Program-made: the position numbers and the translations under genes
In this document: positions 1-64,000 of the stretch, one piece after another
Position numbering within the stretch: position 1 is the first letter of the stretch
Layout of the letters: each line of letters opens with the position of its first letter
NCBI GenBank assembly: GCA_002238485.1
Contig: MPMG01000004.1
Span: 186,001-250,000 of the forward strand
DNA: 64,000 bases
Source of the DNA: Chloroflexi bacterium bin20
GTDB lineage: Bacteria > Chloroflexota > Anaerolineae > Aggregatilineales > Phototrophicaceae
Direction: 5' to 3'
Notes under the pieces: model-generated
Told to the model about the DNA's origin: nothing
What the model saw: the letters and a program-made list of their open reading frames with translations, nothing else
Databases searched by the model: none

Positions 1-347
1 GATTTGGCACGGTCAAACTGATGAACGACGCGGTCATCCGCGCGCAGCTTTCGGATACGTTGGCATCCACTGGCGGTCCCGTGTTGGTGGCCATTCGTCC
101 CGAGCGCATCAGCATCTGCCGCGCCGACGCTGGACCGGCGGGGCCGGGCACGACATCGTTGGCCGCCAGGCTGGTCGACAGCCAGTACATCGGCACAGAT
201 ACACGCTTCACACTGCAAATCGGCGAGACAATCGAGCTGGTGGCGCGCGTGCAGAATATCGACGATCTGCCCAAAGCCGCCTTCCCGGTCGGCCAGGCTG
301 TAACAGCCAACTGGAGCGAGACCAGCACAACAATTTTGGATCACTGA
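1..347 (+). CDS. ABC transporter ATP-binding protein, C-terminal part (TOBE domain)
   Basis: The reading frame is open from base 3, so the gene begins outside the window and only about 115 C-terminal residues are visible. They look like the regulatory TOBE domain that follows the nucleotide-binding domain in PotA/UgpC/MalK-type importer ATPases, including the VAIRPERI signature. Such ATPases sit on the inner face of the membrane and power uptake of polyamines, iron or sugars; the substrate cannot be told from this fragment. It ends 8 bp before the next gene on the same strand, so the two may be cotranscribed. Confidence 0.8.
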   Translation, partial: FGTVKLMNDAVIRAQLSDTLASTGGPVLVAIRPERISICRADAGPAGPGTTSLAARLVDSQYIGTDTRFTLQIGETIELVARVQNIDDLPKAAFPVGQAVTANWSETSTTILDH

Positions 348-355
348 GGCTTTTT

Positions 356-1579
356 ATGTCAAATGCTGCGCTGCTCGCACCCGACCAGATCCCCACCATC
401 GATGGAGGCGCTCGTCAGCCGCTCGATGCCAAGACTGGCTTCGTGGTGACAGACGAATTCAAGCGCTTCAACCAGAAGTACGATATGTTCAACCGCGCTG
501 TTTGGGACGACGAAGTGCGCTCCGAACGGGCTCGCAAGTTCTTCGAATCCTACTTCACCGATCTTGCGCAATTCCGCAAGGTCGAGGGCTTTCAACACCG
601 CGATTATGCCCTGCGCAACGCCGCCTGGTACATCGCCGATTTCACCGCCGACCTGCTGGAGCTCTCGGACGACCGCAAAGAAGGCTTCCTGGACAGCTAT
701 ACCATGTTCCGCGAAGGCGCGACCCGTCAGCAGATCGCCCCGCCCGAGCAGCACAGCGCCGAGTTGAAACGCGCCGCCGCCTTCCTGGGCTGCGACACAG
801 TGGGCATCTGCGAATTTGACGAGCGCTGGGTCTATACGCACAATTACAGCCGCCAGTTGCTGCGCGACAAAGAAATGGACCTGCCCGCTGGCTTGACGCA
901 TGTGGTCGTCATCGTCAACGAGATGGATCATGAAACCATCCGGACGGTGCCATCGGCATTGAGCGGCGCAGCAACAGGCCAGGGTTACAGCCGCGACATC
1001 ATCGGCGCGCTTTCGGTGGCGCAATACATCCGCAATCTGGGTTATCGCGCTGTCGCCAGCCTCAACGATACGGCACTGTCTATCCCGCTGGCGATACAGG
1101 CGGGCCTGGGTCAATACGGACGCCACGGTTTGCTGATCACGCCGCAATTTGGTCCGCGCGTGCGCATCGCCAAAATCTTCACCGATCTGCCGCTGGTGGC
1201 TGACGAACCCATCGACTTCGGCGTTACGGAAACCTGCGATATATGCCGCCGCTGCAGTGATGGCTGCCCGGTCAAGGCGATTCCTTTCGATGCGCCGACC
1301 TTCGAAAGGCCCGATGACATCTCGCACCTCAAGGGCGTCAAAAAGTGGACGATTGATGCCAGGCGCTGCTTCCAGTTTTGGGCGAATCAAGGCACAGATT
1401 GTTCGATTTGCATTCGCGTCTGCCCCTACAACAAAGACTTCAGCAAATCTTTCAATCGGCTGCTGGGCTGGATGTTGGGCAATCGCTGGCGGCGGCTAGC
1501 GCTGTGGCTGGATGAAAAACTGAAATACGGCGGACGCAAGACGGCTGGCTGGTGGTGGCGGCGCACAGTCGATGACTAA
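356..1579 (+). CDS. Reductive-dehalogenase-like protein with two 4Fe-4S clusters, no Tat signal
   Basis: 407 residues. The C-terminal third has two ferredoxin motifs: C294-x2-C297-x2-C300-x3-C304-P, and C338 followed by C349-x2-C352-x3-C356-P. The block around LGQYGRHGLLITPQFGPR, followed by a TDLPL motif, is typical of the corrinoid-binding core of RdhA reductive dehalogenases. Family members reduce organohalides with a cobamide. Unlike respiratory RdhA it has no twin-arginine signal, so it should be cytoplasmic, like the catabolic or uncharacterised branch. It overlaps the VanZ-like gene by 8 bp. Actual substrate is unknown; an epoxyqueuosine-reductase-type role is less likely because the cluster spacing and the RdhA block fit RdhA better. 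Confidence 0.8.
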   Translation: MSNAALLAPDQIPTIDGGARQPLDAKTGFVVTDEFKRFNQKYDMFNRAVWDDEVRSERARKFFESYFTDLAQFRKVEGFQHRDYALRNAAWYIADFTADLLELSDDRKEGFLDSYTMFREGATRQQIAPPEQHSAELKRAAAFLGCDTVGICEFDERWVYTHNYSRQLLRDKEMDLPAGLTHVVVIVNEMDHETIRTVPSALSGAATGQGYSRDIIGALSVAQYIRNLGYRAVASLNDTALSIPLAIQAGLGQYGRHGLLITPQFGPRVRIAKIFTDLPLVADEPIDFGVTETCDICRRCSDGCPVKAIPFDAPTFERPDDISHLKGVKKWTIDARRCFQFWANQGTDCSICIRVCPYNKDFSKSFNRLLGWMLGNRWRRLALWLDEKLKYGGRKTAGWWWRRTVDD

Positions 1580-1973
1580 GTGGTTGATGTTGATCTTGCG
1601 TGGCTGCCTGGCGCTCGGATGGACGGCGTTGCTCTGCCTGCTGCTGCTCCAGCCCGAAGCCGATCCACTGCTCGACCTGGGCATCCCCGAAGGCGAAAAC
1701 ACCCTATTGCGCGAGCTGGCGTTCGGCGCGGTGCATCTGGCCGCCTTCGCTTTCACCTGTAGCCTGTGGACATGGGCGCTTGCGGCGCGATTCACTTTGC
1801 AGGCCAGCGTGCTCGCAGCTGTTGTGATTTCGCTTGCGCTGGGTTGCCTCACCGAGTTGGCGCAAGGCTATACGCCCGACCGTCACGCGTCCTGGCTGGA
1901 TATCGGCGCGAATATCGCCGGCGCCTTGATGGCCGCGCGCGTGCTCTGGCGGATCGTCACAAAGACACCCTAG
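1572..1973 (+). CDS. VanZ-like small membrane protein
   Basis: 133 residues with about four hydrophobic segments and the VanZ signature in the second half, TELAQGYTPDRHASWLDIGA, where E, Q, R, D and the following AN-G are the conserved positions. VanZ-family proteins are polytopic membrane proteins of poorly defined biochemistry, first linked to teicoplanin resistance. The ATG lies inside the 3' end of the RdhA-like gene (8-bp overlap), so the two are translationally coupled. Respiratory RdhA proteins usually pair with a small membrane anchor, RdhB; this protein is longer and of another family, so an anchoring role is only speculation. Its TAG shares a CTAG palindrome with the stop of the opposite gene. 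Confidence 0.8.
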   Translation: MTKWLMLILRGCLALGWTALLCLLLLQPEADPLLDLGIPEGENTLLRELAFGAVHLAAFAFTCSLWTWALAARFTLQASVLAAVVISLALGCLTELAQGYTPDRHASWLDIGANIAGALMAARVLWRIVTKTP

Positions 1974-2599
1974 GTCGCGCGATAATCCGGGTTGTGCCAG
2001 ACAATCAGCGTCGCCCAGTTGTCGCTGGCTTCGTCCTCGATATAGTCCCGCAGCAATCCACGCACAAGAAAACCACGCCCCAACTGGAAAGACAACGTGT
2101 TGTCGCGCAGTTGCCCCTGCACCACCTTGTCTACATAGTCTTGCGGGGTCATGGCTTGTTTATGCGCTGCGAAGCCGGGAATCAGCCCGCCCGCGACAAT
2201 GCCACGCCGATTGAGCCGCTGGACGATGCCTTTGCGCGCCGCATATAGCCGCGAACCCACCCCGCGCCGCCGATAATCAGGATGCACGCTGATGTCGCCG
2301 CCGTAATACCACTCGCCCGCCGGGTCATGATGACTGTACCAGCCGCCGTCGATGATCTCCTGAAATCTGTGCTGGGCATCGTCAAAGTCGAAGTCGATGA
2401 GAAAGCCAGAGCCCAAGCCAATAACCTGCTCGTCCGCCAGCGCGACGAAGTTGCCCTCGGGGAAGAGACGACAATGAGCCCGAAAATGCGCCTCGTTCAT
2501 CAATTCGCTTTCCGCAAGCGTGGGGAAACAATCGCGCTGCAGCTGCGCAAGGGCAGCGGCATGACGCGGCTCTATGGTCTCGATGCGGATGTCGTCCAT
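1970..2599 (-). CDS. GNAT family N-acetyltransferase
   Basis: 209 residues. The acetyl-CoA-binding motif A is clear: DISVHPDYRRRGVGSRLYAA, with the R/Q-x-x-G-x-G/A loop at RRRGVG. The C-terminal part, with the RLNRRGIVAGG segment, resembles the GNAT half of proteins that elsewhere are fused to a nitrilase-like hydrolase; here that second half is absent. The acceptor is unknown. The gene is monocistronic, divergent from pdxS across about 150 bp, and convergent with the VanZ-like gene with fully shared stop codons. Confidence 0.85.
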   Translation of the reverse strand: MDDIRIETIEPRHAAALAQLQRDCFPTLAESELMNEAHFRAHCRLFPEGNFVALADEQVIGLGSGFLIDFDFDDAQHRFQEIIDGGWYSHHDPAGEWYYGGDISVHPDYRRRGVGSRLYAARKGIVQRLNRRGIVAGGLIPGFAAHKQAMTPQDYVDKVVQGQLRDNTLSFQLGRGFLVRGLLRDYIEDEASDNWATLIVWHNPDYRAT

Positions 2600-2711
2600 G
2601 GCTGGCGAAAGCCCTGTCCGTTGACACAGCTACGCAACAAGTATTGCCCAATCGCCATTCAGGCATCGAAAATTGGACTGCAATGGACATAACCAGTTGG
2701 GCTGGCGTACA

Positions 2712-2727
2712 CTAGCATGGATGCTAG
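2712..2727. promoter_or_regulatory. Perfect 7-bp inverted repeat upstream of pdxS
   Basis: CTAGCAT, two bases, then ATGCTAG, a 16-bp palindrome that ends 13 bp before the pdxS ribosome site (GCGAGGTG near 2741-2748) and 26 bp before its ATG. It could be an operator for a dimeric regulator or a small hairpin in the pdxS leader. No U-tract follows, so it is not a terminator. Confidence 0.4.
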
Positions 2728-2753
2728 CGCGAAAATACAAGCGAGGTGAAGAC

Positions 2754-3659
<906 letters not shown>

Positions 3660-3672
3660 AAGGTAACCATAG

Positions 3673-3701
3673 CCCCCCTGCCCCAATATGGGGGGAGGGG
3701 G
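3673..3701. repeat. C-run/G-run intergenic element, copy 1
   Basis: A run of six C, then CCCC, a short AT spacer, six G, A and five G. The arms can fold into an imperfect hairpin just after pdxS, so it may act as a transcript end, although no T-tract follows. A similar C-run/G-run motif lies at 35883-35918. The rest of the 210-bp gap up to the next gene (3702-3869) shows nothing else that I can support. Confidence 0.4.
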
Positions 3702-3869
3702 AAATTGACATCGGGCTATCTTGTTGCGATTGCCTCGCTCAGCTTTGAGTCGGGCGACCCAATGGCTAGCCCTACACCACCTCTGTACGCTCTGTCGATT
3801 TGTGGTTTCGGACTGTGCTAATGAAGTATGCTTGACAGGTTCAAGACCGTCACAACAGGAGTGCTGTCT

Positions 3870-4922
3870 ATGCGAGGGCAAGCCATCGACGCGCTGGAAA
3901 CACCCAGCGTGCTCATTGACATGGACATCATGGAGCGCAACATCGCGCGGATGCAGGAGCGCTGTGACCAGTTGGGCATCGACTTTCGCCCGCATATCAA
4001 AACGCACAAGATTCCCGATATCGCGCGCCGTCAGCTGGAGGCAGGAGCGGTCGGCATCGCCTGCCAGAAAGTCAGCGAGGCAGAAGTCTTCGCCAGCGCC
4101 GGCTTCCGCGATATTCAGATCCCATACAACATCGTGGGCGCGCGAAAAACGGCCCGATTGGCTGAACTGGCAAAGCAAGCCGCTATCAGCGTGACGGTCG
4201 ACAGCCGCGCCGTGGTCGATGGCATTGCCGCGGCGGCACAGACAGCCGGGGCGCATATCAACGTGCTGGTTGAGCTTGTCTCGCTGGGCAAACGCACAGG
4301 CGCCACGCCAGGCGACGCGCTGCGGCTGGCGCAGCATATTTCTGCCACTGCCAATCTGCGTTTCGCTGGCGTGATGGTTTATCCGTCCGATGCCGTCATG
4401 CGCCCGCGCCTGGCAGAAACACTAGCGCTGCTGGAAGCGGCTGGCATCCCGGCAAGGACGATCAGCGGCGGTGGCAGCGGCGCAATCCGCGAGGCGCATC
4501 TGCTGCCCGAGTTGACCGAAATGCGCGTGGGCACTTATGTATTTTGGGATTGGGGCAGCGTCGACAAAGTCTATACGACCTTCGATCATTGCGCGATGCG
4601 CGTGCGAGCAACAGTCGTCAGCGCCAACGAAGCCAGCCGCGTCATCCTGGATGCCGGCAGCAAGTCGATTCATTCGGAAACAGTCGAAGGGCGTTACGGC
4701 TACATAGAAGAGTTTCCCGATGCGCGTTTGCACCAGGTCAATGAAGAGCATGGCTATGTTGATTTCAGCGCCTGCGCGACCATACCGGCTGTCGGCGATG
4801 TTCTGCATATCATCCCTGTCCACACCTGCGTGGTGACCAACCTGCACAATCGGCTCTACGGCGTGCGTAGTGGCCTGATTGAGCAAGTGTGGGATGTGGC
4901 TGCGCGGGGCCTGGTTTGGTAA
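3870..4922 (+). CDS. D-threonine aldolase / D-serine dehydratase-like PLP enzyme (alanine-racemase fold)
   Basis: 350 residues. The N-terminal TIM-barrel is of alanine-racemase type: TPSVLIDMDIMERNI, then RPHIKTHK with the PLP-binding lysine, and GGGSG at the phosphate site. The C-terminal beta domain has the HxC metal pair (PVHTC) seen in DSD1/D-threonine aldolase proteins, which need a divalent metal. Family reactions are D-threonine to glycine plus acetaldehyde, or D-serine to pyruvate; the substrate is not determined here. The start is the ATG at 3870 behind AGGAG, not the upstream in-frame ATG at 3828. It is followed after 16 bp by an M19 dipeptidase, a pairing that suggests catabolism of D-amino acid-containing peptides. 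Confidence 0.88.
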   Translation: MRGQAIDALETPSVLIDMDIMERNIARMQERCDQLGIDFRPHIKTHKIPDIARRQLEAGAVGIACQKVSEAEVFASAGFRDIQIPYNIVGARKTARLAELAKQAAISVTVDSRAVVDGIAAAAQTAGAHINVLVELVSLGKRTGATPGDALRLAQHISATANLRFAGVMVYPSDAVMRPRLAETLALLEAAGIPARTISGGGSGAIREAHLLPELTEMRVGTYVFWDWGSVDKVYTTFDHCAMRVRATVVSANEASRVILDAGSKSIHSETVEGRYGYIEEFPDARLHQVNEEHGYVDFSACATIPAVGDVLHIIPVHTCVVTNLHNRLYGVRSGLIEQVWDVAARGLVW

Positions 4923-4938
4923 AAGAAGAGACTCGCCC

Positions 4939-6015
4939 ATGCTGGTAATAGACGGACACCTCGATCTGTCTCTGAATGCCTTGCAGTGGAATCGTGATCT
5001 GCGGCAGTCGGCCTATACCATCCGCGCCAACGAGGCCGGACTGCCGGGCAAGGGACGCGCCAAGAACACGGTCGCGCTGCCGGAGATGCGGCGTGGACGG
5101 ATCGCGCTGTGTTTTGCGACGCTGCTGGCGCGAAACACCGGGCGCAAAGTGGCGCACATGGATTATGAGTCACAGGCGCAAGCGTATGCAACTGCGCAGG
5201 GACAGCTGGCCTATTATCGCGGGCTGGAGCTGGACGAGCAGGCGCGCATCATTGCAGATGCCGAAAGCTTGCGGGCGCATATCGCCGAGTGGCAAGCCTG
5301 GGAAGAGGCTGACGCAGATCAAGCTGCAACACCGCCACTGGGCTTCGTCATCGCTATGGAAGGCGCAGACCCCATCCGCGAGCCAGATCAATTGGCAGCT
5401 TGGTGGGATGCGGGCTTGCGGCTGCTGGGGCCAACGCACTATGGACCAGGGCGTTATGCCGGCGGCACGGGCACTGAACTGGGACTGACCGAGCTGGGCG
5501 CCCCTTTGCTGCGCGAGATGATGCGCCTGGGCATGGCGCTGGACATGACGCACCTGAGCGACCAGGCATTTTGGGAAGCCGCGAATCTCTACGAAGGACC
5601 GCTGCTGGCCAGCCACAACAACTGCCGGGCGCTTGTGCCTCATCAGCGGCAATTCAGCGATGAGCAGCTATGTTTCATCATTGAGCGCAATGGCGTGATC
5701 GGCGCGGCTTTTGATGTGTGGATGCTGCAGCCGGGCTTCCTGCGCGGGGAGAGCAATCAGGCTGTTGTCATCGACACAGTGATCGATCACATCGACCATA
5801 TCTGCCAGTTGGCGGGGGACAGCCAACATGCCGCCATTGGCAGCGACCTGGATGGCGGCTTCGGGCGCGAGCAATCTCCCTGCGATCTGGATACCATCGC
5901 CGATTTCCAGCAGCTGCCGGGCAAACTGGCTGCGCGCGGATTCTCGGCGGGCGATATCGCCAACATATTGCAGGGCAACTGGCTGCGTCTGCTCTTTGGG
6001 GCTTGGGACAGTTAA
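4939..6015 (+). CDS. Membrane-dipeptidase family (M19) zinc dipeptidase
   Basis: 358 residues, cytoplasmic (no signal). The binuclear zinc ligands of the M19 family are visible: D-G-H-L-D near residue 5 (HxD), the bridging Glu in AMEGAD, His in DMTHLSD, His in ASHNNCRA and the GSDLDGG loop. Family members cleave dipeptides, often with a D-residue in the second position. The chosen ATG follows AGAAGAG. It sits 16 bp behind the D-threonine-aldolase-like gene, so dipeptide hydrolysis and D-amino acid breakdown may be one pathway. It ends in a TTAA that also carries the stop codon of the opposite aminotransferase gene. Confidence 0.92.
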   Translation: MLVIDGHLDLSLNALQWNRDLRQSAYTIRANEAGLPGKGRAKNTVALPEMRRGRIALCFATLLARNTGRKVAHMDYESQAQAYATAQGQLAYYRGLELDEQARIIADAESLRAHIAEWQAWEEADADQAATPPLGFVIAMEGADPIREPDQLAAWWDAGLRLLGPTHYGPGRYAGGTGTELGLTELGAPLLREMMRLGMALDMTHLSDQAFWEAANLYEGPLLASHNNCRALVPHQRQFSDEQLCFIIERNGVIGAAFDVWMLQPGFLRGESNQAVVIDTVIDHIDHICQLAGDSQHAAIGSDLDGGFGREQSPCDLDTIADFQQLPGKLAARGFSAGDIANILQGNWLRLLFGAWDS

Positions 6016-7166
6016 CGCAGCAGCGGTCTCATTTGTTCCAGCGCGCGTTCCAGCACGGGCAGTTCCGCGGCATAGCACAGACGCAAATACCCTTCGCCTT
6101 GGGGGCCAAAAGCTGCGCCGGGCGCCAAGCCGACGCCACATTCGAGCAGCAGTCTCCGCGCGAAGTCATAGCTGCCTGACACGCCATCCACAGCGAAAAA
6201 GGCATAAAAGGTGCCGCTGGGCAGTGGGCACACAACGCGGGGCAGCCCGGCAAATGTCTCTGCCACCAGGTCGCGCGCGGCACGATAACGTTGCAGCGAC
6301 TCGCGCAGAAAAGCCTCGCCTTCGCGCAGCGCGGTGATGCCAGCGATCTGCGTGGGCGCGAATATGCACGAGAAGTTGAACTCGGAAACCATCTCCAGCG
6401 TCTTCATCAGTGAGCGCGGTCCGGTCAGCCAGCCCAGACGCCAACCCGTCATCGCCCAGGATTTGGAAAAGCTGTTTACGATCAAGTATTTGTCGTCTTC
6501 GTTGACTTTGTCGGCGAAGCTGGGCGCGAACGCCCGGTCATAGACGATACGCGCATAGACTTCGTCGGCGACCAACCAGATGCCCCGTTCGCGGCAGAAA
6601 TCGAGGATGCGCTGCTGTTCGTCATCTTCCAGCATCCAGCCGGTCGGGTTGTTGGGCGAGTTGATGAGCAGGGCGCTGGTGTTGGGCTGCACAGCTGCAA
6701 AGAGTTCATCCAGGTCGAGCCGCCAGGCATCATCACGCGGGCGCAGCGACACGCGGATGATCTGTGCGCCCAGGATCTCGGCTGCGGCGGGCAGGTTGGG
6801 CCAAACCGGCGATGGCACGAGCAGCGAATCGCCCTCCGCCACGATGCACTGCAAGGCCAGCGACAGCGCTGTCATGCCCGAGGGAGTCACGCCGACATTG
6901 GCAGCTGTCAAGCGCAGGCCATAGAGCGCATTCATATAGTCCGCAAGCGCTTCTCGCAGCGGCGGGATGCCCAGGTTGGGCTGATAAAATGTTTGCCCTT
7001 CGTCAATGGCGTCTTTGGCGGCTTCGCGGATGAATGCTGGCGTGGGCTTGTCTGGCTCGCCAAACCACAGCGGGATGACATCGGGCTTGCCAATGGCGGT
7101 ATTGGACAATTTGCGGATCAAGCTCGGCTGCAACGCCTGGACTGTCGGTCGATTGGGACGCACCAT
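6012..7166 (-). CDS. Class I/II aminotransferase (PLP)
   Basis: 384 residues, fold type I. Seen: IPLWFGEPDKPTP near the N-terminus, the Asn-Pro-x-Gly loop in SPNNPTGW, ADEVYAR, and the Schiff-base lysine in SFSKSWAMTGWRLGW, followed by the phosphate-binding Arg. It belongs with aspartate/alanine-type aminotransferases; the amino donor is unknown. The ATG at 7166 is 5 bp after the stop of the ABC permease, so it is the last gene of the sugar-importer operon. An open frame continues upstream over the permease but is only its shadow. Confidence 0.92.
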   Translation of the reverse strand: MVRPNRPTVQALQPSLIRKLSNTAIGKPDVIPLWFGEPDKPTPAFIREAAKDAIDEGQTFYQPNLGIPPLREALADYMNALYGLRLTAANVGVTPSGMTALSLALQCIVAEGDSLLVPSPVWPNLPAAAEILGAQIIRVSLRPRDDAWRLDLDELFAAVQPNTSALLINSPNNPTGWMLEDDEQQRILDFCRERGIWLVADEVYARIVYDRAFAPSFADKVNEDDKYLIVNSFSKSWAMTGWRLGWLTGPRSLMKTLEMVSEFNFSCIFAPTQIAGITALREGEAFLRESLQRYRAARDLVAETFAGLPRVVCPLPSGTFYAFFAVDGVSGSYDFARRLLLECGVGLAPGAAFGPQGEGYLRLCYAAELPVLERALEQMRPLLR

Positions 7167-7171
7167 TGTTG

Positions 7172-8146
7172 TTAGTCGCCTTCCTGTTTGTAGAGCGCCA
7201 CAGCCGCCACGATGATGACGCCCTGGATCAGCCCCTGAATAAATTGACTCACGCCCAGCATCACCAGCAGGTTGGCGGTGATGCCCAACAGCAGCACGCC
7301 GCCCAAGGTCCCAAGCACACTGGCGCGCCCTCCGAAGAGACTGGTGCCACCGATAATGACCGCTGTGATCGTTTGCAGTTCGATGCCATCGCCGATAGCC
7401 GGGTCGCCGACGCCCATGCGCGAAAGCCACAGCAATCCCGTGACCACCGCCGTCAGGCTGCACAGGACATACACGGCATAGCGCGTGCGTTTGACCGGCA
7501 CGCCCGACAGATGCGCCACTTCGACATGTCCGCCCACCGCCACCAGGTGCTTGCCAAAGACCGTGTAGCGCAACAGCAGCATCGTCAATAGCACCAGCAC
7601 AAAGAACATCAGCGCGATGACGGGCAGCGGACCCACTTTTTGCACATAAAACATCATGACTTCGCGGCTGGCTTTGCCCACTGGCGATGAAGAGATCGTC
7701 AGCCCGATGCCTTTTAATATCACCAGCGATGCCAAAGTAACGATGAAAGGCGCGATGCGCAGCTCGTTGATGAGAAAGCCGTGAACCAACCCGACCAGCA
7801 CGCCCAGCGCCAGCGCCGCCAAGATGGCCGGCACGACATTGGCGTTTTCGCCATTCATCACGATGGCAGAAACGAGAATAGACACCTTGACCAGCGAACC
7901 GACCGACAGGTCGATGCCAGCAGTGAGGATGACCAGCATCTGCCCCAGCGCGACAATACCCAGAAATGCCGACTGCCGCGCCACATTGGCCAGGTTGCGC
8001 TCGCTCAAGAAGCGCTCGGATTGCGTCGCCCCGATGACAATCAGCAGCAAAATGAAGGCGTAGACCATGATGATGGGTCCGTTGCGCCGCAAGAAGAGGG
8101 CGCGCGCTTGCGGCTGCCCGCCCATGATGCCGCCCAGTCCATTCAT
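7172..8146 (-). CDS. Ribose-type ABC transporter permease (second permease)
   Basis: 324 residues with eight to ten predicted membrane segments and the RbsC-family signatures: VALGQMLVILTAGIDLSVGS in the first half, and GIELQTITAVIIGGTSLFGG plus GTLGGVLLLG in the second. It forms the membrane channel of a CUT2-type sugar or nucleoside importer. Its ATG overlaps the ATPase stop by 4 bp. A different permease of the same family lies upstream of the binding protein gene, so the channel is probably a heterodimer, as in the AI-2 (LsrCD) and purine nucleoside systems. Confidence 0.93.
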   Translation of the reverse strand: MNGLGGIMGGQPQARALFLRRNGPIIMVYAFILLLIVIGATQSERFLSERNLANVARQSAFLGIVALGQMLVILTAGIDLSVGSLVKVSILVSAIVMNGENANVVPAILAALALGVLVGLVHGFLINELRIAPFIVTLASLVILKGIGLTISSSPVGKASREVMMFYVQKVGPLPVIALMFFVLVLLTMLLLRYTVFGKHLVAVGGHVEVAHLSGVPVKRTRYAVYVLCSLTAVVTGLLWLSRMGVGDPAIGDGIELQTITAVIIGGTSLFGGRASVLGTLGGVLLLGITANLLVMLGVSQFIQGLIQGVIIVAAVALYKQEGD

Positions 8147-9651
8147 GCCAATTGCGCCTCTGCGCTGCCCAGGGTCGCCAGCTCGATGATTCGCTCTTCA
8201 TCGGCGTTTTCGCGGCTCAGCTCGCCAGCCACCCGGCCATCGTTCATGACCAGGATGCGGTCGCTCATGCCGATAATCTCCGGCAATTCGGACGAGATCA
8301 TGATGATAGCGATGCCGCGGTCGTTAAGCTGACGCATCAGCTTGTAGATTTCGAACTTTGCGCCGACATCGACGCCGCGCGTGGGCTCGTCCAAGATGAT
8401 GACTGTCGGCTCAGTCTCCAGCCACTTCGCCAGCACGACCTTCTGCTGATTGCCGCCGCTGAGGTATTGCGTCTCTTGCTCTGGCGAAGTCATCACGATG
8501 GACAAACGTTGCTGCGCGTTGATGACGACGCCTTCTTCTGCGGGGCGGCGCACGATACCCAACCGGCTTAGGCGCGACAGAATGGGAATCGTTATATTGA
8601 TGCGCACGGATAGCGCTGTGAAAAGACCCTGCGATTTGCGGTCTTCGGGCACGAGAACCAGTCCGGCGCGAATGGCTTGCGAGGGTGTCTTCCATTGTAA
8701 GGACTTGCCGACCAGCCGCACTTCGCCATGCGTCAATGGATCGGCGCCAAAGAGCGCGCGCGCCAACTCGGTGCGTCCGCTGCCCACCATACCGGCGATG
8801 CCCAAGATCTCGCCGGCATGCAGCCGCAAACTGACGCCGTCGAGGATGGTATCTGTCTCGATATCTTCGGCAGACAGCACCAGGTCGCCTTGTTCGTGGT
8901 CTGTCTGCGGAAAGATCTCGTCCAGCGAGCGCCCGACCATCAGTCTGACCAGCGTGGGGCGGTCCAGCTGGCTGATTGGGCGGCTGTCGACCACTTCGCC
9001 ATCTTTCAGCACAGTGACTTCGTCGGCGATGCGGAAGACTTCTTCCAGCCGATGCGAGATATAGACGATGGTTACGCCCTGCGCTTTCAGAGCGGCGATG
9101 ATGTCAAAGAGCTGGTCTAGCTCACTGCCCGCCAAGATCGCCGAAGGTTCGTCCATGACGATCAGGTCGGCATCTTGAGAAAGCGCCTTGGCGATTTCCA
9201 CCAACTGCTGTTGGGCGATTGTCAATTCGCTGACCGACAAGCGGGTATCCAGCGCCACGCCCAGACGCGACAGCAATTCGTTGGAGCGCGCGTGCAACTG
9301 CCCAAGGTCGAGGATGCCCAGGCGATTGCGCGGCTCGCGGCCCAAAAATATGTTTTCTGCAACGGACATCTGTGGCACCAGCGCCAATTCCTGATAGATG
9401 ATGCTGATGCCACTATCGATGATCTCGCCGGTCGAGGCGGTTTCACGAGGCATTCCCTTGTAGATGATCTCGCCGGCATCGGCTTTGTATGCCCCGGCCA
9501 GGATCTTCATCAACGTCGATTTGCCCGCGCCATTTTCTCCCACCAGCCCATAGACCAGCCCTGCCTGGCAGCGAAAGGACACATTTTTCAGCGCCTGCAC
9601 GCCAGCGAAGGATTTGGAAATGCCACGCATCTCCAAAATGGGTTCGTTCAT
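8143..9651 (-). CDS. Ribose-type ABC transporter ATPase (two NBDs)
   Basis: 502 residues, the usual length for RbsA/MglA. The first nucleotide-binding domain has Walker A GENGAGKST near residue 40 and Walker B LIVMDEP; the second has the degenerate Walker A GMVGSGRTE, signature LSGGNQQK and Walker B VIILDEPTRGVDVG. It powers a CUT2-family importer. The ATG at 9651 is 40 bp downstream of the binding-protein stop, with GGGGG before it serving as the ribosome site. Confidence 0.95.
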   Translation of the reverse strand: MNEPILEMRGISKSFAGVQALKNVSFRCQAGLVYGLVGENGAGKSTLMKILAGAYKADAGEIIYKGMPRETASTGEIIDSGISIIYQELALVPQMSVAENIFLGREPRNRLGILDLGQLHARSNELLSRLGVALDTRLSVSELTIAQQQLVEIAKALSQDADLIVMDEPSAILAGSELDQLFDIIAALKAQGVTIVYISHRLEEVFRIADEVTVLKDGEVVDSRPISQLDRPTLVRLMVGRSLDEIFPQTDHEQGDLVLSAEDIETDTILDGVSLRLHAGEILGIAGMVGSGRTELARALFGADPLTHGEVRLVGKSLQWKTPSQAIRAGLVLVPEDRKSQGLFTALSVRINITIPILSRLSRLGIVRRPAEEGVVINAQQRLSIVMTSPEQETQYLSGGNQQKVVLAKWLETEPTVIILDEPTRGVDVGAKFEIYKLMRQLNDRGIAIIMISSELPEIIGMSDRILVMNDGRVAGELSRENADEERIIELATLGSAEAQLA

Positions 9652-9691
9652 AAATCCCCCGCCGGCGCAGTCTTATGGGCAGGCCTTTGCG

Positions 9692-10849
9692 CTAACCGCC
9701 GTCGTCCATGACTTTGAAGCCCAGTTCTTCAAGCTTCTCATCGGGCATGGTGATGGGACCGTGCACATCGTCGCTCCAGTCTTCGCGGAAGTAGTCCGCG
9801 CCCTCAACATCGGTGAAGGGCTCGCTGTTGGGGATAACGCCCGAGAAGTCAATGAAGCGCGGGGTCGGTTCGCCAGCCAGGATCTGCAAGGCGGCATCAA
9901 TGCACATGGTGATCATGGCGTTGGGATACTGCCAGGCGAGGTATTTGATGTCGTGTTCCAGCGCCAGGCGCAAGAAGCCATTTTGCCATTCGCCGCCACC
10001 GATGGGCGGGATATCCAGGCCAGCATCCAGGTAGGCGCTGATGATGCCCTGCGACATCTGCGCGCCGCCTGACCAGATTCCGTCTATGTCATCGCCATAT
10101 TGCACCAGCCAAGTTTCCATGATGCCTTTGGCGTCTGCTGGCGACCAGAAGCCGGGCTGCTTGTCCAGCACATGGATGCCCGGGTTGGCGGCGAAGACGG
10201 CATCTGCGCCTTCTTCCATGATATCCGATGTCGTTACGCCGGGGATGCCTGTCATGATGACGATATTGCCCTCGCCATCCAGCTGGTCGACGACATACTG
10301 CGCCAGGCTTGCGCCGACCACCCACAGATTCGTGCCGACCTCGGTTACAAAGTTGTCGGTTTCGACAGCGCTGGCGCACAAGACTACCGGCACGCCTTGC
10401 ATCATGGCGCGTTCGACAGGGGCAGATAGCGCCGCGGCGCCCATGGGCACCAAGATCAGCGCATCGGGCTCTTGCGCCAGCAAGTCTTCGACCTGGGGCA
10501 CCTGGACATCGGCGCTGGCTTGGGCATCGCCATAGAGCAGCTCGCTGACGACATCCTCGCCCAGATGCTCGACATACCAGTAGGCATGCGCGTCCATCAA
10601 GGCTGACCAGGCATTGCTCGTGCCCTGCGCCGCGAAAGCGATGCGGTAGGGACCATCTTTGGCGAATTCGCTGGTGTCATAGCTTTGCTCGAGGCGTGAA
10701 AGCACACTCTGCAAATAGGGCGAGGCGGCAATCTGCTCCTCGGTAAATTCAAAGCTCATGCCGCTCATATCATCGTCTTGCGCCAGCGAAACCGCGCCAA
10801 CGCCAAGCGCGAGCGAGATTGCCAGCAGCAGAGTAAATAGCTTCTTCAT
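9692..10849 (-). CDS. Sugar ABC transporter substrate-binding protein (type 1 periplasmic fold)
   Basis: 385 residues. The N-terminus MKKLFTLLLAISLALG with a GAVSLAQDDD ending is a Sec signal peptide; no lipobox cysteine is seen. The mature part has the LacI/RbsB-like two-lobed fold (YRIAFAAQGTSNAWS, DALILVPMGAAALS, IVIMTGIPG). The ATG at 10849 has AAAGGA 7 bp upstream. An in-frame TTG at 10912, itself preceded by AAGGAGG, would add 21 polar residues in front of the signal peptide; I prefer the ATG. The ligand is unknown, possibly a sugar or nucleoside. It is flanked by a permease gene on each side of the binding protein/ATPase pair. Confidence 0.93.
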   Translation of the reverse strand: MKKLFTLLLAISLALGVGAVSLAQDDDMSGMSFEFTEEQIAASPYLQSVLSRLEQSYDTSEFAKDGPYRIAFAAQGTSNAWSALMDAHAYWYVEHLGEDVVSELLYGDAQASADVQVPQVEDLLAQEPDALILVPMGAAALSAPVERAMMQGVPVVLCASAVETDNFVTEVGTNLWVVGASLAQYVVDQLDGEGNIVIMTGIPGVTTSDIMEEGADAVFAANPGIHVLDKQPGFWSPADAKGIMETWLVQYGDDIDGIWSGGAQMSQGIISAYLDAGLDIPPIGGGEWQNGFLRLALEHDIKYLAWQYPNAMITMCIDAALQILAGEPTPRFIDFSGVIPNSEPFTDVEGADYFREDWSDDVHGPITMPDEKLEELGFKVMDDGG

Positions 10850-10975
10850 GATCTGTTCCTTTCCGTACCTAAGGGTATCCAACGTTGTGTCTTGCAGGGT
10901 AGAAATTGTCAATAATGGCGCCTCCTTTCCGCGATGATGGGCAGGAGTCAGCTGCCGAGATTTGCGCTTGCCCGA

Positions 10976-11959
10976 TCATGACTCGGTCGAAGCGACGCTG
11001 TAGAGCGTAACCGCGCCCAGGATAACCAGGCCTTTGATGATGAATTGCACTTCGACATCCAAGCCCAGCAGCACGACCATGGTGCTGAGGATCTGGATGA
11101 TGAGCACGCCAGCGATCGTGCCCAGCAAGCCGCCGCGCCCGCCGATGAAGGCTGTGCCGCCCACCACTGCCGCCGCGATTGAATCCAGGTCCAGCCCGCT
11201 GCCGATGAAGCGATCGACATAGAGCACATAACCCGTCAGCACGATGCCAGATGCCACCGCGAAGAGGCTGCCCAGCACATAGACAGAGATGCGGATCGCG
11301 TCCACGGGGATGCCTGACAAGCGCGCCGCCTCGATGTTGCTGCCCACGGCATAGACCCGGCGTCCATAGGTTGTGCCGCGCAGGACAAAGATGAAAATGG
11401 CATTCAGCCCCAGCCACAGCGCCAATGGCACGGAGAGCACAAACCACGACTGGTTGACGATGCCCAGGGCCTCGGGCACGAATCCGCCCGGCACACCGCG
11501 TGTGTAGGCTTGCGTCGCGCCTTTGACCAGCACCAGCATGCCCAATGTGGCGACAAAGGGCGGGACGCGCCGCTTGGTGACCAGCAGGCCATTGCCCAAG
11601 CCCACCAGCGCGCCCAAAGCCAGCGCGGTCAATATGGCTGGCGCGATCATTTCGTTGCGGCCATTGCCCACTTCGGCCACGACAACCGAGGTCATGATGA
11701 AGATGCCGCCGACCGACAGATCCAAGCCAGCCACCAGCAGCACCAGCGTCTGCCCGATGGCCACGATTCCCAACTGCGAGGCCTGACGCATGACCACGGC
11801 GATGGTGTCGACCGCGAAGAGCTTGGGAGTCAGCAGCGCCGCCACCAGCAGCAGAATCAGCAGCGCAATATAGACGCCATAATCAGCCACGAACTTGCGC
11901 AGCCGCCAGCGATTATCGCGCGACAGAGCCAGCTTTGACTTGCGCTTTGCCAGTGTCAT
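10976..11959 (-). CDS. Ribose-type ABC transporter permease (first permease)
   Basis: 327 residues, RbsC family: IGQTLVLLVAGLDLSVGG, LGNGLLVTKRRVPPFVATLG, and GLDLDSIAAAVVGGTAFIGG. About nine membrane helices follow a basic N-terminal tail of roughly 25 residues. It is a paralogue, not a duplicate, of the permease at 7172-8146, and the two probably form one heteromeric channel. It follows the PPOX gene after 18 bp; the 126 bp between it and the binding-protein gene hold an AAGGAGG and a TTGACA, and may contain an internal promoter. Confidence 0.93.
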   Translation of the reverse strand: MTLAKRKSKLALSRDNRWRLRKFVADYGVYIALLILLLVAALLTPKLFAVDTIAVVMRQASQLGIVAIGQTLVLLVAGLDLSVGGIFIMTSVVVAEVGNGRNEMIAPAILTALALGALVGLGNGLLVTKRRVPPFVATLGMLVLVKGATQAYTRGVPGGFVPEALGIVNQSWFVLSVPLALWLGLNAIFIFVLRGTTYGRRVYAVGSNIEAARLSGIPVDAIRISVYVLGSLFAVASGIVLTGYVLYVDRFIGSGLDLDSIAAAVVGGTAFIGGRGGLLGTIAGVLIIQILSTMVVLLGLDVEVQFIIKGLVILGAVTLYSVASTES

Positions 11960-11977
11960 CAGCGCTTTATCCAGCGG

Positions 11978-12469
11978 CTAGTCATCCAGGTACTTCGCCG
12001 CCCACTCCACGCCTTCCCAGGAGATCGTCTTTTCAGGCACGATCTTGACCAGGTAACGCGGACGCACGCGTGAGGGCTCGAGGTATTCAGGTCCGCGCTC
12101 GCCCAGATAGCGCACAGCCATGCGCCGGGCGATCTCCAGCCACTCGCCGTGCATCAGCGCTGGACCTTCGACAATCTCTGCGCCGCCACGAAAGAGCACG
12201 CGCGTATAGGGGCTGCTGTCTTTGGCGCAAGAAACCGAACAGCGGGGGAAGCGAATAAGGTGCCGGGCGAAGATGGTCTTTGCCCGCGGGATGACCCACA
12301 TGGCTTCGCCGTCCCATTCTTGCCAGACTGGCGTCACATAGGGATCGCCTTTGCTGTCGACAGTGGCGATACGCGCGACCACCGGTCCATCAAGAAATGC
12401 TTGCAACTCGTCGGCGTAGAGTCCGCGCATCTTGCCCATCCATTCGGGGTATTTTCCTGCTTCGCTCAT
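11978..12469 (-). CDS. PPOX-class flavin/F420-binding protein
   Basis: 163 residues with a split-barrel fold typical of pyridoxamine 5'-phosphate oxidase-like proteins: FLDGPVVARIATVDSKGDPY, then VTPVWQEWDGEAMWVIPRAK and the VSCAKD strand. Members bind FMN, FAD, F420 or heme, and most are reductases of unknown substrate. It is the first gene of the minus-strand importer/aminotransferase operon. A second, distantly similar PPOX protein is at 30544-31041. Confidence 0.82.
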   Translation of the reverse strand: MSEAGKYPEWMGKMRGLYADELQAFLDGPVVARIATVDSKGDPYVTPVWQEWDGEAMWVIPRAKTIFARHLIRFPRCSVSCAKDSSPYTRVLFRGGAEIVEGPALMHGEWLEIARRMAVRYLGERGPEYLEPSRVRPRYLVKIVPEKTISWEGVEWAAKYLDD

Positions 12470-12556
12470 AAGTCGTCCTTCCTACAAGGTTCGTTGTTGC
12501 CGGTCCAAAATAGTCGCGGGCTGCGTCATCGCTTTGGCAACAGTATAACCAACGGC

Positions 12557-12631
12557 CATATCGCTTGCCAAAATGCGCGGATTGATGCGGCAGTTTGCCC
12601 AAGATCCGTTTTGGCGATATGTTTTGCAAAA
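12557..12631. promoter_or_regulatory. Inverted-repeat cluster in the divergent PPOX/PhyH region
   Basis: Between the divergent genes (12470-12661) CATATCGCTTGCCAAAA (12557-12573) faces TTTTGGCGATATG (12609-12621); they match as reverse complements apart from a CTTG insertion. Directly next to the second arm lies the 10-bp palindrome TTTTGCAAAA (12622-12631). A further pair, TGTTGCC (12495-12501) and GGCAACA (12536-12542), is in the same gap. This looks like an operator region for the importer operon and the dioxygenase gene, but no regulator gene is adjacent. Confidence 0.35.
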
Positions 12632-12661
12632 GCAATCGTCCGAATAGGCGAGGTGGCGGAC

Positions 12662-13525
12662 ATGAATGAGTTGGAACTTCAGCAATATCTTTTTGATTTG
12701 CAAGGCTATTTGCTTATCGAGAACGCACTGAGCCAGGCAGAAGTGGCGGACATCAATCGGCTGATCGACGCGCAGAATCTGCCGCCGCCAGGCGAATCGC
12801 CCCGCTTTGGCAGCGCGCCAACCATCGCGTCATCCATGATCTTGCCGGATAATTTTCCCGAAAGTCGCATGAAAGCCGATCGCGCCGCGCCGGTTGGGGC
12901 TGGCTTCCTGGATTGGGGGCAGCCATTCTGCGACCTGCTGGACCACCCGGCAATCATGCCGATTCTGCGCTTGCGCCTGGGCGACTGCTTTCGCCTCGAT
13001 CGGCTGTATGGGATGCTTATGCGCCAGGGGATGGCTTATGGCGAGCTGCATGCTGATTATGGCGCGTCTGCCCCGCAATCAAACATGAAGCCGGGCGAGT
13101 ATTACGCTTTCCGCAGCAACCAGATTTATGAAGGCTTCATCGTTGTCGCCTGGGCGCTCTCCGACGCGGGAGCAGAGCATGGTGGCTTCTGCTGCATCCC
13201 AGGCAGCCACAAGAGCCACTACCGTATGCCCCAACACATCGCCGACAACTTCGAAGACTCGCCTTATGTCGCAATCCCAAAGATGCCGGCCGGCTCTGTG
13301 ATCCTGTTTAGCGAATCGCTCACGCATGGAACCGCCCGTTGGCGAGCCGACCACGAAAGGCGAGTCTTGCTCTACAAGTATTGCGTCTCATCCCTGGCGT
13401 GGACTTCGAAGCGCGTCGAGCCGCCGGTCAACATCGAGCTCAGTCCCAGGCAGAAGATTCTGCTTCGCGAGCCAGGCGACCCGCTGCGCCACTTCCCGTC
13501 GCTCTTCGCGGAGGCTGCGGTCTGA
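12662..13525 (+). CDS. Phytanoyl-CoA dioxygenase (PhyH) family protein
   Basis: 287 residues. Fe(II)/2-oxoglutarate dioxygenase fold with the metal triad visible as HAD in GELHADYGA near residue 123 and a distal His in SLTHGTARWR, followed by the Arg that binds 2-oxoglutarate. PhyH-family enzymes hydroxylate lipids, small acids or secondary metabolites; the substrate is unknown. The start is the ATG at 12662 behind GAGGTGG; the open frame extends farther upstream without a start of comparable quality. It is transcribed divergently from the ABC importer operon. Confidence 0.88.
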   Translation: MNELELQQYLFDLQGYLLIENALSQAEVADINRLIDAQNLPPPGESPRFGSAPTIASSMILPDNFPESRMKADRAAPVGAGFLDWGQPFCDLLDHPAIMPILRLRLGDCFRLDRLYGMLMRQGMAYGELHADYGASAPQSNMKPGEYYAFRSNQIYEGFIVVAWALSDAGAEHGGFCCIPGSHKSHYRMPQHIADNFEDSPYVAIPKMPAGSVILFSESLTHGTARWRADHERRVLLYKYCVSSLAWTSKRVEPPVNIELSPRQKILLREPGDPLRHFPSLFAEAAV

Positions 13526-13563
13526 GGGCTGCGCGACAGGGGGATGCAATGGGACAAAGCCAA

Positions 13564-14334
13564 TCAGACGAAGCTGACGCGCGCGCCAGCACATTCTGAG
13601 GGGGAAAAAGACCGCGCCTCGCCCGTCGTCTTGAAGCGGATGCGCCAAGGCAGTGGCTTGTTGGCCTGCAAGTGATCGTGCAAAGGGCTGCGCTCGTCAA
13701 GCGGACTCAGGTATTCCAGCCGGTGCGCGCCTGCCTGATAGACGACTCCCCGCGCATGCAGTTCGTCGTCATGCACAGCCTCGCCCGCTGCGCCCAGCGC
13801 CGCGCTCATGATGCGCCTTGCCAACTGCAGATCCCGCGTGGCAAGCGTGATCGTGTCGATGCCGGTTACGCCATTGACGTGTTGAGTCTCTTTGGGGACG
13901 CGCTCGGCTCGCGGCGTTTCGTCTTCTATGAGAAAAGGGATAAGCCCTTGATACTGCCCATAAATTTCGTTGTTGAGCCAAGCCAGCTGGTAGCCATCAA
14001 AGCGCAGGCGGCTCAAACCGACCAGCGGGCTCATCTGCACGCCCTGCGCTGCGAATGTGGCATAGTCGCCGCGGATGTCGTCGGTGCCCATGCAAAAGTC
14101 GATCAATCCCCCGCCACGGCTGTGCACAGCCTCCCACCAATAGTGATTGGGGCTGTGGCGATAAAAGGACAGCAGCTCGATATAGGCGCCATCGCCCAGG
14201 CCGATCAGTTTGTTATATGAGCCGATCGGATGCTCCCCGCCGCCGACCACCGTGAAGCCCAACCTGGCGAATGTGTCCGCCAGCGCTTCCAGTTCTGCAC
14301 CCGCGATGACAATATGGTCGATGCCTCGTATCAT
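13564..14334 (-). CDS. VOC / glyoxalase-like domain protein
   Basis: 256 residues. It begins MIRGIDHIVIAG, the usual first strand of a vicinal-oxygen-chelate domain, with Glu in YIELLSF as a likely metal ligand, and a second half starting GIDTITLATRDLQLAR that repeats the fold. It resembles the Glyoxalase_3 group, whose reactions are mostly unknown. Convergent with the PhyH gene (38-bp gap) and divergent from the MBL hydrolase (about 120 bp). Confidence 0.8.
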   Translation of the reverse strand: MIRGIDHIVIAGAELEALADTFARLGFTVVGGGEHPIGSYNKLIGLGDGAYIELLSFYRHSPNHYWWEAVHSRGGGLIDFCMGTDDIRGDYATFAAQGVQMSPLVGLSRLRFDGYQLAWLNNEIYGQYQGLIPFLIEDETPRAERVPKETQHVNGVTGIDTITLATRDLQLARRIMSAALGAAGEAVHDDELHARGVVYQAGAHRLEYLSPLDERSPLHDHLQANKPLPWRIRFKTTGEARSFSPSECAGARVSFV

Positions 14335-14455
14335 CTGCCACAGCCTCTCGCATTTTTCGCGCGCCTGAGTATAGCATGGGAGCGCAGCATTTCGCTTGAC
14401 GAAGGCTCGTCGATACGGTCTATTTGCAAGGGAAAAGGAGCGTGGGGCAGAGAAT

Positions 14456-15202
14456 ATGAAATTGACAAGCGACTTGCATGTAGTTGGCGGCGGTTATTTT
14501 GGATTTGGGCTGTCCGGCCATCTGGACTGCCATGTCTTCGTGCTCAACAGCGGGACGGAGCTGGCGCTGATCGACCCCGGCATGGGCGCGCCCGGCGACT
14601 TCGACACCATCCTGGACAATATTCGCGGCGATGGCTTAGACCCTCGCAATATCCGCAAGCTGATCCTGACGCATTATCATTGCGATCATATTGGCGCCGC
14701 AGCCGAAGCCCGGCAGCGCCTGGATGCAGAAGTCTATGCTTCGGCAATCGCTGCTCCAGCCATCCGCACGGGCGACGAGCGTGCTGTCGCGCTGGATGCC
14801 GCCAAAGCCGCCAACTTTTATCCTGACGATTATGTGCTGCCGCCCTGCCCAGTCGATATTGAGCTGCATGAAGGCGATGTCGTCAAAGTCGGCAACTTGC
14901 AGTTGGAGACATTTGATACGCCTGGGCACTGCGATGGCCACCTCAGCTTCCTCATGCGCGGCGGTGACCGCAGCTACCTGCTGGGCGCTGATCTGGTCTT
15001 TTGGGGTGGCAAGGTCTTGTGGCAGAACATCCACGACTGTCGCATCGATGCCTATGCCAGCAGCATGTTCAAAATGGAGCAGCAGGACTTCGACGCGCTG
15101 GCGCCGGGCCACTTGCAGATCTCCTTGCGCGGTGGCAAGACCCATCTGGAAGCCGCAGCCGAGGCTTTCCGACAGCTGGGCATCCCGCCGAATCTGCTTT
15201 AG
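14456..15202 (+). CDS. MBL-fold metallohydrolase
   Basis: 248 residues. Metal site of the metallo-beta-lactamase fold: LTHYHCDHIG near residue 75 (HxHxDH), a later His in TPGHCDGHLSF, Asp in LLGADLVF, and a last His in APGHLQI. Family members hydrolyse thioesters, lactones, cyclic nucleotides or organophosphates; this one cannot be assigned. The ATG at 14456 is used; AAGGAG lies about 15 bp upstream, so an earlier in-frame start at 14396 remains possible. Confidence 0.85.
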   Translation: MKLTSDLHVVGGGYFGFGLSGHLDCHVFVLNSGTELALIDPGMGAPGDFDTILDNIRGDGLDPRNIRKLILTHYHCDHIGAAAEARQRLDAEVYASAIAAPAIRTGDERAVALDAAKAANFYPDDYVLPPCPVDIELHEGDVVKVGNLQLETFDTPGHCDGHLSFLMRGGDRSYLLGADLVFWGGKVLWQNIHDCRIDAYASSMFKMEQQDFDALAPGHLQISLRGGKTHLEAAAEAFRQLGIPPNLL

Positions 15203-15250
15203 CCTTTGCCGCGCTCACTGCCAGTCTGTGCCGAACGATCGACCAATTGC

Positions 15251-15279
15251 TTGACACAGTAATCGTTTTCGGATTATCT
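15251..15279 (+). promoter_or_regulatory. Putative sigma-70 promoter of the CUT1 importer operon
   Basis: Perfect -35 TTGACA at 15251-15256, a 17-bp spacer and TTATCT (or the overlapping GATTAT) as -10. The 297-bp gap after the MBL gene otherwise holds two ribosome-binding-like sites, AAGGAGG at 15422-15428 and AAGGAG near 15485, the first with a TTG 5 bp downstream that is in frame with the binding-protein gene. Confidence 0.5.
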
Positions 15280-15499
15280 ATTGTGGTATTGATGTGGTCG
15301 CGATTGTTATTTCCCGGCGAGCTTATCGTTCGTCAATCTTGTGGCGCGCCCGAGGGCAAAGAGGTCTTTGCCCGTGATTTCGTGCGCATGACTGAGGGAT
15401 GAACTTGTGTGACATTCATGGAAGGAGGCTTGATTGGAGAATTCGAGGCGAGTCGATATATTTTGCCCAATCATCAATATCGATAAGGAGAAAAAGACG

Positions 15500-16750
15500 A
15501 TGACCCCTCGCAGGATAATTTTCGCAGTCTTGATCATGGCGCTCTGTATCGGCGCGCTGCCGCTTTCGGCGCAAGACGAAGATGTCACAATGACGATGTG
15601 GGTGCGCAACATCGGCGCCCAGGTGCAGGAGTTGGTCGATGAGTGGAACGCCCTGGGCGGCGCCCAAATCGAGCTTACCGTCATCCCGCCCGCCGAGTTC
15701 ATCACCAAGATGGGCGCTGCCATCGCCGCTGGAGAATCGCCGGATATTGCCAGCATCGACCTGATCTATGCCCCCGCTTTCGCCGCGGCGGGCCAACTGC
15801 TGGATCTCACGGACCTGGTGAGCGATCTGCCATACGCCGATGATTTGCTGCCGGCGCATTCAGAGCTCGGCACTTACGAAGGGCGGAACTACGCCGTCCC
15901 ATTCGCCATCGAAGGCTCGTTCATCATCTACAACAAAGACCTGTTCGAGCAAGCGGGGCTGGATCCAGAAAGCCCGCCGACAACTTGGGACGAGTTGCTG
16001 GAGGCCGCGCGGGCCATCTCGGCAATCGACGATGAAACCTACGGCTACTACTTCGCCGGTTCTTGCGCTGGCTGCAACGCCTTCACCTACCTGCCCTTCA
16101 TTTGGGCGAGCGGCGGCGATGTGCTCAGCGACGACTACAGCGAAGCCACCATTACCACCGACCCGATCGTGCGCGAGGCGCTGGAATTATATCGGACAAT
16201 GTGGGAAGAAGGGCTCATTCCCGAGGGCGCGAGCATAGACGACGGCTCAAGTTTCACAAGCGCCTTCGCCACAGGCACAATCGGCATGGCCGGCACTGGC
16301 GCCTTCGGCATCAACACCTACCGGAGGGATCACCCCGAGCTGAATCTGGGCGCTTTCCACATTCCTGGCAAAGATGGCGGCGCGGCTTCCTTCGGCGGCG
16401 GCGATGTTATCGCCATCGGCAGTGGCACGCAGTATCCTGACGAGGCTTGGGCCTTCATCGAGTGGATGATGAGCGACGAGACCCAGCTCGACATTTATGC
16501 GGCCAACAACCGGACTCCTGTGCGCGTTTCGCTGCTCGAGAACGAGTATTCCGCGGACGATGACCTCGTGCTGACGGCCGCAAGCGCGCTGTCAGTGGGC
16601 AAGTCGCCCTATTCACTCGTCTACAACGACTTGTTCAACGATGCCAACGGTCCCTGGCTGGAGATGATTCAGGTGGCCATCTTCGATGGCGACATCGACG
16701 GCGCGCTGCAGCTCGGCCAAGATCGTTTCACCCAAATTATGAGCGGCTAG
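15500..16750 (+). CDS. Sugar ABC transporter substrate-binding protein (CUT1 type)
   Basis: 416 residues. Signal peptide MTPRRIIFAVLIMALCIG with GALPLSAQ at its end; mature protein begins DEDVTMTMWVRN. The SBP_bac_1 fold is supported by GESPDIASIDLIYAP, NKDLFEQAGLDPESPPTTWD, and a C-terminal part with INTYRR and GGGDVIAI. It captures an oligosaccharide and delivers it to the two MalF/MalG-like permeases that follow. No ATPase gene is in the cluster, so a shared MsmX/UgpC-type ATPase elsewhere is expected. The ATG behind ATAAGGAG is chosen because the signal peptide starts there; a TTG 66 bp upstream is the alternative. Confidence 0.93.
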   Translation: MTPRRIIFAVLIMALCIGALPLSAQDEDVTMTMWVRNIGAQVQELVDEWNALGGAQIELTVIPPAEFITKMGAAIAAGESPDIASIDLIYAPAFAAAGQLLDLTDLVSDLPYADDLLPAHSELGTYEGRNYAVPFAIEGSFIIYNKDLFEQAGLDPESPPTTWDELLEAARAISAIDDETYGYYFAGSCAGCNAFTYLPFIWASGGDVLSDDYSEATITTDPIVREALELYRTMWEEGLIPEGASIDDGSSFTSAFATGTIGMAGTGAFGINTYRRDHPELNLGAFHIPGKDGGAASFGGGDVIAIGSGTQYPDEAWAFIEWMMSDETQLDIYAANNRTPVRVSLLENEYSADDDLVLTAASALSVGKSPYSLVYNDLFNDANGPWLEMIQVAIFDGDIDGALQLGQDRFTQIMSG

Positions 16751-16763
16751 CTGCCAATCGCTT

Positions 16764-16806
16764 GAGCGTCTGTCAGGTTGGCTTAGGCTACAATCGACAG
16801 GCGCTC
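16764..16806 (+). promoter_or_regulatory. Intercistronic stem-loop after the binding-protein gene
   Basis: GAGCGTCTGTC (16764-16774) can pair with GACAGGCGCTC (16796-16806): 11 base pairs including one G-U, loop of 21 nt. It stands between the binding-protein gene and the first permease. Hairpins here commonly stabilise the upstream message or limit read-through, giving more binding protein than permease. No T-tract follows. The loop contains TACAAT, which could instead be part of a weak internal promoter. Confidence 0.5.
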
Positions 16807-16855
16807 TTGCCGTTTCCTTGCCGCCGTCGCTGGCTGAAAGGATCACGATCTGCGC

Positions 16856-17749
16856 ATGAAAGCTCTAACCGGGTCTCTCAGCTGGGAGCAGCGCCGCAAG
16901 CTGACCGGGCTGCTGTTCGTCCTGCCGACGGTGCTTTTCGTGGCGGTTTTTTTCATCATCCCGCTGGCGATGACGGGCTTCATGTCCTTTCATGATTGGC
17001 CCCTCATCGGCGAGCAAAGCTGGATCGGCACGACCAATTACAGTGAGCTGGCGAATGATCGGCAATTCCGCAAGAGCCTGGATTTCACCTTTCGCTACAC
17101 GCTTTTCGTCACGCCGCCGATATTCATCTTGGGCTTTATCTTGGCGTCGTTGGTACGACACAATATTCGCTTCATCGGCATGTTCCGCGCGATATTCTTT
17201 ATGCCGGTGGTGATTGGCTTGGGGGTCTCGAGCCTGCTGTGGGTCTGGATGCTGGATCAGCGAGTCGGCATCTTCAACAAAATTCTGCTGGATTTGCATC
17301 TGTTGGACAAGCCGCAACTCTTCTTGGCGAAGCCCAGCACAGCCATGAATGTCATCATCCTTTCGGTGGTTTGGAAGACCGTCGGCTTCACCATGATTCT
17401 GCTGCTGGCGGGCTTGCAGAGCATCCCGGACGAGCTCTATGAATCGGCTGATGTGGATGGCGCGGGTTATTTCCGCAAGCTCTTCTATATCACGCTGCCC
17501 TTGATGAGGCGCACGATCGCGCTGGCGCTCATCCTGTCTGTCATCGGCTCCGTCCTGGCATTCGACCAATTCTACATCATCACGCGCGGCGGACCGCGCA
17601 ACAGCACGATTTCCATCGTGTATTGGATATTCAACAATTCATTCGTTTACTGGAAGTTGGGCTATGGCTCCGCGATGTCGATTGTGCTGCTCACAATCTT
17701 GATGGCGCTGACCAGCATTCAATACTATGTCTTGCGAGAGAAGGAATAG
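16856..17749 (+). CDS. Sugar ABC transporter permease (MalF-like)
   Basis: 297 residues, six predicted membrane helices. The cytoplasmic EAA loop appears as LYESADVDGAGYFRKLFYIT with the conserved DGA-G pattern, followed by LPLM. A CUT1-family inner-membrane subunit paired with the next gene, which begins directly after its stop codon. The weak AAGGA 13 bp before the ATG fits translation coupled to the upstream message. Confidence 0.93.
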   Translation: MKALTGSLSWEQRRKLTGLLFVLPTVLFVAVFFIIPLAMTGFMSFHDWPLIGEQSWIGTTNYSELANDRQFRKSLDFTFRYTLFVTPPIFILGFILASLVRHNIRFIGMFRAIFFMPVVIGLGVSSLLWVWMLDQRVGIFNKILLDLHLLDKPQLFLAKPSTAMNVIILSVVWKTVGFTMILLLAGLQSIPDELYESADVDGAGYFRKLFYITLPLMRRTIALALILSVIGSVLAFDQFYIITRGGPRNSTISIVYWIFNNSFVYWKLGYGSAMSIVLLTILMALTSIQYYVLREKE

Positions 17750-18652
17750 ATGATACCCGTGCATGACCGACAAGCGGGCCTTGGCGGGCTGACCCAGCAG
17801 CAGCGACGGCGCCTCCAACAGCGCGCGCTGCTCTCACTCAAGTACCTCATCCTCACCGTGCTGGCGCTTCTCTTTCTGTTTCCCATTGCCTGGTCGCTTA
17901 TCAACTCGCTGAAGCTGCCTTCGGAAGCGCTGGCGGTGCCGCCGACATACCTGCCCACGCAGATCGTGTTCGACAATTATTCTGAACTGACCAACTACGG
18001 CAATTATGGCGTCGCCGGGCATGTGGAGAACAGCACGATCGTCGCGCTACTCACGGTGGTCGGCAGCTTGGTTTTGAGTACGCTGGGCGGTTATGGCTTC
18101 GCGCGCTTCAATTTCCCGGGCAAGAATGCGCTGTTCATTATGGTGCTTTCCACTTTGATGATCCCCTTTCAGTCGATCTTGATTCCGCTCTTTGTGATGC
18201 TGGTGCGCTTCGAGCTGAATGACACGCTTATCGGGCTCGCCCTGGTCTACATCACTTTCCAACTGCCCTTCGGCATCTTCTTGATGCGCAACAGCTTCCT
18301 GGCGGTGCCAAAGGAAATCGAAGAAGCTGCCCTGCTGGATGGCTGCAGCTCGCTGAGCTTGCTCTATCGAATGATGCTGCGGCTGGTCTTGCCTGGCATC
18401 GTGACGGTCGCGATATACGCCTTCATCAATTCCTGGAACGAATTCCTCGCCGCGCTGATTTTCATGTCCGACCAAGACAAGTTCACGTTGCCGGTCTTCT
18501 TGACCTTGGTCAGGAGCGGTTTGTGGGGCACGGTGGATTGGGGCGCGCTGCAGGCGGGCGTCATCGTCGCTATCTTTCCCTGTCTGGTGGTTTTCCTGCT
18601 CTTGCAGCGCTATTACATCAACGGTCTGATAGGCGGCGCGGTGAATAATTGA
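17750..18652 (+). CDS. Sugar ABC transporter permease (MalG-like)
   Basis: 300 residues, six predicted helices after a basic, glutamine-rich cytoplasmic N-terminus of about 30 residues. The EAA loop is EEAALLDGCSSLSLLYRMML and the C-terminal SWNEFLAAL segment is typical of MalG-type subunits. It begins immediately after the MalF-like stop and forms the second half of the channel. The GH127 gene follows after 43 bp, so the imported sugar is probably processed by that enzyme or comes from the same polymer. Confidence 0.93.
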   Translation: MIPVHDRQAGLGGLTQQQRRRLQQRALLSLKYLILTVLALLFLFPIAWSLINSLKLPSEALAVPPTYLPTQIVFDNYSELTNYGNYGVAGHVENSTIVALLTVVGSLVLSTLGGYGFARFNFPGKNALFIMVLSTLMIPFQSILIPLFVMLVRFELNDTLIGLALVYITFQLPFGIFLMRNSFLAVPKEIEEAALLDGCSSLSLLYRMMLRLVLPGIVTVAIYAFINSWNEFLAALIFMSDQDKFTLPVFLTLVRSGLWGTVDWGALQAGVIVAIFPCLVVFLLLQRYYINGLIGGAVNN

Positions 18653-18695
18653 ACAAGATGCAACAGACTCAAGTACTATACGCAAAGGGAAATGT

Positions 18696-20585
18696 ATGAG
18701 CAGTCAAATCAGTGACTATCCGATCCAGCCGATTCCTTTCACGCAGGCACAGGTAGCCGACAGCTTTTGGCAGCCGCGCATCCACACTGCCGCCACGGTG
18801 ACAGTGCCCTACGACTTCCAGCAGTGCGAAGACACCGGGCGAATCGCCAACTTCGACAAAGCCGCTGGCAAGCTGCCGGGCGCGCACGAAGGCATCTTCT
18901 ACAACGACTCCGATGTCTTCAAGGTGGTCGAGGGCGCTGCTTATGCCCTGCAGGTCGCGCCTGACGATGGCCTTGAAGAATATGTCGATTCGCTGATTGC
19001 AAAGTTCGCGGCCGCCCAGGAAGCCGATGGCTACTTGTATACCGCGCGCAGCATCGACCCGGCAAACGCACCCGAACCATGCGGACCAGACCGTTGGTCA
19101 AATCTGCGCGTAAACCACGAGCTGTACAATGTCGGGCACATGTACGAAGCAGCGGTTGCCTGGTACGAAGCGACCGGCAAGCGCGACTTCCTCGAGGTGG
19201 CGCTGAAGAATGCCGATCTGATCGATTCGGTCTTCGGCGAAGGCAAGCTGCGCGATGTGCCCGGGCATCAGCAAATCGAGCTGGGTTTGGCGCGGCTGTA
19301 TAGATGCACAGGCGATGCCAAATATCTGCGCCTGGCGAAGTTTTTCCTGGACGAACGCGGCAAGACCAACGACCGCGAGCTTCATGGTCTTTACTGCCAA
19401 GATCACCTGCCGGTAACCCAACAGCGCGAGGCTGTGGGACATGCCGTGCGAGCAGGCTATCAATATGCCGCCATGGCTGATATCGCCGCGCTGTGCCAGG
19501 ATGCCGATTATGCCGCGGCTGTTTTGGCGCTGTGGGACGATGTAGTCGGCAAAAAAATGTCCTTGACCGGCGGAGTCGGCGCGCGCCACGAGGGTGAGGC
19601 TTTTGGCGACGCCTACGAATTGCCCAGCCTGACCGCTTATAACGAGACCTGCGCCGCCCAAGCCAGCATTTACTGGAATCAGCGCCTGTTCTTGCTGACG
19701 GGCGAGTCGAAATATATGGATGTGTTGGAACGCACGTTGTACAACGGCTTTCTATCGGGCGTGGGCATGGACGGGCGCAGCTTTTTCTATGTGAATCCGC
19801 TGGCTTGCGATGGCGAATATCGCTTCAACCGCGAGGCGCATATGACCCGTCGCCCCTGGTACGGCACGGCTTGCTGCCCGACCAATGTGGTGCGTCTGCT
19901 GCCGGCGCTGGCGGGATATGTGTATGCTCGGCGCGATGATCAGCTTTATGTCAATTTGTATGCTGAGGGAAGCGCCCGGGTGCAGTTGGCTGGCGGCGAA
20001 ATCGGCATTTTGCAGCGCAGTCAGTATCCCTGGGATGGCGCCATTGCCATTGAGATTTCAGTCGAAGAGCCGACCGACTTCGCTCTCAAATTGCGAATCC
20101 CGGGTTATGCGCTGGGTCAACCTGTGCCGAGCGACCTCTATACCAGCCTGGACAGTGATGCTGCGGCTGCAAAGCTGATTGTGGCTGGCGAAGAAGCGCC
20201 GCTGGAGATGGGATTGGGTTATGCCACGATTGCGCGCCGCTGGCAGGGCAAGACTCGCATCACGCTGCGCCTGCCCATGACCGTGCGCAGGGTGATCGCC
20301 CATGAAGCCGTCGAAGTTTTGCGCGGCCAGGTGGCGCTGGAACGCGGTCCGCTCGTGTATGCGCTGGAATCCGCCGACAACCCAGGACGCTTGTTGGAGT
20401 TGGCTTTGGCTGATGACAGTCCCGTTCATGCGGAGCATCGACCGGATTTGCTGGGCGGCATCACCACCTTGCGCGGGCGGGCGCTGGGCGCGGACGGACA
20501 GCCGGTCGATTTCACCGCCATCCCGTATTATGCCTGGGGGCATCGCGGCGACGGGCAAATGACCACCTGGCTCAAACTCGTTTGA
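18696..20585 (+). CDS. GH127 beta-L-arabinofuranosidase (DUF1680 family)
   Basis: 629 residues, cytoplasmic (no signal peptide). GH127 enzymes such as bifidobacterial HypBA1 release beta-L-arabinofuranose from hydroxyproline-linked arabinosides. The unusual zinc-thiolate active site is intact: Glu317 and Cys319 in AYNETCAAQ and the Cys393-Cys394 pair in TACCPTN, matching the Glu/Cys/Cys/Cys set of HypBA1 with nearly the same spacing; one of the paired cysteines is the nucleophile. The (alpha/alpha)6 barrel precedes beta-sandwich regions at the C-terminus. It is the fourth gene of the CUT1 importer operon and overlaps the convergent proline racemase-family gene by 14 bp. Confidence 0.93.
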
Positions 20586-21612
20586 CAGGCGCGCCCCAGG
20601 TATCGGACAAGCGGTAACCCAAAGGCCAGGGATCGGCGGGGTCGAGCATCAGTTGCTGTGTGCCCGTGATCCAGGCGCGTCCGCGGAGAGTTGGCACGAC
20701 AGCTGCTCGGCCGCCGACTGTCGTTTCACGCAAGAGCTGGCAATCAAAGCGCGAGTCGATGATCGACCTGCCCACGAAGCGCTCGCCAATCGCCAGTTGT
20801 CCCCGCGCATGCAGCACCGCCATCCGCGCGCAGCAGCCCGTGCCACACGGTGAGCGATCCAGTTTGCCCGGGTCGATAGCGACAGTGTTGCGTCCGCTCA
20901 GCCCGCCATGGACGCATTCGACCGGCAGGGTAAATTGGCAGAAAGAGATGGCATCCCATTCGCTGTGTATGGGGTGCTGGAAGCCGATCTGCTCGTTGGC
21001 GGCAGCGGTGATCTGCGCGCCCAAGCCAGCCAGATCCGCGGCTTCGTCTGGCGCTAGGGCGAATCCCAAGGCGCGCGCATCGACCAGCACGAAGCTGTCG
21101 CCGCCATAAGCGATATCGACAGTCAATGTGCCATGCCCAGCCAGTTCCAGCCTGGCATCCTGCTTGTCGACATAGGCGGGCAGATTCTCGATTTCAATGC
21201 TCTGCGCTTTGCCATCCTTGCAAAAAGCGCGCACAGGCACCAAGCCGCCCGGCGCTTCCAGCGTGAAACGTGTTTCTGGCTCGCGCATGGCGATCAGCCC
21301 GGTGTCCAGCAAGACTGTGGCGATGCAGATGGCATTGGAGCCCGACATGGGCGGCGTATGCTCGGGTTCCATGACGATGAATCCCCAGGCGGCATTTGGG
21401 TTCTTCGGCGGCGCCAGCAGGCTGATATGCTTGAAGACACCACCACGCGGCTCGTTCAGCAGGAATTGGCGCAATTGATTGTCGCTGGCGATGAAACGCG
21501 CTTGTTGCCAGAGTGTATCGCCGGGCGGAGCGGGAACGCCGCCCACGATAACATTGCCGACTTCGCCTTCGGCATGGCAGTTGACGATGTGTATCAAGCG
21601 AGAGCTGCGCAT
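20572..21612 (-). CDS. Proline racemase / hydroxyproline epimerase family protein with Ser/Cys catalytic pair
   Basis: 346 residues; ATG at 21612 with GAGGACGAG upstream. The family fold is clear ([29 protein letters not shown]). Racemases and 4-hydroxyproline epimerases use two cysteines; here the first is replaced by serine (MSGSNAI, Ser90), while the second is kept (Cys256). Ser/Cys members are known from the superfamily and have been linked to 4-hydroxyproline epimerisation or 3-hydroxyproline dehydration, so plain proline racemase activity is unlikely. It is divergent from an Xaa-Pro peptidase gene and convergent with GH127, both consistent with hydroxyproline metabolism. Confidence 0.9.
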
Positions 21613-21645
21613 GGTCTCGTCCTCGGCTGGAGCAGTCTGCCCTGG

Positions 21646-21713
21646 ATTTGACCACAGTTTACGGCGGTGGCACAAGCAGCGCGTTTGACCATTGGTGCTG
21701 GCTGTGGTCAAAT
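21646..21713. promoter_or_regulatory. Three-half-site operator between hydroxyproline and Xaa-Pro genes
   Basis: ATTTGACCACAG (21646-21657) and CTGTGGTCAAAT (21702-21713) form a perfect 12-bp inverted repeat 56 bp apart. A third copy of the core, TTTGACCA, lies at 21684-21691 and forms an 8-bp inverted pair with TGGTCAAA (21705-21712), centres 21 bp (two helical turns) apart. All lie in the 134-bp divergent region between the proline racemase-family gene and the M24 peptidase gene, which points to one dimeric regulator controlling both. Confidence 0.6.
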
Positions 21714-21746
21714 CGGCCAAACAATTCACATGGATGGAGCAAGAAC

Positions 21747-22835
21747 ATGGAAATTGACTACCTGGCGCGGCTCGATGCCCTGCTGGAACAAAGCGGCGCG
21801 GACCTGGTCGGCTTTGTGCCCGGCGAGAATATGGTGTATTTCACCGGCTTGCACTTCCATTTGTCTGAACGTCCCATCCTGGGCTTGTACAGCCGACAGG
21901 GATTGTCGTTCATCATCCCCGAGCTGGAAGTGACCAAGCTGGATGCCCGCCCGGATCTGGAAGCGCGGCGCTTCATGTGGACCGATCAAAGCGGCTATCA
22001 TGACGCATTCGACGAAGCCGTAACTGCGCTGGCAAGCGATGGCGCAAGCTGCGCGCTCGATGGCGAAACGCTGCGCTACTTCGAGTGGCTGGCGCTGGAA
22101 AAAGCCGGCTTGCAAGCAGCCGACACGCGGGATATCGGCGAGCTCTTCCTCAACATTCGCGCGCGCAAAACTCCGCAAGAGATCGCCAAAATGCAGCGAG
22201 CCATCAACATAAGCGAAGCGGCGCTGAAGGCAACCATGGCTTGGGCAAAACCTGGCCTGACCGAGCGAGAAATCGCCGACCGGCTGTCTGCGGAGATGCT
22301 TTCACGAGGGGCGCAGGGTTTGGCATTCTTGCTCGTGCTGACGGGCGAAAAGAGCGGCTTGCCCCATGGCAACACGGGCGACCGCGTTTGGGGCGAAGAC
22401 GAATTCCTGCTCATCGACTTCGGCGCGCGCTACGAGGATTATCCCGCCGATATCACCCGCACCTTTTGCGCAGGCGAGCCAAGTTTACAGATGCGCGCCA
22501 TGTTTGATGCTGTCTATGGCGCAAACCTGGCAGCCCGCCAATTTGCCAGACCCGGCGTCAGCTGCGAAGCGGTCGACCGCGCGGCGCGAGAAGTTATCGA
22601 AGCGGCCGGTTTGGGCGATTACTTCATTCACCGCCTGGGACATGGCTTGGGGCTGAGCGTGCACGAACTGCCCAATATGGTGGCAGGCAACAAACAACTG
22701 CTCGAGCCGGGCATGGTCTTCACAATCGAGCCGGGCGTCTACATTCCTGGCGTCGGCGGCGTGCGCATCGAAGACAATGTGGTGGTTACCGAAGACGGCA
22801 TTGATGTGCTGACTTCCTACCCGCGCGAGTTGTAG
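21747..22835 (+). CDS. M24 family Xaa-Pro peptidase
   Basis: 362 residues. N-terminal creatinase-like domain to about residue 125, then the pita-bread catalytic domain with all five metal ligands: Asp in [11 protein letters not shown] and Asp in YPADITRTF, His in [13 protein letters not shown], Glu in [11 protein letters not shown] and Glu in [10 protein letters not shown]. Such enzymes remove residues N-terminal to proline (or hydroxyproline) from peptides, in the cytoplasm. ATG at 21747 with GGATGGAG upstream. It shares an inverted-repeat control region with the divergent hydroxyproline epimerase-like gene. Confidence 0.93.
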
Positions 22836-22839
22836 TTTT

Positions 22840-23337
22840 TTAGGCGCGCATCACTCCGCAGACGGGGGCTTGCCAGTCGAGCGCCGCGTGCCGCGCATGC
22901 AATGCCTGCAAAGCCGCCCAGCCTGCAGGCGGATAAGGCGCGCCTCGTCGCTGGCTTATGTCGACATTCATCTGTACAAGCTCGACTGTGCAGGCCAGTT
23001 GCTCGCGACTGTCGTTGATGATAAAGCCCATGAAGTAGCCGCGTTTTTGCGTCAGCTCCAGCAGGCGGATGTACACGCTGACCTGCTCGTCAAGCAAAAT
23101 CTCAGCCTGGTAGCGGATGTGCTGCTCCAGCGCGAAGTTGCCATACTCATCGGCAGCGGCGTAGATTTCGCCCAAGCCAGCCTGCGCAAAGACCGCGACC
23201 AAGCCCTTCTCTACCAGATGCACATAATACTGCACATTGACATGCTGGTTTTCGTCCAGGTAGCTGGCGGGGATAGTCTGCCGATGGGCAAGTTCCAGCT
23301 GGCGAATTTCGCATAACTTGGTGATGATACGGCTCAT
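22840..23337 (-). CDS. Acyl-CoA thioesterase-like protein (hotdog fold)
   Basis: 165 residues. Hotdog fold of the 4HBT/YbgC type, with ASYLDENQHVNVQYYVHLVE carrying the catalytic Asp and the HVN motif, and an RYQAEILLDEQVSVYIRL strand. Members hydrolyse acyl-CoA thioesters or act as acyl-ACP thioesterases. Its 3' end is 4 bp from the convergent M24 peptidase stop. Confidence 0.82.
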   Translation of the reverse strand: MSRIITKLCEIRQLELAHRQTIPASYLDENQHVNVQYYVHLVEKGLVAVFAQAGLGEIYAAADEYGNFALEQHIRYQAEILLDEQVSVYIRLLELTQKRGYFMGFIINDSREQLACTVELVQMNVDISQRRGAPYPPAGWAALQALHARHAALDWQAPVCGVMRA

Positions 23338-23409
23338 GGCGGCTCTCGTCTGTTCGGGCTGGGCGGCATTATAATCGCGGCAGCGCCGACATCACAGGAG
23401 CAGCATCTC

Positions 23410-24363
23410 GTGCAGACCGCCCTTCTTGCGCCAGGCAATGCCTCGCGGATCCGCCCCCTGCGCGGCGTGACCTTCGGCTGGATCTCGCAGTTGCGCTGGT
23501 CGCCGAGCGGCGACATGCTGGCGATTGCTGGCGGCGAAGGCCTGGCGGTTTATCGCGGTGGATTCGGTGGGACGGCCGACTTTCATCTGCGCGGACACAG
23601 CGCGCCAGTCAAGGACATCGCTTTTCATCCAGATGGCCAGTTGATCGCCTCGTGCAGCGCCGATACCCGCATCAAACTGTGGAAGATTGCCGCGCAGTCA
23701 ATTGCCGAATCAGCCACGCTGGCAGGACATCCCGGCTCGGTCGAGGCCTTGGCTTGGCATCCCGATGGCAGCAGCTTGGCCAGTGGCGGCGCAGACGGGT
23801 CAATACGACTGTGGGATGCCGCGACTGGCGCGTGGCAAGCGCTGCTGGCGGCGCACGCGGACGAAGTTACGGCACTTGCCTTTGATCCGAGCGGGCGCTG
23901 GCTGTTTTCCGGCTCGCGTGACAATAGCATCCGCCGCTGGGATATACGCGCGAACTACACATGCGACATCGTGGGCAGGCACGACGACTGGGTGCGCGAG
24001 ATTGCCCTGTCGCCGGCTGGCTTCTTGGCATCGGCGAGCAAAGATATGTCCATCCGCCTGTGGGATATGGACCCGCCCCTGCTAAATGCAGTTGATTCGG
24101 GTATTCGCAGACAGCGCACACGCAGGTGGAAGGCGCATGCAGGCGGCGTAGACGCGCTGGCATTTTCGCCGGATGGTTCACTGCTGGTCAGTGGTGGGCG
24201 CGACAACTGCCTGCGCATTTGGGAGACCGAAACGGGGCGCGAACTGGCGGCGCTGGCGCAACATCGGCGGCCCCTGCTGACGCTGGCTCTGCACCCGGCT
24301 GGCGGGCTGCTGGCAACGGGCGGCGGCGACAACCGAGTCCTTTTGTGGGCAGTGCCCCTCTGA
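23410..24363 (+). CDS. WD40 repeat protein (seven-bladed beta-propeller)
   Basis: 317 residues made up almost wholly of WD40 repeats. Six canonical blades end in W-D/K/E-x (for example DTRIKLWKI, DGSIRLWDA, DNSIRRWDI, DMSIRLWDM) with the usual GH-x-V-x-L-A-x-P-G pattern before each, and a divergent first blade ends LAVYRG: seven in total, one closed propeller. No enzyme domain or signal peptide. It is probably a scaffold; partner unknown. Start is GTG at 23410, 9 bp after AGGAG. Confidence 0.88.
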   Translation: MQTALLAPGNASRIRPLRGVTFGWISQLRWSPSGDMLAIAGGEGLAVYRGGFGGTADFHLRGHSAPVKDIAFHPDGQLIASCSADTRIKLWKIAAQSIAESATLAGHPGSVEALAWHPDGSSLASGGADGSIRLWDAATGAWQALLAAHADEVTALAFDPSGRWLFSGSRDNSIRRWDIRANYTCDIVGRHDDWVREIALSPAGFLASASKDMSIRLWDMDPPLLNAVDSGIRRQRTRRWKAHAGGVDALAFSPDGSLLVSGGRDNCLRIWETETGRELAALAQHRRPLLTLALHPAGGLLATGGGDNRVLLWAVPL

Positions 24364-24427
24364 ATAGCGGCTCGCATGTGCTAGACTTGCGCTGCTGGTT
24401 TGCATATCCCCTAACAGGAGGCGGCAG

Positions 24428-24919
24428 ATGGACGAATTGGCAGCAGCATGGCGAGCGGTGCGCGCGCGACAAGTCATCTCCATGCGCCTGACATTGAAGT
24501 CGCTGGGCCATATCGTGGCGAGGCTCGGCGATGAGCAAGCTCGCAGCCTGCGCGATGGCGTCGACGGCTGGTCGATCATGGAAATCGTCTGTCATCTGCG
24601 CGATTTTGATGAGATTTTTTATCAGCGCGCGCAAATGATGCTGGCGCAGGACCATCCGCAACTGCCCGCCTACGACCATGAAGCCATGGCGATCGAGCGC
24701 AATTATCAGGCAGACTCGCTGGTGGAGGCTTATGGCGCATTGCAGACTTCGCGGGCGCGCTTTGTCGACTTCTTCAAGGGCTTGACCGCCGAGCAATGGG
24801 CGCGTGGCGGCACCCACCCGGAGCGCGACAGCTTCAGCATGACCGACGCCGCCATGCAAGTCCCCTTGCACGACCTGGACCACATCGAGCAAATCACGCG
24901 CGTTCTGGCGAGCGGCTGA
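24428..24919 (+). CDS. DinB family protein
   Basis: 163 residues, four-helix bundle of the DinB/YfiT type. Conserved metal-ligand histidines appear as the His in EIVCHLRDFDE and the His pair region in PLHDLDHIEQI near the C-terminus. Members are metal-dependent thiol transferases or have no known function. ATG follows ACAGGAGG. Same strand as the WD40 gene (64-bp gap) and xpt (50-bp gap). Confidence 0.83.
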   Translation: MDELAAAWRAVRARQVISMRLTLKSLGHIVARLGDEQARSLRDGVDGWSIMEIVCHLRDFDEIFYQRAQMMLAQDHPQLPAYDHEAMAIERNYQADSLVEAYGALQTSRARFVDFFKGLTAEQWARGGTHPERDSFSMTDAAMQVPLHDLDHIEQITRVLASG

Positions 24920-24969
24920 ACGACCTGTGCGCATTTGTAGTCGGTTCATAACAGCCAACGGAGGCTGCT

Positions 24970-25572
24970 TTGCAAGAGCTGATTGAACGAATCCGTAGTG
25001 AAGGCGTAAACCTGGGCGGCGGCATTCTCAAAGTCGACAGCCTGATCAACCACCAGCTCGACCCGCAATTGATGGCTGCCATGGGCAAAGCCATTGCCAA
25101 GCGCTTCGCCGGCGTGCAGATCGACCGCATCCTCACTGCCGAGATCTCGGGCATCGCGCCGGCGCTGATGACTGGTATCGAAATGGATATACCGGTCGTC
25201 TATGCGCGCAAGAAGAAGCCCATTACCATGGCGGGACCGGTTTATCTCGAGACCGCGCCCAGCCACACCAAAGGCGGCGAAACGTTGCTGCTGGTCTCGG
25301 CAGAGTTTTTGCACGCGGACGAAAATGTACTGATCATCGACGACTTCTTGGCCAGCGGACGCACGCTGCTGGCGCTGGCACGGATCGTCAAGAGCGCTGG
25401 CGCCAATCTGGTCGGCGTCGGCGTCGTGGTGGAAAAAACGTTCGAAGGCGGGCGAGCAGCCGTGCAAGCCCAGTTCGATATCCCTATTCATGCTCTGGCG
25501 ACCATCACCGCTCTGGACGGAGAGACCATCACCCTGCTGGATACGCGGCAGCCTCGCCTAGAGCTTGACTGA
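24970..25572 (+). CDS. xpt: Xanthine phosphoribosyltransferase
   Basis: 200 residues, close to the usual 190-195. Converts xanthine plus PRPP to XMP in purine salvage. The family N-terminus IRSEGVNLGGGILKVDSLIN, the hood region KRFAGVQIDRILTAE, and the PRPP loop VLIIDDFLASG are present. It starts with TTG at 24970, with GGAGG 5 bp upstream. No xanthine permease neighbour and no purine riboswitch could be seen in the short upstream gap. Its 3' end overlaps the opposite oxidoreductase gene by 15 bp. Confidence 0.95.
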   Translation: MQELIERIRSEGVNLGGGILKVDSLINHQLDPQLMAAMGKAIAKRFAGVQIDRILTAEISGIAPALMTGIEMDIPVVYARKKKPITMAGPVYLETAPSHTKGGETLLLVSAEFLHADENVLIIDDFLASGRTLLALARIVKSAGANLVGVGVVVEKTFEGGRAAVQAQFDIPIHALATITALDGETITLLDTRQPRLELD

Positions 25573-26619
25573 ACGCCCCAAACGCGCCGATTCCTGCGCC
25601 GCCAGTGCAAAGCGCAGCACTTCGCGCCCCTGTTCGCCAGTGAGCTGCGGGGGCTCGCCACTGAACCAGGCATCGATGAATTGCCGCGTCGAATTGATGA
25701 AGCTGTGCTGCCAGCCGACCGGCATGTCGGAAAATGCGCGAGTCTTTCGGTCGCGGTAGAGCAGGACTGGCGACAGGTCCAGCATCTTGCCGTGTCCGCG
25801 CGTAACCCAAATGACGCCTTTGCTGCCGGTGATCTCGATGCGGTCGTCCTGGGCGTAATGCTGCGTATCCATCAGCAGCTGCGGCGAATAGACGCATTCC
25901 AGCGAACCATAGCGATTGCCAGGGAACTTCCAAGACACAATGGCCGGCGCATCGAGGAATTCGCCCGGCGCGACTTCGCTGCTGCCGATCCAGGCGTGGA
26001 CTTCTTCTGCCATGCCCATGAAGTGCCAACCCAAGGCGAATTTGTGATGCCCGTCATCAAAGACCAGTGGGCCGCCGCCACATTCATCGGGCGTGAATCT
26101 CCAGGCTCGCGCGCTACTTGGCACATCCCACTCGCTGGGGCTGATGCCAGAATTGCTCTTGATGCGGATGGTCAGCGGCTCGCCGATTTCGTCGTTGTCA
26201 ATCAAAGCTTTGGCGCGCTGCACAGGCGGGTAGAAGATGAAGTTTTCATACACTTTGAGAAGTAGCCCAGCCGCATGCGCCGCCGCCGCCATCTCGTCGG
26301 CTTGCGCCAGCGATAGCGCCATCGGCTTTTGCACCGACACATGCTTGCCGGCCGCAATGGCAGCCAGCGTCGCGCTGTGATGCAGATGATGCGGAAGCAG
26401 AATCTCGACCAGGTCGATATCATCCAGCGCCAGCAAGGCCTTGTAGTCGCTGAAAATGCGCGAGTCGGGCAGGCCCCATTTTCGTCCGCGCGCCTTCGCA
26501 AGCTGCCTGTTGCTGTCACAGACCGCGACAATCTCGGCTCGGTCATCGTCCAGGTAGGCCAGAGCGTGCAGGTCGGAAATGCGTCCTGTGCCGATAAAAG
26601 CCGCACGCAGTTTCTTCAT
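25558..26619 (-). CDS. Gfo/Idh/MocA family oxidoreductase
   Basis: 353 residues. N-terminal Rossmann fold with GTGRISDLH and AVCDSNR; the usual E-K-P motif appears as VQKPMAL, with Gln in place of Glu but the catalytic Lys kept. C-terminal alpha/beta domain includes GGPLVFDDGHHK with the conserved His. Members oxidise sugars, inositols or sugar acids with NAD(P). No sugar gene is adjacent, so the substrate is open. Confidence 0.9.
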   Translation of the reverse strand: MKKLRAAFIGTGRISDLHALAYLDDDRAEIVAVCDSNRQLAKARGRKWGLPDSRIFSDYKALLALDDIDLVEILLPHHLHHSATLAAIAAGKHVSVQKPMALSLAQADEMAAAAHAAGLLLKVYENFIFYPPVQRAKALIDNDEIGEPLTIRIKSNSGISPSEWDVPSSARAWRFTPDECGGGPLVFDDGHHKFALGWHFMGMAEEVHAWIGSSEVAPGEFLDAPAIVSWKFPGNRYGSLECVYSPQLLMDTQHYAQDDRIEITGSKGVIWVTRGHGKMLDLSPVLLYRDRKTRAFSDMPVGWQHSFINSTRQFIDAWFSGEPPQLTGEQGREVLRFALAAQESARLGRSVKL

Positions 26620-26737
26620 GGCTGCTGATCCTCAATCATGTGCTGGCAAGAAGTTGCATTCGCGTCGGGCGAACCAAGTTCCCCCCTACCATTCCAATTA
26701 TAGTTGCATGTGTTCCTCTGCGCTTTGGCTCGGGGCG

Positions 26738-26767
26738 TTGTCGCATTTCGCCGCGCAGTGCTACAAT
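26738..26767 (+). promoter_or_regulatory. Promoter giving an apparently leaderless mRNA
   Basis: TTGTCG (26738-26743), an 18-bp spacer and extended -10 TGCTACAAT (26759-26767). A start point 7 bp after the -10 is the ATG at 26774 itself; no ribosome site is visible. The rest of the 154-bp divergent gap shows nothing else. Confidence 0.6.
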
Positions 26768-26773
26768 GCCAGC

Positions 26774-27781
26774 ATGATGCACAGTCAGACCGATGCCCAC
26801 GCCATGAAGCTGCTCGACCTGCCGCTGATGCTGAGGTTGAAGCAGAACGCCATCGTTTTGCACAGCGAGCTGGGGCTGACAGAAGACGCCCGCGGGCGAA
26901 GCAGCGCCTTGCTCAGCAGCATTGTTTTTCCGCGCGGCTTGCATACCCTGCTGGCGCAGCGAGACGAGCAAAATGTGGTCGGGCAATTTCGTTATCGCCA
27001 GGGCGAGCTTAATGCGCATATCGTCTATCTGGCGCCGACGTTGGAAGAGCACGAAGACGACTCGATCTGGCTGCACATGCTGGACGGCATGGCCGCCCAG
27101 GCCGGCAAGACGGGCGCGCAGTCGCTGGTCGGCGAAGTCGAGCTGAGTCATCGTCTCTTTGAGACCATGCGCCGCGCCGGATATGCTGTTTACAGCCGGC
27201 AGGTTATCTGGCGCTGTGGTCCGCTCGGCGCTCAGCCTGCCCCGGCAGGCATCAGCATCCATGCCGAGACGCAGGATGATCAAATTGCTGTATCCGCGCT
27301 GCTGGGCAGCACCATCCCGCGTATCATGCAGGCGATCTTGGGACCATCGGCCGACATGGCGGGTCTGGTCTATCGAAGAGACGGCAAGGTCGATGCGTAT
27401 ATCGCTTATTCAGAAGGCAAGCACGGCGTTTATGTATTGCCCTTTGTGCATCCGGAAGTGCTGGACCAAGCGCCCGACATCATCGCCGCCGCCTGGCAGC
27501 AGATCGAGCGCAGCCGCAAGCTGCCCGTTTATGTTTGTGTGCGGGGCTATCAAGGCTGGCTGGAAAACGCCATGCGCGATCTAGACTTTGATCCCTGGCT
27601 CGAGCAAGCGGTGATGGTCAAGCACTTGGCAGCCGGTGTGCGTCAGGCTTCTTTTGAGCAAGTCGGGCTGAGCGCAGCTGGCGGACGCAAACCCGCGGCT
27701 ACCCTGCGCATTGGCAGCGAAACCAAGATGCTTGCGACCCCCTGTAGGCAGATCGGAGGCAAAGTCCCGCTCAATGGATAA
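26774..27781 (+). CDS. Uncharacterised protein, GNAT-like
   Basis: 335 residues. I cannot assign it to a characterised family. The N-terminal half (FPRGLHTLLAQRDEQNVVGQ to AGYAVYSRQVIWR) has the strand/helix rhythm of a GNAT fold, including a GEVELSHRLFETMRRAGY segment, but the acetyl-CoA loop is not canonical; a second, weaker half follows (VYRRDGKVDAYIAYSEGKHG). No signal peptide or membrane segment. ATG at 26774 is chosen from the promoter position; ATG 26804 is an alternative. It overlaps the R3H-ATPase gene by 8 bp, so the products may act together. Confidence 0.6.
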   Translation: MMHSQTDAHAMKLLDLPLMLRLKQNAIVLHSELGLTEDARGRSSALLSSIVFPRGLHTLLAQRDEQNVVGQFRYRQGELNAHIVYLAPTLEEHEDDSIWLHMLDGMAAQAGKTGAQSLVGEVELSHRLFETMRRAGYAVYSRQVIWRCGPLGAQPAPAGISIHAETQDDQIAVSALLGSTIPRIMQAILGPSADMAGLVYRRDGKVDAYIAYSEGKHGVYVLPFVHPEVLDQAPDIIAAAWQQIERSRKLPVYVCVRGYQGWLENAMRDLDFDPWLEQAVMVKHLAAGVRQASFEQVGLSAAGGRKPAATLRIGSETKMLATPCRQIGGKVPLNG

Positions 27782-29378
27782 GCGAATCACGGACGACTTT
27801 GATATTCTGCAACGTGTGCTGCCCATGCGCATCCGCAGCGCCATAGACGAATTGGGCAATACCAGCCAGCTTCTGGAGATCGTGCTGGACCTGGGACGCT
27901 GGCCGACCGCACGGTATATCGCTGGCGAATACGAGCTATCGCAGCACGAAGTTTCTGAGGACGACTTGCAGCAACTGGTTGAAGAACTGGGCGACTTCGA
28001 TGCTGACAACCGCGCCGGCATTGAACGGTCGCTGCATCGCATCTCGGCTATTCGCAACCGCCGCGGCAAGATCGTCGGTCTGACTGTGCGCATTGGGCGC
28101 GCTGTCTATGGCACGATCGACATCATCAGCGATTTGATCGAAGCCGGGCAAAGCGTGTTGCTGGTGGGTCCGCCAGGGGTTGGCAAAACAACCCTGCTGC
28201 GCGAGGCGGCGCGTGTGCGGGCACGCGACAAACGCGTTGTCATCGTCGATACGTCCAACGAGATCGGCGGCGATGGCGATATCCCGCACGAAGCAGTCGG
28301 CAAGGCGCGGCGCATGCAGGTATCAAAACCCGACCGCCAGCACGAAGTCATGATCGAGGCGGTGGAAAATCATAATCCCGAAGTCATCGTCATTGATGAA
28401 ATCGGACGCGAGCTGGAAGCGAAAGCGGCACGCACGATCGCCGAACGCGGCGTTCAATTGATCGGCACGGCACATGGCAACACGTTGGAAAACCTGCTGC
28501 TTAATCCGACCCTGTCCGACCTGATCGGCGGCATCGAGTCGGTTACCTTGTCCGATGATGAGGCGCGGCGGCGCGGCACCCAAAAGGTCGTGCTGGAACG
28601 GCGGACCGCGCCCACTTTCGACATTGTGATCGAGATCCAGGCGCGCGACCGGCTGGTTGTGCATGCCGATGTCGCCTCGGCTGTAGATGCCATGCTGCGC
28701 AATCGTCCGCTGCCCACCGAGTTGCGCGAACGCGACGCGGCCGGCGTCATCAACATCAGCGAGCAGGTGCAAGAAGCCGCCGCCCGCTCTGCCCCAGCCC
28801 GACAAGACGCCCCAGCCAGCAGCGCCCATGTCGTGCGCGGCAACCGCGACAATGGCAAATCTCGCAGCGAGATAAAAGACGAACAGGCAAACGCCGATCC
28901 GCGCAGCCTGCGCACGATTCGCGTCTATTCCTATGGCGTGGCGCGCAACCGACTCGAAAACGCCGCTCGCCGCCTGGCTGTTCCGCTCATGCTCACAGAC
29001 GACTTTGGCGAGGCAGAAGCCATCGTCACCTTGAAGACGCACTACCGCCGCCGCCCACGACTGATAACGGACGGCGAGAAAAGCGGCATCGCGATCTATG
29101 TGCTGCGCGCCAATACTGTCACGCAGATGGAGAACTTCCTGGTCGATCTGTTTCGACTGAACTCGCGGGAGACACCCGATACATTCGGCGCAGCGATTGA
29201 AGAAGCCGAACGCGCCATCAGCCGCATCCGCGCTGGCGAAGAGTATATCAATCTCAAGCCGCAAGCCTCGCAGATCCGCAAGCGCCAACACCAACTGGCG
29301 CGCCAGGCGCACATGCAATCGGCCAGCGTGGGCGACGAGCCGCGGCGCTATGTTACGATTTATCGCGGCGCCAGCTGA
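27774..29378 (+). CDS. R3H-domain AAA ATPase (SpoIIIAA/Ycf45-like)
   Basis: 534 residues. Residues about 100-300 are a SpoIIIAA-like AAA ATPase: Walker A GPPGVGKTT at 132-140, IVDTSNEIGGDGDIPHEA, Walker B VIVIDEIG, and the GTAHGNTLENLL sensor region. A low-complexity linker near residue 350 leads to a C-terminal region with an R3H-type single-strand nucleic-acid-binding motif (R-x3-H in RKRQHQ). Related proteins occur in cyanobacteria and plastids; function is not established. ATG at 27774 lies in the upstream gene's last codons; the closest ribosome site, GGAGG, is 14 bp away. It is joined by TGATG to the DUF89 gene. Confidence 0.87.
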   Translation: MDKRITDDFDILQRVLPMRIRSAIDELGNTSQLLEIVLDLGRWPTARYIAGEYELSQHEVSEDDLQQLVEELGDFDADNRAGIERSLHRISAIRNRRGKIVGLTVRIGRAVYGTIDIISDLIEAGQSVLLVGPPGVGKTTLLREAARVRARDKRVVIVDTSNEIGGDGDIPHEAVGKARRMQVSKPDRQHEVMIEAVENHNPEVIVIDEIGRELEAKAARTIAERGVQLIGTAHGNTLENLLLNPTLSDLIGGIESVTLSDDEARRRGTQKVVLERRTAPTFDIVIEIQARDRLVVHADVASAVDAMLRNRPLPTELRERDAAGVINISEQVQEAAARSAPARQDAPASSAHVVRGNRDNGKSRSEIKDEQANADPRSLRTIRVYSYGVARNRLENAARRLAVPLMLTDDFGEAEAIVTLKTHYRRRPRLITDGEKSGIAIYVLRANTVTQMENFLVDLFRLNSRETPDTFGAAIEEAERAISRIRAGEEYINLKPQASQIRKRQHQLARQAHMQSASVGDEPRRYVTIYRGAS

Positions 29379-30547
29379 TGCGGCGTCCAGCGCCTATCCG
29401 CACCGACAGCAGCAACGCCTTTGCCAACAACACCATGCGCGTTCGTCTGCCCGCCATCATCGACGAGACCTTGGCGCTCAACAGCGACTACGACACGAGT
29501 ATCCAGGCGAGATTGAAAAAGCTGCGTGACGAAATTGCCAGTGGCGCGCCGATCCCTCCTCTGCCCGAAAGCGAGCCAGACCACGCCGAGTGGCTGGGCG
29601 CTATCGACAAGCAGCGCCAGATTGTGCAGAGCCAACCAGGCTGGCACAATGCCGAGTGGTTCTTCGCGGAAACGTATGCCTATCGCTGGATTCTTGAAGC
29701 CGCGCGCTGGCAGGAAACCGGTCGTGACCCATTCTCCCCCAAGAAGCTGGCGGAATTGCATGGCAAAGACTTGTGGCGGCTGGTCGAAGGGGCAATGCAG
29801 CCCGCCGACACACTGGCAGACGCGCTGAGCCGCACGTTGGCCTTGGACTTGTGGGCAAATCGCATCGACCTGAGTTATGCCGCGTCTATGCAGCATGGCA
29901 CAGTAACCAGCGCCGAAGACTTGCTTGTCGACGATCGCGGCACCGTGATCGCGCATGTGATGGGCGAGCCCGATGGCGTCATTTACCTGGTCGCGGACAA
30001 TGCCGGCTCTGAACTGGCGATGGATTTGGCGCTGGTGGACTTGCTTCTGCAGCTGCCGGGCATGCGCGTCGTTGTCTGTCTCAAGGCGGCGCCCACCTTC
30101 GTCAGCGATGCCACGCCAAGCGACATCTGGCTGATGCTGGCGGAAATGAAGCAGCGCGGGGAAGAATCGGCGGCGCTGACATCTCGCTTGCGCAATGCCT
30201 GGTCGGCCGAACGACTGCGCTTTCTGCCACATGCCTATTGGAACAGCGGTCATTTTCTCTGGGACATGCCAACCAGCCTGCAGGGAGCGCTGAACAGAGC
30301 GCGTCTGGTGATTATCAAGGGCGATGCCAATTATCGACGCGCTGTCGGAGACTGCCTTTGGGACCTGCAAACACCCTTCGCGGATGTGTTGGGTTATCTC
30401 GATGCGCCTGTGCTGTGCCTGCGCACACTGAAGAGCGACCCGCTGGTCGGCTTGCCCAGCGCAGCCATGGCGAAAGAGCTAAGCGCCATCGACCCCGAGT
30501 GGCGAGTCAATGGCAAGCGCGGGCTGATTCAGTTCAAAGAGCGTTAA
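29378..30547 (+). CDS. DUF89 / ARMT1-like damage-control phosphatase family
   Basis: 389 residues. DUF89 family signatures: the DNAGSELAMDL motif with the metal-binding Asp/Asn, the KGDANYRRAVGD motif and the RTLKSDP motif near the end. Family members are metal-dependent phosphatases that remove damaged or surplus phospho-metabolites such as fructose 1-phosphate or 4'-phosphopantetheine. The closest subgroup by overall length and motifs is the ARMT1/subfamily III type. Its ATG shares one base with the R3H-ATPase stop. It ends in a TTAA shared with the opposite gene. Confidence 0.88.
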   Translation: MRRPAPIRTDSSNAFANNTMRVRLPAIIDETLALNSDYDTSIQARLKKLRDEIASGAPIPPLPESEPDHAEWLGAIDKQRQIVQSQPGWHNAEWFFAETYAYRWILEAARWQETGRDPFSPKKLAELHGKDLWRLVEGAMQPADTLADALSRTLALDLWANRIDLSYAASMQHGTVTSAEDLLVDDRGTVIAHVMGEPDGVIYLVADNAGSELAMDLALVDLLLQLPGMRVVVCLKAAPTFVSDATPSDIWLMLAEMKQRGEESAALTSRLRNAWSAERLRFLPHAYWNSGHFLWDMPTSLQGALNRARLVIIKGDANYRRAVGDCLWDLQTPFADVLGYLDAPVLCLRTLKSDPLVGLPSAAMAKELSAIDPEWRVNGKRGLIQFKER

Positions 30548-31041
30548 TCGAAGAGCCAGCAGGTTGCCGTGGCCGGGAAGTCTTTTTCCTGCCAGGCCAT
30601 GACCTTGCGCGGATGCAGTTGATAGACCAGCGAGTCGCTCGTATCCAGTTCGGGGCTTAAGCCGTATTTTTGGGTGTAGAGGGCGTCGAGGGCAGCCACA
30701 GACTCGGCGGAGAGTTTGGCTGGCGCCAGCTCGCCTTCCATGATGACGACATCGTCGCCGCTATCCAGGTGAATGACGACGCGCGGATCGCTGCGTATAT
30801 TGGCGGTTTTGACAGAATTCTCGTCCGTTCCGAAATAAAATGCGCGGTCAAACCAGGCGCCCCAAACCGGCACAGCATGGGGTCTGCCATCGGCGCGCAC
30901 GCTGCAGACCCAATAATTGCGAGCGGATTGCATCTGCTGGGCGACCCAATCCCAGCTAAGCATGCCCTGTGTGGCATCGGCGGCGACGCCATAATGCGGC
31001 ATATTGGGACGGACGCGGCGAGCGCTCTCTGGCGAAATCAT
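30544..31041 (-). CDS. PPOX-class flavin/F420-binding protein
   Basis: 165 residues. Split-barrel fold: ARNYWVCSVRADGRPHAVPV, WGAWFDRAFYFGTDENSVKT and RVVIHLDSGDDVVIMEGE, typical of pyridoxamine-phosphate-oxidase-like proteins that often use F420. Substrate unknown. It is 14 bp downstream of dnaN on the same strand, possibly in read-through. Confidence 0.82.
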   Translation of the reverse strand: MISPESARRVRPNMPHYGVAADATQGMLSWDWVAQQMQSARNYWVCSVRADGRPHAVPVWGAWFDRAFYFGTDENSVKTANIRSDPRVVIHLDSGDDVVIMEGELAPAKLSAESVAALDALYTQKYGLSPELDTSDSLVYQLHPRKVMAWQEKDFPATATCWLFD

Positions 31042-31055
31042 CGGGCAGGCTGCGC

Positions 31056-32180
31056 TTACTTGCTCATCGGCATGATGACATGCACGAAGTCTTCGCGGTC
31101 TTCTGGCTTGAGCACGCCGGGATTCTCTGGCCCGTTGCTCTCGAAAGTCACTCGCTCTTCTTTGATGACATTCAGCACATCAATCAGGTATTTGATATTG
31201 AAGGAGATATCCAGCGGCTCGCCTTCGGCTGTAGCTTGGGCAGCGCCTTCGGTATCGCCCCGCTCGGCGCTCTTGCCGACGATCATGACATCGGCTGGTT
31301 CGCCGGGATTATCCGCCGGGCGCACAACCATTGTACTGCTGTTGGCGTTGTCGCGCGCAAAGATCTCGGCACGCCGGCAGACCGCCAGCAGATCGCTGGT
31401 ATAGAGCATAGTCGTCGTGGCGAAAGAACGTGGGATGATGGCGGCGAAATCGGGGAAACGTCCGTCCAGCGCCTGCGAGGTGATCACCGCATTGGGCGCG
31501 GTGAACGTAATGGCGTTGCGCTCTTTGGGCAGGCAGATGCCGACTTCCATATCATCGCCGCAGATGCGCGCCGCTTCGTTCATGGTGCTCGCCGGGATGA
31601 CCATATCCTGCTTTTCGTCGAAGCTCTTCGCCATTTCGCTGGTACGCACAGCCAGCCGATACCCATCAGCTGCGGCCATGGTCAGCGTATTGCCTTCCAG
31701 CTTGACATAGACGCCGGTCAAGATGGGACGGTTCATCTCAGTCGCGGCCGCAAAGACCGTCTGGTTGATCATCTCTTTGAGCGTGTCGCCAGCCATGTGA
31801 AAATCAGCTTCTTGACCGTGATTGATGGGCGGAAATTCGTCGGCGTCGATGCCACGAATGTTGGTGGTCTGCACGCCACAGCGCATTTCCATGGTGTGCG
31901 TAGACCCGTCCAGCTTCATGTCGATCCGCTCGCGAGAGAGCGTGCCGACCAATTCGCTGAATGTGCGCGCAGGCAGTGTGATGCTGCCAGCCTGCTCGAC
32001 CTTTGCGCCGATCCAGGCGGTTATGCTCATCTCGAGGTTGGTCGCCGAGAGCTTCAGCCGCGAGTCTTCGGTTTCCAGCAGCACATTGCTTAATACGGGC
32101 AGGGGCGGGCTGCTTTCGATGGCGCGGGTGACGATGCCCAGGCTCTTCGCCAGATTCTCTTGGAGGACGCTAACAATCAT
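31056..32180 (-). CDS. dnaN: DNA polymerase III beta subunit (sliding clamp)
   Basis: 374 residues, normal for DnaN. Three-domain clamp: MIVSVLQENLAKSLGIVTRA at the N-terminus, ADGYRLAVRTSEM in the middle domain and a C-terminal HVIMPMSK, the usual end of beta clamps. It tethers the replicative polymerase to DNA. dnaA and recF are not adjacent, so this is not the classic origin arrangement. Promoter and GGAG ribosome site are visible upstream. Confidence 0.97.
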   Translation of the reverse strand: MIVSVLQENLAKSLGIVTRAIESSPPLPVLSNVLLETEDSRLKLSATNLEMSITAWIGAKVEQAGSITLPARTFSELVGTLSRERIDMKLDGSTHTMEMRCGVQTTNIRGIDADEFPPINHGQEADFHMAGDTLKEMINQTVFAAATEMNRPILTGVYVKLEGNTLTMAAADGYRLAVRTSEMAKSFDEKQDMVIPASTMNEAARICGDDMEVGICLPKERNAITFTAPNAVITSQALDGRFPDFAAIIPRSFATTTMLYTSDLLAVCRRAEIFARDNANSSTMVVRPADNPGEPADVMIVGKSAERGDTEGAAQATAEGEPLDISFNIKYLIDVLNVIKEERVTFESNGPENPGVLKPEDREDFVHVIMPMSK

Positions 32181-32244
32181 GTTCTAACTCCTGCATTGAC
32201 GGCGCATAAGCACGTCGCAAATCGTAGTCGCTTTGATTCAGCGT

Positions 32245-32273
32245 AGTATAGCTCAGGATTCGCCGCATGACAC
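32245..32273 (-). promoter_or_regulatory. dnaN promoter
   Basis: On the minus strand GTGTCA (-35, 32273-32268), 17-bp spacer, TATACT (-10, 32250-32245). The start point would be near 32238, giving a leader of about 58 nt that ends in GGAG before the dnaN ATG. Confidence 0.5.
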
Positions 32274-32281
32274 TGTCGAAT

Positions 32282-32307
32282 AAAAAAATCCGCGCAACAA
32301 TCAGCGC
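32282..32307 (-). terminator. Weak terminator after the nucleoside hydrolase gene
   Basis: On the minus strand GCGC, an 8-nt loop and GCGC are followed after three bases by seven T and ATT. The stem is short, but the T-tract is strong and lies directly behind the stop of the last gene of the sulfur operon. Confidence 0.4.
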
Positions 32308-32317
32308 CAGGCGAAGT

Positions 32318-33286
32318 TCAGCCGAGCAGCCGAAACAGCATGGCTTTCCAGCGCGCCGCATCCAGATTCCAGCAGATGGAGGGTTTGCGCCGTGCACCCA
32401 GGGCAGCGCGCCAAACAGATTGATTGCGCTCGTCCGCCGCCACATCCAGCTTGTCGACGACCGTCATGCCGCGCGTCAATTCGCTGTCGCATTCTACATC
32501 CAGCGCATGCTGGCTCGACCTGCCGCAGATGGACGGGTTGATCGCCACGGCCATAGCCACGCCATCGGGCAGCGAAATGCCGATCTCGCCAGTCTGTACT
32601 TCATAGCCGCGCATGCCTTTGATGTTGGAATCAATTGCGAAATCTGCAAAGGGACTGCCCAGGCCGCGCAGCGCCTCGATGTCTGCCAACGAAAGCACGA
32701 AAGGTCCCTGGCTGAACTCCCAGCCGACCATTTCAATCGGCAAGCCCGAGCGAAAGACGATTTGCGCCGCTTCTGGGTCGCACCAGATGTTGTACTCGGC
32801 GGCCGGCGTTACATTGCCGTTGGTGCAGGCTGCTCCGCCCATGATCACGCAGCGGTCGACGCGCTCGACAATATCCGGGGCTTTGCGCAGCGCCAGCGCC
32901 AGGTTGGTCAATGGACCCAGTGTAACAATGGTCAGGTCGCTGGTAGCGCGCGCCAGGTCGATGATGGCGTCGACAGCGTGTCCCGGTGCGGCTTTCGTGC
33001 GTCGCGGCACATACCGGTCGCCCCAGTCGCCCAAACCATCCGCGCCATGAAACCAGTCGGCGCTGACAAATTCGCGCAGCAGCGGACGATCTGCGCCAGC
33101 ATATACGGGCACATCGGCAGCGCAGAACTCGACGAAGTAGAGCGCGTTTTGCAGCGCTTGCCCGAGCGGCACATTGCCCGCCACGGTCGTGATAGCCCGC
33201 ACATCGACATCAGGCTGCCGCAGCGCCATGACTATGGCCACTGCATCGTCCGAGCCGGCGTCGGTATCGATCAAGAAGGGGCGCAT
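32318..33286 (-). CDS. Nucleoside hydrolase (inosine-uridine preferring family)
   Basis: 322 residues. The calcium-binding DTDAGSDDA motif follows the initial MRPFLI; the second family block AGNVPLGQALQNAL and MGGAACTNGNVTPAAEYN, with the active-site Asn and Glu, are complete. It splits nucleosides into base and ribose. ATG at 33286 lies inside the 3' end of the MalY-like gene (16-bp overlap), so it is translated as the last cistron of the sulfur operon. A paralogue with very similar blocks is at 60726-61649. Confidence 0.93.
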   Translation of the reverse strand: MRPFLIDTDAGSDDAVAIVMALRQPDVDVRAITTVAGNVPLGQALQNALYFVEFCAADVPVYAGADRPLLREFVSADWFHGADGLGDWGDRYVPRRTKAAPGHAVDAIIDLARATSDLTIVTLGPLTNLALALRKAPDIVERVDRCVIMGGAACTNGNVTPAAEYNIWCDPEAAQIVFRSGLPIEMVGWEFSQGPFVLSLADIEALRGLGSPFADFAIDSNIKGMRGYEVQTGEIGISLPDGVAMAVAINPSICGRSSQHALDVECDSELTRGMTVVDKLDVAADERNQSVWRAALGARRKPSICWNLDAARWKAMLFRLLG

Positions 33287-34452
33287 AGCTGCTCCAACGC
33301 GGCCCGCAGACGCCCCAGCCCCTCTTCCAAGACGGCGCGTGGACAGCCAAAGTTCAGCCGCGCAAAGCCGGAATAAGCCGACCCAAAGAATGTGCCCGGC
33401 GATGGCGCGACTCCGGCCGTCTCGCGACAGAAGTCCATCAAATCGCCTTCTATGGGCAGACCGCGCATATCCAACCAAAGCAAGTAAGTGGCTTGGGGAA
33501 CGGTGGTTTTGACCCCTGGCATGTGCTTGCGGATGTAGTTAATGGCGAAGTCGCGATTGTCCTTCAGATATAGGAGCAGCTGCGCAAGCCACTCATCGCC
33601 GCCGCAATAGGCGCCATGAGCCGCCGCATAGCCCATGATGTTGACATGGGCGCTGATGCTCTGCAGCGCCGCCGCCAGCTGCTCACGCAGTTCGGGATTT
33701 TGGGCGATGAGCACCGAGCAGGCCAAGCCAGCCAGGTTGTAGGTCTTGCTGGGCGCGATCATGGTGATGGTGTTCTGGGCGATTTCGTCCGACAATGTGG
33801 CGATAGGAATGTGCTGCCCTTCCAGGATGAGGTCGGAATGAATCTCGTCGGCGATGATGAGCACATTGTGGCGCAGGCAGATCTCGCCGATCGTTTCCAG
33901 TTCGGCGCGCGGGGTGATGAAGCCGGCCGGGTTTTGTGGGCTGCACTGCAGGTGGATCGATGTCTGGGGCTCGCGAGCTACTTGCTCAAAGGCGTCATAG
34001 TCATTCTCGTAATGAAAGGTATGCGCATCGTCGGCGACATAATCCATATCTATGCTGACGGCGAACTTACGATTGGCGCGAGCGGCTTTGAAGAAGGAGC
34101 CATACACGGGAGTCTGCATCAAGACGCCATCGCCGGGGGCGCCAAACTCACGGCAGACAGCGCACAATGCCAGCACCATGCCCGGCGAAAACAGCACATC
34201 CTCGGGCCTTATCTCCCAATTGTAAAGGCGGCTCATGCGCTCGACGACCGCCTCTTTTAGCTGCGGCGGATCGAGCGTATAGCCGAATACACCATGCCGA
34301 GCGCGGTCTATCATGGCTGCTATGGCGCTAGGTGGCGAGCGGAAATCCATATCGGCGACCCACATGGGCAGGCAGTCGCCTTCGACCAAGCTCCATTTGG
34401 CGCTGCTGTGATGGCGGCGGTCAATGATTTCGTCAAAATTGTATTGGGTCAT
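33271..34452 (-). CDS. MalY/PatB-type PLP C-S lyase (cystathionine beta-lyase-like)
   Basis: 393 residues. MalY/PatB subgroup of class I aminotransferase-fold enzymes: LPMWVADMDFRSPPS at the N-terminus, QCSPQNPAG, ADEIHSDLIL and the PLP lysine in IAPSKTYNLAGL. Subgroup members cleave cystathionine or cysteine C-S bonds, giving homocysteine or sulfide. Position in the sulfate-assimilation operon fits the cysteine to methionine step. ATG at 34452; 80 bp separate it from the sulfotransferase gene. Confidence 0.93.
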   Translation of the reverse strand: MTQYNFDEIIDRRHHSSAKWSLVEGDCLPMWVADMDFRSPPSAIAAMIDRARHGVFGYTLDPPQLKEAVVERMSRLYNWEIRPEDVLFSPGMVLALCAVCREFGAPGDGVLMQTPVYGSFFKAARANRKFAVSIDMDYVADDAHTFHYENDYDAFEQVAREPQTSIHLQCSPQNPAGFITPRAELETIGEICLRHNVLIIADEIHSDLILEGQHIPIATLSDEIAQNTITMIAPSKTYNLAGLACSVLIAQNPELREQLAAALQSISAHVNIMGYAAAHGAYCGGDEWLAQLLLYLKDNRDFAINYIRKHMPGVKTTVPQATYLLWLDMRGLPIEGDLMDFCRETAGVAPSPGTFFGSAYSGFARLNFGCPRAVLEEGLGRLRAALEQLCAPS

Positions 34453-34532
34453 GGGCTGGCTTTCGCGTGGGCGGTCGGTTGCGGCACTATACCCGATTCG
34501 CCCCGCCAGCGCACTGGTGGTTTCGTTTGCCG

Positions 34533-35270
34533 CTACCAGAATGCCGTCCAGAATTGCGCCTGCTTCTCTTGGCGAAAGCGCTGCGTCCATTGTTCTGCTA
34601 ATTCGCCACCTACTGGCTGATGTCTCGCTGCGGGGACCTGGAAGTCGGCTGGACGCTGGATATCCAGAAAGTCGAGAATGCGCAGAATGGTCGCATCCAT
34701 CTGCTGCACGAAGTCTTCATAGACCAGTTGCAGGGGGATGATGCCGTTGTCAGCGAAGTAGTCCGCCCAGACTGCCTCGCGGAATGCCAGCTCTTGCAGC
34801 AGCGTGTCGATAGCGGCGAAGTCGTACTGTGGCGCCGGATTAGTGACGGTTTGCCGCGAACTCCAGCGCCCGCTTTGGATAGCCAGCCAGTGCGAAACCG
34901 CCTGTCTCGCTTTGTTGCGCCGCGTCAAGTGAATGTAGCGCAAGTCGGGGAAGCAGCGGTCGAGCGCCTCTCGCAGCGGCAGGTCAGCCAGAGTTCCGAT
35001 GTCCAGCAGACGCCGCGCGAAATCGCTCCAATAGCCGCCACCGATCTTGCTGCCAAAGATGCCATTGGCTGTGCTATCGGAATATAACGCGCCAGCAATG
35101 TAGGCATGGTAGTCGGCAATCGGGTCTCCGCGCGGATTGTCGGGCGAGATGCTGTGATAAAAGCGCTCTTGCGGTCTGCCCGCCAAGCCAGTATCAGTCA
35201 GAAGCTGGCAGAGCAGACTGCTGCCGCTGCGCACGGTAAAGCAGATGAAGTAGGACCGTTTTGCGGACAT
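34533..35270 (-). CDS. Stf0-family sulfotransferase
   Basis: 245 residues. The PAPS 5'-phosphosulfate loop FTVRSGSSLLCQLL near residue 12 and the 3'-phosphate segment YIHLTRRNKARQAVS are present, as in mycobacterial trehalose 2-sulfotransferase Stf0. It transfers sulfate from PAPS to a sugar or other alcohol; the acceptor is unknown. It follows the unknown gene by 6 bp within the sulfate-assimilation operon. That makes sense because sulfotransferases draw on the same activated sulfate pool as CysH. Confidence 0.9.
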   Translation of the reverse strand: MSAKRSYFICFTVRSGSSLLCQLLTDTGLAGRPQERFYHSISPDNPRGDPIADYHAYIAGALYSDSTANGIFGSKIGGGYWSDFARRLLDIGTLADLPLREALDRCFPDLRYIHLTRRNKARQAVSHWLAIQSGRWSSRQTVTNPAPQYDFAAIDTLLQELAFREAVWADYFADNGIIPLQLVYEDFVQQMDATILRILDFLDIQRPADFQVPAARHQPVGGELAEQWTQRFRQEKQAQFWTAFW

Positions 35271-35276
35271 CCGCGG

Positions 35277-35855
35277 TTAATCTGCGAACGCCGGCGTTTG
35301 CATAGAGCCTGCCAGAGAGCGCGCGGCCACACAGCGAAAAGCCAGCAGATAGCGTGGATCGTCATGCAGCCGTTCCAGATGCAGTTTTTCGCCGAAAATC
35401 TCATGCAAACTTGTGGCGAGCGCTTCTTGGGCCGCCTCTGCCACCTTGGCTTGGTTGGGAAACTGCAGCCGATCGAGATAGCTGATTTCCACGGTGTGAT
35501 AAGCAAAGACGATATCGCCTGGCGCTTCGGCTTCCAGCATTTGTGCGGCTTGCAGCGCGCCCTCACAGCAGAGCCGCAGGGCAGCGGACAGATCGTCCGG
35601 CAGCGCGCGCTTGCGTATGTAGCGCAGACCCACCTGCCCCGCGCCCAGATCCCAGGCATAGTCGGCTTCATCGGCGATCAGCACAATGCCGGGACCTTCC
35701 GGCACATGCTTGTAGTCGATCACATCAATCAGCATGCCCGGCACGGTCCGCTGTTGGATCCAGCGCTGGAAGATGGGCACGATATCCGCTGGCTGCAACT
35801 GTGGCGCTCGAGCCAGGCTGAACTTCACAGCCAGTCGTTTGGGAACTGTTGTCAT
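35277..35855 (-). CDS. Conserved-looking protein of unknown function in the sulfur operon
   Basis: 192 residues; I do not recognise the family. The N-terminus is basic (TTVPKRLAVKFSLAR). The middle has PGMLIDVIDYKHVPEGPG and IVLIADEADYAWDLGAGQ, a small alpha/beta protein pattern; the rest is helical with many Ala, Glu and Leu. No cysteine cluster, signal or membrane segment. It lies 78 bp after sulfite reductase and 6 bp before the sulfotransferase, so a role around sulfite reduction or its regulation is likely but not shown. Confidence 0.65.
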   Translation of the reverse strand: MTTVPKRLAVKFSLARAPQLQPADIVPIFQRWIQQRTVPGMLIDVIDYKHVPEGPGIVLIADEADYAWDLGAGQVGLRYIRKRALPDDLSAALRLCCEGALQAAQMLEAEAPGDIVFAYHTVEISYLDRLQFPNQAKVAEAAQEALATSLHEIFGEKLHLERLHDDPRYLLAFRCVAARSLAGSMQTPAFAD

Positions 35856-35882
35856 GGATCATTGAGCCTTTCTGTTGCTTGT

Positions 35883-35918
35883 CCCCCGAACAGTCGGGGG
35901 GAGGGGCTGCGGGTGGGG
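35883..35918. repeat. C-run/G-run element, copy 2, with G-quadruplex potential
   Basis: CCCCCGA (35883-35889) faces TCGGGGG (35894-35900) as a 7-bp hairpin. The plus strand then gives four G-runs at 35896-35901, 35903-35906, 35911-35913 and 35915-35918 with loops of 1, 4 and 1 nt. It lies in the 77-bp gap between the sulfite reductase gene and the unknown gene. Similar in make-up to 3673-3701. Confidence 0.45.
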
Positions 35919-35932
35919 TAGAGAAACGGGAC

Positions 35933-38179
35933 TTAACCGACAATCACGCCATTGATGCGCTGTTCGGCGCTGTGGATATTCTCGATGAATAGCTGCGTTT
36001 CATCGATGATCTGGTGCGCATAATCTTCGTCCAGGCGCACTGGACTGCCAGCATGGCGCTTGAATAGATAGCGCGCGAACTTGCCTTTGGCGAAGCGATC
36101 ATAGACCAGCTCGGTATCATAGAAGCGCTCGCGGAATTCGTTGACGATGCGGTCGCTGTCGTCGCCAACATCCAGGTACTTGGTGCGCACCAGCGCCCGC
36201 GCCGCCAGCACCATTGCGCGGTAAGCCTGCTCGTCTGCGCGCCGATAGTCGCCATCATCCAACGCCAGCAGCGCCTCAAAGTGCGTCGACTCGGCTTTGG
36301 ATATCTCCATGGAAAAGAGCGAAACCACTTCGCCAGCGCATTCGCCGACGCCGATATCATCAATCGTATACACGCGCGAATCGCCCCAGTCGCTGAAGAA
36401 AGCTGGGTTTTCTTCGAATGTCGGCAGCTGCATATAGGGCTTCAGCATGGCTTTGATTTCTTTGCGCCCCAGCTGCTTCACCCAGCTTTGGAAGTTCTCG
36501 TCCTCGGCGCGTTCGGCGACATAACGCTCGGTCAGCGCAGCCAGCACTTCGGGCACAGCCTTGGCGGGAACAGCCCCAACAGCCAAGCCATAGCTGCCGG
36601 CATTCTGCTGCCACTGCCCGCCCAGCACGACCTGGAAATGCGGCAGTTTGTGATTGCCGCTGCGCCGACTGTTGCCGAAGAAGCCAATGTCCGCCACATG
36701 GTGCTGCCCGCAAGAATTGAAGCAGCCGCTGACTTTGATTTTCAGTTCGCGCACGGCATCGGGCAGCAGGTTGATGCGCTCGATCAGGCGCGTGCGCAGC
36801 TCGGCCGTCAAACCGCGCGACGAAGCGATGCCCAGCTTGCAGGTGTCGGTGCCGGGGCAGGTGGTGATATCGACGATGGTGCCGGCGTGGGCGTCGCCCA
36901 GTCCGATTTCGCGCAGGTCGCGGCAGAGCGCCGGCAAGTCGGCATCTGCCACCCAGCGCAAAACGATATTTTGCTCGACCGTGAGGCGAATGTTGTCGCC
37001 GACATATTTGCGCGCGATATCCGCCAGCGCAAAGCCTTGCTGCGCCGTGAAGTCGCCCAGCGGACTGTGCAAGGTGACGACGCTGTAACCGGGCTGGGCC
37101 TGGCGATAGACATTGCTGCGATACCAATCGTCAAAACCCTCGGGCAGTGGCGCGCCATTGAGCTGCATGCCCGCTTTGGCTGGGTCATAGATGAAGTCGT
37201 CCACGCTTTCCAGGTAGGCGGTATGGCGTGGATCCTGCGGCAGCGACTCCAGCTCTGCTTCGACCAGGTGGCGGAATTCGTCTATGCCCAGCTTGGCGAC
37301 CAAGAATTTGAGGCGGGCGCGGTTGCGGTTTTTCTTTTCGCCCAGGCGGGCAAATACGCGCGCGATCGCCTGCGTCAGTGGCAGCAGCTCTTCGGGCCTG
37401 ACGAACTCCGCCAGCGCCTTGGCTTGATGCGGGACTGTGCCCAGGCCGCCACCGACAAATACCGTGAAGCCTCGCTGAATCTCGCCAGCGACTTCGCGCG
37501 ATTGAGCAAGCAAGCCCAGGTCGTGCATTTTGACCAAGCCGCAGGCCTGCCCCGCGCAGCCAGAAAAAGCCACTTTGAATTTGCGTCCGAAATCTTGCAC
37601 ATCGTCGTGCGCCAGCAAGAATTGTGTCATGGCATCGGCGTAGGGGCTGACATCAAATGCCTCGTCGTGGCAGACACCCGCCAGTTGGCAAGCGGTGATA
37701 TTGCGCACGCTGTTGCCGCAGGCTTCTTGGGTGGTGATGCCCACCGCCGCCAGCCGCCGCATCAAATCGGGACTGTCGTCGATGTGCACATAATGCAACT
37801 GGATATCTTGGCGCGTGGTGATATGCAAGATGCCATCGGCATATTCGTCGGCCAGCTCTGACAACACTTCCAGCTGCCGCGCGCTCAAGCCGCCGTAAGG
37901 AATCTTGATGCGCTGCATGCCGGGCGCGTCCCAGAGCGTGTCGGGACCCTTGACGATGTCGTCAGATGGATATGCCAGCGATTGGGTGCGGACGCCATCG
38001 TGGCGCTGGCCATTGTCATAGCGCTGCCCATAGACGCCTTTGCGCAGGCGTGCCTCGGCAAAGACTTTCTCGTCCATTTTGCCTTGTTGACGCAGCGACA
38101 TCTGCGCCTCGTAGATGTCGATGAGCTTGGCCATTTCGAGCGGAATCTCGTCTTTGAGTCGTTCTTTCCAGCTGGTCAT
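35933..38179 (-). CDS. Ferredoxin-type assimilatory sulfite (nitrite) reductase with C-terminal helical extension
   Basis: 748 residues, clearly longer than the usual 550-650. Two siroheme-reductase repeats are present. The siroheme/4Fe-4S ligands are C-x5-C in TCPGTDTCKLG (near residue 440) and C-x3-C in SGCFNSCGQHH (near 488). It reduces sulfite to sulfide (or nitrite to ammonia) with six electrons. The final 140 residues are an all-helical region resembling HEPN-like tails. The place behind cobA, the chelatase and cysH argues for sulfite as substrate. ATG at 38179. Confidence 0.92.
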   Translation of the reverse strand: MTSWKERLKDEIPLEMAKLIDIYEAQMSLRQQGKMDEKVFAEARLRKGVYGQRYDNGQRHDGVRTQSLAYPSDDIVKGPDTLWDAPGMQRIKIPYGGLSARQLEVLSELADEYADGILHITTRQDIQLHYVHIDDSPDLMRRLAAVGITTQEACGNSVRNITACQLAGVCHDEAFDVSPYADAMTQFLLAHDDVQDFGRKFKVAFSGCAGQACGLVKMHDLGLLAQSREVAGEIQRGFTVFVGGGLGTVPHQAKALAEFVRPEELLPLTQAIARVFARLGEKKNRNRARLKFLVAKLGIDEFRHLVEAELESLPQDPRHTAYLESVDDFIYDPAKAGMQLNGAPLPEGFDDWYRSNVYRQAQPGYSVVTLHSPLGDFTAQQGFALADIARKYVGDNIRLTVEQNIVLRWVADADLPALCRDLREIGLGDAHAGTIVDITTCPGTDTCKLGIASSRGLTAELRTRLIERINLLPDAVRELKIKVSGCFNSCGQHHVADIGFFGNSRRSGNHKLPHFQVVLGGQWQQNAGSYGLAVGAVPAKAVPEVLAALTERYVAERAEDENFQSWVKQLGRKEIKAMLKPYMQLPTFEENPAFFSDWGDSRVYTIDDIGVGECAGEVVSLFSMEISKAESTHFEALLALDDGDYRRADEQAYRAMVLAARALVRTKYLDVGDDSDRIVNEFRERFYDTELVYDRFAKGKFARYLFKRHAGSPVRLDEDYAHQIIDETQLFIENIHSAEQRINGVIVG

Positions 38180-38235
38180 GTTGCTTTCGTCCCTTCTACA
38201 ATTTGCAAAGCGCTTAGCGATAGTCAATAGGTCAT

Positions 38236-39000
38236 TCACGCCAGGCCTGCCAGTTGTGGCAGCAGGTCGTACCAGGCGATGCCTTCATCGCGCAGGCGGA
38301 CCACCTCGCCAACCACGGTGATAGCGGGCGGACGGATGCCGTTCTCACGGGCAACAGCGGCGATATCATCCAACGTGCCGGTCACTGTACGTTGGCGGGC
38401 TGTCGCGCCCCATTCGATGACAGCGGTCGGTGTATCGGCGGACATGCCAGATAAAAGCAGCTTGTCGGTGATATTGGGCAATTGCTTCACGCCCATCAGA
38501 ATGACGATGGTGCCGCCCAGCCTCGCCAATGCCGCATAGTTGAGGCCTTGACCTATTTCGTGCCCGGTGATGACGGTGAAGGCGCTGCTGATGTGGCGCT
38601 GTGTCAAGGGGATGCCGGCATAGGCGGGCACAGAAATCGCGCTGGATACGCCCGGCACCACTTCAAATGGAATGCCCAGGCGATGACAAGCCAGCGCTTC
38701 TTCGCCGCCACGGCCAAACACGAATGGATCGCCGCCTTTCAGCCGCAACACATCCAGCCCAGCCAGCGCTCGGTCGATGATTAGCGCATTGATGGCTGCC
38801 TGCGAGAGGCGGTGACGCGTTGGCGCTTTGCCGGCGTTGATCAGCTCGGCATCGGATCGCGTCTCGTCCAGCAGCTGGCGCGGGATCAGGCGGTCATACA
38901 TGACCACATCCGCTTCCCGCAACAGTCGCAAACCCTTGCGCGTGATCAGGTCGGGGTCGCCAGGGCCTGCGCCCACCAGGAAGACTGTGCCAATGGTCAT
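38236..39000 (-). CDS. cobA: Uroporphyrinogen-III C-methyltransferase (SUMT)
   Basis: 254 residues. SUMT signatures: VFLVGAGPGDPDLITRKGLR at the N-terminus, the YDRLIP motif, LRLKGGDPFVFGRGGEE and VVPGVSSA. It methylates uroporphyrinogen III with SAM to give precorrin-2, the siroheme precursor. The ATG at 39000 has GGAG 5 bp upstream and overlaps the chelatase stop by 4 bp; an in-frame GTG six bases upstream is too close to the ribosome site. It serves sulfite reductase encoded next. Confidence 0.97.
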   Translation of the reverse strand: MTIGTVFLVGAGPGDPDLITRKGLRLLREADVVMYDRLIPRQLLDETRSDAELINAGKAPTRHRLSQAAINALIIDRALAGLDVLRLKGGDPFVFGRGGEEALACHRLGIPFEVVPGVSSAISVPAYAGIPLTQRHISSAFTVITGHEIGQGLNYAALARLGGTIVILMGVKQLPNITDKLLLSGMSADTPTAVIEWGATARQRTVTGTLDDIAAVARENGIRPPAITVVGEVVRLRDEGIAWYDLLPQLAGLA

Positions 39001-40316
39001 GCGCACTCCTTTTCAAACTTGCGGGCATTTATCAGCCACCAGTTGCAAGCCACGCGGCAAGGCAACTCACCGTCCACGCCATGCCAGGTCGGCTGACGCA
39101 CACAAGCGCCGCAGATCTCGTGGATGGTCCGCTGAATCACAGACCGGGGCAGCCGCTGGATATCGTTGAACATGCCGTCTTGCCGCCCGCCGATATCCGC
39201 CAGCGACTCGGTTTGTAGCGCGCCACGCCGCTGCGCCGACCAATCCGCCACCAAGCCCGGATAGACCGTCTCCAGCACAGCATGCGCATCGACCGGCCGA
39301 GCCAGGTCCACATGCCAGCCGCCGGGCAAATCCACCCGCGTAGGCAAAGGATGAAATGCCCTCTCGCGCAGCAGAGATCGCAAGGCAGACGGCGAGTGCA
39401 GAGCCTGGTTGTCGCTGTTGTCGGCAGGCCAGACTCGTTCGCGATTGAGGCAGATCTGCCCAAATCGCAGCATTTCGCCCTGCTCCAGCGCCGCTAGCAA
39501 GTCGCGCCTGCCCGCCGTGGGGAAGCCATCCCAAGCGCCGCGATCGGCTTGCCTTGCAAAGGGCAGCCCGCTCGTCCGCGCCAGCGCCAGAATGACATCG
39601 CAGACCGATTCGTCTGTGCCGACAGGCTCGGCAAAATACACGCATCTGTCGCGCACGCTCTCGCCTCCGCCAGTGCCAGTGATGCCCAGCGCGCGCGGCA
39701 GATCCCGTCTGACATGGCTGCCATCGGCGAGGAAGTAGGGCAAGGCGATGATGTGCCTGGCGCGTGTCCGCCTGTAGATGCTGGGGATATCGGGCTGGTC
39801 ATCCAGGTAGCAATCGACGATCTCGGCAAACCAGCCCATCGCGGCGATGCGTTGAGATTGGCGGCGGGTGGCAGCGCGGCTTTGTGGGTTGCGGCGCGTG
39901 CCATGCCCGATGATGGCGACGGCAGTCTGGGCAGGCGTCAGATTGTGCGCGGCGGCCATGTCGCTCAGGCGCTGATCGACAACGGCGTCCAGCAGCGGAT
40001 GCTCGCCGATAGGCGCTGTATAATGAAGGCCTTTGTCGCCGATGCGTGTCGTTGTGCCGCGCAAGCCCATTTCAGTCGGGATAACCTGGCTGGTGAAATA
40101 GCCATTGGCAGTGAAGAGCGGCACGATGACCACCTGGGTCGATTCCAGAGCGACCAGCGCTTGTGAGAAAGTCGGCGGCTCTTTCCAGAAGCAGGCGGTG
40201 ATCTCATCAGCCACGCCTATTCGCCGCAAGCGATCGACATAGCCCCAGACGATGCCCGCCGTGTTGGCGCTGATGTGCGAGCCGTGACCAGCCAGCACGA
40301 GAGCGACTCCACTCAT
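38997..40316 (-). CDS. CbiX/SirB-like chelatase with DR2241-type 4Fe-4S C-terminal domain
   Basis: 439 residues. Two CbiX-like halves: VLAGHGSHISANTAG with the catalytic His, and a second VAIIGHGTRRNPQSRA around residue 140. The last 170 residues differ from CbiX and end in a C-x2-C, C-x3-C set (ICGACVRQ and CRVACNWW), as in the Deinococcus DR2241 group that binds a 4Fe-4S cluster. Located between the dehydrogenase and methyltransferase of siroheme synthesis, it is the likely sirohydrochlorin ferrochelatase. Coupled by 4-bp overlaps on both sides. Confidence 0.87.
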   Translation of the reverse strand: MSGVALVLAGHGSHISANTAGIVWGYVDRLRRIGVADEITACFWKEPPTFSQALVALESTQVVIVPLFTANGYFTSQVIPTEMGLRGTTTRIGDKGLHYTAPIGEHPLLDAVVDQRLSDMAAAHNLTPAQTAVAIIGHGTRRNPQSRAATRRQSQRIAAMGWFAEIVDCYLDDQPDIPSIYRRTRARHIIALPYFLADGSHVRRDLPRALGITGTGGGESVRDRCVYFAEPVGTDESVCDVILALARTSGLPFARQADRGAWDGFPTAGRRDLLAALEQGEMLRFGQICLNRERVWPADNSDNQALHSPSALRSLLRERAFHPLPTRVDLPGGWHVDLARPVDAHAVLETVYPGLVADWSAQRRGALQTESLADIGGRQDGMFNDIQRLPRSVIQRTIHEICGACVRQPTWHGVDGELPCRVACNWWLINARKFEKECA

Positions 40317-40963
40317 TCTGCCGCGCCCTCCTGGACGATGCGCTCAAAGTGGCGACGCGCCTGCTCAGTCTGCCCCTGGCGCAGCAAAGCCAGCACATCC
40401 GATGCCAGCACGCGCCGAACCACTTGCTGTCTTTGTGGCTGTGTGCTGCCGTTCCCGCCGGTTTCGCGCAAGTCGCCCAGCCAGTCCGCCAGCGTCGCCC
40501 AGTCTTCTGCCAGTTCATCCGCCAGCCGTGCTTTCATCAGCTGCAAGAGCGCCGGTGATTTGCCCTGGCTGCTGAGCGCGATGGTCAGTGGCGGCTGATC
40601 AATCTGCGCCATGTTGCTGAAGTCGCTGCGCTCGCTGCTGCCATCGGCGACATTGCACAATGCGCGGATGCGATGCGCATCTTGCGCCACCACTCGATTC
40701 ACGCGCGGATCGTCTGTCGCGGCGATGACTAGCACGGGCATATCGCTCTGGAAGCTGTCGCGCTGGTAGCTTTCACGCCGCCACAAGATGTCGCCCGCTC
40801 CAGCCAGTTCTTGCAATTCGTCTGTGGCCTTTGGGCTGATTACCAATATGCGCGCGCCGGCTTTGCGCAGCTGCCGCACTTTGCGAGCCGCCACCCGTCC
40901 GCCGCCAACGACAGCCACCTGCCTGTCATGCAGGTGCAGCATTACTGGATAGCCGCTAGCCAT
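40313..40963 (-). CDS. Precorrin-2 dehydrogenase (Met8/CysG N-terminal-like)
   Basis: 216 residues. NAD-binding VAVVGGGRVAARKVRQL, then VIAATDDPRVNRVVA and the CNVADGSSERSDF segment with the catalytic Asp region of Met8/CysG-B; the helical TIALSSQGKSPALLQLM part follows. It oxidises precorrin-2 to sirohydrochlorin. The methyltransferase domain found in full CysG is encoded separately as cobA. It overlaps cysH by 8 bp. Confidence 0.93.
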   Translation of the reverse strand: MASGYPVMLHLHDRQVAVVGGGRVAARKVRQLRKAGARILVISPKATDELQELAGAGDILWRRESYQRDSFQSDMPVLVIAATDDPRVNRVVAQDAHRIRALCNVADGSSERSDFSNMAQIDQPPLTIALSSQGKSPALLQLMKARLADELAEDWATLADWLGDLRETGGNGSTQPQRQQVVRRVLASDVLALLRQGQTEQARRHFERIVQEGAAE

Positions 40964-41663
40964 GAAAAGCTGCCTCGGCTGGCGCGGGCAGGTGGATGCC
41001 GCATTCGGTTTTGCTGTGGCGCGTCCAACGTCCGGCGCGGCCGTCGTCTGCTACAGCATGCGTGCAGGTCCAGCAGCCGATGCTCGGATAGCCCTGGTCG
41101 TGCAGGTCGTTGTAGGGCAGTCCCCGCGCGTGGATCGTTTCCCAAACTTGCGATTCTGTCCAATTGGCGAAAGGCGCGAACTTGATCAGCCCGCTGCGCC
41201 GATCGCGACTGACAATCGGTGTATGGGCGCGGCTGGCAGACTGATCGCGCCGCAAGCCAGCCACCCAAGCCTGGAAGCCGCTCAATGCGCCACGCAGAGG
41301 AATGGTTTTGCGGATATGGCAGCAGCGATCGGGGTTGCGCTCCCACAAGCGGTCGCCATAATCGCGAGCTTGCTGCGCGAGCGTCTGTCGCGCTTTGATG
41401 CGCCGCAAATCCAACCCAAAGCGCTCTTCCAGCTGCGCCATGAGTTCCAAGGTCTCGGGGAATAGCAAGTCCGTATCGAGCGTGAGCACCGGCGTCTGCG
41501 GCGCGATTCGCTGCATCATGTCCAGCGTGACGATGCCGGTAATTTGAAAACTGGTTACGATAGCCAGCTTGCGCCCAAACAAGGCCTGCGCCCGGCGCAA
41601 GATTTCGAAGGGGCTGGCGCTTTCCAATTGTCGCGCCAAGACTTGAATCTGTTCGTTTGTCAT
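40956..41663 (-). CDS. cysH: Adenylylsulfate (APS/PAPS) reductase, Fe-S type
   Basis: 235 residues. Reduces activated sulfate to sulfite using thioredoxin. The cysteine pattern of 4Fe-4S APS reductases is complete: Cys-Cys in PDRCCHIRKTIPL and C-x2-C in IGCWTCTHAV, with the catalytic cysteine in KTECGIHLP. PAPS reductases of the E. coli type lack the first three. First gene of the sulfate-assimilation and siroheme operon; ATG behind GGGAG. Expression is probably controlled by the two cysteine-rich leader ORFs and terminators upstream. Confidence 0.96.
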   Translation of the reverse strand: MTNEQIQVLARQLESASPFEILRRAQALFGRKLAIVTSFQITGIVTLDMMQRIAPQTPVLTLDTDLLFPETLELMAQLEERFGLDLRRIKARQTLAQQARDYGDRLWERNPDRCCHIRKTIPLRGALSGFQAWVAGLRRDQSASRAHTPIVSRDRRSGLIKFAPFANWTESQVWETIHARGLPYNDLHDQGYPSIGCWTCTHAVADDGRAGRWTRHSKTECGIHLPAPAEAAFHG

Positions 41664-41700
41664 ATTGTCTCCCGTTGATTGCTGCGGCTTTCTGCCAAAT

Positions 41701-41732
41701 AAAAAGAGCGCCTCGGCTTATCCGAAGCGCCC
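41701..41732 (-). terminator. Attenuator terminator 2 (cysH leader)
   Basis: On the minus strand GGGCGCUUCGG (41732-41722), loop AUAAG, CCGAGGCGCUC (41716-41706): 11 base pairs with two G-U, followed by UUUUUAUUU. It ends 38 bp before the cysH ATG, so it is a premature terminator and not the end of a gene. Its 5' arm and loop are also the 3' half of an alternative helix with 41776-41786. Confidence 0.88.
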
Positions 41733-41786
41733 TGACCATCGTGCAGGTCCTACCGGCAACATCGCGCCGCCAGCCTCGGATAAGCC
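41715..41786 (-). promoter_or_regulatory. Antiterminator helix of leader 2
   Basis: GGCUUAUCCGA (minus strand, 41786-41776) is perfectly complementary over 11 bp to UCGGAUAAGCC (41725-41715), which covers part of the terminator 5' arm, its loop and two bases of its 3' arm. The two folds exclude each other. The 5' half begins 15 nt after the last codon of the five-cysteine run in leader peptide 2, just past the edge of a ribosome stalled there. Confidence 0.75.
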
Positions 41787-41842
41787 ACCCCCGGTGGGGC
41801 GCAGCAGCAACAACACATACAGACTTGCGCTAGAACGAACAT
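41750..41842 (-). CDS. Leader peptide 2 of the cysH operon, polycysteine
   Basis: 30 codons, ATG at 41842 with a perfect AGGAG five bases upstream, TAG at 41752-41750. The peptide begins MFVLAQVCMCCCCCAPPG, so Cys is at 8 and 10-14, and ends AARCCR with Cys 28 and 29: 8 of 30 residues. This composition and the place before cysH identify a sensing ORF for charged cysteinyl-tRNA. The terminator starts 17 nt after the stop. Codons are both TGT and TGC. It is unlikely to have a function as a peptide. Confidence 0.85.
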   Translation of the reverse strand: MFVLAQVCMCCCCCAPPGVAYPRLAARCCR

Positions 41843-41866
41843 GAATGCTCCTGGCTTTCGCCATCC

Positions 41867-41897
41867 AAGAAAAAAGCCCCGTGCCATGACGGGGCTT
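41867..41897 (-). terminator. Attenuator terminator 1 (between the two leader ORFs)
   Basis: On the minus strand AAGCCCCGU (41897-41889), loop CAUGGC, ACGGGGCUU (41882-41874): 9 perfect base pairs, then UUUUCUU. It lies 32 nt after the stop of leader peptide 1 and 25 nt before the AUG of leader peptide 2. It could also end rho transcripts, but its pairing partner in leader 1 (41940-41947) supports a role as attenuator. Confidence 0.85.
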
Positions 41898-41929
41898 CGC
41901 AATTTCGTTGCTATTTGGTCAAAGTCGAC

Positions 41930-42031
41930 CTAGCACGACGCCACCGCAGGCAAAGGCATATTCTGCATCCGACAACAACAAGCTGCGGCACAATTGAACG
42001 TGGTGGACTGTTCCTGGATCTTTGTGACCAT
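41930..42031 (-). CDS. Leader peptide 1 of the cysH operon, cysteine-rich, apparently leaderless
   Basis: 33 codons, ATG at 42031, TAG at 41932-41930. It begins MVTKIQEQSTTFNC and continues AAACCCRMQN, so Cys is at 14 and 18-20, with a last Cys 33 next to the stop. No ribosome site precedes it; the ATG lies 6 nt after a -10-like hexamer, as for leaderless mRNAs. The three-Cys run sits in the loop of a 7-bp hairpin, GCCGCAG (41989-41983) with CUGCGGU (41949-41943). The second arm can instead pair, as GCGGUGGC with one bulged U, to GCCCCGU of terminator 1. A ribosome at the stop codon would cover that arm. Confidence 0.72.
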   Translation of the reverse strand: MVTKIQEQSTTFNCAAACCCRMQNMPLPAVASC

Positions 42032-42037
42032 GCCCAC

Positions 42038-42066
42038 AGCTTATCGCGGGCAAACCGACCTGTCAA
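42038..42066 (-). promoter_or_regulatory. Promoter of the cysH leader
   Basis: Perfect -35 TTGACA on the minus strand (42066-42061). The -10 is either TAAGCT (42043-42038, 17-bp spacer) or GATAAG (42045-42040, 15-bp spacer). Start at 42031 or next to it would coincide with the ATG of leader peptide 1. It lies 59 bp beyond the rho stop codon; no rho terminator is visible in between. Confidence 0.6.
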
Positions 42067-42124
42067 GGGCAAAATCTGCCTGCTTGCGCACAGCTCGGCT
42101 CAGACCATGCCCAGCTGCATGGCG

Positions 42125-43396
42125 CTAGCGGTAGCCGTTGCTGCCGCTCAAGCTGTTGAGGAAGCTCTGGTTGGTGTCGTGCAGGCGGAAGCTCTGCAGC
42201 AGCATCTCAGTCGCGCCGACGATGCCTTCGGGCTGTTCTGCCAGGTGCGACCACATGCGCCGCATGGTATAGACGCGCTGCAAAACATCGGGACCCAGCA
42301 GCAATTCTTCGCGCCGCGTGGATGATTGTTCGATATCAAAAGCGGGGAAGATGCGCCGCTCTTGCAGCTTGCGGCTGAGGTGCAGCTCCATATTGCCCGT
42401 GCCCTTGAATTCTTCATAGATGACATCGTCCATCTTGCTGCCCGTATTGACGAGGCAAGTGGCGACGATGGTGAGGCTGCCGCCTTCTTCGACATTGCGC
42501 GCCGCGCCAAAGAAGCGCTTGGGCGGGTGAATTGCCTGCGGATCCAAGCCGCCTGACAAGGTGCGACCGCTGGTGGGCACGACCAGATTATAGGCGCGCG
42601 CCAGCCGCGTTACGCTGTCGAGCATCATCACCACATGCCGCTTGACCTCGACCAGCCGTTTCGCTCGTTCCAGCGCCATTTCGGCCACGCGCACATGGTG
42701 ATGCACGGGATCGTCAAATGTCGATGCGATGACCTCGGCATCAACAGAGCGGTCCATGTCGGTTACTTCTTCCGGGCGCTCGCCGATCAACGCGACCATC
42801 AGATGCACATCGGGATAATTGGTGCTGATGGCATTGGCGATATCCTTGAGCACGGTGGTTTTGCCGGCTTTGGGTGGAGACACGATCAAACCGCGCTGCC
42901 CAAATCCGACCGGCGCGATGAGATTCAACATGCGCGTGGAAAATATGCGCGGCACCGTTTCCAGGTTGAAGCGCACTTCGGGGAAGATGGGCGTCAGCCG
43001 TTCAAAGTTGGGACGACTGCGCACTTCACGCGGGTCCAGCCCATTGACCGCATCGACGCGCAGCAAGCCAAAATAACGTTCGCTGTCTTTGGGGGGGCGC
43101 ACCTGCCCGATGACCATATCGCCCGTGCGCAGCTTTAGCCGGTCGATCTGCGAGGCGCTGACATAAATGTCGTTCTTGCCGGGCAGATAGCCTTCGGCGC
43201 GCAAGAAGCCTATGCCATTTTCGGTGACCTCGAGCACGCCGCCGCGCAATTCGTTGCCGCGCCGTTCGGCCTCTTGCCGCAACAATCCGATGATCAGGTC
43301 TTGCTTCTTCAAACGGCTGAAGCGGGGCACATTGCGCTGGCGCGCCATGGTCCGCAATTCGGGCAAGGTCTTTGCTTCAAGTTTTCCAATGTTCAT
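42125..43396 (-). CDS. rho: Transcription termination factor Rho
   Basis: 423 residues. Rho N-terminal helical domain ([20 protein letters not shown]), RNA-binding cold-shock-like domain ([20 protein letters not shown]), then the RecA-like ATPase with Walker [11 protein letters not shown]-loop and R-loop regions ([15 protein letters not shown]), Walker B HVVMMLDS. It unwinds RNA to stop transcription. ATG 43396 is used, 8 bp after AGGA; an upstream ATG at 43405 overlaps the ribosome site. It lies upstream of the cysteine attenuators on the same strand. Confidence 0.97.
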
Positions 43397-43634
43397 GCAT
43401 GTCATCCTGTGTTATTGGTACGCGGCGGGGCTGGGTTCAGTTGCCACGATTTTATGAGCGAATCCTGAGCTGGGTATGGCAGCGAAGCACTCCCTGCATG
43501 GCAAGCACAACGGGCAACAATAAAAAGCAGTGCGCGCTAGGGTATGTCAAGTAGGAAGCCGCTGGCAGGGGTCAGATAGTGGGAATACCGCTTATTAAAG
43601 CACTATACCATGAATAGTTGGCTGCGTCAAATAC

Positions 43635-43663
43635 TTCCTTGCTGATTCTATAGCAATTATAAT
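43635..43663 (+). promoter_or_regulatory. Promoter of the PfkB kinase / sigma factor operon
   Basis: Consensus -10 TATAAT (43658-43663) with TTCCTT 17 bp upstream as a poor -35. The 328-bp divergent gap between rho and the kinase gene also carries, on the minus strand near 43451-43456, TAAAAT as a possible rho -10; nothing else is evident in it. Confidence 0.5.
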
Positions 43664-43724
43664 GCTTGTGGCTGCGTGGCACTGTAGCATGTTGCGAGAA
43701 GCCCTCACAAGGAGACTGAATAGT

Positions 43725-44681
43725 ATGCCTCGCATTGTTGTCATCGGCGCGCTGGTTTATGACCTGGTATTTGATGTGTCCGACTGGGTGCAGCCCAATC
43801 GCGCCGTGCATGCCTGCGGGCTGACCATTTCGCCAGGCGGCAAGGGTCTGAATCAAGCGGCCGCGGCGAGTCTGCTTGGCGCGGAAGAAGTGCGGCTGGT
43901 CGGTTGTGTTGGCGATGACATCTTCGGCGCGGAAATGGTCGCTGCGTTGCAAGAGGCGGGCATCGACACAGCGCATATCCATGTGCATCCCGACGCGCGC
44001 ACCAGCATCGCCGCCATCATCGTGCGCGAACAGCTTCCCGGCTTTATCGGCGCGCCCGATGCCAGCCGCCGCGTCAGCAAATCACAAATCCGCGCGGCAT
44101 TGGCAGATCTGCGCCCAGGCGATGTGCTGCTGGTCGGCTTTGAAGTGCCACAGCCCTTGGTGGCATACGCGCTGCGACTGGGCAGAGCCGCCGGCGCAAG
44201 CACCGTGGTCAACCCAGCGCCTTTCTTCACGCGCGACAATTTCGTCATCGACTACTTGCCCCTTGTCGACCTGCTCATCCCCAACAAGCTGGAAGCGCAG
44301 CTGCTGATGGACGGCGAGTCCGACGATGTCGAGCAGCTTGGTTGCGGGCTGCTGCATCAAGGCGTCGGGCGCGTCTTGCTGACGCTGGGCGAAGCGGGCA
44401 GCGTTTTGTACGAACCCGGCGGCAAGATCGTACAGCCAGCCTTCCCGGTCGAAGCGGTTGATACGACTGGCGCGAGCGATGCCTTTGCGGGCGCGTTCTG
44501 CCTGGGGCTGGCGCGCGGCTGGGGCTCGACGCAGAGCTTGGCATTTGCATCGGCAGCGGCCGGACTGACCTGCGCGAAGCCGGGCACCATGACCGCTCTG
44601 CCCGCCCGCAGCGAAGTTGATGGGTTGCTTGCCAACGCGCAACTTGACCTGTCCGCGCGTGTTTTGGATTGTATGGAATGA
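43725..44681 (+). CDS. PfkB-family (ribokinase-like) sugar or nucleoside kinase
   Basis: 318 residues. PfkB signature 1 GGKGLNQAAAASLLGA near residue 39 and signature 2 DTTGASDAFAGAFCLGLARG with the catalytic Asp. The ribokinase-like set, including NPAPF and the GVGRVLLTLGEAG strand, suggests ribose or a nucleoside as substrate. ATG behind AAGGAG. It ends in ATGA overlapping the sigma factor start, an unusual coupling of a sugar kinase with an ECF sigma factor. Confidence 0.92.
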   Translation: MPRIVVIGALVYDLVFDVSDWVQPNRAVHACGLTISPGGKGLNQAAAASLLGAEEVRLVGCVGDDIFGAEMVAALQEAGIDTAHIHVHPDARTSIAAIIVREQLPGFIGAPDASRRVSKSQIRAALADLRPGDVLLVGFEVPQPLVAYALRLGRAAGASTVVNPAPFFTRDNFVIDYLPLVDLLIPNKLEAQLLMDGESDDVEQLGCGLLHQGVGRVLLTLGEAGSVLYEPGGKIVQPAFPVEAVDTTGASDAFAGAFCLGLARGWGSTQSLAFASAAAGLTCAKPGTMTALPARSEVDGLLANAQLDLSARVLDCME

Positions 44682-45283
44682 AGAACCCATTCGCCCGGCA
44701 AAACGATTATTCTACGCTGGATGATGCGGCGCTGGTCGCTTTGGCAAAGACCGACCGCGATGCCTTCGGCGAATTGTATGAAAGATACCTCGGCAAAATG
44801 TACAGCTATGTCTATTACCGCACGGGCAACAGTCATGATGCCGAAGACTTGACGGCGAAGGTCTTCTTGCGCGCTTTTTCGCACATTGGCAAGTATGTCG
44901 ACCGGGGACTGCCCTTCCAAGCCTGGCTCTACCGCATCGCGCACAACCTGGTCGCCAATTGGCGCCGCGACCAGAGCCGGCGCAAAATCATCGCGCTGGA
45001 AGATTACCTGGAGCGCGACCTGCAAACCGAAGCGCCCGAGGAGCGAGCAGAAAGGCGTGACGAACACGACAGCCTGCTTCGCGCCGTCCGCCGCCTGCCC
45101 GCCGAACGCCAACAACTGCTGATCCTGAAATATGTCGAACGCATGCCCAACCGCGAGATCGGCATCATCATGGGACGCAGCGAGGGCGCGATCAAATCCT
45201 TGTATCACCGCACATTGCTGGCGCTGCGCGCAGAATTAAGCGCCGCCCCCGCCAGCGCCAGAGAAAACCGATCGAGTGGATGA
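44678..45283 (+). CDS. ECF-type RNA polymerase sigma factor
   Basis: 201 residues. Region 2: DAFGELYERYLGKMYSYVYY followed by AEDLTAKVFLRAF; region 4: LPAERQQLLILKYVERMPNR then GRSEGAIKSLYHRTLLALR with the helix-turn-helix. It directs RNA polymerase to its own promoters. ATG overlaps the kinase stop by 4 bp, and a small one-helix protein follows with another 4-bp overlap, as for sigma/anti-sigma pairs. Confidence 0.93.
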   Translation: MKNPFARQNDYSTLDDAALVALAKTDRDAFGELYERYLGKMYSYVYYRTGNSHDAEDLTAKVFLRAFSHIGKYVDRGLPFQAWLYRIAHNLVANWRRDQSRRKIIALEDYLERDLQTEAPEERAERRDEHDSLLRAVRRLPAERQQLLILKYVERMPNREIGIIMGRSEGAIKSLYHRTLLALRAELSAAPASARENRSSG

Positions 45284-45618
45284 CTGATATGAAGCCTGAC
45301 CAGCCTGTACCGCGCGAAAATAGCTTGTCTGCCGATGACGATCAGCAGGAAGCCAAAGCCCTCGCTCAACTGAATAAAGCGCTGGAATCTGCGCTGATAT
45401 CGCGACAGCCACGCGAATCCTTCGCCAGAGAATTGCGCGCGCAGATCAGTGAAGATCGAGCGAGAATGCCTTCGCGCATGCGCAGCTTGTCTCCACGACT
45501 GCAATTCGCCGCGGCACTTGCCCTGGCGGCCGGCTGCTTGTTGCTGATGCTGCGCCGGCTGCTGGGCGGCAATGGCGGGGGCGAGCTGGTAGAAGACACC
45601 GTACCCAGTTCTGCCTGA
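45280..45618 (+). CDS. Small membrane protein, candidate anti-sigma factor
   Basis: 112 residues: a charged cytoplasmic part of about 73 residues (helical, with ALAQLNKALESAL and ESFARELRAQI), one membrane helix (LQFAAALALAAGCLLLML) and a short outer tail. This topology and the ATGA overlap with the ECF sigma gene suggest the anti-sigma partner, but no zinc-binding HxxxCxxC motif is present, so it is not a ZAS-type anti-sigma factor. Confidence 0.7.
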   Translation: MTDMKPDQPVPRENSLSADDDQQEAKALAQLNKALESALISRQPRESFARELRAQISEDRARMPSRMRSLSPRLQFAAALALAAGCLLLMLRRLLGGNGGGELVEDTVPSSA

Positions 45619-45626
45619 GGCGAGCC

Positions 45627-46715
45627 TTGACCGAAACGATCACCCTGCGGCAACTCAACCGCACGCTGCTTTCGCGCCAGATGCTGCTTGAACGTTGCGA
45701 CATCCCGCCGCTGGCAGCCATAGAGCGGCTGGCGGGCATGCAGTCGCAGATCCCCAACCCGCCCTACATCGGCTTGTGGACGCGGCTCGCCGAGTTTCAG
45801 AAAGTCGAACTGACTGCGCTGCTGCAATCACGAGAGGTGGTTCGAGCGCCCTGGATTCGCTCTACCCTGCATCTGGTGTCAGCCCCCGACCATCAGCGTT
45901 TTCAGTCGGTCATCCAACCGGCTTTGGCGCGGGGCTTGCGATCATTCTTTGGAAAGCGCGCCAGAGATCTGGATATACCGCGATTGATCGAAATCGCGAT
46001 CCCCTTCCTGGAAGCCGAGACACCGGCCATCGGGGCGCTGCGCGACGAATTGCAGCGACACTTCCCACAGCATGACAAACAAGCCATGGCTTACGCCGTG
46101 CGCAGTTTTCTGCCACTGCTGCAAGTGCCACCCAGCGGCACATGGGGCGTGGGAACGCGCGCGACCTATACCAGCGCTGCCAGCTGGCTGGGCGAGGCGC
46201 AGCCGTCTGACCTGGCGGGGCTTTTTCGGCGCTATCTGGCTGCATTTGGTCCTGCCAGCGTCATGGATTTTCAGACCTGGTGCGGTATGACCAGCCTGAA
46301 AGCGGCGCTAGCGCCCGTCATCAAGACGCTGGTCGCTTATCGGAGCGAAGACGGCGCGCAACTGCTTGACCTGCCAGAACTGCCCTTGCTGCCCGAAGAT
46401 GCGCCGACGTCCATCCGCTTTCTGCCGGAATACGACAATATCTTGATCGCGCACAAGAGCCGCGCGCGCATCTTGCCCGAGCAGCATCGCAAGAAAGTAT
46501 TCGTTTCGGCTGGCAGGGTTTTGGGCAGCGTGCTCATCGACGGCTTTGTCGGCGCGATCTGGAAGGCGCGACGAGAAAAAGACCGCGCCCGGCTGTCGAT
46601 CAGCTTGTTTGAGGCGGCCGATGCCAAATGCCAACAGGCAATCGAAGCCGAGGGCATGCGCCTGCTGCGCTTTATAGACGAAGACGCCAGCGACTGTCGC
46701 GTCGAGTTTGTCTAG
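45627..46715 (+). CDS. Winged-helix DNA-binding protein (HTH_42 / AlkZ-like family)
   Basis: 362 residues. The N-terminal pattern TLRQLNRTLLSRQMLLER with GMQSQIPNPPYIGLWTRL and VRAPWIRSTLHLVSAPD is characteristic of the HTH_42 family, which includes DNA glycosylases AlkZ/AlkX and YcaQ. The QxQ motif of glycosylases appears as GMQSQIP, so DNA-lesion recognition is possible. Starts with TTG at 45627, with GAGGCGAG upstream. Confidence 0.83.
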   Translation: MTETITLRQLNRTLLSRQMLLERCDIPPLAAIERLAGMQSQIPNPPYIGLWTRLAEFQKVELTALLQSREVVRAPWIRSTLHLVSAPDHQRFQSVIQPALARGLRSFFGKRARDLDIPRLIEIAIPFLEAETPAIGALRDELQRHFPQHDKQAMAYAVRSFLPLLQVPPSGTWGVGTRATYTSAASWLGEAQPSDLAGLFRRYLAAFGPASVMDFQTWCGMTSLKAALAPVIKTLVAYRSEDGAQLLDLPELPLLPEDAPTSIRFLPEYDNILIAHKSRARILPEQHRKKVFVSAGRVLGSVLIDGFVGAIWKARREKDRARLSISLFEAADAKCQQAIEAEGMRLLRFIDEDASDCRVEFV

Positions 46716-46759
46716 GCGCTGGCAGAGTTGCGCTGCGCTATAGGCGCGCCAAATCTATA

Positions 46760-46768
46760 TGCTACAAT
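46760..46768 (+). promoter_or_regulatory. Extended -10 promoter of the his genes
   Basis: TGCTACAAT, identical to the elements at 26759 and 60711. No convincing -35. Transcripts would start near 46775, leaving a leader of about 33 nt with only AGAGGA as a distant ribosome site. No histidine-rich leader ORF is visible in it. Confidence 0.5.
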
Positions 46769-46807
46769 CTCCGCGAAAGGTAGCAATCAGAGGACTGCGG
46801 CGCGTTT

Positions 46808-48361
46808 ATGGCAGCGGCAAAACGAATCTCGGCATTGCGGGGCATGCGCGATGTGCTTGGCGCAGAATACGCCCAATGTCGCCAGTTGCTAGACGCGCTG
46901 GAGCAGCATCTGCGCTTGCATGCCTACGCTGCCATCGATCCGCCCTTGCTGGAAAATACCGAGCTTTACCTGCGCAAATCGGGCGAAGACATCGCCGCGC
47001 GCCTTTACGAATTCGACTTTAAGAGCCGGCGCGTTTCGTTGCGTCCAGAGCTGACGGCATCGGTCTTGCGCGCCTGTGTCGAGCAGCTGAGCGGCGAGAC
47101 ACTGCCTCTGCGTCTGCGCTACAGCGGTCCGGTTTTCCGGTACGAGAAGCCGCAGCTGCACCGCTATCGCCAATTCACCCTGGCCGGTGCAGAATTGCTG
47201 GGCGCGCCAGCCGATTATGCCGATGCCGAATTGCTGCAATTGGCTTGCGGCGGCTTGGAAACCGTCGGCATCAGCGACTACAGGCTGGTCATCGGCACAT
47301 CCGCCCTGCTGGAAACTTTCTTGTCGTCCTTGGGATTGCGCAAGCAGTTGCACAACTTCTTGCTGCGCAACATGGAAAATCTGCGCAAGCACGGCTTGGA
47401 CTTTGTCGCCGACTCCCTGCGCGCCATCTTGCCCGACTTCCAGCTTGCCAGCCCCGACACTGCCGTGGCCGAAAGCCAGGACAGCCAGCAGCTAATCAAC
47501 GTCTTGCGCGAAATGACGGACGAAGAAGCTCACAGCGCCATCAGCCAATTCCTGCGCAGCCTGAACATCCGCATTGACGCCAACCGAGCCGAAGGCCAGG
47601 TGATAGACCGCCTGCTGCACAAGATCCGCGAAGACCAGCAAGCGCCCAAGCTGCAGATCGCGTTGGACTTCATGGAGCGGCTGAGCCAGATCGTTGGCGA
47701 ACCGGGGCTTGCGCTGGCGTCCGCGGCACAGTTGTGCCAGGAATATGCTGTAGAAGACAGCGCGCTGAAACAGCTGGAGCGCACTTTGGAGCGGCTGGCA
47801 GATTGTGTCAGACCCAGCGGCGAAATTCAGCTGGACTTCGGTTTGAGTCGCGGCTTGCATTATTACACAGGCATGATCTTCGAGATTCATGGCAGGACGC
47901 GCGGCGGAGAGACTATCCAGCTATGCGGCGGCGGTCGTTATGATAATCTGCTTAGCATACTGGGTGGCGATCCCACGCCGGCGGCCGGTTTCGCCTGGGG
48001 CATCGAGCGCATAGCCAGCGCCTTGCCGACGCCTGCCGACTTGCTGCACGAGCGAATTGTCTGTGTCATACCGGTTGCGGATGCTGATTTTTCAACTTGT
48101 CAGGGCATCGCTGCCAACTTGCGCGCGCACAATATCGTGGCGGAAGTGAGCGTGGGTGGACGCAGTCTGCGGCGCAGCCTCAAACAAGCCGATCGGCGTG
48201 GCGCGAGTCTGGTCATCATCATTGGCGAAGCAGAACGCGCCAAAAACAGCGCCGTATTGCGGGATATGCGCGAAGACGCTGAGCGACATGTCGCCTTTGA
48301 TGCCCTGCCAGCCGCGGCAGCAGACATGCTTCGCGAGTTGGAGCCAGACCATGCCAGCTGA
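46808..48361 (+). CDS. hisZ: Histidyl-tRNA synthetase-like protein (HisZ or divergent HisS)
   Basis: 517 residues, longer than HisZ (about 390) because it keeps a C-terminal anticodon-binding-like domain (IVCVIPVADADFSTCQGIAA). Class II core is intact: LRGMRDVLGAEY, motif 2 region VFRYEKPQLHRYRQFTLAGA, motif 3 AGFAWGIERI. Several HisRS active-site residues differ: GLDYY is GLHYY, RPEGT is RPELT, and the FHQLG Gln is Leu. These changes and the 11-bp overlap with hisG favour a regulatory subunit of ATP phosphoribosyltransferase; a working HisRS cannot be excluded. Symbol is tentative. Confidence 0.72.
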   Translation: MAAAKRISALRGMRDVLGAEYAQCRQLLDALEQHLRLHAYAAIDPPLLENTELYLRKSGEDIAARLYEFDFKSRRVSLRPELTASVLRACVEQLSGETLPLRLRYSGPVFRYEKPQLHRYRQFTLAGAELLGAPADYADAELLQLACGGLETVGISDYRLVIGTSALLETFLSSLGLRKQLHNFLLRNMENLRKHGLDFVADSLRAILPDFQLASPDTAVAESQDSQQLINVLREMTDEEAHSAISQFLRSLNIRIDANRAEGQVIDRLLHKIREDQQAPKLQIALDFMERLSQIVGEPGLALASAAQLCQEYAVEDSALKQLERTLERLADCVRPSGEIQLDFGLSRGLHYYTGMIFEIHGRTRGGETIQLCGGGRYDNLLSILGGDPTPAAGFAWGIERIASALPTPADLLHERIVCVIPVADADFSTCQGIAANLRAHNIVAEVSVGGRSLRRSLKQADRRGASLVIIIGEAERAKNSAVLRDMREDAERHVAFDALPAAAADMLRELEPDHAS

Positions 48362-49382
48362 AAAACTGATTATCGCGCTGCCCAGCAAGGGCAAACTTGG
48401 CGATGACTCCGACCGTTTTTTGGCGCGCGCGGGATTGCCTGTGTACAAGCCCAACCGCCGTCAATACAGCGCCACCATCCCCAGCCTACCCCAAGCCGAA
48501 GTCGTGTATCAACGTCCGCGCGATATCCTCAGCAAGGTGGGCGATGGCCGCGCCGATATTGGCATCACGGGTTTGGATATCGTCGCCGAACACAGCGAAG
48601 ACTCGGCGGATGTCATGATAATCGACCGGCTGGGATTTGCCCGCTGCACGCTGCTGCTGGCGGTGCCCGATTCGTGGATTGATGTGTCGTCTATCGCCGA
48701 CTTGGCCGACCTCAGCCTGCGCCAACAAGAGAGCGGCGTTCCGTTGCGCATCGCCACCAAATACAGCAACCTGACCAAGAGCTTTTTGTACCGACAGGGG
48801 ATTTCGCACTTCCTGCTGGTGCATGCCGAAGGCGCGATGGAAGCTGCGCCGCGCATGGGCTATGCCGATATGATTGCCGATATCAGCGAGACAGGCACCA
48901 CCCTGCGCGAAAATCACCTGCGCCCCATTGATGGCGGGAATATCATCGACGCCCAGGCAGTGCTCATCGGCAATCGGCGTGGCTTGCGCGCCTCGGCGGA
49001 CAAGCTGGAGACCCTGCGAGAGTTGATCGAGCGCATCGAGGCGCATCGGCGGGCGCGGCAATTTGTATCTCTACGCGCCAATATCGCCGGCGAGTCGGTT
49101 GAGGATGTGCAGATGCGCATATTGGCGAATCCCGCGCTCAGCGGCAGCAAGGGACCTGGCGTGGTTGCCGTGGCCAGCCCACCAGGCATGCCACAGCGCT
49201 GGTTCGAAACCAATTTGCTGGTGCGCAGCGATCTCATTCACAAGACCATGCAGCATTTGCGCGCGCTGGGCGGCACAGACATTATTGTTACGCGCCCCGA
49301 CTATGTATTTGACGCGGAATCCGCCACCTACAACCGCTTTGAGCGCGTGCTGCATTCTGACGAAAGGCTGACGAGACAATGA
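48351..49382 (+). CDS. hisG: ATP phosphoribosyltransferase
   Basis: 343 residues. First step of histidine synthesis, ATP plus PRPP to phosphoribosyl-ATP. Seen: IALPSKGKLGDDSDRFLARA, GRADIGITGLDIVAEH, LRIATKYSNLTKSF, HAEGAMEAAPRMGYADMIAD and the PRPP-loop DISETGTTLREN. The C-terminal 90 residues have the strand pattern of the ACT-like HisG_C domain of long, histidine-inhibited enzymes. Long HisG normally acts without HisZ, so the coupling to a HisRS-like gene is notable. ATG lies inside the upstream gene; stop overlaps the next gene by 4 bp. Confidence 0.93.
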   Translation: MPAEKLIIALPSKGKLGDDSDRFLARAGLPVYKPNRRQYSATIPSLPQAEVVYQRPRDILSKVGDGRADIGITGLDIVAEHSEDSADVMIIDRLGFARCTLLLAVPDSWIDVSSIADLADLSLRQQESGVPLRIATKYSNLTKSFLYRQGISHFLLVHAEGAMEAAPRMGYADMIADISETGTTLRENHLRPIDGGNIIDAQAVLIGNRRGLRASADKLETLRELIERIEAHRRARQFVSLRANIAGESVEDVQMRILANPALSGSKGPGVVAVASPPGMPQRWFETNLLVRSDLIHKTMQHLRALGGTDIIVTRPDYVFDAESATYNRFERVLHSDERLTRQ

Positions 49383-50218
49383 GCAATGTGGGCATCATCA
49401 ATCCTGGGGCAATGGGCATTTCGATCGCGGCATCGGCACAGGCAGCCGGGCATGCCGTCTATTGGGCATCAGCCGGGCGCAGCGCCGCCAGCCGTCAACG
49501 CGCCAACGAGCACAATCTGCTGGACATTGATACGCTGGCGCGCCTTTGTGAAAGCTGTGATGTCCTCATCTGCGTTTGCCCGCCGCATGCCGCAGAGTCT
49601 GTCGCCGAGTCGGTGCTGCAAGCCGGCTACCGCGGCCTATATTGCGACGGCAACGCCATCGCTCCACAAAAAGCCAGGCGGATCGGCCAGCGCATGATAG
49701 CCGCTGGCATCGACTTTGTGGATGGCAGCATCATCGGTCCGCCGGCCTGGGAAAAAGGCAGTACGCGCTTGTATCTGTCGGGCGATTCAGCCGCGCAAAT
49801 CGCCAACTTGTTCGAAGACAGCCTTACGGAAGCCATCGTCATCGGCGACGAAGTCGGGCGCGCATCGGCGCTGAAGATGGTCTTCGCCGCTCAGACCAAG
49901 GGCAGTACCGCGCTGCTTTCGGCAGTGCAGGCGGTGGCGGAAGCCATGGGTGTGCGCGGCGATCTGGATAGCGAATGGGCGCGGCGTCTGCCCGATGCAG
50001 CAGAGTCTCGCGCGAATCAGGTGCGGTCGGCCACCGCAAAAGCCTGGCGCTTCACGGGTGAGATGCAAGAGATCGCCGCGACATTTGAAGAGGCGGGCTT
50101 GCCAGACGGCTTCCACCTGGCCGCTTACGAAGTCTACCGGCGCATGGCGGGCTTCAAAGATGCCGAAGCGACCCCGGCGCTGGACGATGTGCTGGCTGCG
50201 CTGCTGAAGGAAAACTAG
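49379..50218 (+). CDS. NAD(P)-dependent oxidoreductase, 6-phosphogluconate dehydrogenase-like
   Basis: 279 residues. Rossmann fold starting VGIINPGAMGISIAASAQAA, then VLICVCPPHAAESVAE and the substrate region FVDGSIIGPPAWEKGSTRL; a helical domain with the conserved Lys in SALKMVFAAQTKG follows, and a DUF1932-like C-terminus. Resembles beta-hydroxyacid dehydrogenases of unknown substrate. ATGA overlap with hisG implies cotranscription, but it is not a known his gene. Confidence 0.87.
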   Translation: MSNVGIINPGAMGISIAASAQAAGHAVYWASAGRSAASRQRANEHNLLDIDTLARLCESCDVLICVCPPHAAESVAESVLQAGYRGLYCDGNAIAPQKARRIGQRMIAAGIDFVDGSIIGPPAWEKGSTRLYLSGDSAAQIANLFEDSLTEAIVIGDEVGRASALKMVFAAQTKGSTALLSAVQAVAEAMGVRGDLDSEWARRLPDAAESRANQVRSATAKAWRFTGEMQEIAATFEEAGLPDGFHLAAYEVYRRMAGFKDAEATPALDDVLAALLKEN

Positions 50219-51006
50219 ATAACCTGGTCGAGCGCTGCAACCAGCTCTGGCAAGCCCGCATAGACATAATCAGGCTGGATCTCGCTGGCTGCGAGGCTAT
50301 CGGGGGATTCCACGCCCGTCATCACCAGCGCCGTTTGCATGCCCAGCGCCCGTGCCCCGGCGATATCCGTATTGATGCGGTCGCCGATCATCAGCGTTTC
50401 CTGTGGCGGCGCGCCCAAAACCCCCAAAGCCGCATCAAACATGCCGCGCATGGGCTTGCCGATGATGGTCGGCGCTCGACCAGACGCCGATTCCAGCAGC
50501 GCCAGGATGCTGCCCGCGCCCGGCACCAGCCCCTCTGGCGAAGGGAAGGACGAATCCGGATTCGTGCCGATAAATTCGGCGCCATCCCGGATCAACAAGG
50601 TCGCTGTGCGCAGCTTGCCATAAGTCAAGTCAAAGTCGATGCCACAGACAACTGCCACGGCCCCGCTTTCCACCAGATGGAAGCCGGCGCGAACGACCAT
50701 CTGCTTTAAGCCATCGCCACCCAGCACGAAGATGTCGCTGCCGGCTGGATAGCGCGTCTGCAAGTAGCGAACGGTGGCTGTGCCGCTGGTGACGATATGC
50801 CGCTCCTGTATGTCTTGGACAGCCATCTTCGCCAGTTTCTGCACATAATCGGCGGACGTATTGCGGCTGTTGTTGGTGGCCAGCACGAATGCGAGGTCGC
50901 GGGCGAAGAGCAGGTCGAATAACTCGCCCATGCCGGGCAGCGCAACCGTTCCTCGCCACAAAACGCCATCCATATCTGAAATTAAGGCATTGACCGGTCT
51001 GCGCAA
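50215..51006 (-). CDS. HAD-IIA hydrolase (NagD-like phosphatase)
   Basis: 263 residues. HAD motif I DMDGVLWRG near residue 11, motif II ATNNSRNT, the Lys in IIGKPMRGMF and motif IV LMIGDRINTDIAGA. The C2-type cap lies in the middle. NagD-like enzymes dephosphorylate nucleotides or sugar phosphates. It starts with TTG at 51006, 7 bp after GGAG. Confidence 0.92.
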   Translation of the reverse strand: MRRPVNALISDMDGVLWRGTVALPGMGELFDLLFARDLAFVLATNNSRNTSADYVQKLAKMAVQDIQERHIVTSGTATVRYLQTRYPAGSDIFVLGGDGLKQMVVRAGFHLVESGAVAVVCGIDFDLTYGKLRTATLLIRDGAEFIGTNPDSSFPSPEGLVPGAGSILALLESASGRAPTIIGKPMRGMFDAALGVLGAPPQETLMIGDRINTDIAGARALGMQTALVMTGVESPDSLAASEIQPDYVYAGLPELVAALDQVI

Positions 51007-51042
51007 CTCATTTCTCCATTCCGAGCTTGTCGAAAGCCATGC

Positions 51043-52023
51043 TCATTTGAGGCGGTCCAAGGTGCCCTGCTCCAGCGCCCACAACGTCAGCTGTTCTTGC
51101 GCTTCTAGCAAGCTGGTCAGGTGCGGATACCCATTGTCATATTCACGCGACCACTCGACAGCGAAATCGCCCTGGCAGATTTCTTCCAGCGTCGCTTCCA
51201 TCAGACCTTCCAGCTTCAACTCTTTGAAGCGATGCAAGCGACTGAAGATGCCATATTGCCCGGTCAGCGAAGACAATCGCAGGGCATGCAGCAAGCCATT
51301 TTGCGATGCTCGCGAAAGATAATCGGTGAACTCGCCCGAGATAGTCAAGTCCATCATGACAGCTTCGGGCGGATAGCCTTGTTGCAGCAGCAGCGCCGCC
51401 GCAGTGGTCATCACATGCTGGAAGGCGGGCAGGATCGCCTGCTGCACGAAGAGATCAAGCTGCGCCTCTTGCTCCAGCGAAACTTCAATCGCTCCGGCGC
51501 GCAGGCTGCCCATCGCCATTGTCAGCGCCAGCAGGGTGTCCAGCGCTGTACCTGTGGCATCTTGAGCCACGTCGACGAAGCTGTAGAAACCGCTGCCATC
51601 CAGATAGCGCGTACGGACGGCTGCGCCAATGGTGCGCGGGGCGATCATGCCGACATCGACAAAGGGCGGCGGCTCTACAAATCCAAAGGCGATATTGTAG
51701 CCGCTGGCGAAAACCAGCAGATGCCCGCGTTGCAGATAAGGGGATATGCGCTCCAGGTAGACTTCGGGCAAGACGACATTGGGCAGCATCAGCAGCAAAA
51801 TATGACAGCGAGGTACGACTCGCTCAATATCGGCGGGCTCAAAGCCATCCTGGCGGGCATGGTCGCGGGTTTCGTCTTCGCGCAGTCCGATCATGACGCG
51901 CACCTGCGAATCGCGCAGGTTGTTGGCGAGCGGACGCCCCAGATTGCCATAGCCGATAACGCCGACGGTCTTGCCGCTGAGCAGGCTCATGTTGGCGTCT
52001 TCTTCACGATAGATAGTCGTCAT
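51043..52023 (-). CDS. Ketol-acid reductoisomerase-like protein with altered active site
   Basis: 326 residues, nearly full length for class I KARI. NADP-binding domain: IYREEDANMSLLSGKTVGVI then GYGNLGRPLANNLRDS. The catalytic H-G-F-N-I becomes FASGYNI with Ser107 in place of His. In the knotted helical domain Asp190 of the metal site is kept, but Glu194 is Gln (QLDLFVQQ). The second acidic pair in the C-terminal helices is not conserved either. No other branched-chain amino acid gene is near. It is thus an IlvC paralogue with a probably different reaction or a non-catalytic role. It overlaps the GNAT gene by 4 bp. Confidence 0.85.
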   Translation of the reverse strand: MTTIYREEDANMSLLSGKTVGVIGYGNLGRPLANNLRDSQVRVMIGLREDETRDHARQDGFEPADIERVVPRCHILLLMLPNVVLPEVYLERISPYLQRGHLLVFASGYNIAFGFVEPPPFVDVGMIAPRTIGAAVRTRYLDGSGFYSFVDVAQDATGTALDTLLALTMAMGSLRAGAIEVSLEQEAQLDLFVQQAILPAFQHVMTTAAALLLQQGYPPEAVMMDLTISGEFTDYLSRASQNGLLHALRLSSLTGQYGIFSRLHRFKELKLEGLMEATLEEICQGDFAVEWSREYDNGYPHLTSLLEAQEQLTLWALEQGTLDRLK

Positions 52024-52889
52024 GCGCCCACCCGCGCCGACTCCAGCGTCTTTTGCCAGACGGCGTATTCTTTGCCATTGCGCAAGAAACCATAGCGCTG
52101 GTAGAGCTGCTGCGAACGCCAGTTGCTCCCCTGCGTATTGACTGAGATGGCGCTGATGCCGCGCCGCAGCAAATCGCCCAGAAGTCCATGCAGCAGCATT
52201 GAAGCGACACCCTGCCCTTGATGCGCCGGATGCACAGCCAGCCGCGCCAGGTGTGCCGCTTTGTCGTGCCGCGCACACAGCTGATAGCCGACAATCGCGC
52301 TGTCGGTGGTTGCGACCGTGGCAAAGGCGCAGGCGCGATAGGCTCGCCACAATTCAGCTCGCCCGATCTGCCAGGGCGGCGCAAAGGCCAGCTTGTCGAT
52401 GTTCAGCAACTGCGCCAAATCCTCGACTTCAACTGGACGCAGACGAGCCAGCGAGTCGGGTCGCGGCGGGAGGCGGCTGCCGATATGCTGCAGCATGACG
52501 AGATCATCACAATAATGGAAACCCAGCTCGGCGAAGTAGGCCGGCAGCCAATTCGTCAGCATCAAGATAGCTGCGCCCGCACTGGACTCGTCATCCGCTT
52601 CTGCCCGCGCCCACAATTCGCGCAGGATGACGCCCGGCATGTGTCCGTCGCCGATGCCCAGCAGACGCAGCCATCGCCAGCCAGCCACCGCCCGCGATAA
52701 TCCGATATAGCCCTGCAACTCGTCATCCCGAAGAGCCAGCCAGACTGCGGCGTCTTCATCAGTCAGCCAGTCTGGGAGGCTCTGCCAGTCGAGGTGAGTG
52801 TGCGTCCAGCGGCTGCGATTCATCAAGTCCAGCAAGGACCTGCGGTGCTGGCGCGCATAAGGCGCAATCTGCAGGCGGGCAAGAGGCAT
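52020..52889 (-). CDS. GNAT acetyltransferase with tandem GNAT-like halves
   Basis: 289 residues. The C-terminal half has a normal acetyl-CoA site, LARLAVHPAHQGQGVASMLL, followed by SVNTQGSNWRSQQLYQRYGF. The N-terminal half is a degenerate copy of the fold with no QxxGxG loop. Two-domain GNATs of this sort often modify an N-terminus or small metabolite; acceptor unknown. It sits between the loader and KARI-like genes with overlaps on both sides. Confidence 0.87.
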   Translation of the reverse strand: MPLARLQIAPYARQHRRSLLDLMNRSRWTHTHLDWQSLPDWLTDEDAAVWLALRDDELQGYIGLSRAVAGWRWLRLLGIGDGHMPGVILRELWARAEADDESSAGAAILMLTNWLPAYFAELGFHYCDDLVMLQHIGSRLPPRPDSLARLRPVEVEDLAQLLNIDKLAFAPPWQIGRAELWRAYRACAFATVATTDSAIVGYQLCARHDKAAHLARLAVHPAHQGQGVASMLLHGLLGDLLRRGISAISVNTQGSNWRSQQLYQRYGFLRNGKEYAVWQKTLESARVGA

Positions 52890-54310
52890 CAGCGAATGTA
52901 TTTCTGTCGCTGATAATAGGGTGGCGCGGTGATTTCAAAGGGCTTGTCAAAACGCGGATCGAATATGCGCGAGTTGATGCGATAGGCAGTCTGCGCCGCG
53001 AAGCCGCCTGCGACCGGCGATTGCGCTATGGGAAGTTGTGCCGAGGTGATGACTGTCGGCAGCTCTCTTACGAAGCGATAATCAATGATCTGAAAGAGTT
53101 TTTCGGCCGCCCAGGGTGTGGCGCTGGCAAGGCTTACGTCGTCAAGAATCAGGACGGGAGCGGAGACGATCTTGCTGAACCGTTTGTCAAAGTGTTCATT
53201 TGAATTCGGGTCGAAGGCCAGTCGCAGGTAATCCAGCAGGTCGGCACAAGCCATGAGTGTCACATCATGATTGCGCTCGACCAGTTCTTGAGCGATGGCA
53301 GCAGCCAGATGAGTCTTGCCAGTGCCGTGATCGCCAAGCAAGCAGAACCAGCCTGTTGGGGCTTTCGCCCAGGTCTGCGCTCGCTGTTTGGCTTTGCTCA
53401 GGTTTTCGCGTTCGCTGCGCAGGTGACTCTCGGCGCTAAATGTCTCGAATGTCATTCCTGCGTAGAGATGAAAAGCGACAGCCTGTGCTCGGCTCTTTCT
53501 GCGATAGTCCGGCGCATTGATGTTGACAACAGCGCCTTGCGCCATGCGGCTGCCAATGCGCAGATCGAGTTCGCCAATGTCCGTGTTGGTTGTGATTACT
53601 GTGGGCTTCGAGTCGGCATGACGATGATTGAGCAGCTGAAAGAGCTTTTCTTTTGCCCAGTTGGTGGGATTCTCTACGCCGAGATCGTCCAGGACGAGCA
53701 GAGGCGCAGTGCGAATGCGGTAGAAGTAATCGTCGAATGAATTGTCGCCACGCTGATCAATAGCGCCGCGCAGCGCATCTAGCAGGTCGGGCGCCGTGAG
53801 AAAAACAGCCATTTCGCCACATTGCTCGAGCCGATGATTGGCTATGGAGGCGGCCAGGTGCGTTTTGCCACAGCCAACGGGGCCGGAAAAAACAATCCAG
53901 CCCTGTGGATTCGCCGCATAATCCTGCGCCTGTTGCTTGGCGCTGCTCAATGAATTGACGATAGCTTCTGTGTAATTGTGGTTACTATGCTGTGCCAAGA
54001 ACTTGTCGAATGTCATATCGCGGTAGGCGTCCAGATTGCCAAAACGCCGCAGCCGCTCGTGCATGGTAAAATCAGTTTCGACCGGGTGGTTTGGGCAGCG
54101 CTGAAACTTGCCATAGCGCGGGTCGTTCAGCGGCACATCGTATGCGAAGACGCCTTTGCCATCGCAGATCGGGCAGGGTCTCTCCGGGTCTTCTGGATCG
54201 TGGCAAACAAAGGCGAAAGGGACTGTCGATCCCGAATCAGGAGTCGATGAAATCTTTCCATTTTCCCCTTTGGTATTGCCGCTTTTGAGGACCTCCTGAA
54301 TCGGCTTCAC
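52889..54310 (-). CDS. DnaC/IstB-like helicase loader with two ATPase domains and N-terminal zinc motif
   Basis: 473 residues from the GTG at 54310, chosen because AAGGA lies 7 bp upstream; the ATG at 54355 would overlap the DnaD-like gene by 119 bp. Four cysteines near residues 36, 46, 49 and 72 (PCPICDGKG and QRCPNH) form a zinc-finger-like part. Two DnaC/DnaI-type AAA domains follow: Walker A GPVGCGKTH at 143-151 with VLDDLGVENPTNW and the RIGSRM arginine finger, then GDHGTGKTH at 326-334 with LILDDVSLASATPW and RINSRI. Both are preceded by MTF and an AKQQAQ/AKQRAQ helix, so the second is a duplication. It is in one cluster with DnaD-like and dnaB genes. Confidence 0.9.
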   Translation of the reverse strand: MKPIQEVLKSGNTKGENGKISSTPDSGSTVPFAFVCHDPEDPERPCPICDGKGVFAYDVPLNDPRYGKFQRCPNHPVETDFTMHERLRRFGNLDAYRDMTFDKFLAQHSNHNYTEAIVNSLSSAKQQAQDYAANPQGWIVFSGPVGCGKTHLAASIANHRLEQCGEMAVFLTAPDLLDALRGAIDQRGDNSFDDYFYRIRTAPLLVLDDLGVENPTNWAKEKLFQLLNHRHADSKPTVITTNTDIGELDLRIGSRMAQGAVVNINAPDYRRKSRAQAVAFHLYAGMTFETFSAESHLRSERENLSKAKQRAQTWAKAPTGWFCLLGDHGTGKTHLAAAIAQELVERNHDVTLMACADLLDYLRLAFDPNSNEHFDKRFSKIVSAPVLILDDVSLASATPWAAEKLFQIIDYRFVRELPTVITSAQLPIAQSPVAGGFAAQTAYRINSRIFDPRFDKPFEITAPPYYQRQKYIR

Positions 54311-54911
54311 GGCTGCGTCCTTCCTGCTGCCAGTTTTCCAACACTTTATGGACATATCGCCAGTTGCGCGCATTCCGTTGTACAGCATAGCGAATGGCTT
54401 CTTCAATCCACTCGCGCGGGTAGGCGCTTTCGGCGTCTCGTATCGCTTCGGCAATCATAGGTGTCAGCACACCAAGATTGTCTTCATAGAGAGCGTAGAG
54501 CGATGGCCGTGGTGGCAGCACTTCAATCTCGTCAGCCGCCGCCGGCTGCCATTCTCCCGCCTGGATCTGCCGCTGCCAGGCCCGTCCATCTGCATCATTC
54601 CAGGCGAAGAGCCGCCTTATGCAGTCGCCCGGGTCGATCTGCGCTTCCAGCAACAGGCCACGCGAAATTCCCCTTTGCAGCGCATCGATCAGCGAATCTT
54701 GAGTCCCCAACGCGCGCATCAATGTTTCATCAGCGAGCAATTCATCATAACGCAGGTAGCGGTAGGGAGCTTCTTTTTGCTGCAGCATTGCCAAACAGCG
54801 CAGCGCCAGCTTCAATTCCGCCAGATGATCGATTTCCACCAGCGCCGCCGCAAATTCCGAGGCTGGCAGCCGCAGCGCTTCCAGCTTCTGGCTCCTGTTC
54901 GAACTGCTCAT
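54237..54911 (-). CDS. DnaD-domain primosomal protein
   Basis: 224 residues. N-terminal winged-helix-like part (LPASEFAAALVEIDHLAELK) and a C-terminal DnaD/DnaB_2 domain: LYALYEDNLGVLTPMIAEAI, ESAYPREWIEEAIRYAV, and NARNWRYVHKVLENW. In Firmicutes DnaD links origin or fork DNA to the helicase loader. The ATG at 54911 is used; a TTG at 54920 overlapping the dnaB stop is the alternative. Its last 74 bp overlap the loader gene. Confidence 0.9.
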   Translation of the reverse strand: MSSSNRSQKLEALRLPASEFAAALVEIDHLAELKLALRCLAMLQQKEAPYRYLRYDELLADETLMRALGTQDSLIDALQRGISRGLLLEAQIDPGDCIRRLFAWNDADGRAWQRQIQAGEWQPAAADEIEVLPPRPSLYALYEDNLGVLTPMIAEAIRDAESAYPREWIEEAIRYAVQRNARNWRYVHKVLENWQQEGRSREADSGGPQKRQYQRGKWKDFIDS

Positions 54912-54916
54912 GACAT

Positions 54917-56281
54917 TCAATCCAAATCGCTCAGGTCGACTCGCTGCATTTTGACATCCATGAATTTGGTAATGGCTTTTTCAAAATACAGCTGCACAGT
55001 GCCGGTGGGTCCATGGCGATGCTTGGACAGCAAGACATCAGCCTGGTTGGGGTATTCGGTCGTCTCTGGATTATAAACTTCGTCGCGATACAGAAACATG
55101 ACGGCATCGGCGTCTTGTTCTATGCTGCCGCTTTCGCGCAGGTCAGAAAGCTGGGGGCGTTTGTCTTGGCGATTTTCGACCGCGCGGGAAAGCTGGGCGG
55201 TAGAAAGCAAGGTTACATTCAGCTCACGCGCCAGCTCTTTCAAAGAGCGGCTGATGTAACTAATTTCTTGCACGCGGTTGTTTTCATAGGCTCTGCCCGC
55301 CGACATCAACTGCATATAATCGACCATGACCATATCCAGCCCGTATTCGTGCTGCAAGCGGCGGCACTTGGTGCGCATTTCGGCCGGTGTGATGGAGGGC
55401 GTGTCGTCGATGAAGAGCGGCAGGTTGGATATGCGGCTGATGGCTTCGGTGAGGCGCGTCTGTTCGCCTGGGCTGATCTCGGCTGTGCGCAACTGTTGGA
55501 GGCGAATGCCTGTTTCCATGGATACGATGCGCTGTACCAGCTGTTCGACACCCATCTCCATGGTGAATATGGCAACACGAGCGCCCAGCCGCGCCACATA
55601 CAGCGCCACCGTCAGCATCCAACTGGTTTTGCCCATGCCTGGGCGCCCGGCGAAGACCACCAGATCCGACTTTTGGAAGCCACCCAACAGCCCGTCCAGC
55701 GCTTTGAAACCACTGGGCGTGCCCACCATGCCCGCGCCCAAAGACAGCACACGTTCGAACTCATCATAAAAGTCGCTGGCAGCATCCCACAGCGGCACGA
55801 ATTCGCGCTTGAGCTGGGTGTCGCTCACGGCGAAGAGCGACTGCTCTGCATCGCTGATGACTTTGTCGATAGACAATTCCTGGTCGAGAGCGGTGGCGCG
55901 GATGCTGTCTGCGGCTTGCAGCAGGCGGCGTCTGGTCGCGGCGCGTGCCACCAACTCGCCATAAATCTCGGCGTGCATGGCGGTGGGCGTATTATTGACG
56001 AGATTGGTGATGTAAGGCGGTCCGCCGATCTCGTCCAGCAGGTCGAGCGCCTCCAGCTCGCGAGAAAGCGTGACATAATCGATCGGCTCGCCGCGCTCAT
56101 TGAGTCGACTGAAAGCAGTCCAGATATATTCGTTTCGCTTTATGAAGAAGTCTTCCGGTTTCAGGAAAGTCGCAACGCTGAGGTAGGATTTGGGATCCAG
56201 CAAGACAGCGCCCAGCAGCGCTTCTTCCGCCTCTTGACTCATAGGCAGATGCAACTGTGCGGTTGGTGGCGGTTGATCCAT
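54917..56281 (-). CDS. dnaB: Replicative DNA helicase DnaB
   Basis: 454 residues, the usual length. N-terminal helical collar (SQEAEEALLGAVLLDPKSYL), linker, and RecA-like motor with Walker A GRPGMGKTSW, Walker B DMVMVDYMQLM and the QLSRAVENRQDKRP loop. It unwinds DNA ahead of the replication fork as a hexamer. Directly followed by the DnaD-like gene and the double-ATPase loader, forming a priming cluster. Confidence 0.97.
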   Translation of the reverse strand: MDQPPPTAQLHLPMSQEAEEALLGAVLLDPKSYLSVATFLKPEDFFIKRNEYIWTAFSRLNERGEPIDYVTLSRELEALDLLDEIGGPPYITNLVNNTPTAMHAEIYGELVARAATRRRLLQAADSIRATALDQELSIDKVISDAEQSLFAVSDTQLKREFVPLWDAASDFYDEFERVLSLGAGMVGTPSGFKALDGLLGGFQKSDLVVFAGRPGMGKTSWMLTVALYVARLGARVAIFTMEMGVEQLVQRIVSMETGIRLQQLRTAEISPGEQTRLTEAISRISNLPLFIDDTPSITPAEMRTKCRRLQHEYGLDMVMVDYMQLMSAGRAYENNRVQEISYISRSLKELARELNVTLLSTAQLSRAVENRQDKRPQLSDLRESGSIEQDADAVMFLYRDEVYNPETTEYPNQADVLLSKHRHGPTGTVQLYFEKAITKFMDVKMQRVDLSDLD

Positions 56282-56368
56282 AGCTGTGTTTCCGCGCCCG
56301 ATGGCTGTCCGCGCCGGTCTGCGAATCGTCCAGGCGGCAGCGAAAACCAGACAGCGCGGCGACTGCGC

Positions 56369-56911
56369 CTAGTCGTCTTCCAGGTCTTCGAGGTTGAGCG
56401 TATCGACAAAGTCGGCGAAGGCGCTCAGCTTGCTCTCATCGACCTGCTCGGCAAATTCGCTGGGCTCGTACATATCATCGGGCAGGCCTAGGATTTCGGC
56501 TTCGACATTACGTTCGGGCACGATGCCGGCGTAATCCATAATCTCGCTGTCGACGAAAATCTTGGCATTCAGGCGCACGGCCAGGGCAATGGCATCGCTG
56601 GGGCGGGCGTCGATGTCGATCTCGCGGTCGGGCAATGTGATGTTGATCAGCGCGAAATACACCTCGCGGCGCAGCTTGTTGATGTAGACATAATTCACGC
56701 GGCCGCCCATCTCCTCGATAGTCGACTTGAGCAAATCGTGTGTCAGCGGTCGTTCGCGTTCAATGCCCTGCAACTCAAATGTGATCGCTTCCGACTCGAA
56801 TTGTCCGATCCAAATCGGCAGATAGCGTTCTTCATCCACATCGCGCAAGACCACCAAGCGATGCTGCGACATCAAACTCACCTGTACGCGGTCTACCATC
56901 AATTCGATCAT
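56369..56911 (-). CDS. Bifunctional nuclease family protein (DUF151)
   Basis: 180 residues; ATG at 56911. The DUF151 core is complete: RVVLRDVDEERYLPIWIG-like N-terminus (here RLVVLRDVDEERYLPIWIG), then HDLLKSTIEEMGGRVNYVYI and DARPSDAIALAVRLNAKIFV. Plant and bacterial members have DNase/RNase activity in vitro. An acidic tail of about 45 residues follows. It lies 87 bp upstream of dnaB on the same strand. Confidence 0.92.
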   Translation of the reverse strand: MIELMVDRVQVSLMSQHRLVVLRDVDEERYLPIWIGQFESEAITFELQGIERERPLTHDLLKSTIEEMGGRVNYVYINKLRREVYFALINITLPDREIDIDARPSDAIALAVRLNAKIFVDSEIMDYAGIVPERNVEAEILGLPDDMYEPSEFAEQVDESKLSAFADFVDTLNLEDLEDD

Positions 56912-57033
56912 CTGCGCGCCGCCTGACTCAAGCTCGTCTCTGGCTGGATTATAGCAAGGTAGCTTTCGCCATTCAACCATCCCGGCGCAACATCAGCGAA
57001 TCTGTACGTTGGCGAAGCGATATACTCTGGGGC

Positions 57034-57714
57034 GTGAATGACATCCGATTGCGCGCGCTGACAGCTTGTCTCGCGGCGATTCTTGCCGTGGCCTGTGGCG
57101 CTCTGCCCCGCCATGCCTCGCCCAAGGCCGGTTATCGTTACCAGGATCTTCTGCTGGACGAGCATTTTGAAAGCGGCAAAGCCTGGCGCAGCTACGATGG
57201 TGGCGCGGATCTGTGGTTGGGCGTGGCGGAAGGCGTCTATCGCATCGACCTGCTTGGCAAGCGCTATGTCTGGGCGCAGCACGACCAGCTCACAAGCGAT
57301 GTAGTCATCGAAGCAGAGTCGCGGCAGTTGTCTGCATACGACAACAATGCGTATGGGCTGGCTTGTCGTCTCGACCCCGCCAATAGCGGTCGCGGCTATT
57401 TCTTGCTCATCAGCGCCGATGGATATGCCAGCATTCGTTGGAGCGACGGACGTTCCCTGCAAGCGATCGTGCCTGCTTTCCCCAGCCAGCACATTCATCA
57501 AGGCGCGGCCCGCAACCGAATCCGCGCCATCTGCATCGGCGATTATCTGGCGCTTTGGGTCAACGATGAATTTGTGGCGGAAGCGCGCGATAGGCGGACC
57601 TCGGCGGGCCATATTGGCTTGGCAGGCGTGATGAATAGCGCCGGGCAGCGGCTGAGCGTGGAATTTGACGACCTGCGCGTATGGAGCGCTGTCATGGACG
57701 ACCGCGGCAGCTAG
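57034..57714 (+). CDS. Putative lipoprotein with a laminin-G/concanavalin-like domain
   Basis: 226 residues. Signal LRALTACLAAILAVACG has a lipobox-like AVAC-G, so it should be anchored to the outer face of the membrane. The remainder, LLLDEHFESGKAWRSYDGGA to the end FDDLRVWS, is beta-rich and resembles DUF1080 or LamG-type jelly rolls. The start is GTG at 57034; TATACT at 57021-57026 puts the transcript start at or near this codon. Ligand unknown. Confidence 0.72.
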   Translation: MNDIRLRALTACLAAILAVACGALPRHASPKAGYRYQDLLLDEHFESGKAWRSYDGGADLWLGVAEGVYRIDLLGKRYVWAQHDQLTSDVVIEAESRQLSAYDNNAYGLACRLDPANSGRGYFLLISADGYASIRWSDGRSLQAIVPAFPSQHIHQGAARNRIRAICIGDYLALWVNDEFVAEARDRRTSAGHIGLAGVMNSAGQRLSVEFDDLRVWSAVMDDRGS

Positions 57715-57776
57715 GGACTGCAACGAATCGCGCGCGTTTGCGTATACGCAGCAGACAATCAGCGATAGTAAACGCT

Positions 57777-58616
57777 ATGGGACTCGAAGACACAATCGCC
57801 GAAGCCATCATCATGGGCATGGACGAGCTGGCTGGCAACCCGCGCCGGGCTGTAGAAAGCGCCATGGATTGCGACTCGGCCGCCCAGTGGATCAAGCAAG
57901 AGACGACCAAACTGGCGCTGATCGGCGGCGCAGAGATGGTCGTGCCCGGCTTGCATGCGTTCACCATCCCTACCGGCATCAGCTACCTGCTGCACAAAAT
58001 GGGCTATATCAGCTGGGGCATCGGCGCGTTGAAAGGCGCATTTGTTATTGAAACTGAAGCCTATTCCGACTTGCGCAATATCCTGGCGCTGTGGGCGAAC
58101 GAAGGACACTTTGACGCGGCTCTCATTGAGCATCTTGCGGTATCGCTGGATGCGCTGGCCTGGACATTGAGCGAACAAGGGCAAGCTGCCATGCCCGCGC
58201 TGCTGGAGTCGTCCGCCGATGCCACAACCGTGCGCACCTATCACATCTTGCAGCGCCTGGCGGAGAATCTGGTGGCGGGGGACGAACGCGGTCATGCGGT
58301 GCTCTGTGCCATGCGCGGCGATGCGGCGGCGGCTCGGTTGCTGGCGACTGGCAAGAAACATGTCCAGCACCTCAACTGCGAAGTCATGCTGACGCGACCA
58401 ATGGGACGCAAGATCAGCCGGCGTCTGGCTTACAAGCTGGCTTCGCGCATTGGCACACGCATCCCGGCGCGCATGATTGTGGGCTTCTTGCCGGTGGCTG
58501 GCGCGGTCGCCAACGCGTTTATGAATATGCAGACGATGCAGAGCATGGCAGAAGCCGCCGAGAAGTATTATGACCGCCGCCTGCGCCGCGAACACCTGCT
58601 GGCTGTTAGGACCTGA
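57777..58616 (+). CDS. Unknown protein, possibly EcsC-like
   Basis: 279 residues. No assured family. It is helix-rich, with alanine-rich amphipathic stretches and two hydrophobic patches (PGLHAFTIPTGISYLLHKMG and ARMIVGFLPVAGAVANAFMN). The latter resembles the C-terminal end of EcsC-like proteins. No signal peptide. ATG at 57777 lies 7 nt after a GATAGT hexamer and has no ribosome site. Its end overlaps the convergent TIR gene by 11 bp. Confidence 0.55.
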   Translation: MGLEDTIAEAIIMGMDELAGNPRRAVESAMDCDSAAQWIKQETTKLALIGGAEMVVPGLHAFTIPTGISYLLHKMGYISWGIGALKGAFVIETEAYSDLRNILALWANEGHFDAALIEHLAVSLDALAWTLSEQGQAAMPALLESSADATTVRTYHILQRLAENLVAGDERGHAVLCAMRGDAAAARLLATGKKHVQHLNCEVMLTRPMGRKISRRLAYKLASRIGTRIPARMIVGFLPVAGAVANAFMNMQTMQSMAEAAEKYYDRRLRREHLLAVRT

Positions 58617-59433
58617 GCCGGCGCTTCACTTCCAGCACAATCGACTTGAAAGATTCCAGCTTGTCGGCGCTGTCGAGGGTGCGCAGCGGCATGGTTGCTT
58701 GTTGTCTTTCGGCGAGTGGCAGCAGCGCTTGCCATTCGCGCAGGATCTCGGAAGGTTCTATATTTGCCGTCTTTGCCCAGCGATTCAGGGGCAGCTGGAC
58801 GGCTGGCTGCTTGCGATAGGCCCAGACTGAGAACCATGTTACCCGTCGACCGCCCACATGCAGCCGCGCATGGAAGCCGGGCCTCTTTTGACCGGCAAAC
58901 TCGACTGCATCGGCATTATGCTGGGCAAAAGCGTACAAATCCCGCGCCACCAGCGCCGCGATATCGCCCTGGGGCAGCTGGGCCAGGTAGGGGAAGAAGT
59001 TGCTTTCCAGCGGCCTGTCTGATATAGCGCCATGCGCATGTTCCGCCTCTCTGTCCGCCGACAGCAGCGCTCGCAGCGACTCCAGCAGTTTGCTCATGCC
59101 CTGTGGCGCGCGCAGATCGCAGTATTGCAAGTTGATCAGGTGCAGCGGAATCAACAGATCGGCAACCACCGCGACCAAGAGCGGCTTTCGCAGCTGAAAA
59201 GCGTAGAGGCATTCGCGCTTTACCCACACCGAGGCTGCGCTAGCCTGCGACAAAATGACCAATACAGCGTCGCAGCGAGCGATGCCGGCTTCAATCTCGC
59301 AAAGCCACTCTGCGCCGCCGCGGATATTCTCGTAGTCGATCCAAATGCCCATGCCAGCCGCGCGCAACCGCTCGACAACTGGCTCGGTGAGGGCGTTGTC
59401 CTGGTTGCTATGGCTGATGAAGATGGATGGCAT
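58606..59433 (-). CDS. TIR-domain protein with uncharacterised C-terminal domain
   Basis: 275 residues. Residues 1-115 are a TIR domain: MPSIFISHSNQDNALTEPVV, WIDYENIRGGAEWL, CDAVLVILSQASAASVWVKR with Glu74 after WVKR at the position of the NADase glutamate. Bacterial TIR domains hydrolyse NAD+ or make cyclic-ADP-ribose signals, often in anti-phage defence. The C-terminal 150 residues (GGRRVTWFSVWAYRKQP and a final helical part) are of unknown family and could be the sensor. The ATG is 4 bp after the acyl-CoA dehydrogenase stop, so both are cotranscribed; no typical defence partner is near. Confidence 0.87.
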   Translation of the reverse strand: MPSIFISHSNQDNALTEPVVERLRAAGMGIWIDYENIRGGAEWLCEIEAGIARCDAVLVILSQASAASVWVKRECLYAFQLRKPLLVAVVADLLIPLHLINLQYCDLRAPQGMSKLLESLRALLSADREAEHAHGAISDRPLESNFFPYLAQLPQGDIAALVARDLYAFAQHNADAVEFAGQKRPGFHARLHVGGRRVTWFSVWAYRKQPAVQLPLNRWAKTANIEPSEILREWQALLPLAERQQATMPLRTLDSADKLESFKSIVLEVKRRLRS

Positions 59434-59437
59434 TGGG

Positions 59438-60622
59438 CTAGCCGGCGCTGTAACGTTTGATGACATCGCGGGCCACCACCATGCGATGCACTTCCGATGC
59501 GCCGTCATAGATGCGGAAGGCGCGCGCTTTTTCGTACCAGGTCGAAAGCGGCAAATCCCGCGAAATGCCCCGTCCGCCACAGATCTGCACACAGCGATCC
59601 AACACGCGGCAGACGATCTCCGACACTTGCAGCTTGGCGATGGAAGTTTCGACGCGCGCTTGTTCGCCCTGCGCCAGCCGCCAGGCCGCTTCGTTGGTCA
59701 GCAGCCTGCCCATTTTGAGTTCCATAGCCGAGTCGGCGAGCATCCACTGCACCGACTGGTGCGATGCCAGTGGTCCGCCAAAGGCTTCTCGCTCGCTGGC
59801 ATATTGTGCAGCGATCTCCAGAGCGCGTTGAGCGATGCCTGTCCAGCGCATGCAATGGGTCAGCCTGGCTGGTCCCAGCCGTGCCTGCGCCAGCATGAAG
59901 CCTTGGCCCGCCTCGCCCAGAATGGCGCTGTCTGGCAAACGCAGGTCTTCGTAGATGATTTCTACATGCCCGCCGAAGTCTTTCCTGCCCATCACCGGCA
60001 CATCGCGCAGGATGTTGATACCTGGACTGTCGCGGGGCGCGATGAAAAGGGTGCAGCCCTGGTAGGGCTGCGCTTCCCAATCTGTGCGCGCCATGATGAT
60101 GAAAAAGTCGGCGATTTCGCCAAAGGTAGTCAGCCACTTGTGTCCGTTGATGAGCCAGGCGTCGCCCTCATAGCGCGCGCTGGTTTGGATCATGCGCGGG
60201 TCACTGCCGGCGCCAGGTGGCGGTTCGGTCATGGAAAATGCCGAGAATGCCTCGCCACGCGCCAGGGGTACGAGGTATCGCTCGACCTGCTCGGCATTCG
60301 CCCAGCTGTGCAGCAGGTGCATATTGCCTTCGTCGGGCGCGGCACAACCCATGGCCAACGGTCCCAACAGGCTTCGGCCAGCTGCTTCAAACACGGATAC
60401 GATTTCCTGGATGTTCAAGCCCATGCCGCCCCAGACTTTGGGCATGGCGGGCGCCCACAATCCCGCCGCCTTGGCTGCCGCGCGCAAGTCTTGCAGCTTG
60501 TCCATGTCCAAGTCGTCGCCCGTACGCAGCAAGTCTGTTTCCAGCGGAATAAGCTGCTGATCGACAAATTGCCGGACGCGGTGGACAATCGCCTCGATGT
60601 GGCGCGGCCTGCTGAAATCCAT
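59438..60622 (-). CDS. Acyl-CoA dehydrogenase (ACAD10/11-like)
   Basis: 394 residues; ATG at 60622. FAD-binding blocks AFSMTEPPPGAGSDPRMIQT and AWLINGHKWLTT are present, as is the C-terminal RGISRDLPLSTWYEKAR. The usual catalytic YEG appears as IYDGASEVH, with Asp, as in ACAD10/11-type enzymes. It introduces the 2,3-double bond of acyl-CoA. No other beta-oxidation gene is in the window. A TIR gene follows directly. Confidence 0.93.
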   Translation of the reverse strand: MDFSRPRHIEAIVHRVRQFVDQQLIPLETDLLRTGDDLDMDKLQDLRAAAKAAGLWAPAMPKVWGGMGLNIQEIVSVFEAAGRSLLGPLAMGCAAPDEGNMHLLHSWANAEQVERYLVPLARGEAFSAFSMTEPPPGAGSDPRMIQTSARYEGDAWLINGHKWLTTFGEIADFFIIMARTDWEAQPYQGCTLFIAPRDSPGINILRDVPVMGRKDFGGHVEIIYEDLRLPDSAILGEAGQGFMLAQARLGPARLTHCMRWTGIAQRALEIAAQYASEREAFGGPLASHQSVQWMLADSAMELKMGRLLTNEAAWRLAQGEQARVETSIAKLQVSEIVCRVLDRCVQICGGRGISRDLPLSTWYEKARAFRIYDGASEVHRMVVARDVIKRYSAG

Positions 60623-60710
60623 CGTCAACTCCTGGTTTGCGCGGGATGCAGGCGAGTATAGCACAGGGCTACTGCGGGGCTGTGAGCATACGGTCGCGTA
60701 GAGCGCAATA

Positions 60711-60719
60711 TGCTACAAT
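60711..60719 (+). promoter_or_regulatory. Extended -10 promoter giving an apparently leaderless mRNA
   Basis: TGCTACAAT ends 6 bp before the ATG at 60726, so the transcript should begin at the start codon. No ribosome site exists. The same 9-mer is found at 26759 and 46760. Confidence 0.55.
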
Positions 60720-60725
60720 TGAAGC

Positions 60726-61649
60726 ATGCGCAAGTTCATCATCGACACCGACACCGCCTCAGACGACGCTGTCGCGCTGGTCATGGCGCTTCGCCAGCCA
60801 GATATTGATGTCAAAGCCATCACGGTGGTGGCTGGCAATGTGCCGCTGTCGCAAGCTGTTCAGAACGCATTGTATACAGTCGAATTGTGCGAGTCGGCTG
60901 TGCCTGTCTATGCGGGCTGCGACAAGCCGCTGCTGCGATCGCTGGAGACCGCGCAGGAGGTCCACGGCGACGATGGCATGGGCGATATCGGCTTGCCTCT
61001 GCAGGGGCGCGCGCCGGCCCCAGGCCATGCCGCGGATATGTTGCGCGCTGTCATCGGCCAGCACGCCGGCGGTATCACGCTGGTTACGCTGGGCCCGCTG
61101 ACCAATGTGGCGCTGGCGCTGCTGCGAGAACCCGAGCTGGCCCAATGCGTATCCGATTGTTTCATCATGGGCGGCATCGGCAGCGGGCACGGCAATGTAA
61201 CGCCGCTGGCCGAGTTCAACATCTGGGTCGATCCCGAAGCTGCCAAGATCGTCTTTGAATCGGGCATGCCCATCCGCATGGTGGGCTGGGACATCAGCTG
61301 GAAGTACGCCACTTTTGATGCCGCGCAAGCCAGCGAAATCCGCGCTATTGGCACGCCCCTGGCCGAATTCGTGGTCGACATCCAGGCGACGCTGACCGAC
61401 TTTGCCATTGCCGAGACGGGCTTGAGCGGCTTCGACCTGCCCGACCCGATCACCATGGCGGCGGCTATCGAGCCAGGAATCGCTGAATATCGAGATTATC
61501 GCGTCGACATCACGGCCGGCGACGGCTTGGCCCGTGGATTGACTGTGGTTGATGTGCTCGGCGTCACTGGCTTGCCGCCCCAGGTCAAAGTGGCGACGCG
61601 CGCCGACCGCGAGGCCTTCGTGGCGATGCTGCGGAGAAGCGTGTCTTAA
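60726..61649 (+). CDS. Nucleoside hydrolase (second copy)
   Basis: 307 residues. MRKFIIDTDTASDDAVALVM carries the calcium site; AGNVPLSQAVQNALYTVELC, LGPLTNVALAL and IMGGIGSGHGNVTPLAEFNI complete the family pattern. Blocks are very close to those of the protein at 32318-33286, so the two are paralogues, perhaps differing in base preference. It ends in TTAA shared with the opposite LysM gene. Confidence 0.93.
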   Translation: MRKFIIDTDTASDDAVALVMALRQPDIDVKAITVVAGNVPLSQAVQNALYTVELCESAVPVYAGCDKPLLRSLETAQEVHGDDGMGDIGLPLQGRAPAPGHAADMLRAVIGQHAGGITLVTLGPLTNVALALLREPELAQCVSDCFIMGGIGSGHGNVTPLAEFNIWVDPEAAKIVFESGMPIRMVGWDISWKYATFDAAQASEIRAIGTPLAEFVVDIQATLTDFAIAETGLSGFDLPDPITMAAAIEPGIAEYRDYRVDITAGDGLARGLTVVDVLGVTGLPPQVKVATRADREAFVAMLRRSVS

Positions 61650-62857
61650 GCCGACTCGCTGTCCGACCCGTCGCGACTGTGCGCAGAAAAGCCTGAGCCG
61701 GCATCGGGGATCAACAATTCGTTGCCAGCGAAGATGCGCCCCGGTTCGATATCCGGGTTGGCTGCGATGATATCCGCAACGCTCGCTTGATAGTGCCGGG
61801 CGATGCTGTAAAGGCTTTCGCCGCGTTCGACAACATGATAGACATCGCCAGTCGGGCGCACAATCTGCTCTTCGATCCAGCCATTGGCTCGCGACACCAG
61901 ATTGAACGCGGTTTGCGCCCGTTCGCCCCGCGCCTGCTCTTCTTCTGAAGCGGGCAGCGAGCCGCTCCATGCCAATGCGCTGGCAGAGCCGCCCTCCGCC
62001 GGCGACAAAATGCCGATGGCGCTTTCGCCCTCGTTGATGCGCTGCCCATAGATTGTCGTCACTGCGCCGCGATGCACAGTCAAGCTGAGCGCGCCACGAT
62101 GCGCCTGCTGAAAACTGACCATGGAGCCAACATGAATGTCGACGCCGTTGACAGTCAGATTCACCGGCACATCGCCTGGCGTCTGCACAGCCACCAGCGG
62201 CTCGGCGCTGGCACATTCGGCATAGACGTTGCCGGTCGTCAGCGAGAAGGCGCGCAGGGGGTAAGGCTGCCCGATTGTGATGCGTGGCAGCGCGTCCATG
62301 GCTTGCAGTCGCTGGACCTTGTCCGCTTCGACCCAGGCGACCAGGCCGTCGGAAACCACGCGCAGCCAGCCTCTGTCACTGTCCCAGGCATCGACGAGCA
62401 CAATGTCGTCTTGCCGCAGATCGCCAACGGGCTCGGGAATGATGCCTGGCAACCGGTACAACTTCGCATCCGACGCGGCTGCCGTGCTCAATGGCGCGCC
62501 GATGGTCATGATCGCATCGGCTGCGACTTCGTTGCTGATCTGCGCGTCGCCGCCCAGCAGCGCCAGCACACCGGGACCGGCGTAGGTTCGTGGCAGATTC
62601 GCGCCCAGGCGGATTAGGGCAGCGCCCCAGCTTTGGTCTTCCGGATTGTAGCCGGCCGTGGCAATGCTCCTGACATCAGCCAGCGAGGCGGCGTCGGTTT
62701 GCACGGGTGGGCTGACGATACACAAGCTGTCTCGCGTCAGGTCGAGGCACTGCTCGCCAATTGCATCGAGCGCCCGCTGGACGGCCTGTTCACAAGTTGA
62801 TTCTTGCGCGGCTGTCAAGCCACAAACAAGGATGAGCAGGGAGAAGAGCAGCCTCAT
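61646..62857 (-). CDS. Secreted LysM-domain protein
   Basis: 403 residues; ATG at 62857. Signal peptide MRLLFSLLILVCGLTAAQ. A central region with an SH3-like pattern (WLRVVSDGLVAWVEADKVQR) and a FecR-like strand set (HRGALSLTVHRGAVTTIYGQ) precedes one LysM near residue 340 (YHVVERGESLYSIARHYQAS to AGNELLIP). LysM binds peptidoglycan or chitin, so the protein is extracellular and wall-bound. Function otherwise unknown. Confidence 0.85.
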   Translation of the reverse strand: MRLLFSLLILVCGLTAAQESTCEQAVQRALDAIGEQCLDLTRDSLCIVSPPVQTDAASLADVRSIATAGYNPEDQSWGAALIRLGANLPRTYAGPGVLALLGGDAQISNEVAADAIMTIGAPLSTAAASDAKLYRLPGIIPEPVGDLRQDDIVLVDAWDSDRGWLRVVSDGLVAWVEADKVQRLQAMDALPRITIGQPYPLRAFSLTTGNVYAECASAEPLVAVQTPGDVPVNLTVNGVDIHVGSMVSFQQAHRGALSLTVHRGAVTTIYGQRINEGESAIGILSPAEGGSASALAWSGSLPASEEEQARGERAQTAFNLVSRANGWIEEQIVRPTGDVYHVVERGESLYSIARHYQASVADIIAANPDIEPGRIFAGNELLIPDAGSGFSAHSRDGSDSESA

Positions 62858-62912
62858 TTTCACAAACGTCGCTTTTGATTCCGTTGGCACAAGCACCTTG
62901 TATGCTAGCACA

Positions 62913-64000
62913 TCACGACTGCGCGCGCTTTGCCCGCCGCTGTTTTCTGCGCCGCGGCTTCTTTTTCTGCTGCTTTTTCCATTGATCGCGCAAGGTCACG
63001 ATGCGATTGAATACCAGGCGCTCGCCCGTCGAATCGGCATCGACAACGAAATAGGCCAGCCGCTCAAACTGGAAACGGTCGCCGGGTTGCGCAGTCGCCA
63101 GGCTCGGCTCGACAAGCGCCGGGTCGACCACTTGCAGCGAATGCGGATTGATGAAGGCGGTGAAGTCCTGGTCGCGATCGGCATCGGGATTTTCGACTGT
63201 GAAGAGCGTGTCATAGAGCCGCGCTTGTGCCTCTAGGGCATGCGCCGCGGAGACCCAGTGCAGAGTCGCTTTGGGACGCCGGCCATCGGGCGCGCTGCCG
63301 CCACGGGTTTCGGGGTCATAGATGCAGCGCAACTCGATCACTTCGCCCTTGGCGCCTTTGATGATCTCACGACAGGTGATGAAATAGGCATAGCGAAGGC
63401 GGACTTCGCGTCCTGGCGCCAGGCGGAAGAATTTGCGCGGAGGGTCTTCCATGAAATCTTCGCGCTCGATGTAGAGCACTTTCGAGAAGGGCACTTTGCG
63501 CGTGCCAGCGCTCGCATCTTCCGGGTTGTTGATTGCGTCCAGCTCTTCGACCAGGTCTTCTGGATAATTCTCTATCACCACCCGCAGCGGATTCAGCACA
63601 GCCATGACGCGGTTGGCGCGTTTGTTGAGATCGTGGCGGATGTGATATTCCAGCTTGTGCAGCGCGACCACGCCCTTGACCTTGCCCACGCCGATCTCGT
63701 CGCAGAATTCTCGGATAGCTTCTGGCGTATAGCCACGGCGGCGCAATCCCGCAATGGTCGGCAGGCGCGGGTCGTCCCAGCCGCGCACATAGCCCTCTTG
63801 CACCAGGCGGATCAGCTTGCGTTTGCTGAGCACGGTGTGGCTCAGATTCAGCCGCGCAAATTCGATCTGCTGCGGATGGGGGATCTCGATATTGTCCAGG
63901 TACCAGTCATAAAGCGGGCGGTGATCTTCATATTCCAATGTGCAGATGGAATGCGTTATGCCTTCAATAGAATCCGATTGTCCATGCGCGAAGTCGTACA
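62913..64000 (-). CDS. glnS: Glutaminyl-tRNA synthetase, C-terminal part
   Basis: The frame runs off the right edge; about 362 residues are visible. [20 protein letters not shown] followed by [15 protein letters not shown] is the GlnRS signature; KMSKS appears as [11 protein letters not shown]. The C-terminal two-barrel anticodon domain follows, with a lysine/arginine-rich tail at the end ([16 protein letters not shown]). It charges tRNA-Gln directly, so glutamine need not be made only by the GatCAB route. Confidence 0.95.

Follow-up and report, generated by a model that had tools for sequence, protein, structure and literature searches.

Two cysteine-rich leader frames in series, each with an intrinsic terminator and a competing helix, upstream of cysH in a genus of Chloroflexota: predicted tandem transcription attenuators

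The leaders of the trp, his and leu operons are the classical ribosome-mediated transcription attenuators. Leaders with two regulatory units in series that read the same signal are also represented among other mechanisms: tandem T-boxes exist and bind tRNA without a leader peptide, and ermB reportedly carries two leader peptides for one antibiotic signal and uses translational attenuation. For cysteine, leaderless polycysteine short ORFs of mycobacteria are said to have been described by Canestrari et al. in 2020.

In the passages that deal with them, mycobacterial polycysteine frames figure as cysteine-responsive attenuators (PMC13236596, PMC9031893, PMC9094748). The short sequence-based note from which this analysis started (the original prediction) took polycysteine attenuators to be described mainly from mycobacteria, and this is too narrow, because the relevant parts of two reports describe Cys leaders elsewhere. 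The uORFC-8-2 motif found before cysS in Rhodobacterales combines a short Cys-containing frame with an intrinsic terminator and is proposed to act by ribosome-mediated attenuation (PMC8632094), and leaders with Cys runs, for which no terminators are apparent, are reported not only before cys operons of Mycobacterium but also, in other Actinobacteria, before cys operons of Propionibacterium and before cbs of Bifidobacterium (PMC1262725). As for leaders with more than one stage, the Salmonella mgtCBR leader contains two short frames acting as tandem attenuators for differing signals, ATP and proline, and is termed a singular example in the abstract of that report (PMC3641672); in the section concerned of PMC2965389, the rimP leader of some Gammaproteobacteria is described as having an additional terminator upstream, in tandem with the other. 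Cysteine attenuators are known, and so are tandem ones. Two leader-peptide stages for one amino acid are not found in print: no such attenuator is named among the matches listed in the open-access literature (mostly titles and the starts of abstracts), nor is cysteine attenuation with intrinsic terminators in Chloroflexota present among the matches listed there. In PMC4833913 the Chloroflexi are mentioned solely as a group represented by few genomes, and the word cysteine does not occur in the main text, and the relevant passages of PMC9413887 are on histidine.

The locus described here lies in a 64,000-nucleotide stretch of DNA (the window), which is placed in the Chloroflexota through its cysH, whose named relatives come from metagenome-assembled genomes labelled Anaerolineae, Chloroflexi or Chloroflexota bacterium; all features of the locus are on the minus strand. 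The phosphoadenylyl-sulfate reductase gene cysH (40956..41663; NF002537, 249.3 bits, cut-off 154) is followed by genes for a siroheme synthase N-terminal domain protein of the cysG-N type (40313..40963; TIGR01470, 130 bits, cut-off 62.3), a sirohydrochlorin chelatase-like protein (38997..40316; best NCBIfam matches, to PRK02395 models and CfbA, below cut-off), a uroporphyrinogen-III C-methyltransferase (cobA/cysG-C, 38236..39006; TIGR01469, 295 bits, cut-off 185) and a nitrite/sulfite reductase-type hemoprotein (35933..38239; NirA-family and CysI-type NCBIfam matches below their cut-offs), which is likely an assimilatory sulfite reductase. Because the cysH operon covers the reduction of PAPS to sulfide together with the siroheme cofactor, cysteine is a sensible signal for its control. 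Downstream of the operon are a frame with no NCBIfam match (35277-35855) and genes that we take to encode a C-S lyase-like protein (PatB/MalY type) and a Stf0-like sulfotransferase (33271-35270, minus strand). On the upstream side is the gene for transcription termination factor rho (42125..43405; NCBIfam PRK09376, 607.8 bits), which is probably a neighbour outside the attenuated unit.

No Rfam family, T-box included, has a match at its gathering score anywhere in the window. A consensus scan of 41600-42150 identifies two terminator-like sites in all (41733-41705 and 41898-41873, both on the minus strand), and is by itself weak, as shuffles of this segment give a mean of 0.9 such sites (sd 1.0). 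The leader taken as a whole has a folding z of -2.26 relative to shuffles, with 2 of 200 shuffles equal to it. Cys-dense frames (10-60 codons with at least 4 Cys in 7 codons) number seven on both strands of the 64 kb; two of the seven are the leader frames described below, and leader 2 is the only one that gets to 6 Cys.

The module next to cysH begins with a 30-codon frame, leader peptide 2 (41750..41842, MFVLAQVCMCCCCCAPPGVAYPRLAARCCR*), with Cys at codons 8, 10-14, 28 and 29; the five-Cys run of codons 10-14 is at 41801..41815 and a Shine-Dalgarno sequence, AGGAG (41848..41852), is located five bases 5' of the ATG. The frame is followed by intrinsic terminator 2 (41699..41733), which is one of the two scan sites and consists of a stem-loop at 41733-41705 and a T-rich tract that stops about 38 bp before cysH (41663); the cysH ribosome site is some 25-30 nt past this terminator. 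A strand within the leader frame, the 5' strand of antiterminator 2 (41773..41786), pairs with 41728-41715, which is the 5' arm and loop of terminator 2. The complementarity is perfect over 11 bp (41786-41776 with 41725-41715) and extends to 14 bp with one G-U pair (41786-41773 with 41728-41715), giving a duplex of -26.9 kcal/mol (RNAduplex) versus -15.6 for the terminator hairpin, an energy that none of 200 dinucleotide-shuffled versions of the upstream strand reaches. Between the two antiterminator strands is a further hairpin (41753..41773; 41773-41768 with 41758-41753), with 94.4% of cells paired in an alignment of 33 loci, and its 3' arm abuts the stop codon of leader 2. The Cys frame with its AGGAG, the terminator 38 bp before cysH and the 11-bp alternative helix that excludes it were all put forward in the original prediction and are confirmed. 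The module is real, but the view of it as a single switch before cysH captures only half of a tandem pair, as an equivalent module is present upstream.

This second complete module (42031-41870) was absent from the original prediction. It is preceded by a candidate promoter (42038..42066) composed of TTGACA (42066-42061), a 17 nt spacer and TAAGCT (42043-42038), which corresponds to the pattern TTGACN-N16..18-TANNNT; its -10 element is poor, and it is absent from a stricter consensus scan of the window. Of 33 genus loci, 30 have a promoter-like element of the same pattern upstream of leader 1. Leader peptide 1 (41930..42031, MVTKIQEQSTTFNCAAACCCRMQNMPLPAVASC*) has 33 codons with Cys at 14, 18-20 and 33, and its Cys run, TGT TGT TGT, is at 41972..41980; the pattern TGTTGTTG[TC] occurs within 140 nt upstream of terminator 1 at all 33 loci. 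The ATG is only 6 nt past the candidate -10, a spacing that is equal in five of five loci of the close clade (L001-L005), and the leader 1 message is therefore predicted to be leaderless. The 5' strand of antiterminator 1 (41940..41952) pairs with 41895-41882, again the arm and loop of the terminator behind it, with an energy of -18.5 kcal/mol that is equalled by 7 of 200 shuffles. Intrinsic terminator 1 (41870..41895) has its stem-loop at 41895-41876 (GCCCCGTCATGGCACGGGGC) followed by TTTTTT; it is one of the two scan sites and has a counterpart at 33/33 loci.

The genus comprises 34 genomes, and cysH is present in 33 of them at 34 places. We refer to the 33 primary loci as L001-L033, and as they are mutually related the counts that follow are not independent. 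The conserved Cys frames and compensatory changes that the original prediction proposed to look for in relatives are both found: the two Cys leaders and the two terminators are upstream of cysH at all 33 loci, and antiterminator 2 contains pairs that have changed on both sides. At none of the 33 have the Cys codons or both helices been lost, though L003 and L004 have a weaker helix 2. In a few loci (such as L013 and L032) the Cys codons of leader 2 do not form an unbroken run but are mixed with other codons, and the U-tract after terminator 2 is interrupted in several relatives. The codons themselves have a bias, with TGT accounting for 132 of the 176 leader 2 Cys codons up to the antiterminator over the 33 loci, compared to 49 TGC and 14 TGT in 12 window genes, a comparison that sets 33 genomes against one.

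A match to rho is present upstream of cysH in 19/33 genus loci, at 0.45-1.4 kb (from roughly 0.5-1.5 kb of upstream sequence examined). The second cysH copy of genome G033 (L034) has neither a Cys leader nor a terminator of this kind. Genome G023 has no cysH match and keeps both modules, positioned after rho and before the siroheme synthase gene (L152; G023:C94, 1150-2291); its antiterminator and terminator strands (GGCTATCC and GGATAGCC) differ from those of the window, yet are still complementary to each other. We infer that in G023 the control region stayed with the operon after loss of its first gene.

Antiterminator 2 ranges from -17.5 to -27.2 kcal/mol in the 33 loci as against -14.4 to -17.1 for terminator 2, and at most 1 of 200 shuffles equals it in 31 of them, the other two being L003 (3 of 200) and L004 (8 of 200). 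Covariation was scored in an alignment of 33 rows (A2). By itself the helix has 95.9% of cells paired, with 3 of its 14 pairs changed on both sides; together with the adjoining hairpin the value is 95.5%, with four pairs changed on both sides (a number that 2 of 500 shuffles reach) and a covariation score reached by 0 of 500 shuffles, and sliding the partner strand reduces pairing to 49.9% or less. The two-sided changes include five pair types at columns 26/104 and a replacement of G-C by A-U at 33/95. At columns 29/99 an A-U pair is changed to G-C in L018, and because column 99 is in the unpaired loop of the terminator form, this change is best explained by the antiterminator and not by the terminator.

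The helix of module 1 is less distinctive. Antiterminator 1 ranges from -11.4 to -21.9 kcal/mol versus -9.2 to -15.5 for terminator 1, is less stable than the terminator in L022, and is equalled by at most 10 of 200 shuffles in 24/33 loci; the nine with more are L002, L004, L017, L022, L025, L026, L029, L030 and L033. The proportion of cells paired is 87.1% and its covariation score is reached by 127 of 500 shuffles, so that covariation is silent here, the helix hardly varying.

Counted from the first base of the last Cys codon, the antiterminator of the window is reached after 22 nt in module 1 and after 17 nt in module 2; in most of the genus the module 2 distance is 20 nt. When the terminator 3' arm is omitted and a ribosome is placed as stalled in the Cys run, the fraction of the terminator 5' arm and loop that is paired upstream is 0.92 in module 2 and 0.84 in module 1, compared to 0.55 and 0.52 respectively when the upstream sequence is shuffled; in 33/33 loci (module 2) and 29/33 loci (module 1) no more than 5 of 100 shuffles are as high as the real sequence. 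Geometry, folding and, for module 2, covariation agree with the proposal that the antiterminator starts just past a ribosome stalled on the Cys codons. The equilibrium picture is different. With the full terminator and a stalled ribosome the terminator wins in most loci, its probability falling below 0.5 in 8/33 loci for module 2 and 5/33 for module 1 (0.47 and 0.55 respectively in the window), and with the ribosome at the leader stop the probability is at least 0.94. Folding with a blocked Cys run, as the original prediction suggested, displays the expected pairing while the 3' arm is unmade and fails to do so at equilibrium in most loci. Equilibrium folding of the full leader was also tried as a display of the switch and set aside, as most relatives gave no switch, and the leaders were refolded without the terminator 3' arm. 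Since the terminator wins at equilibrium even with a stalled ribosome, the switch, if real, must be kinetic; kinetic switching is usual for attenuation.

Taking the two Cys frames, the two terminators and the two competing helices, with their order, their conservation and the compensatory changes in antiterminator 2, as established at the level of sequence, we put at about 85% the probability that 42066-41699 contains two serial cysteine leader-peptide modules which act as ribosome-mediated transcription attenuators and turn the cysH operon on only when charged tRNA-Cys is scarce. Transcription would start at or near the leader 1 ATG, so that leader 1 would be translated as a leaderless message, and translation of leader 2 would rely on its AGGAG. 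A ribosome stalled in a Cys run would leave the antiterminator strand free, some 20 nt past the last Cys codon, and the free strand would pair with the terminator 5' arm and loop while the 3' arm is still unmade; an unstalled ribosome would run over the antiterminator strand and the terminator would form. The sequence, geometry, conservation and compensatory changes fit the cysteine attenuation model of the original prediction, with the exception that a ribosome at the leader 2 stop would not cover the antiterminator. By coordinates, a ribosome at the leader stop would mask the antiterminator strand in module 1 of the window but not in module 2, where the stop codon (41752) is 20-24 nt past the strand. 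The passage of the ribosome, rather than its parking at the stop, would for this reason be what blocks antiterminator 2, and terminator 2 would win by timing during that passage. With two modules in series, termination would have to fail at both for read-through to occur, and repression would be tighter and the response steeper than with one.

Not all of these features require two switches. Terminator 1 is the first terminator past rho in the window, where one is expected, and antiterminator 1 is the weaker helix, with 7 of 200 shuffles equal to it in the window, more than 10 of 200 in 9 of 33 loci, and no covariation; module 2 might thus be the only attenuator, with terminator 1 belonging to rho and leader 1 representing a chance or decaying frame. 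It seems improbable that this is so, given that leader 1 has kept its Cys codons at 33/33 loci, that the pair of modules recurs in 13 loci of seven genera outside this one, where rho is unmatched in the upstream stretches examined, that a promoter-like element is ahead of leader 1 in 30/33 loci, and that G023 keeps both modules without cysH.

A different kind of control would apply if the hairpins were incidental and ribosomes stalled on the Cys codons exposed the start region of cysH, as in the translation control of mycobacterial polycysteine frames; those poly-Cys leaders that have been studied experimentally are described as translation regulators in the relevant passages of PMC13236596 and PMC9031893. 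Each module of the cysH leader, however, closes with a stem and T-rich sequence, the cysH ribosome site is 25-30 nt past the second of these, and there is covariation between antiterminator 2 and the arm and loop of the terminator, so that we think translation control very unlikely here. We give even less credence to a role of the frames as small functional Cys-rich peptides, for example in metal binding. The peptide sequence is partly conserved in the genus (QGYPGLA, CCCQT), but the antiterminator strand itself encodes the QGYPGLA of leader 2, only the Cys cluster is retained across genera while the stop positions shift, and the cysH leaders have little beyond a Cys run in common with the leader of cysK described below.

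The reading as two serial attenuators extends beyond the genus. The same order contains 56 further cysH loci (L035-L048 and L110-L151, a set that leaves out the partial match G073 and matches below 30 bits), and at 19 of these a short frame with clustered Cys codons is closely followed by a terminator, the 19 loci and their 30 modules having been chosen by eye; no Cys leader was accepted at the remaining 37. Thirteen of the 19 have two Cys frames, with a terminator detected after each in 11, and six have one. The two-frame loci belong to genera g4, g22, g25, g31 and g33 of the same family, g58 of family f7 and g54 of family f8. No terminator was detected for the second frame of L122 or the first frame of L150, and these two are not among the 30 modules. 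A covariance model of module 2 (R1) matches once per genome in all 34 of the genus and nowhere in 120 further genomes of the order, with search filters that are stricter and lose weak matches; as R1 finds none of them, the modules of the other genera are unrecognisable by sequence.

What most of these modules share is position. In 24 of the 30 outside the genus, the upstream strand that pairs best with the terminator 5' arm and loop begins 18-27 nt beyond the last Cys codon, counted from its first base, where 5.4 are expected from shuffles (Poisson-binomial P about 2e-13); the range was set after the distances were known, module 2 of the window at 17 nt falls just outside it, and three class-level modules, all of them misses, are left out (24/33 with them). 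By energy, 12 of the 33 modules (30 from the order and the 3 at class level) pass p 0.05 and 5 pass 0.01. At about this distance the strand would lie free of a ribosome that has stalled on the last Cys codon. The two tandem terminators of L117 share an identical 22 bases, which hints at duplication of, or conversion between, its modules.

At the level of the class, 40 loci outside the order include three, from another family of the class, with a Cys frame and a terminator (L154, L156 and L178). In these the short frame has a Cys cluster of the CxCxC type and a very strong terminator is located about 90 nt past the stop, and no antiterminator helix is found at the usual distance. Nine loci of another family of the class (L159-L166 and L169) have a conserved Cys/Ser-rich frame upstream of cysH, with SSSxCLCxTSSCC near its end and no terminator found behind it, which may represent a Cys (and Ser) leader of another type. 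Two Cys frames are present at L170, again with no terminator found, and the frame at L182 was rejected as a Cys leader.

Other cysteine genes of the genome were searched for similar leaders. The best cysK-type gene (L193, below the curated cut-off) is preceded by the leader MKACTCCCCPWQMSGA* and by a long terminator that ends with six T. A gene of this type is present at E 1e-60 in 32 of the 34 genus genomes, and among the 30 loci analysed (drawn from L193 and L204-L232) all 30 have a poly-Cys frame upstream of cysK and all 30 a hairpin (-21.6 to -42.8 kcal/mol) with T after it. The layout is unlike that of cysH: in 15/30 loci it is the Cys-codon run that pairs with a complementary strand downstream, and in 10/30 a downstream strand pairs with the terminator arm (at most 10 of 200 shuffles equal in each case). 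A lone poly-Cys leader akin to those of cysH likely controls cysK. Neither sat (L201) nor a second cysK-like gene (L194) has an acceptable Cys leader, and a cysE model search gave weak matches only. A genome-wide search for four consecutive Cys codons was swamped, with 131 matches (62 forward and 69 reverse) versus 15 for a reversed-pattern control; the cysK leader is one of the matches listed.

The closest described systems can now be compared with the cysH leader. As in trp, his and leu, a leader peptide contains codons for the amino acid of the pathway and is followed by an intrinsic terminator and an exclusive antiterminator located just past the stalled ribosome; unlike those, the cysH leader is predicted to sense cysteine, has two complete modules in series and is found in Chloroflexota. 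It resembles the mycobacterial frames, as those are portrayed in the passages cited above, in its contiguous Cys codons upstream of genes and, in the close clade, in the predicted leaderless state of leader 1, whereas leader 2 has a Shine-Dalgarno AGGAG and each cysH leader is followed by an intrinsic terminator and competing helix in place of the translation control described there; no conserved terminator hairpins are reported for the mycobacterial regions in the part of PMC1262725 concerned with them. The uORFC-8-2 motif, as outlined in its report, has two adjacent Cys codons, a single module and an aminoacyl-tRNA synthetase gene downstream, in contrast to the Cys runs, two modules and sulfur assimilation genes at cysH. 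Salmonella mgtCBR likewise has two short attenuator frames in one leader, but its hairpins, by that account, are unlike intrinsic terminators, whereas both cysH frames have Cys runs and intrinsic terminators. Tandem T-boxes and ermB also have two regulatory units in series for the same signal; the former have no leader peptide and the latter is translational and responds to an antibiotic, whereas the cysH modules are predicted to be of the leader-peptide transcription type.

A more far-reaching interpretation, which we offer tentatively and would not bet on at even odds, is that Cys-tRNA is read twice, first by a leaderless stage and then by one led by a Shine-Dalgarno sequence, and that the effects of the two multiply to give a near digital cysteine switch; with the cysK leader this would amount to an RNA-only cysteine regulon that is old in this order of Chloroflexota, takes the place of a protein repressor, and has persisted or been rebuilt in one genus after another with unrelated sequences. 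If the two serial attenuators are correctly identified, cysteine attenuation with intrinsic terminators would extend to the Chloroflexota, and the cysH leader would be a natural case in which one amino acid is sensed by two serial leader-peptide attenuators. Serial attenuation would be a simple design with low leak and a sharp response, and variants with unrelated sequences and a similar geometry of about 20 nt would allow a comparative test of the ribosome-footprint rule. Several of these Chloroflexota are, from their isolate prefixes, presumably associated with sponges, and the modules suggest how these bacteria may control sulfur assimilation.
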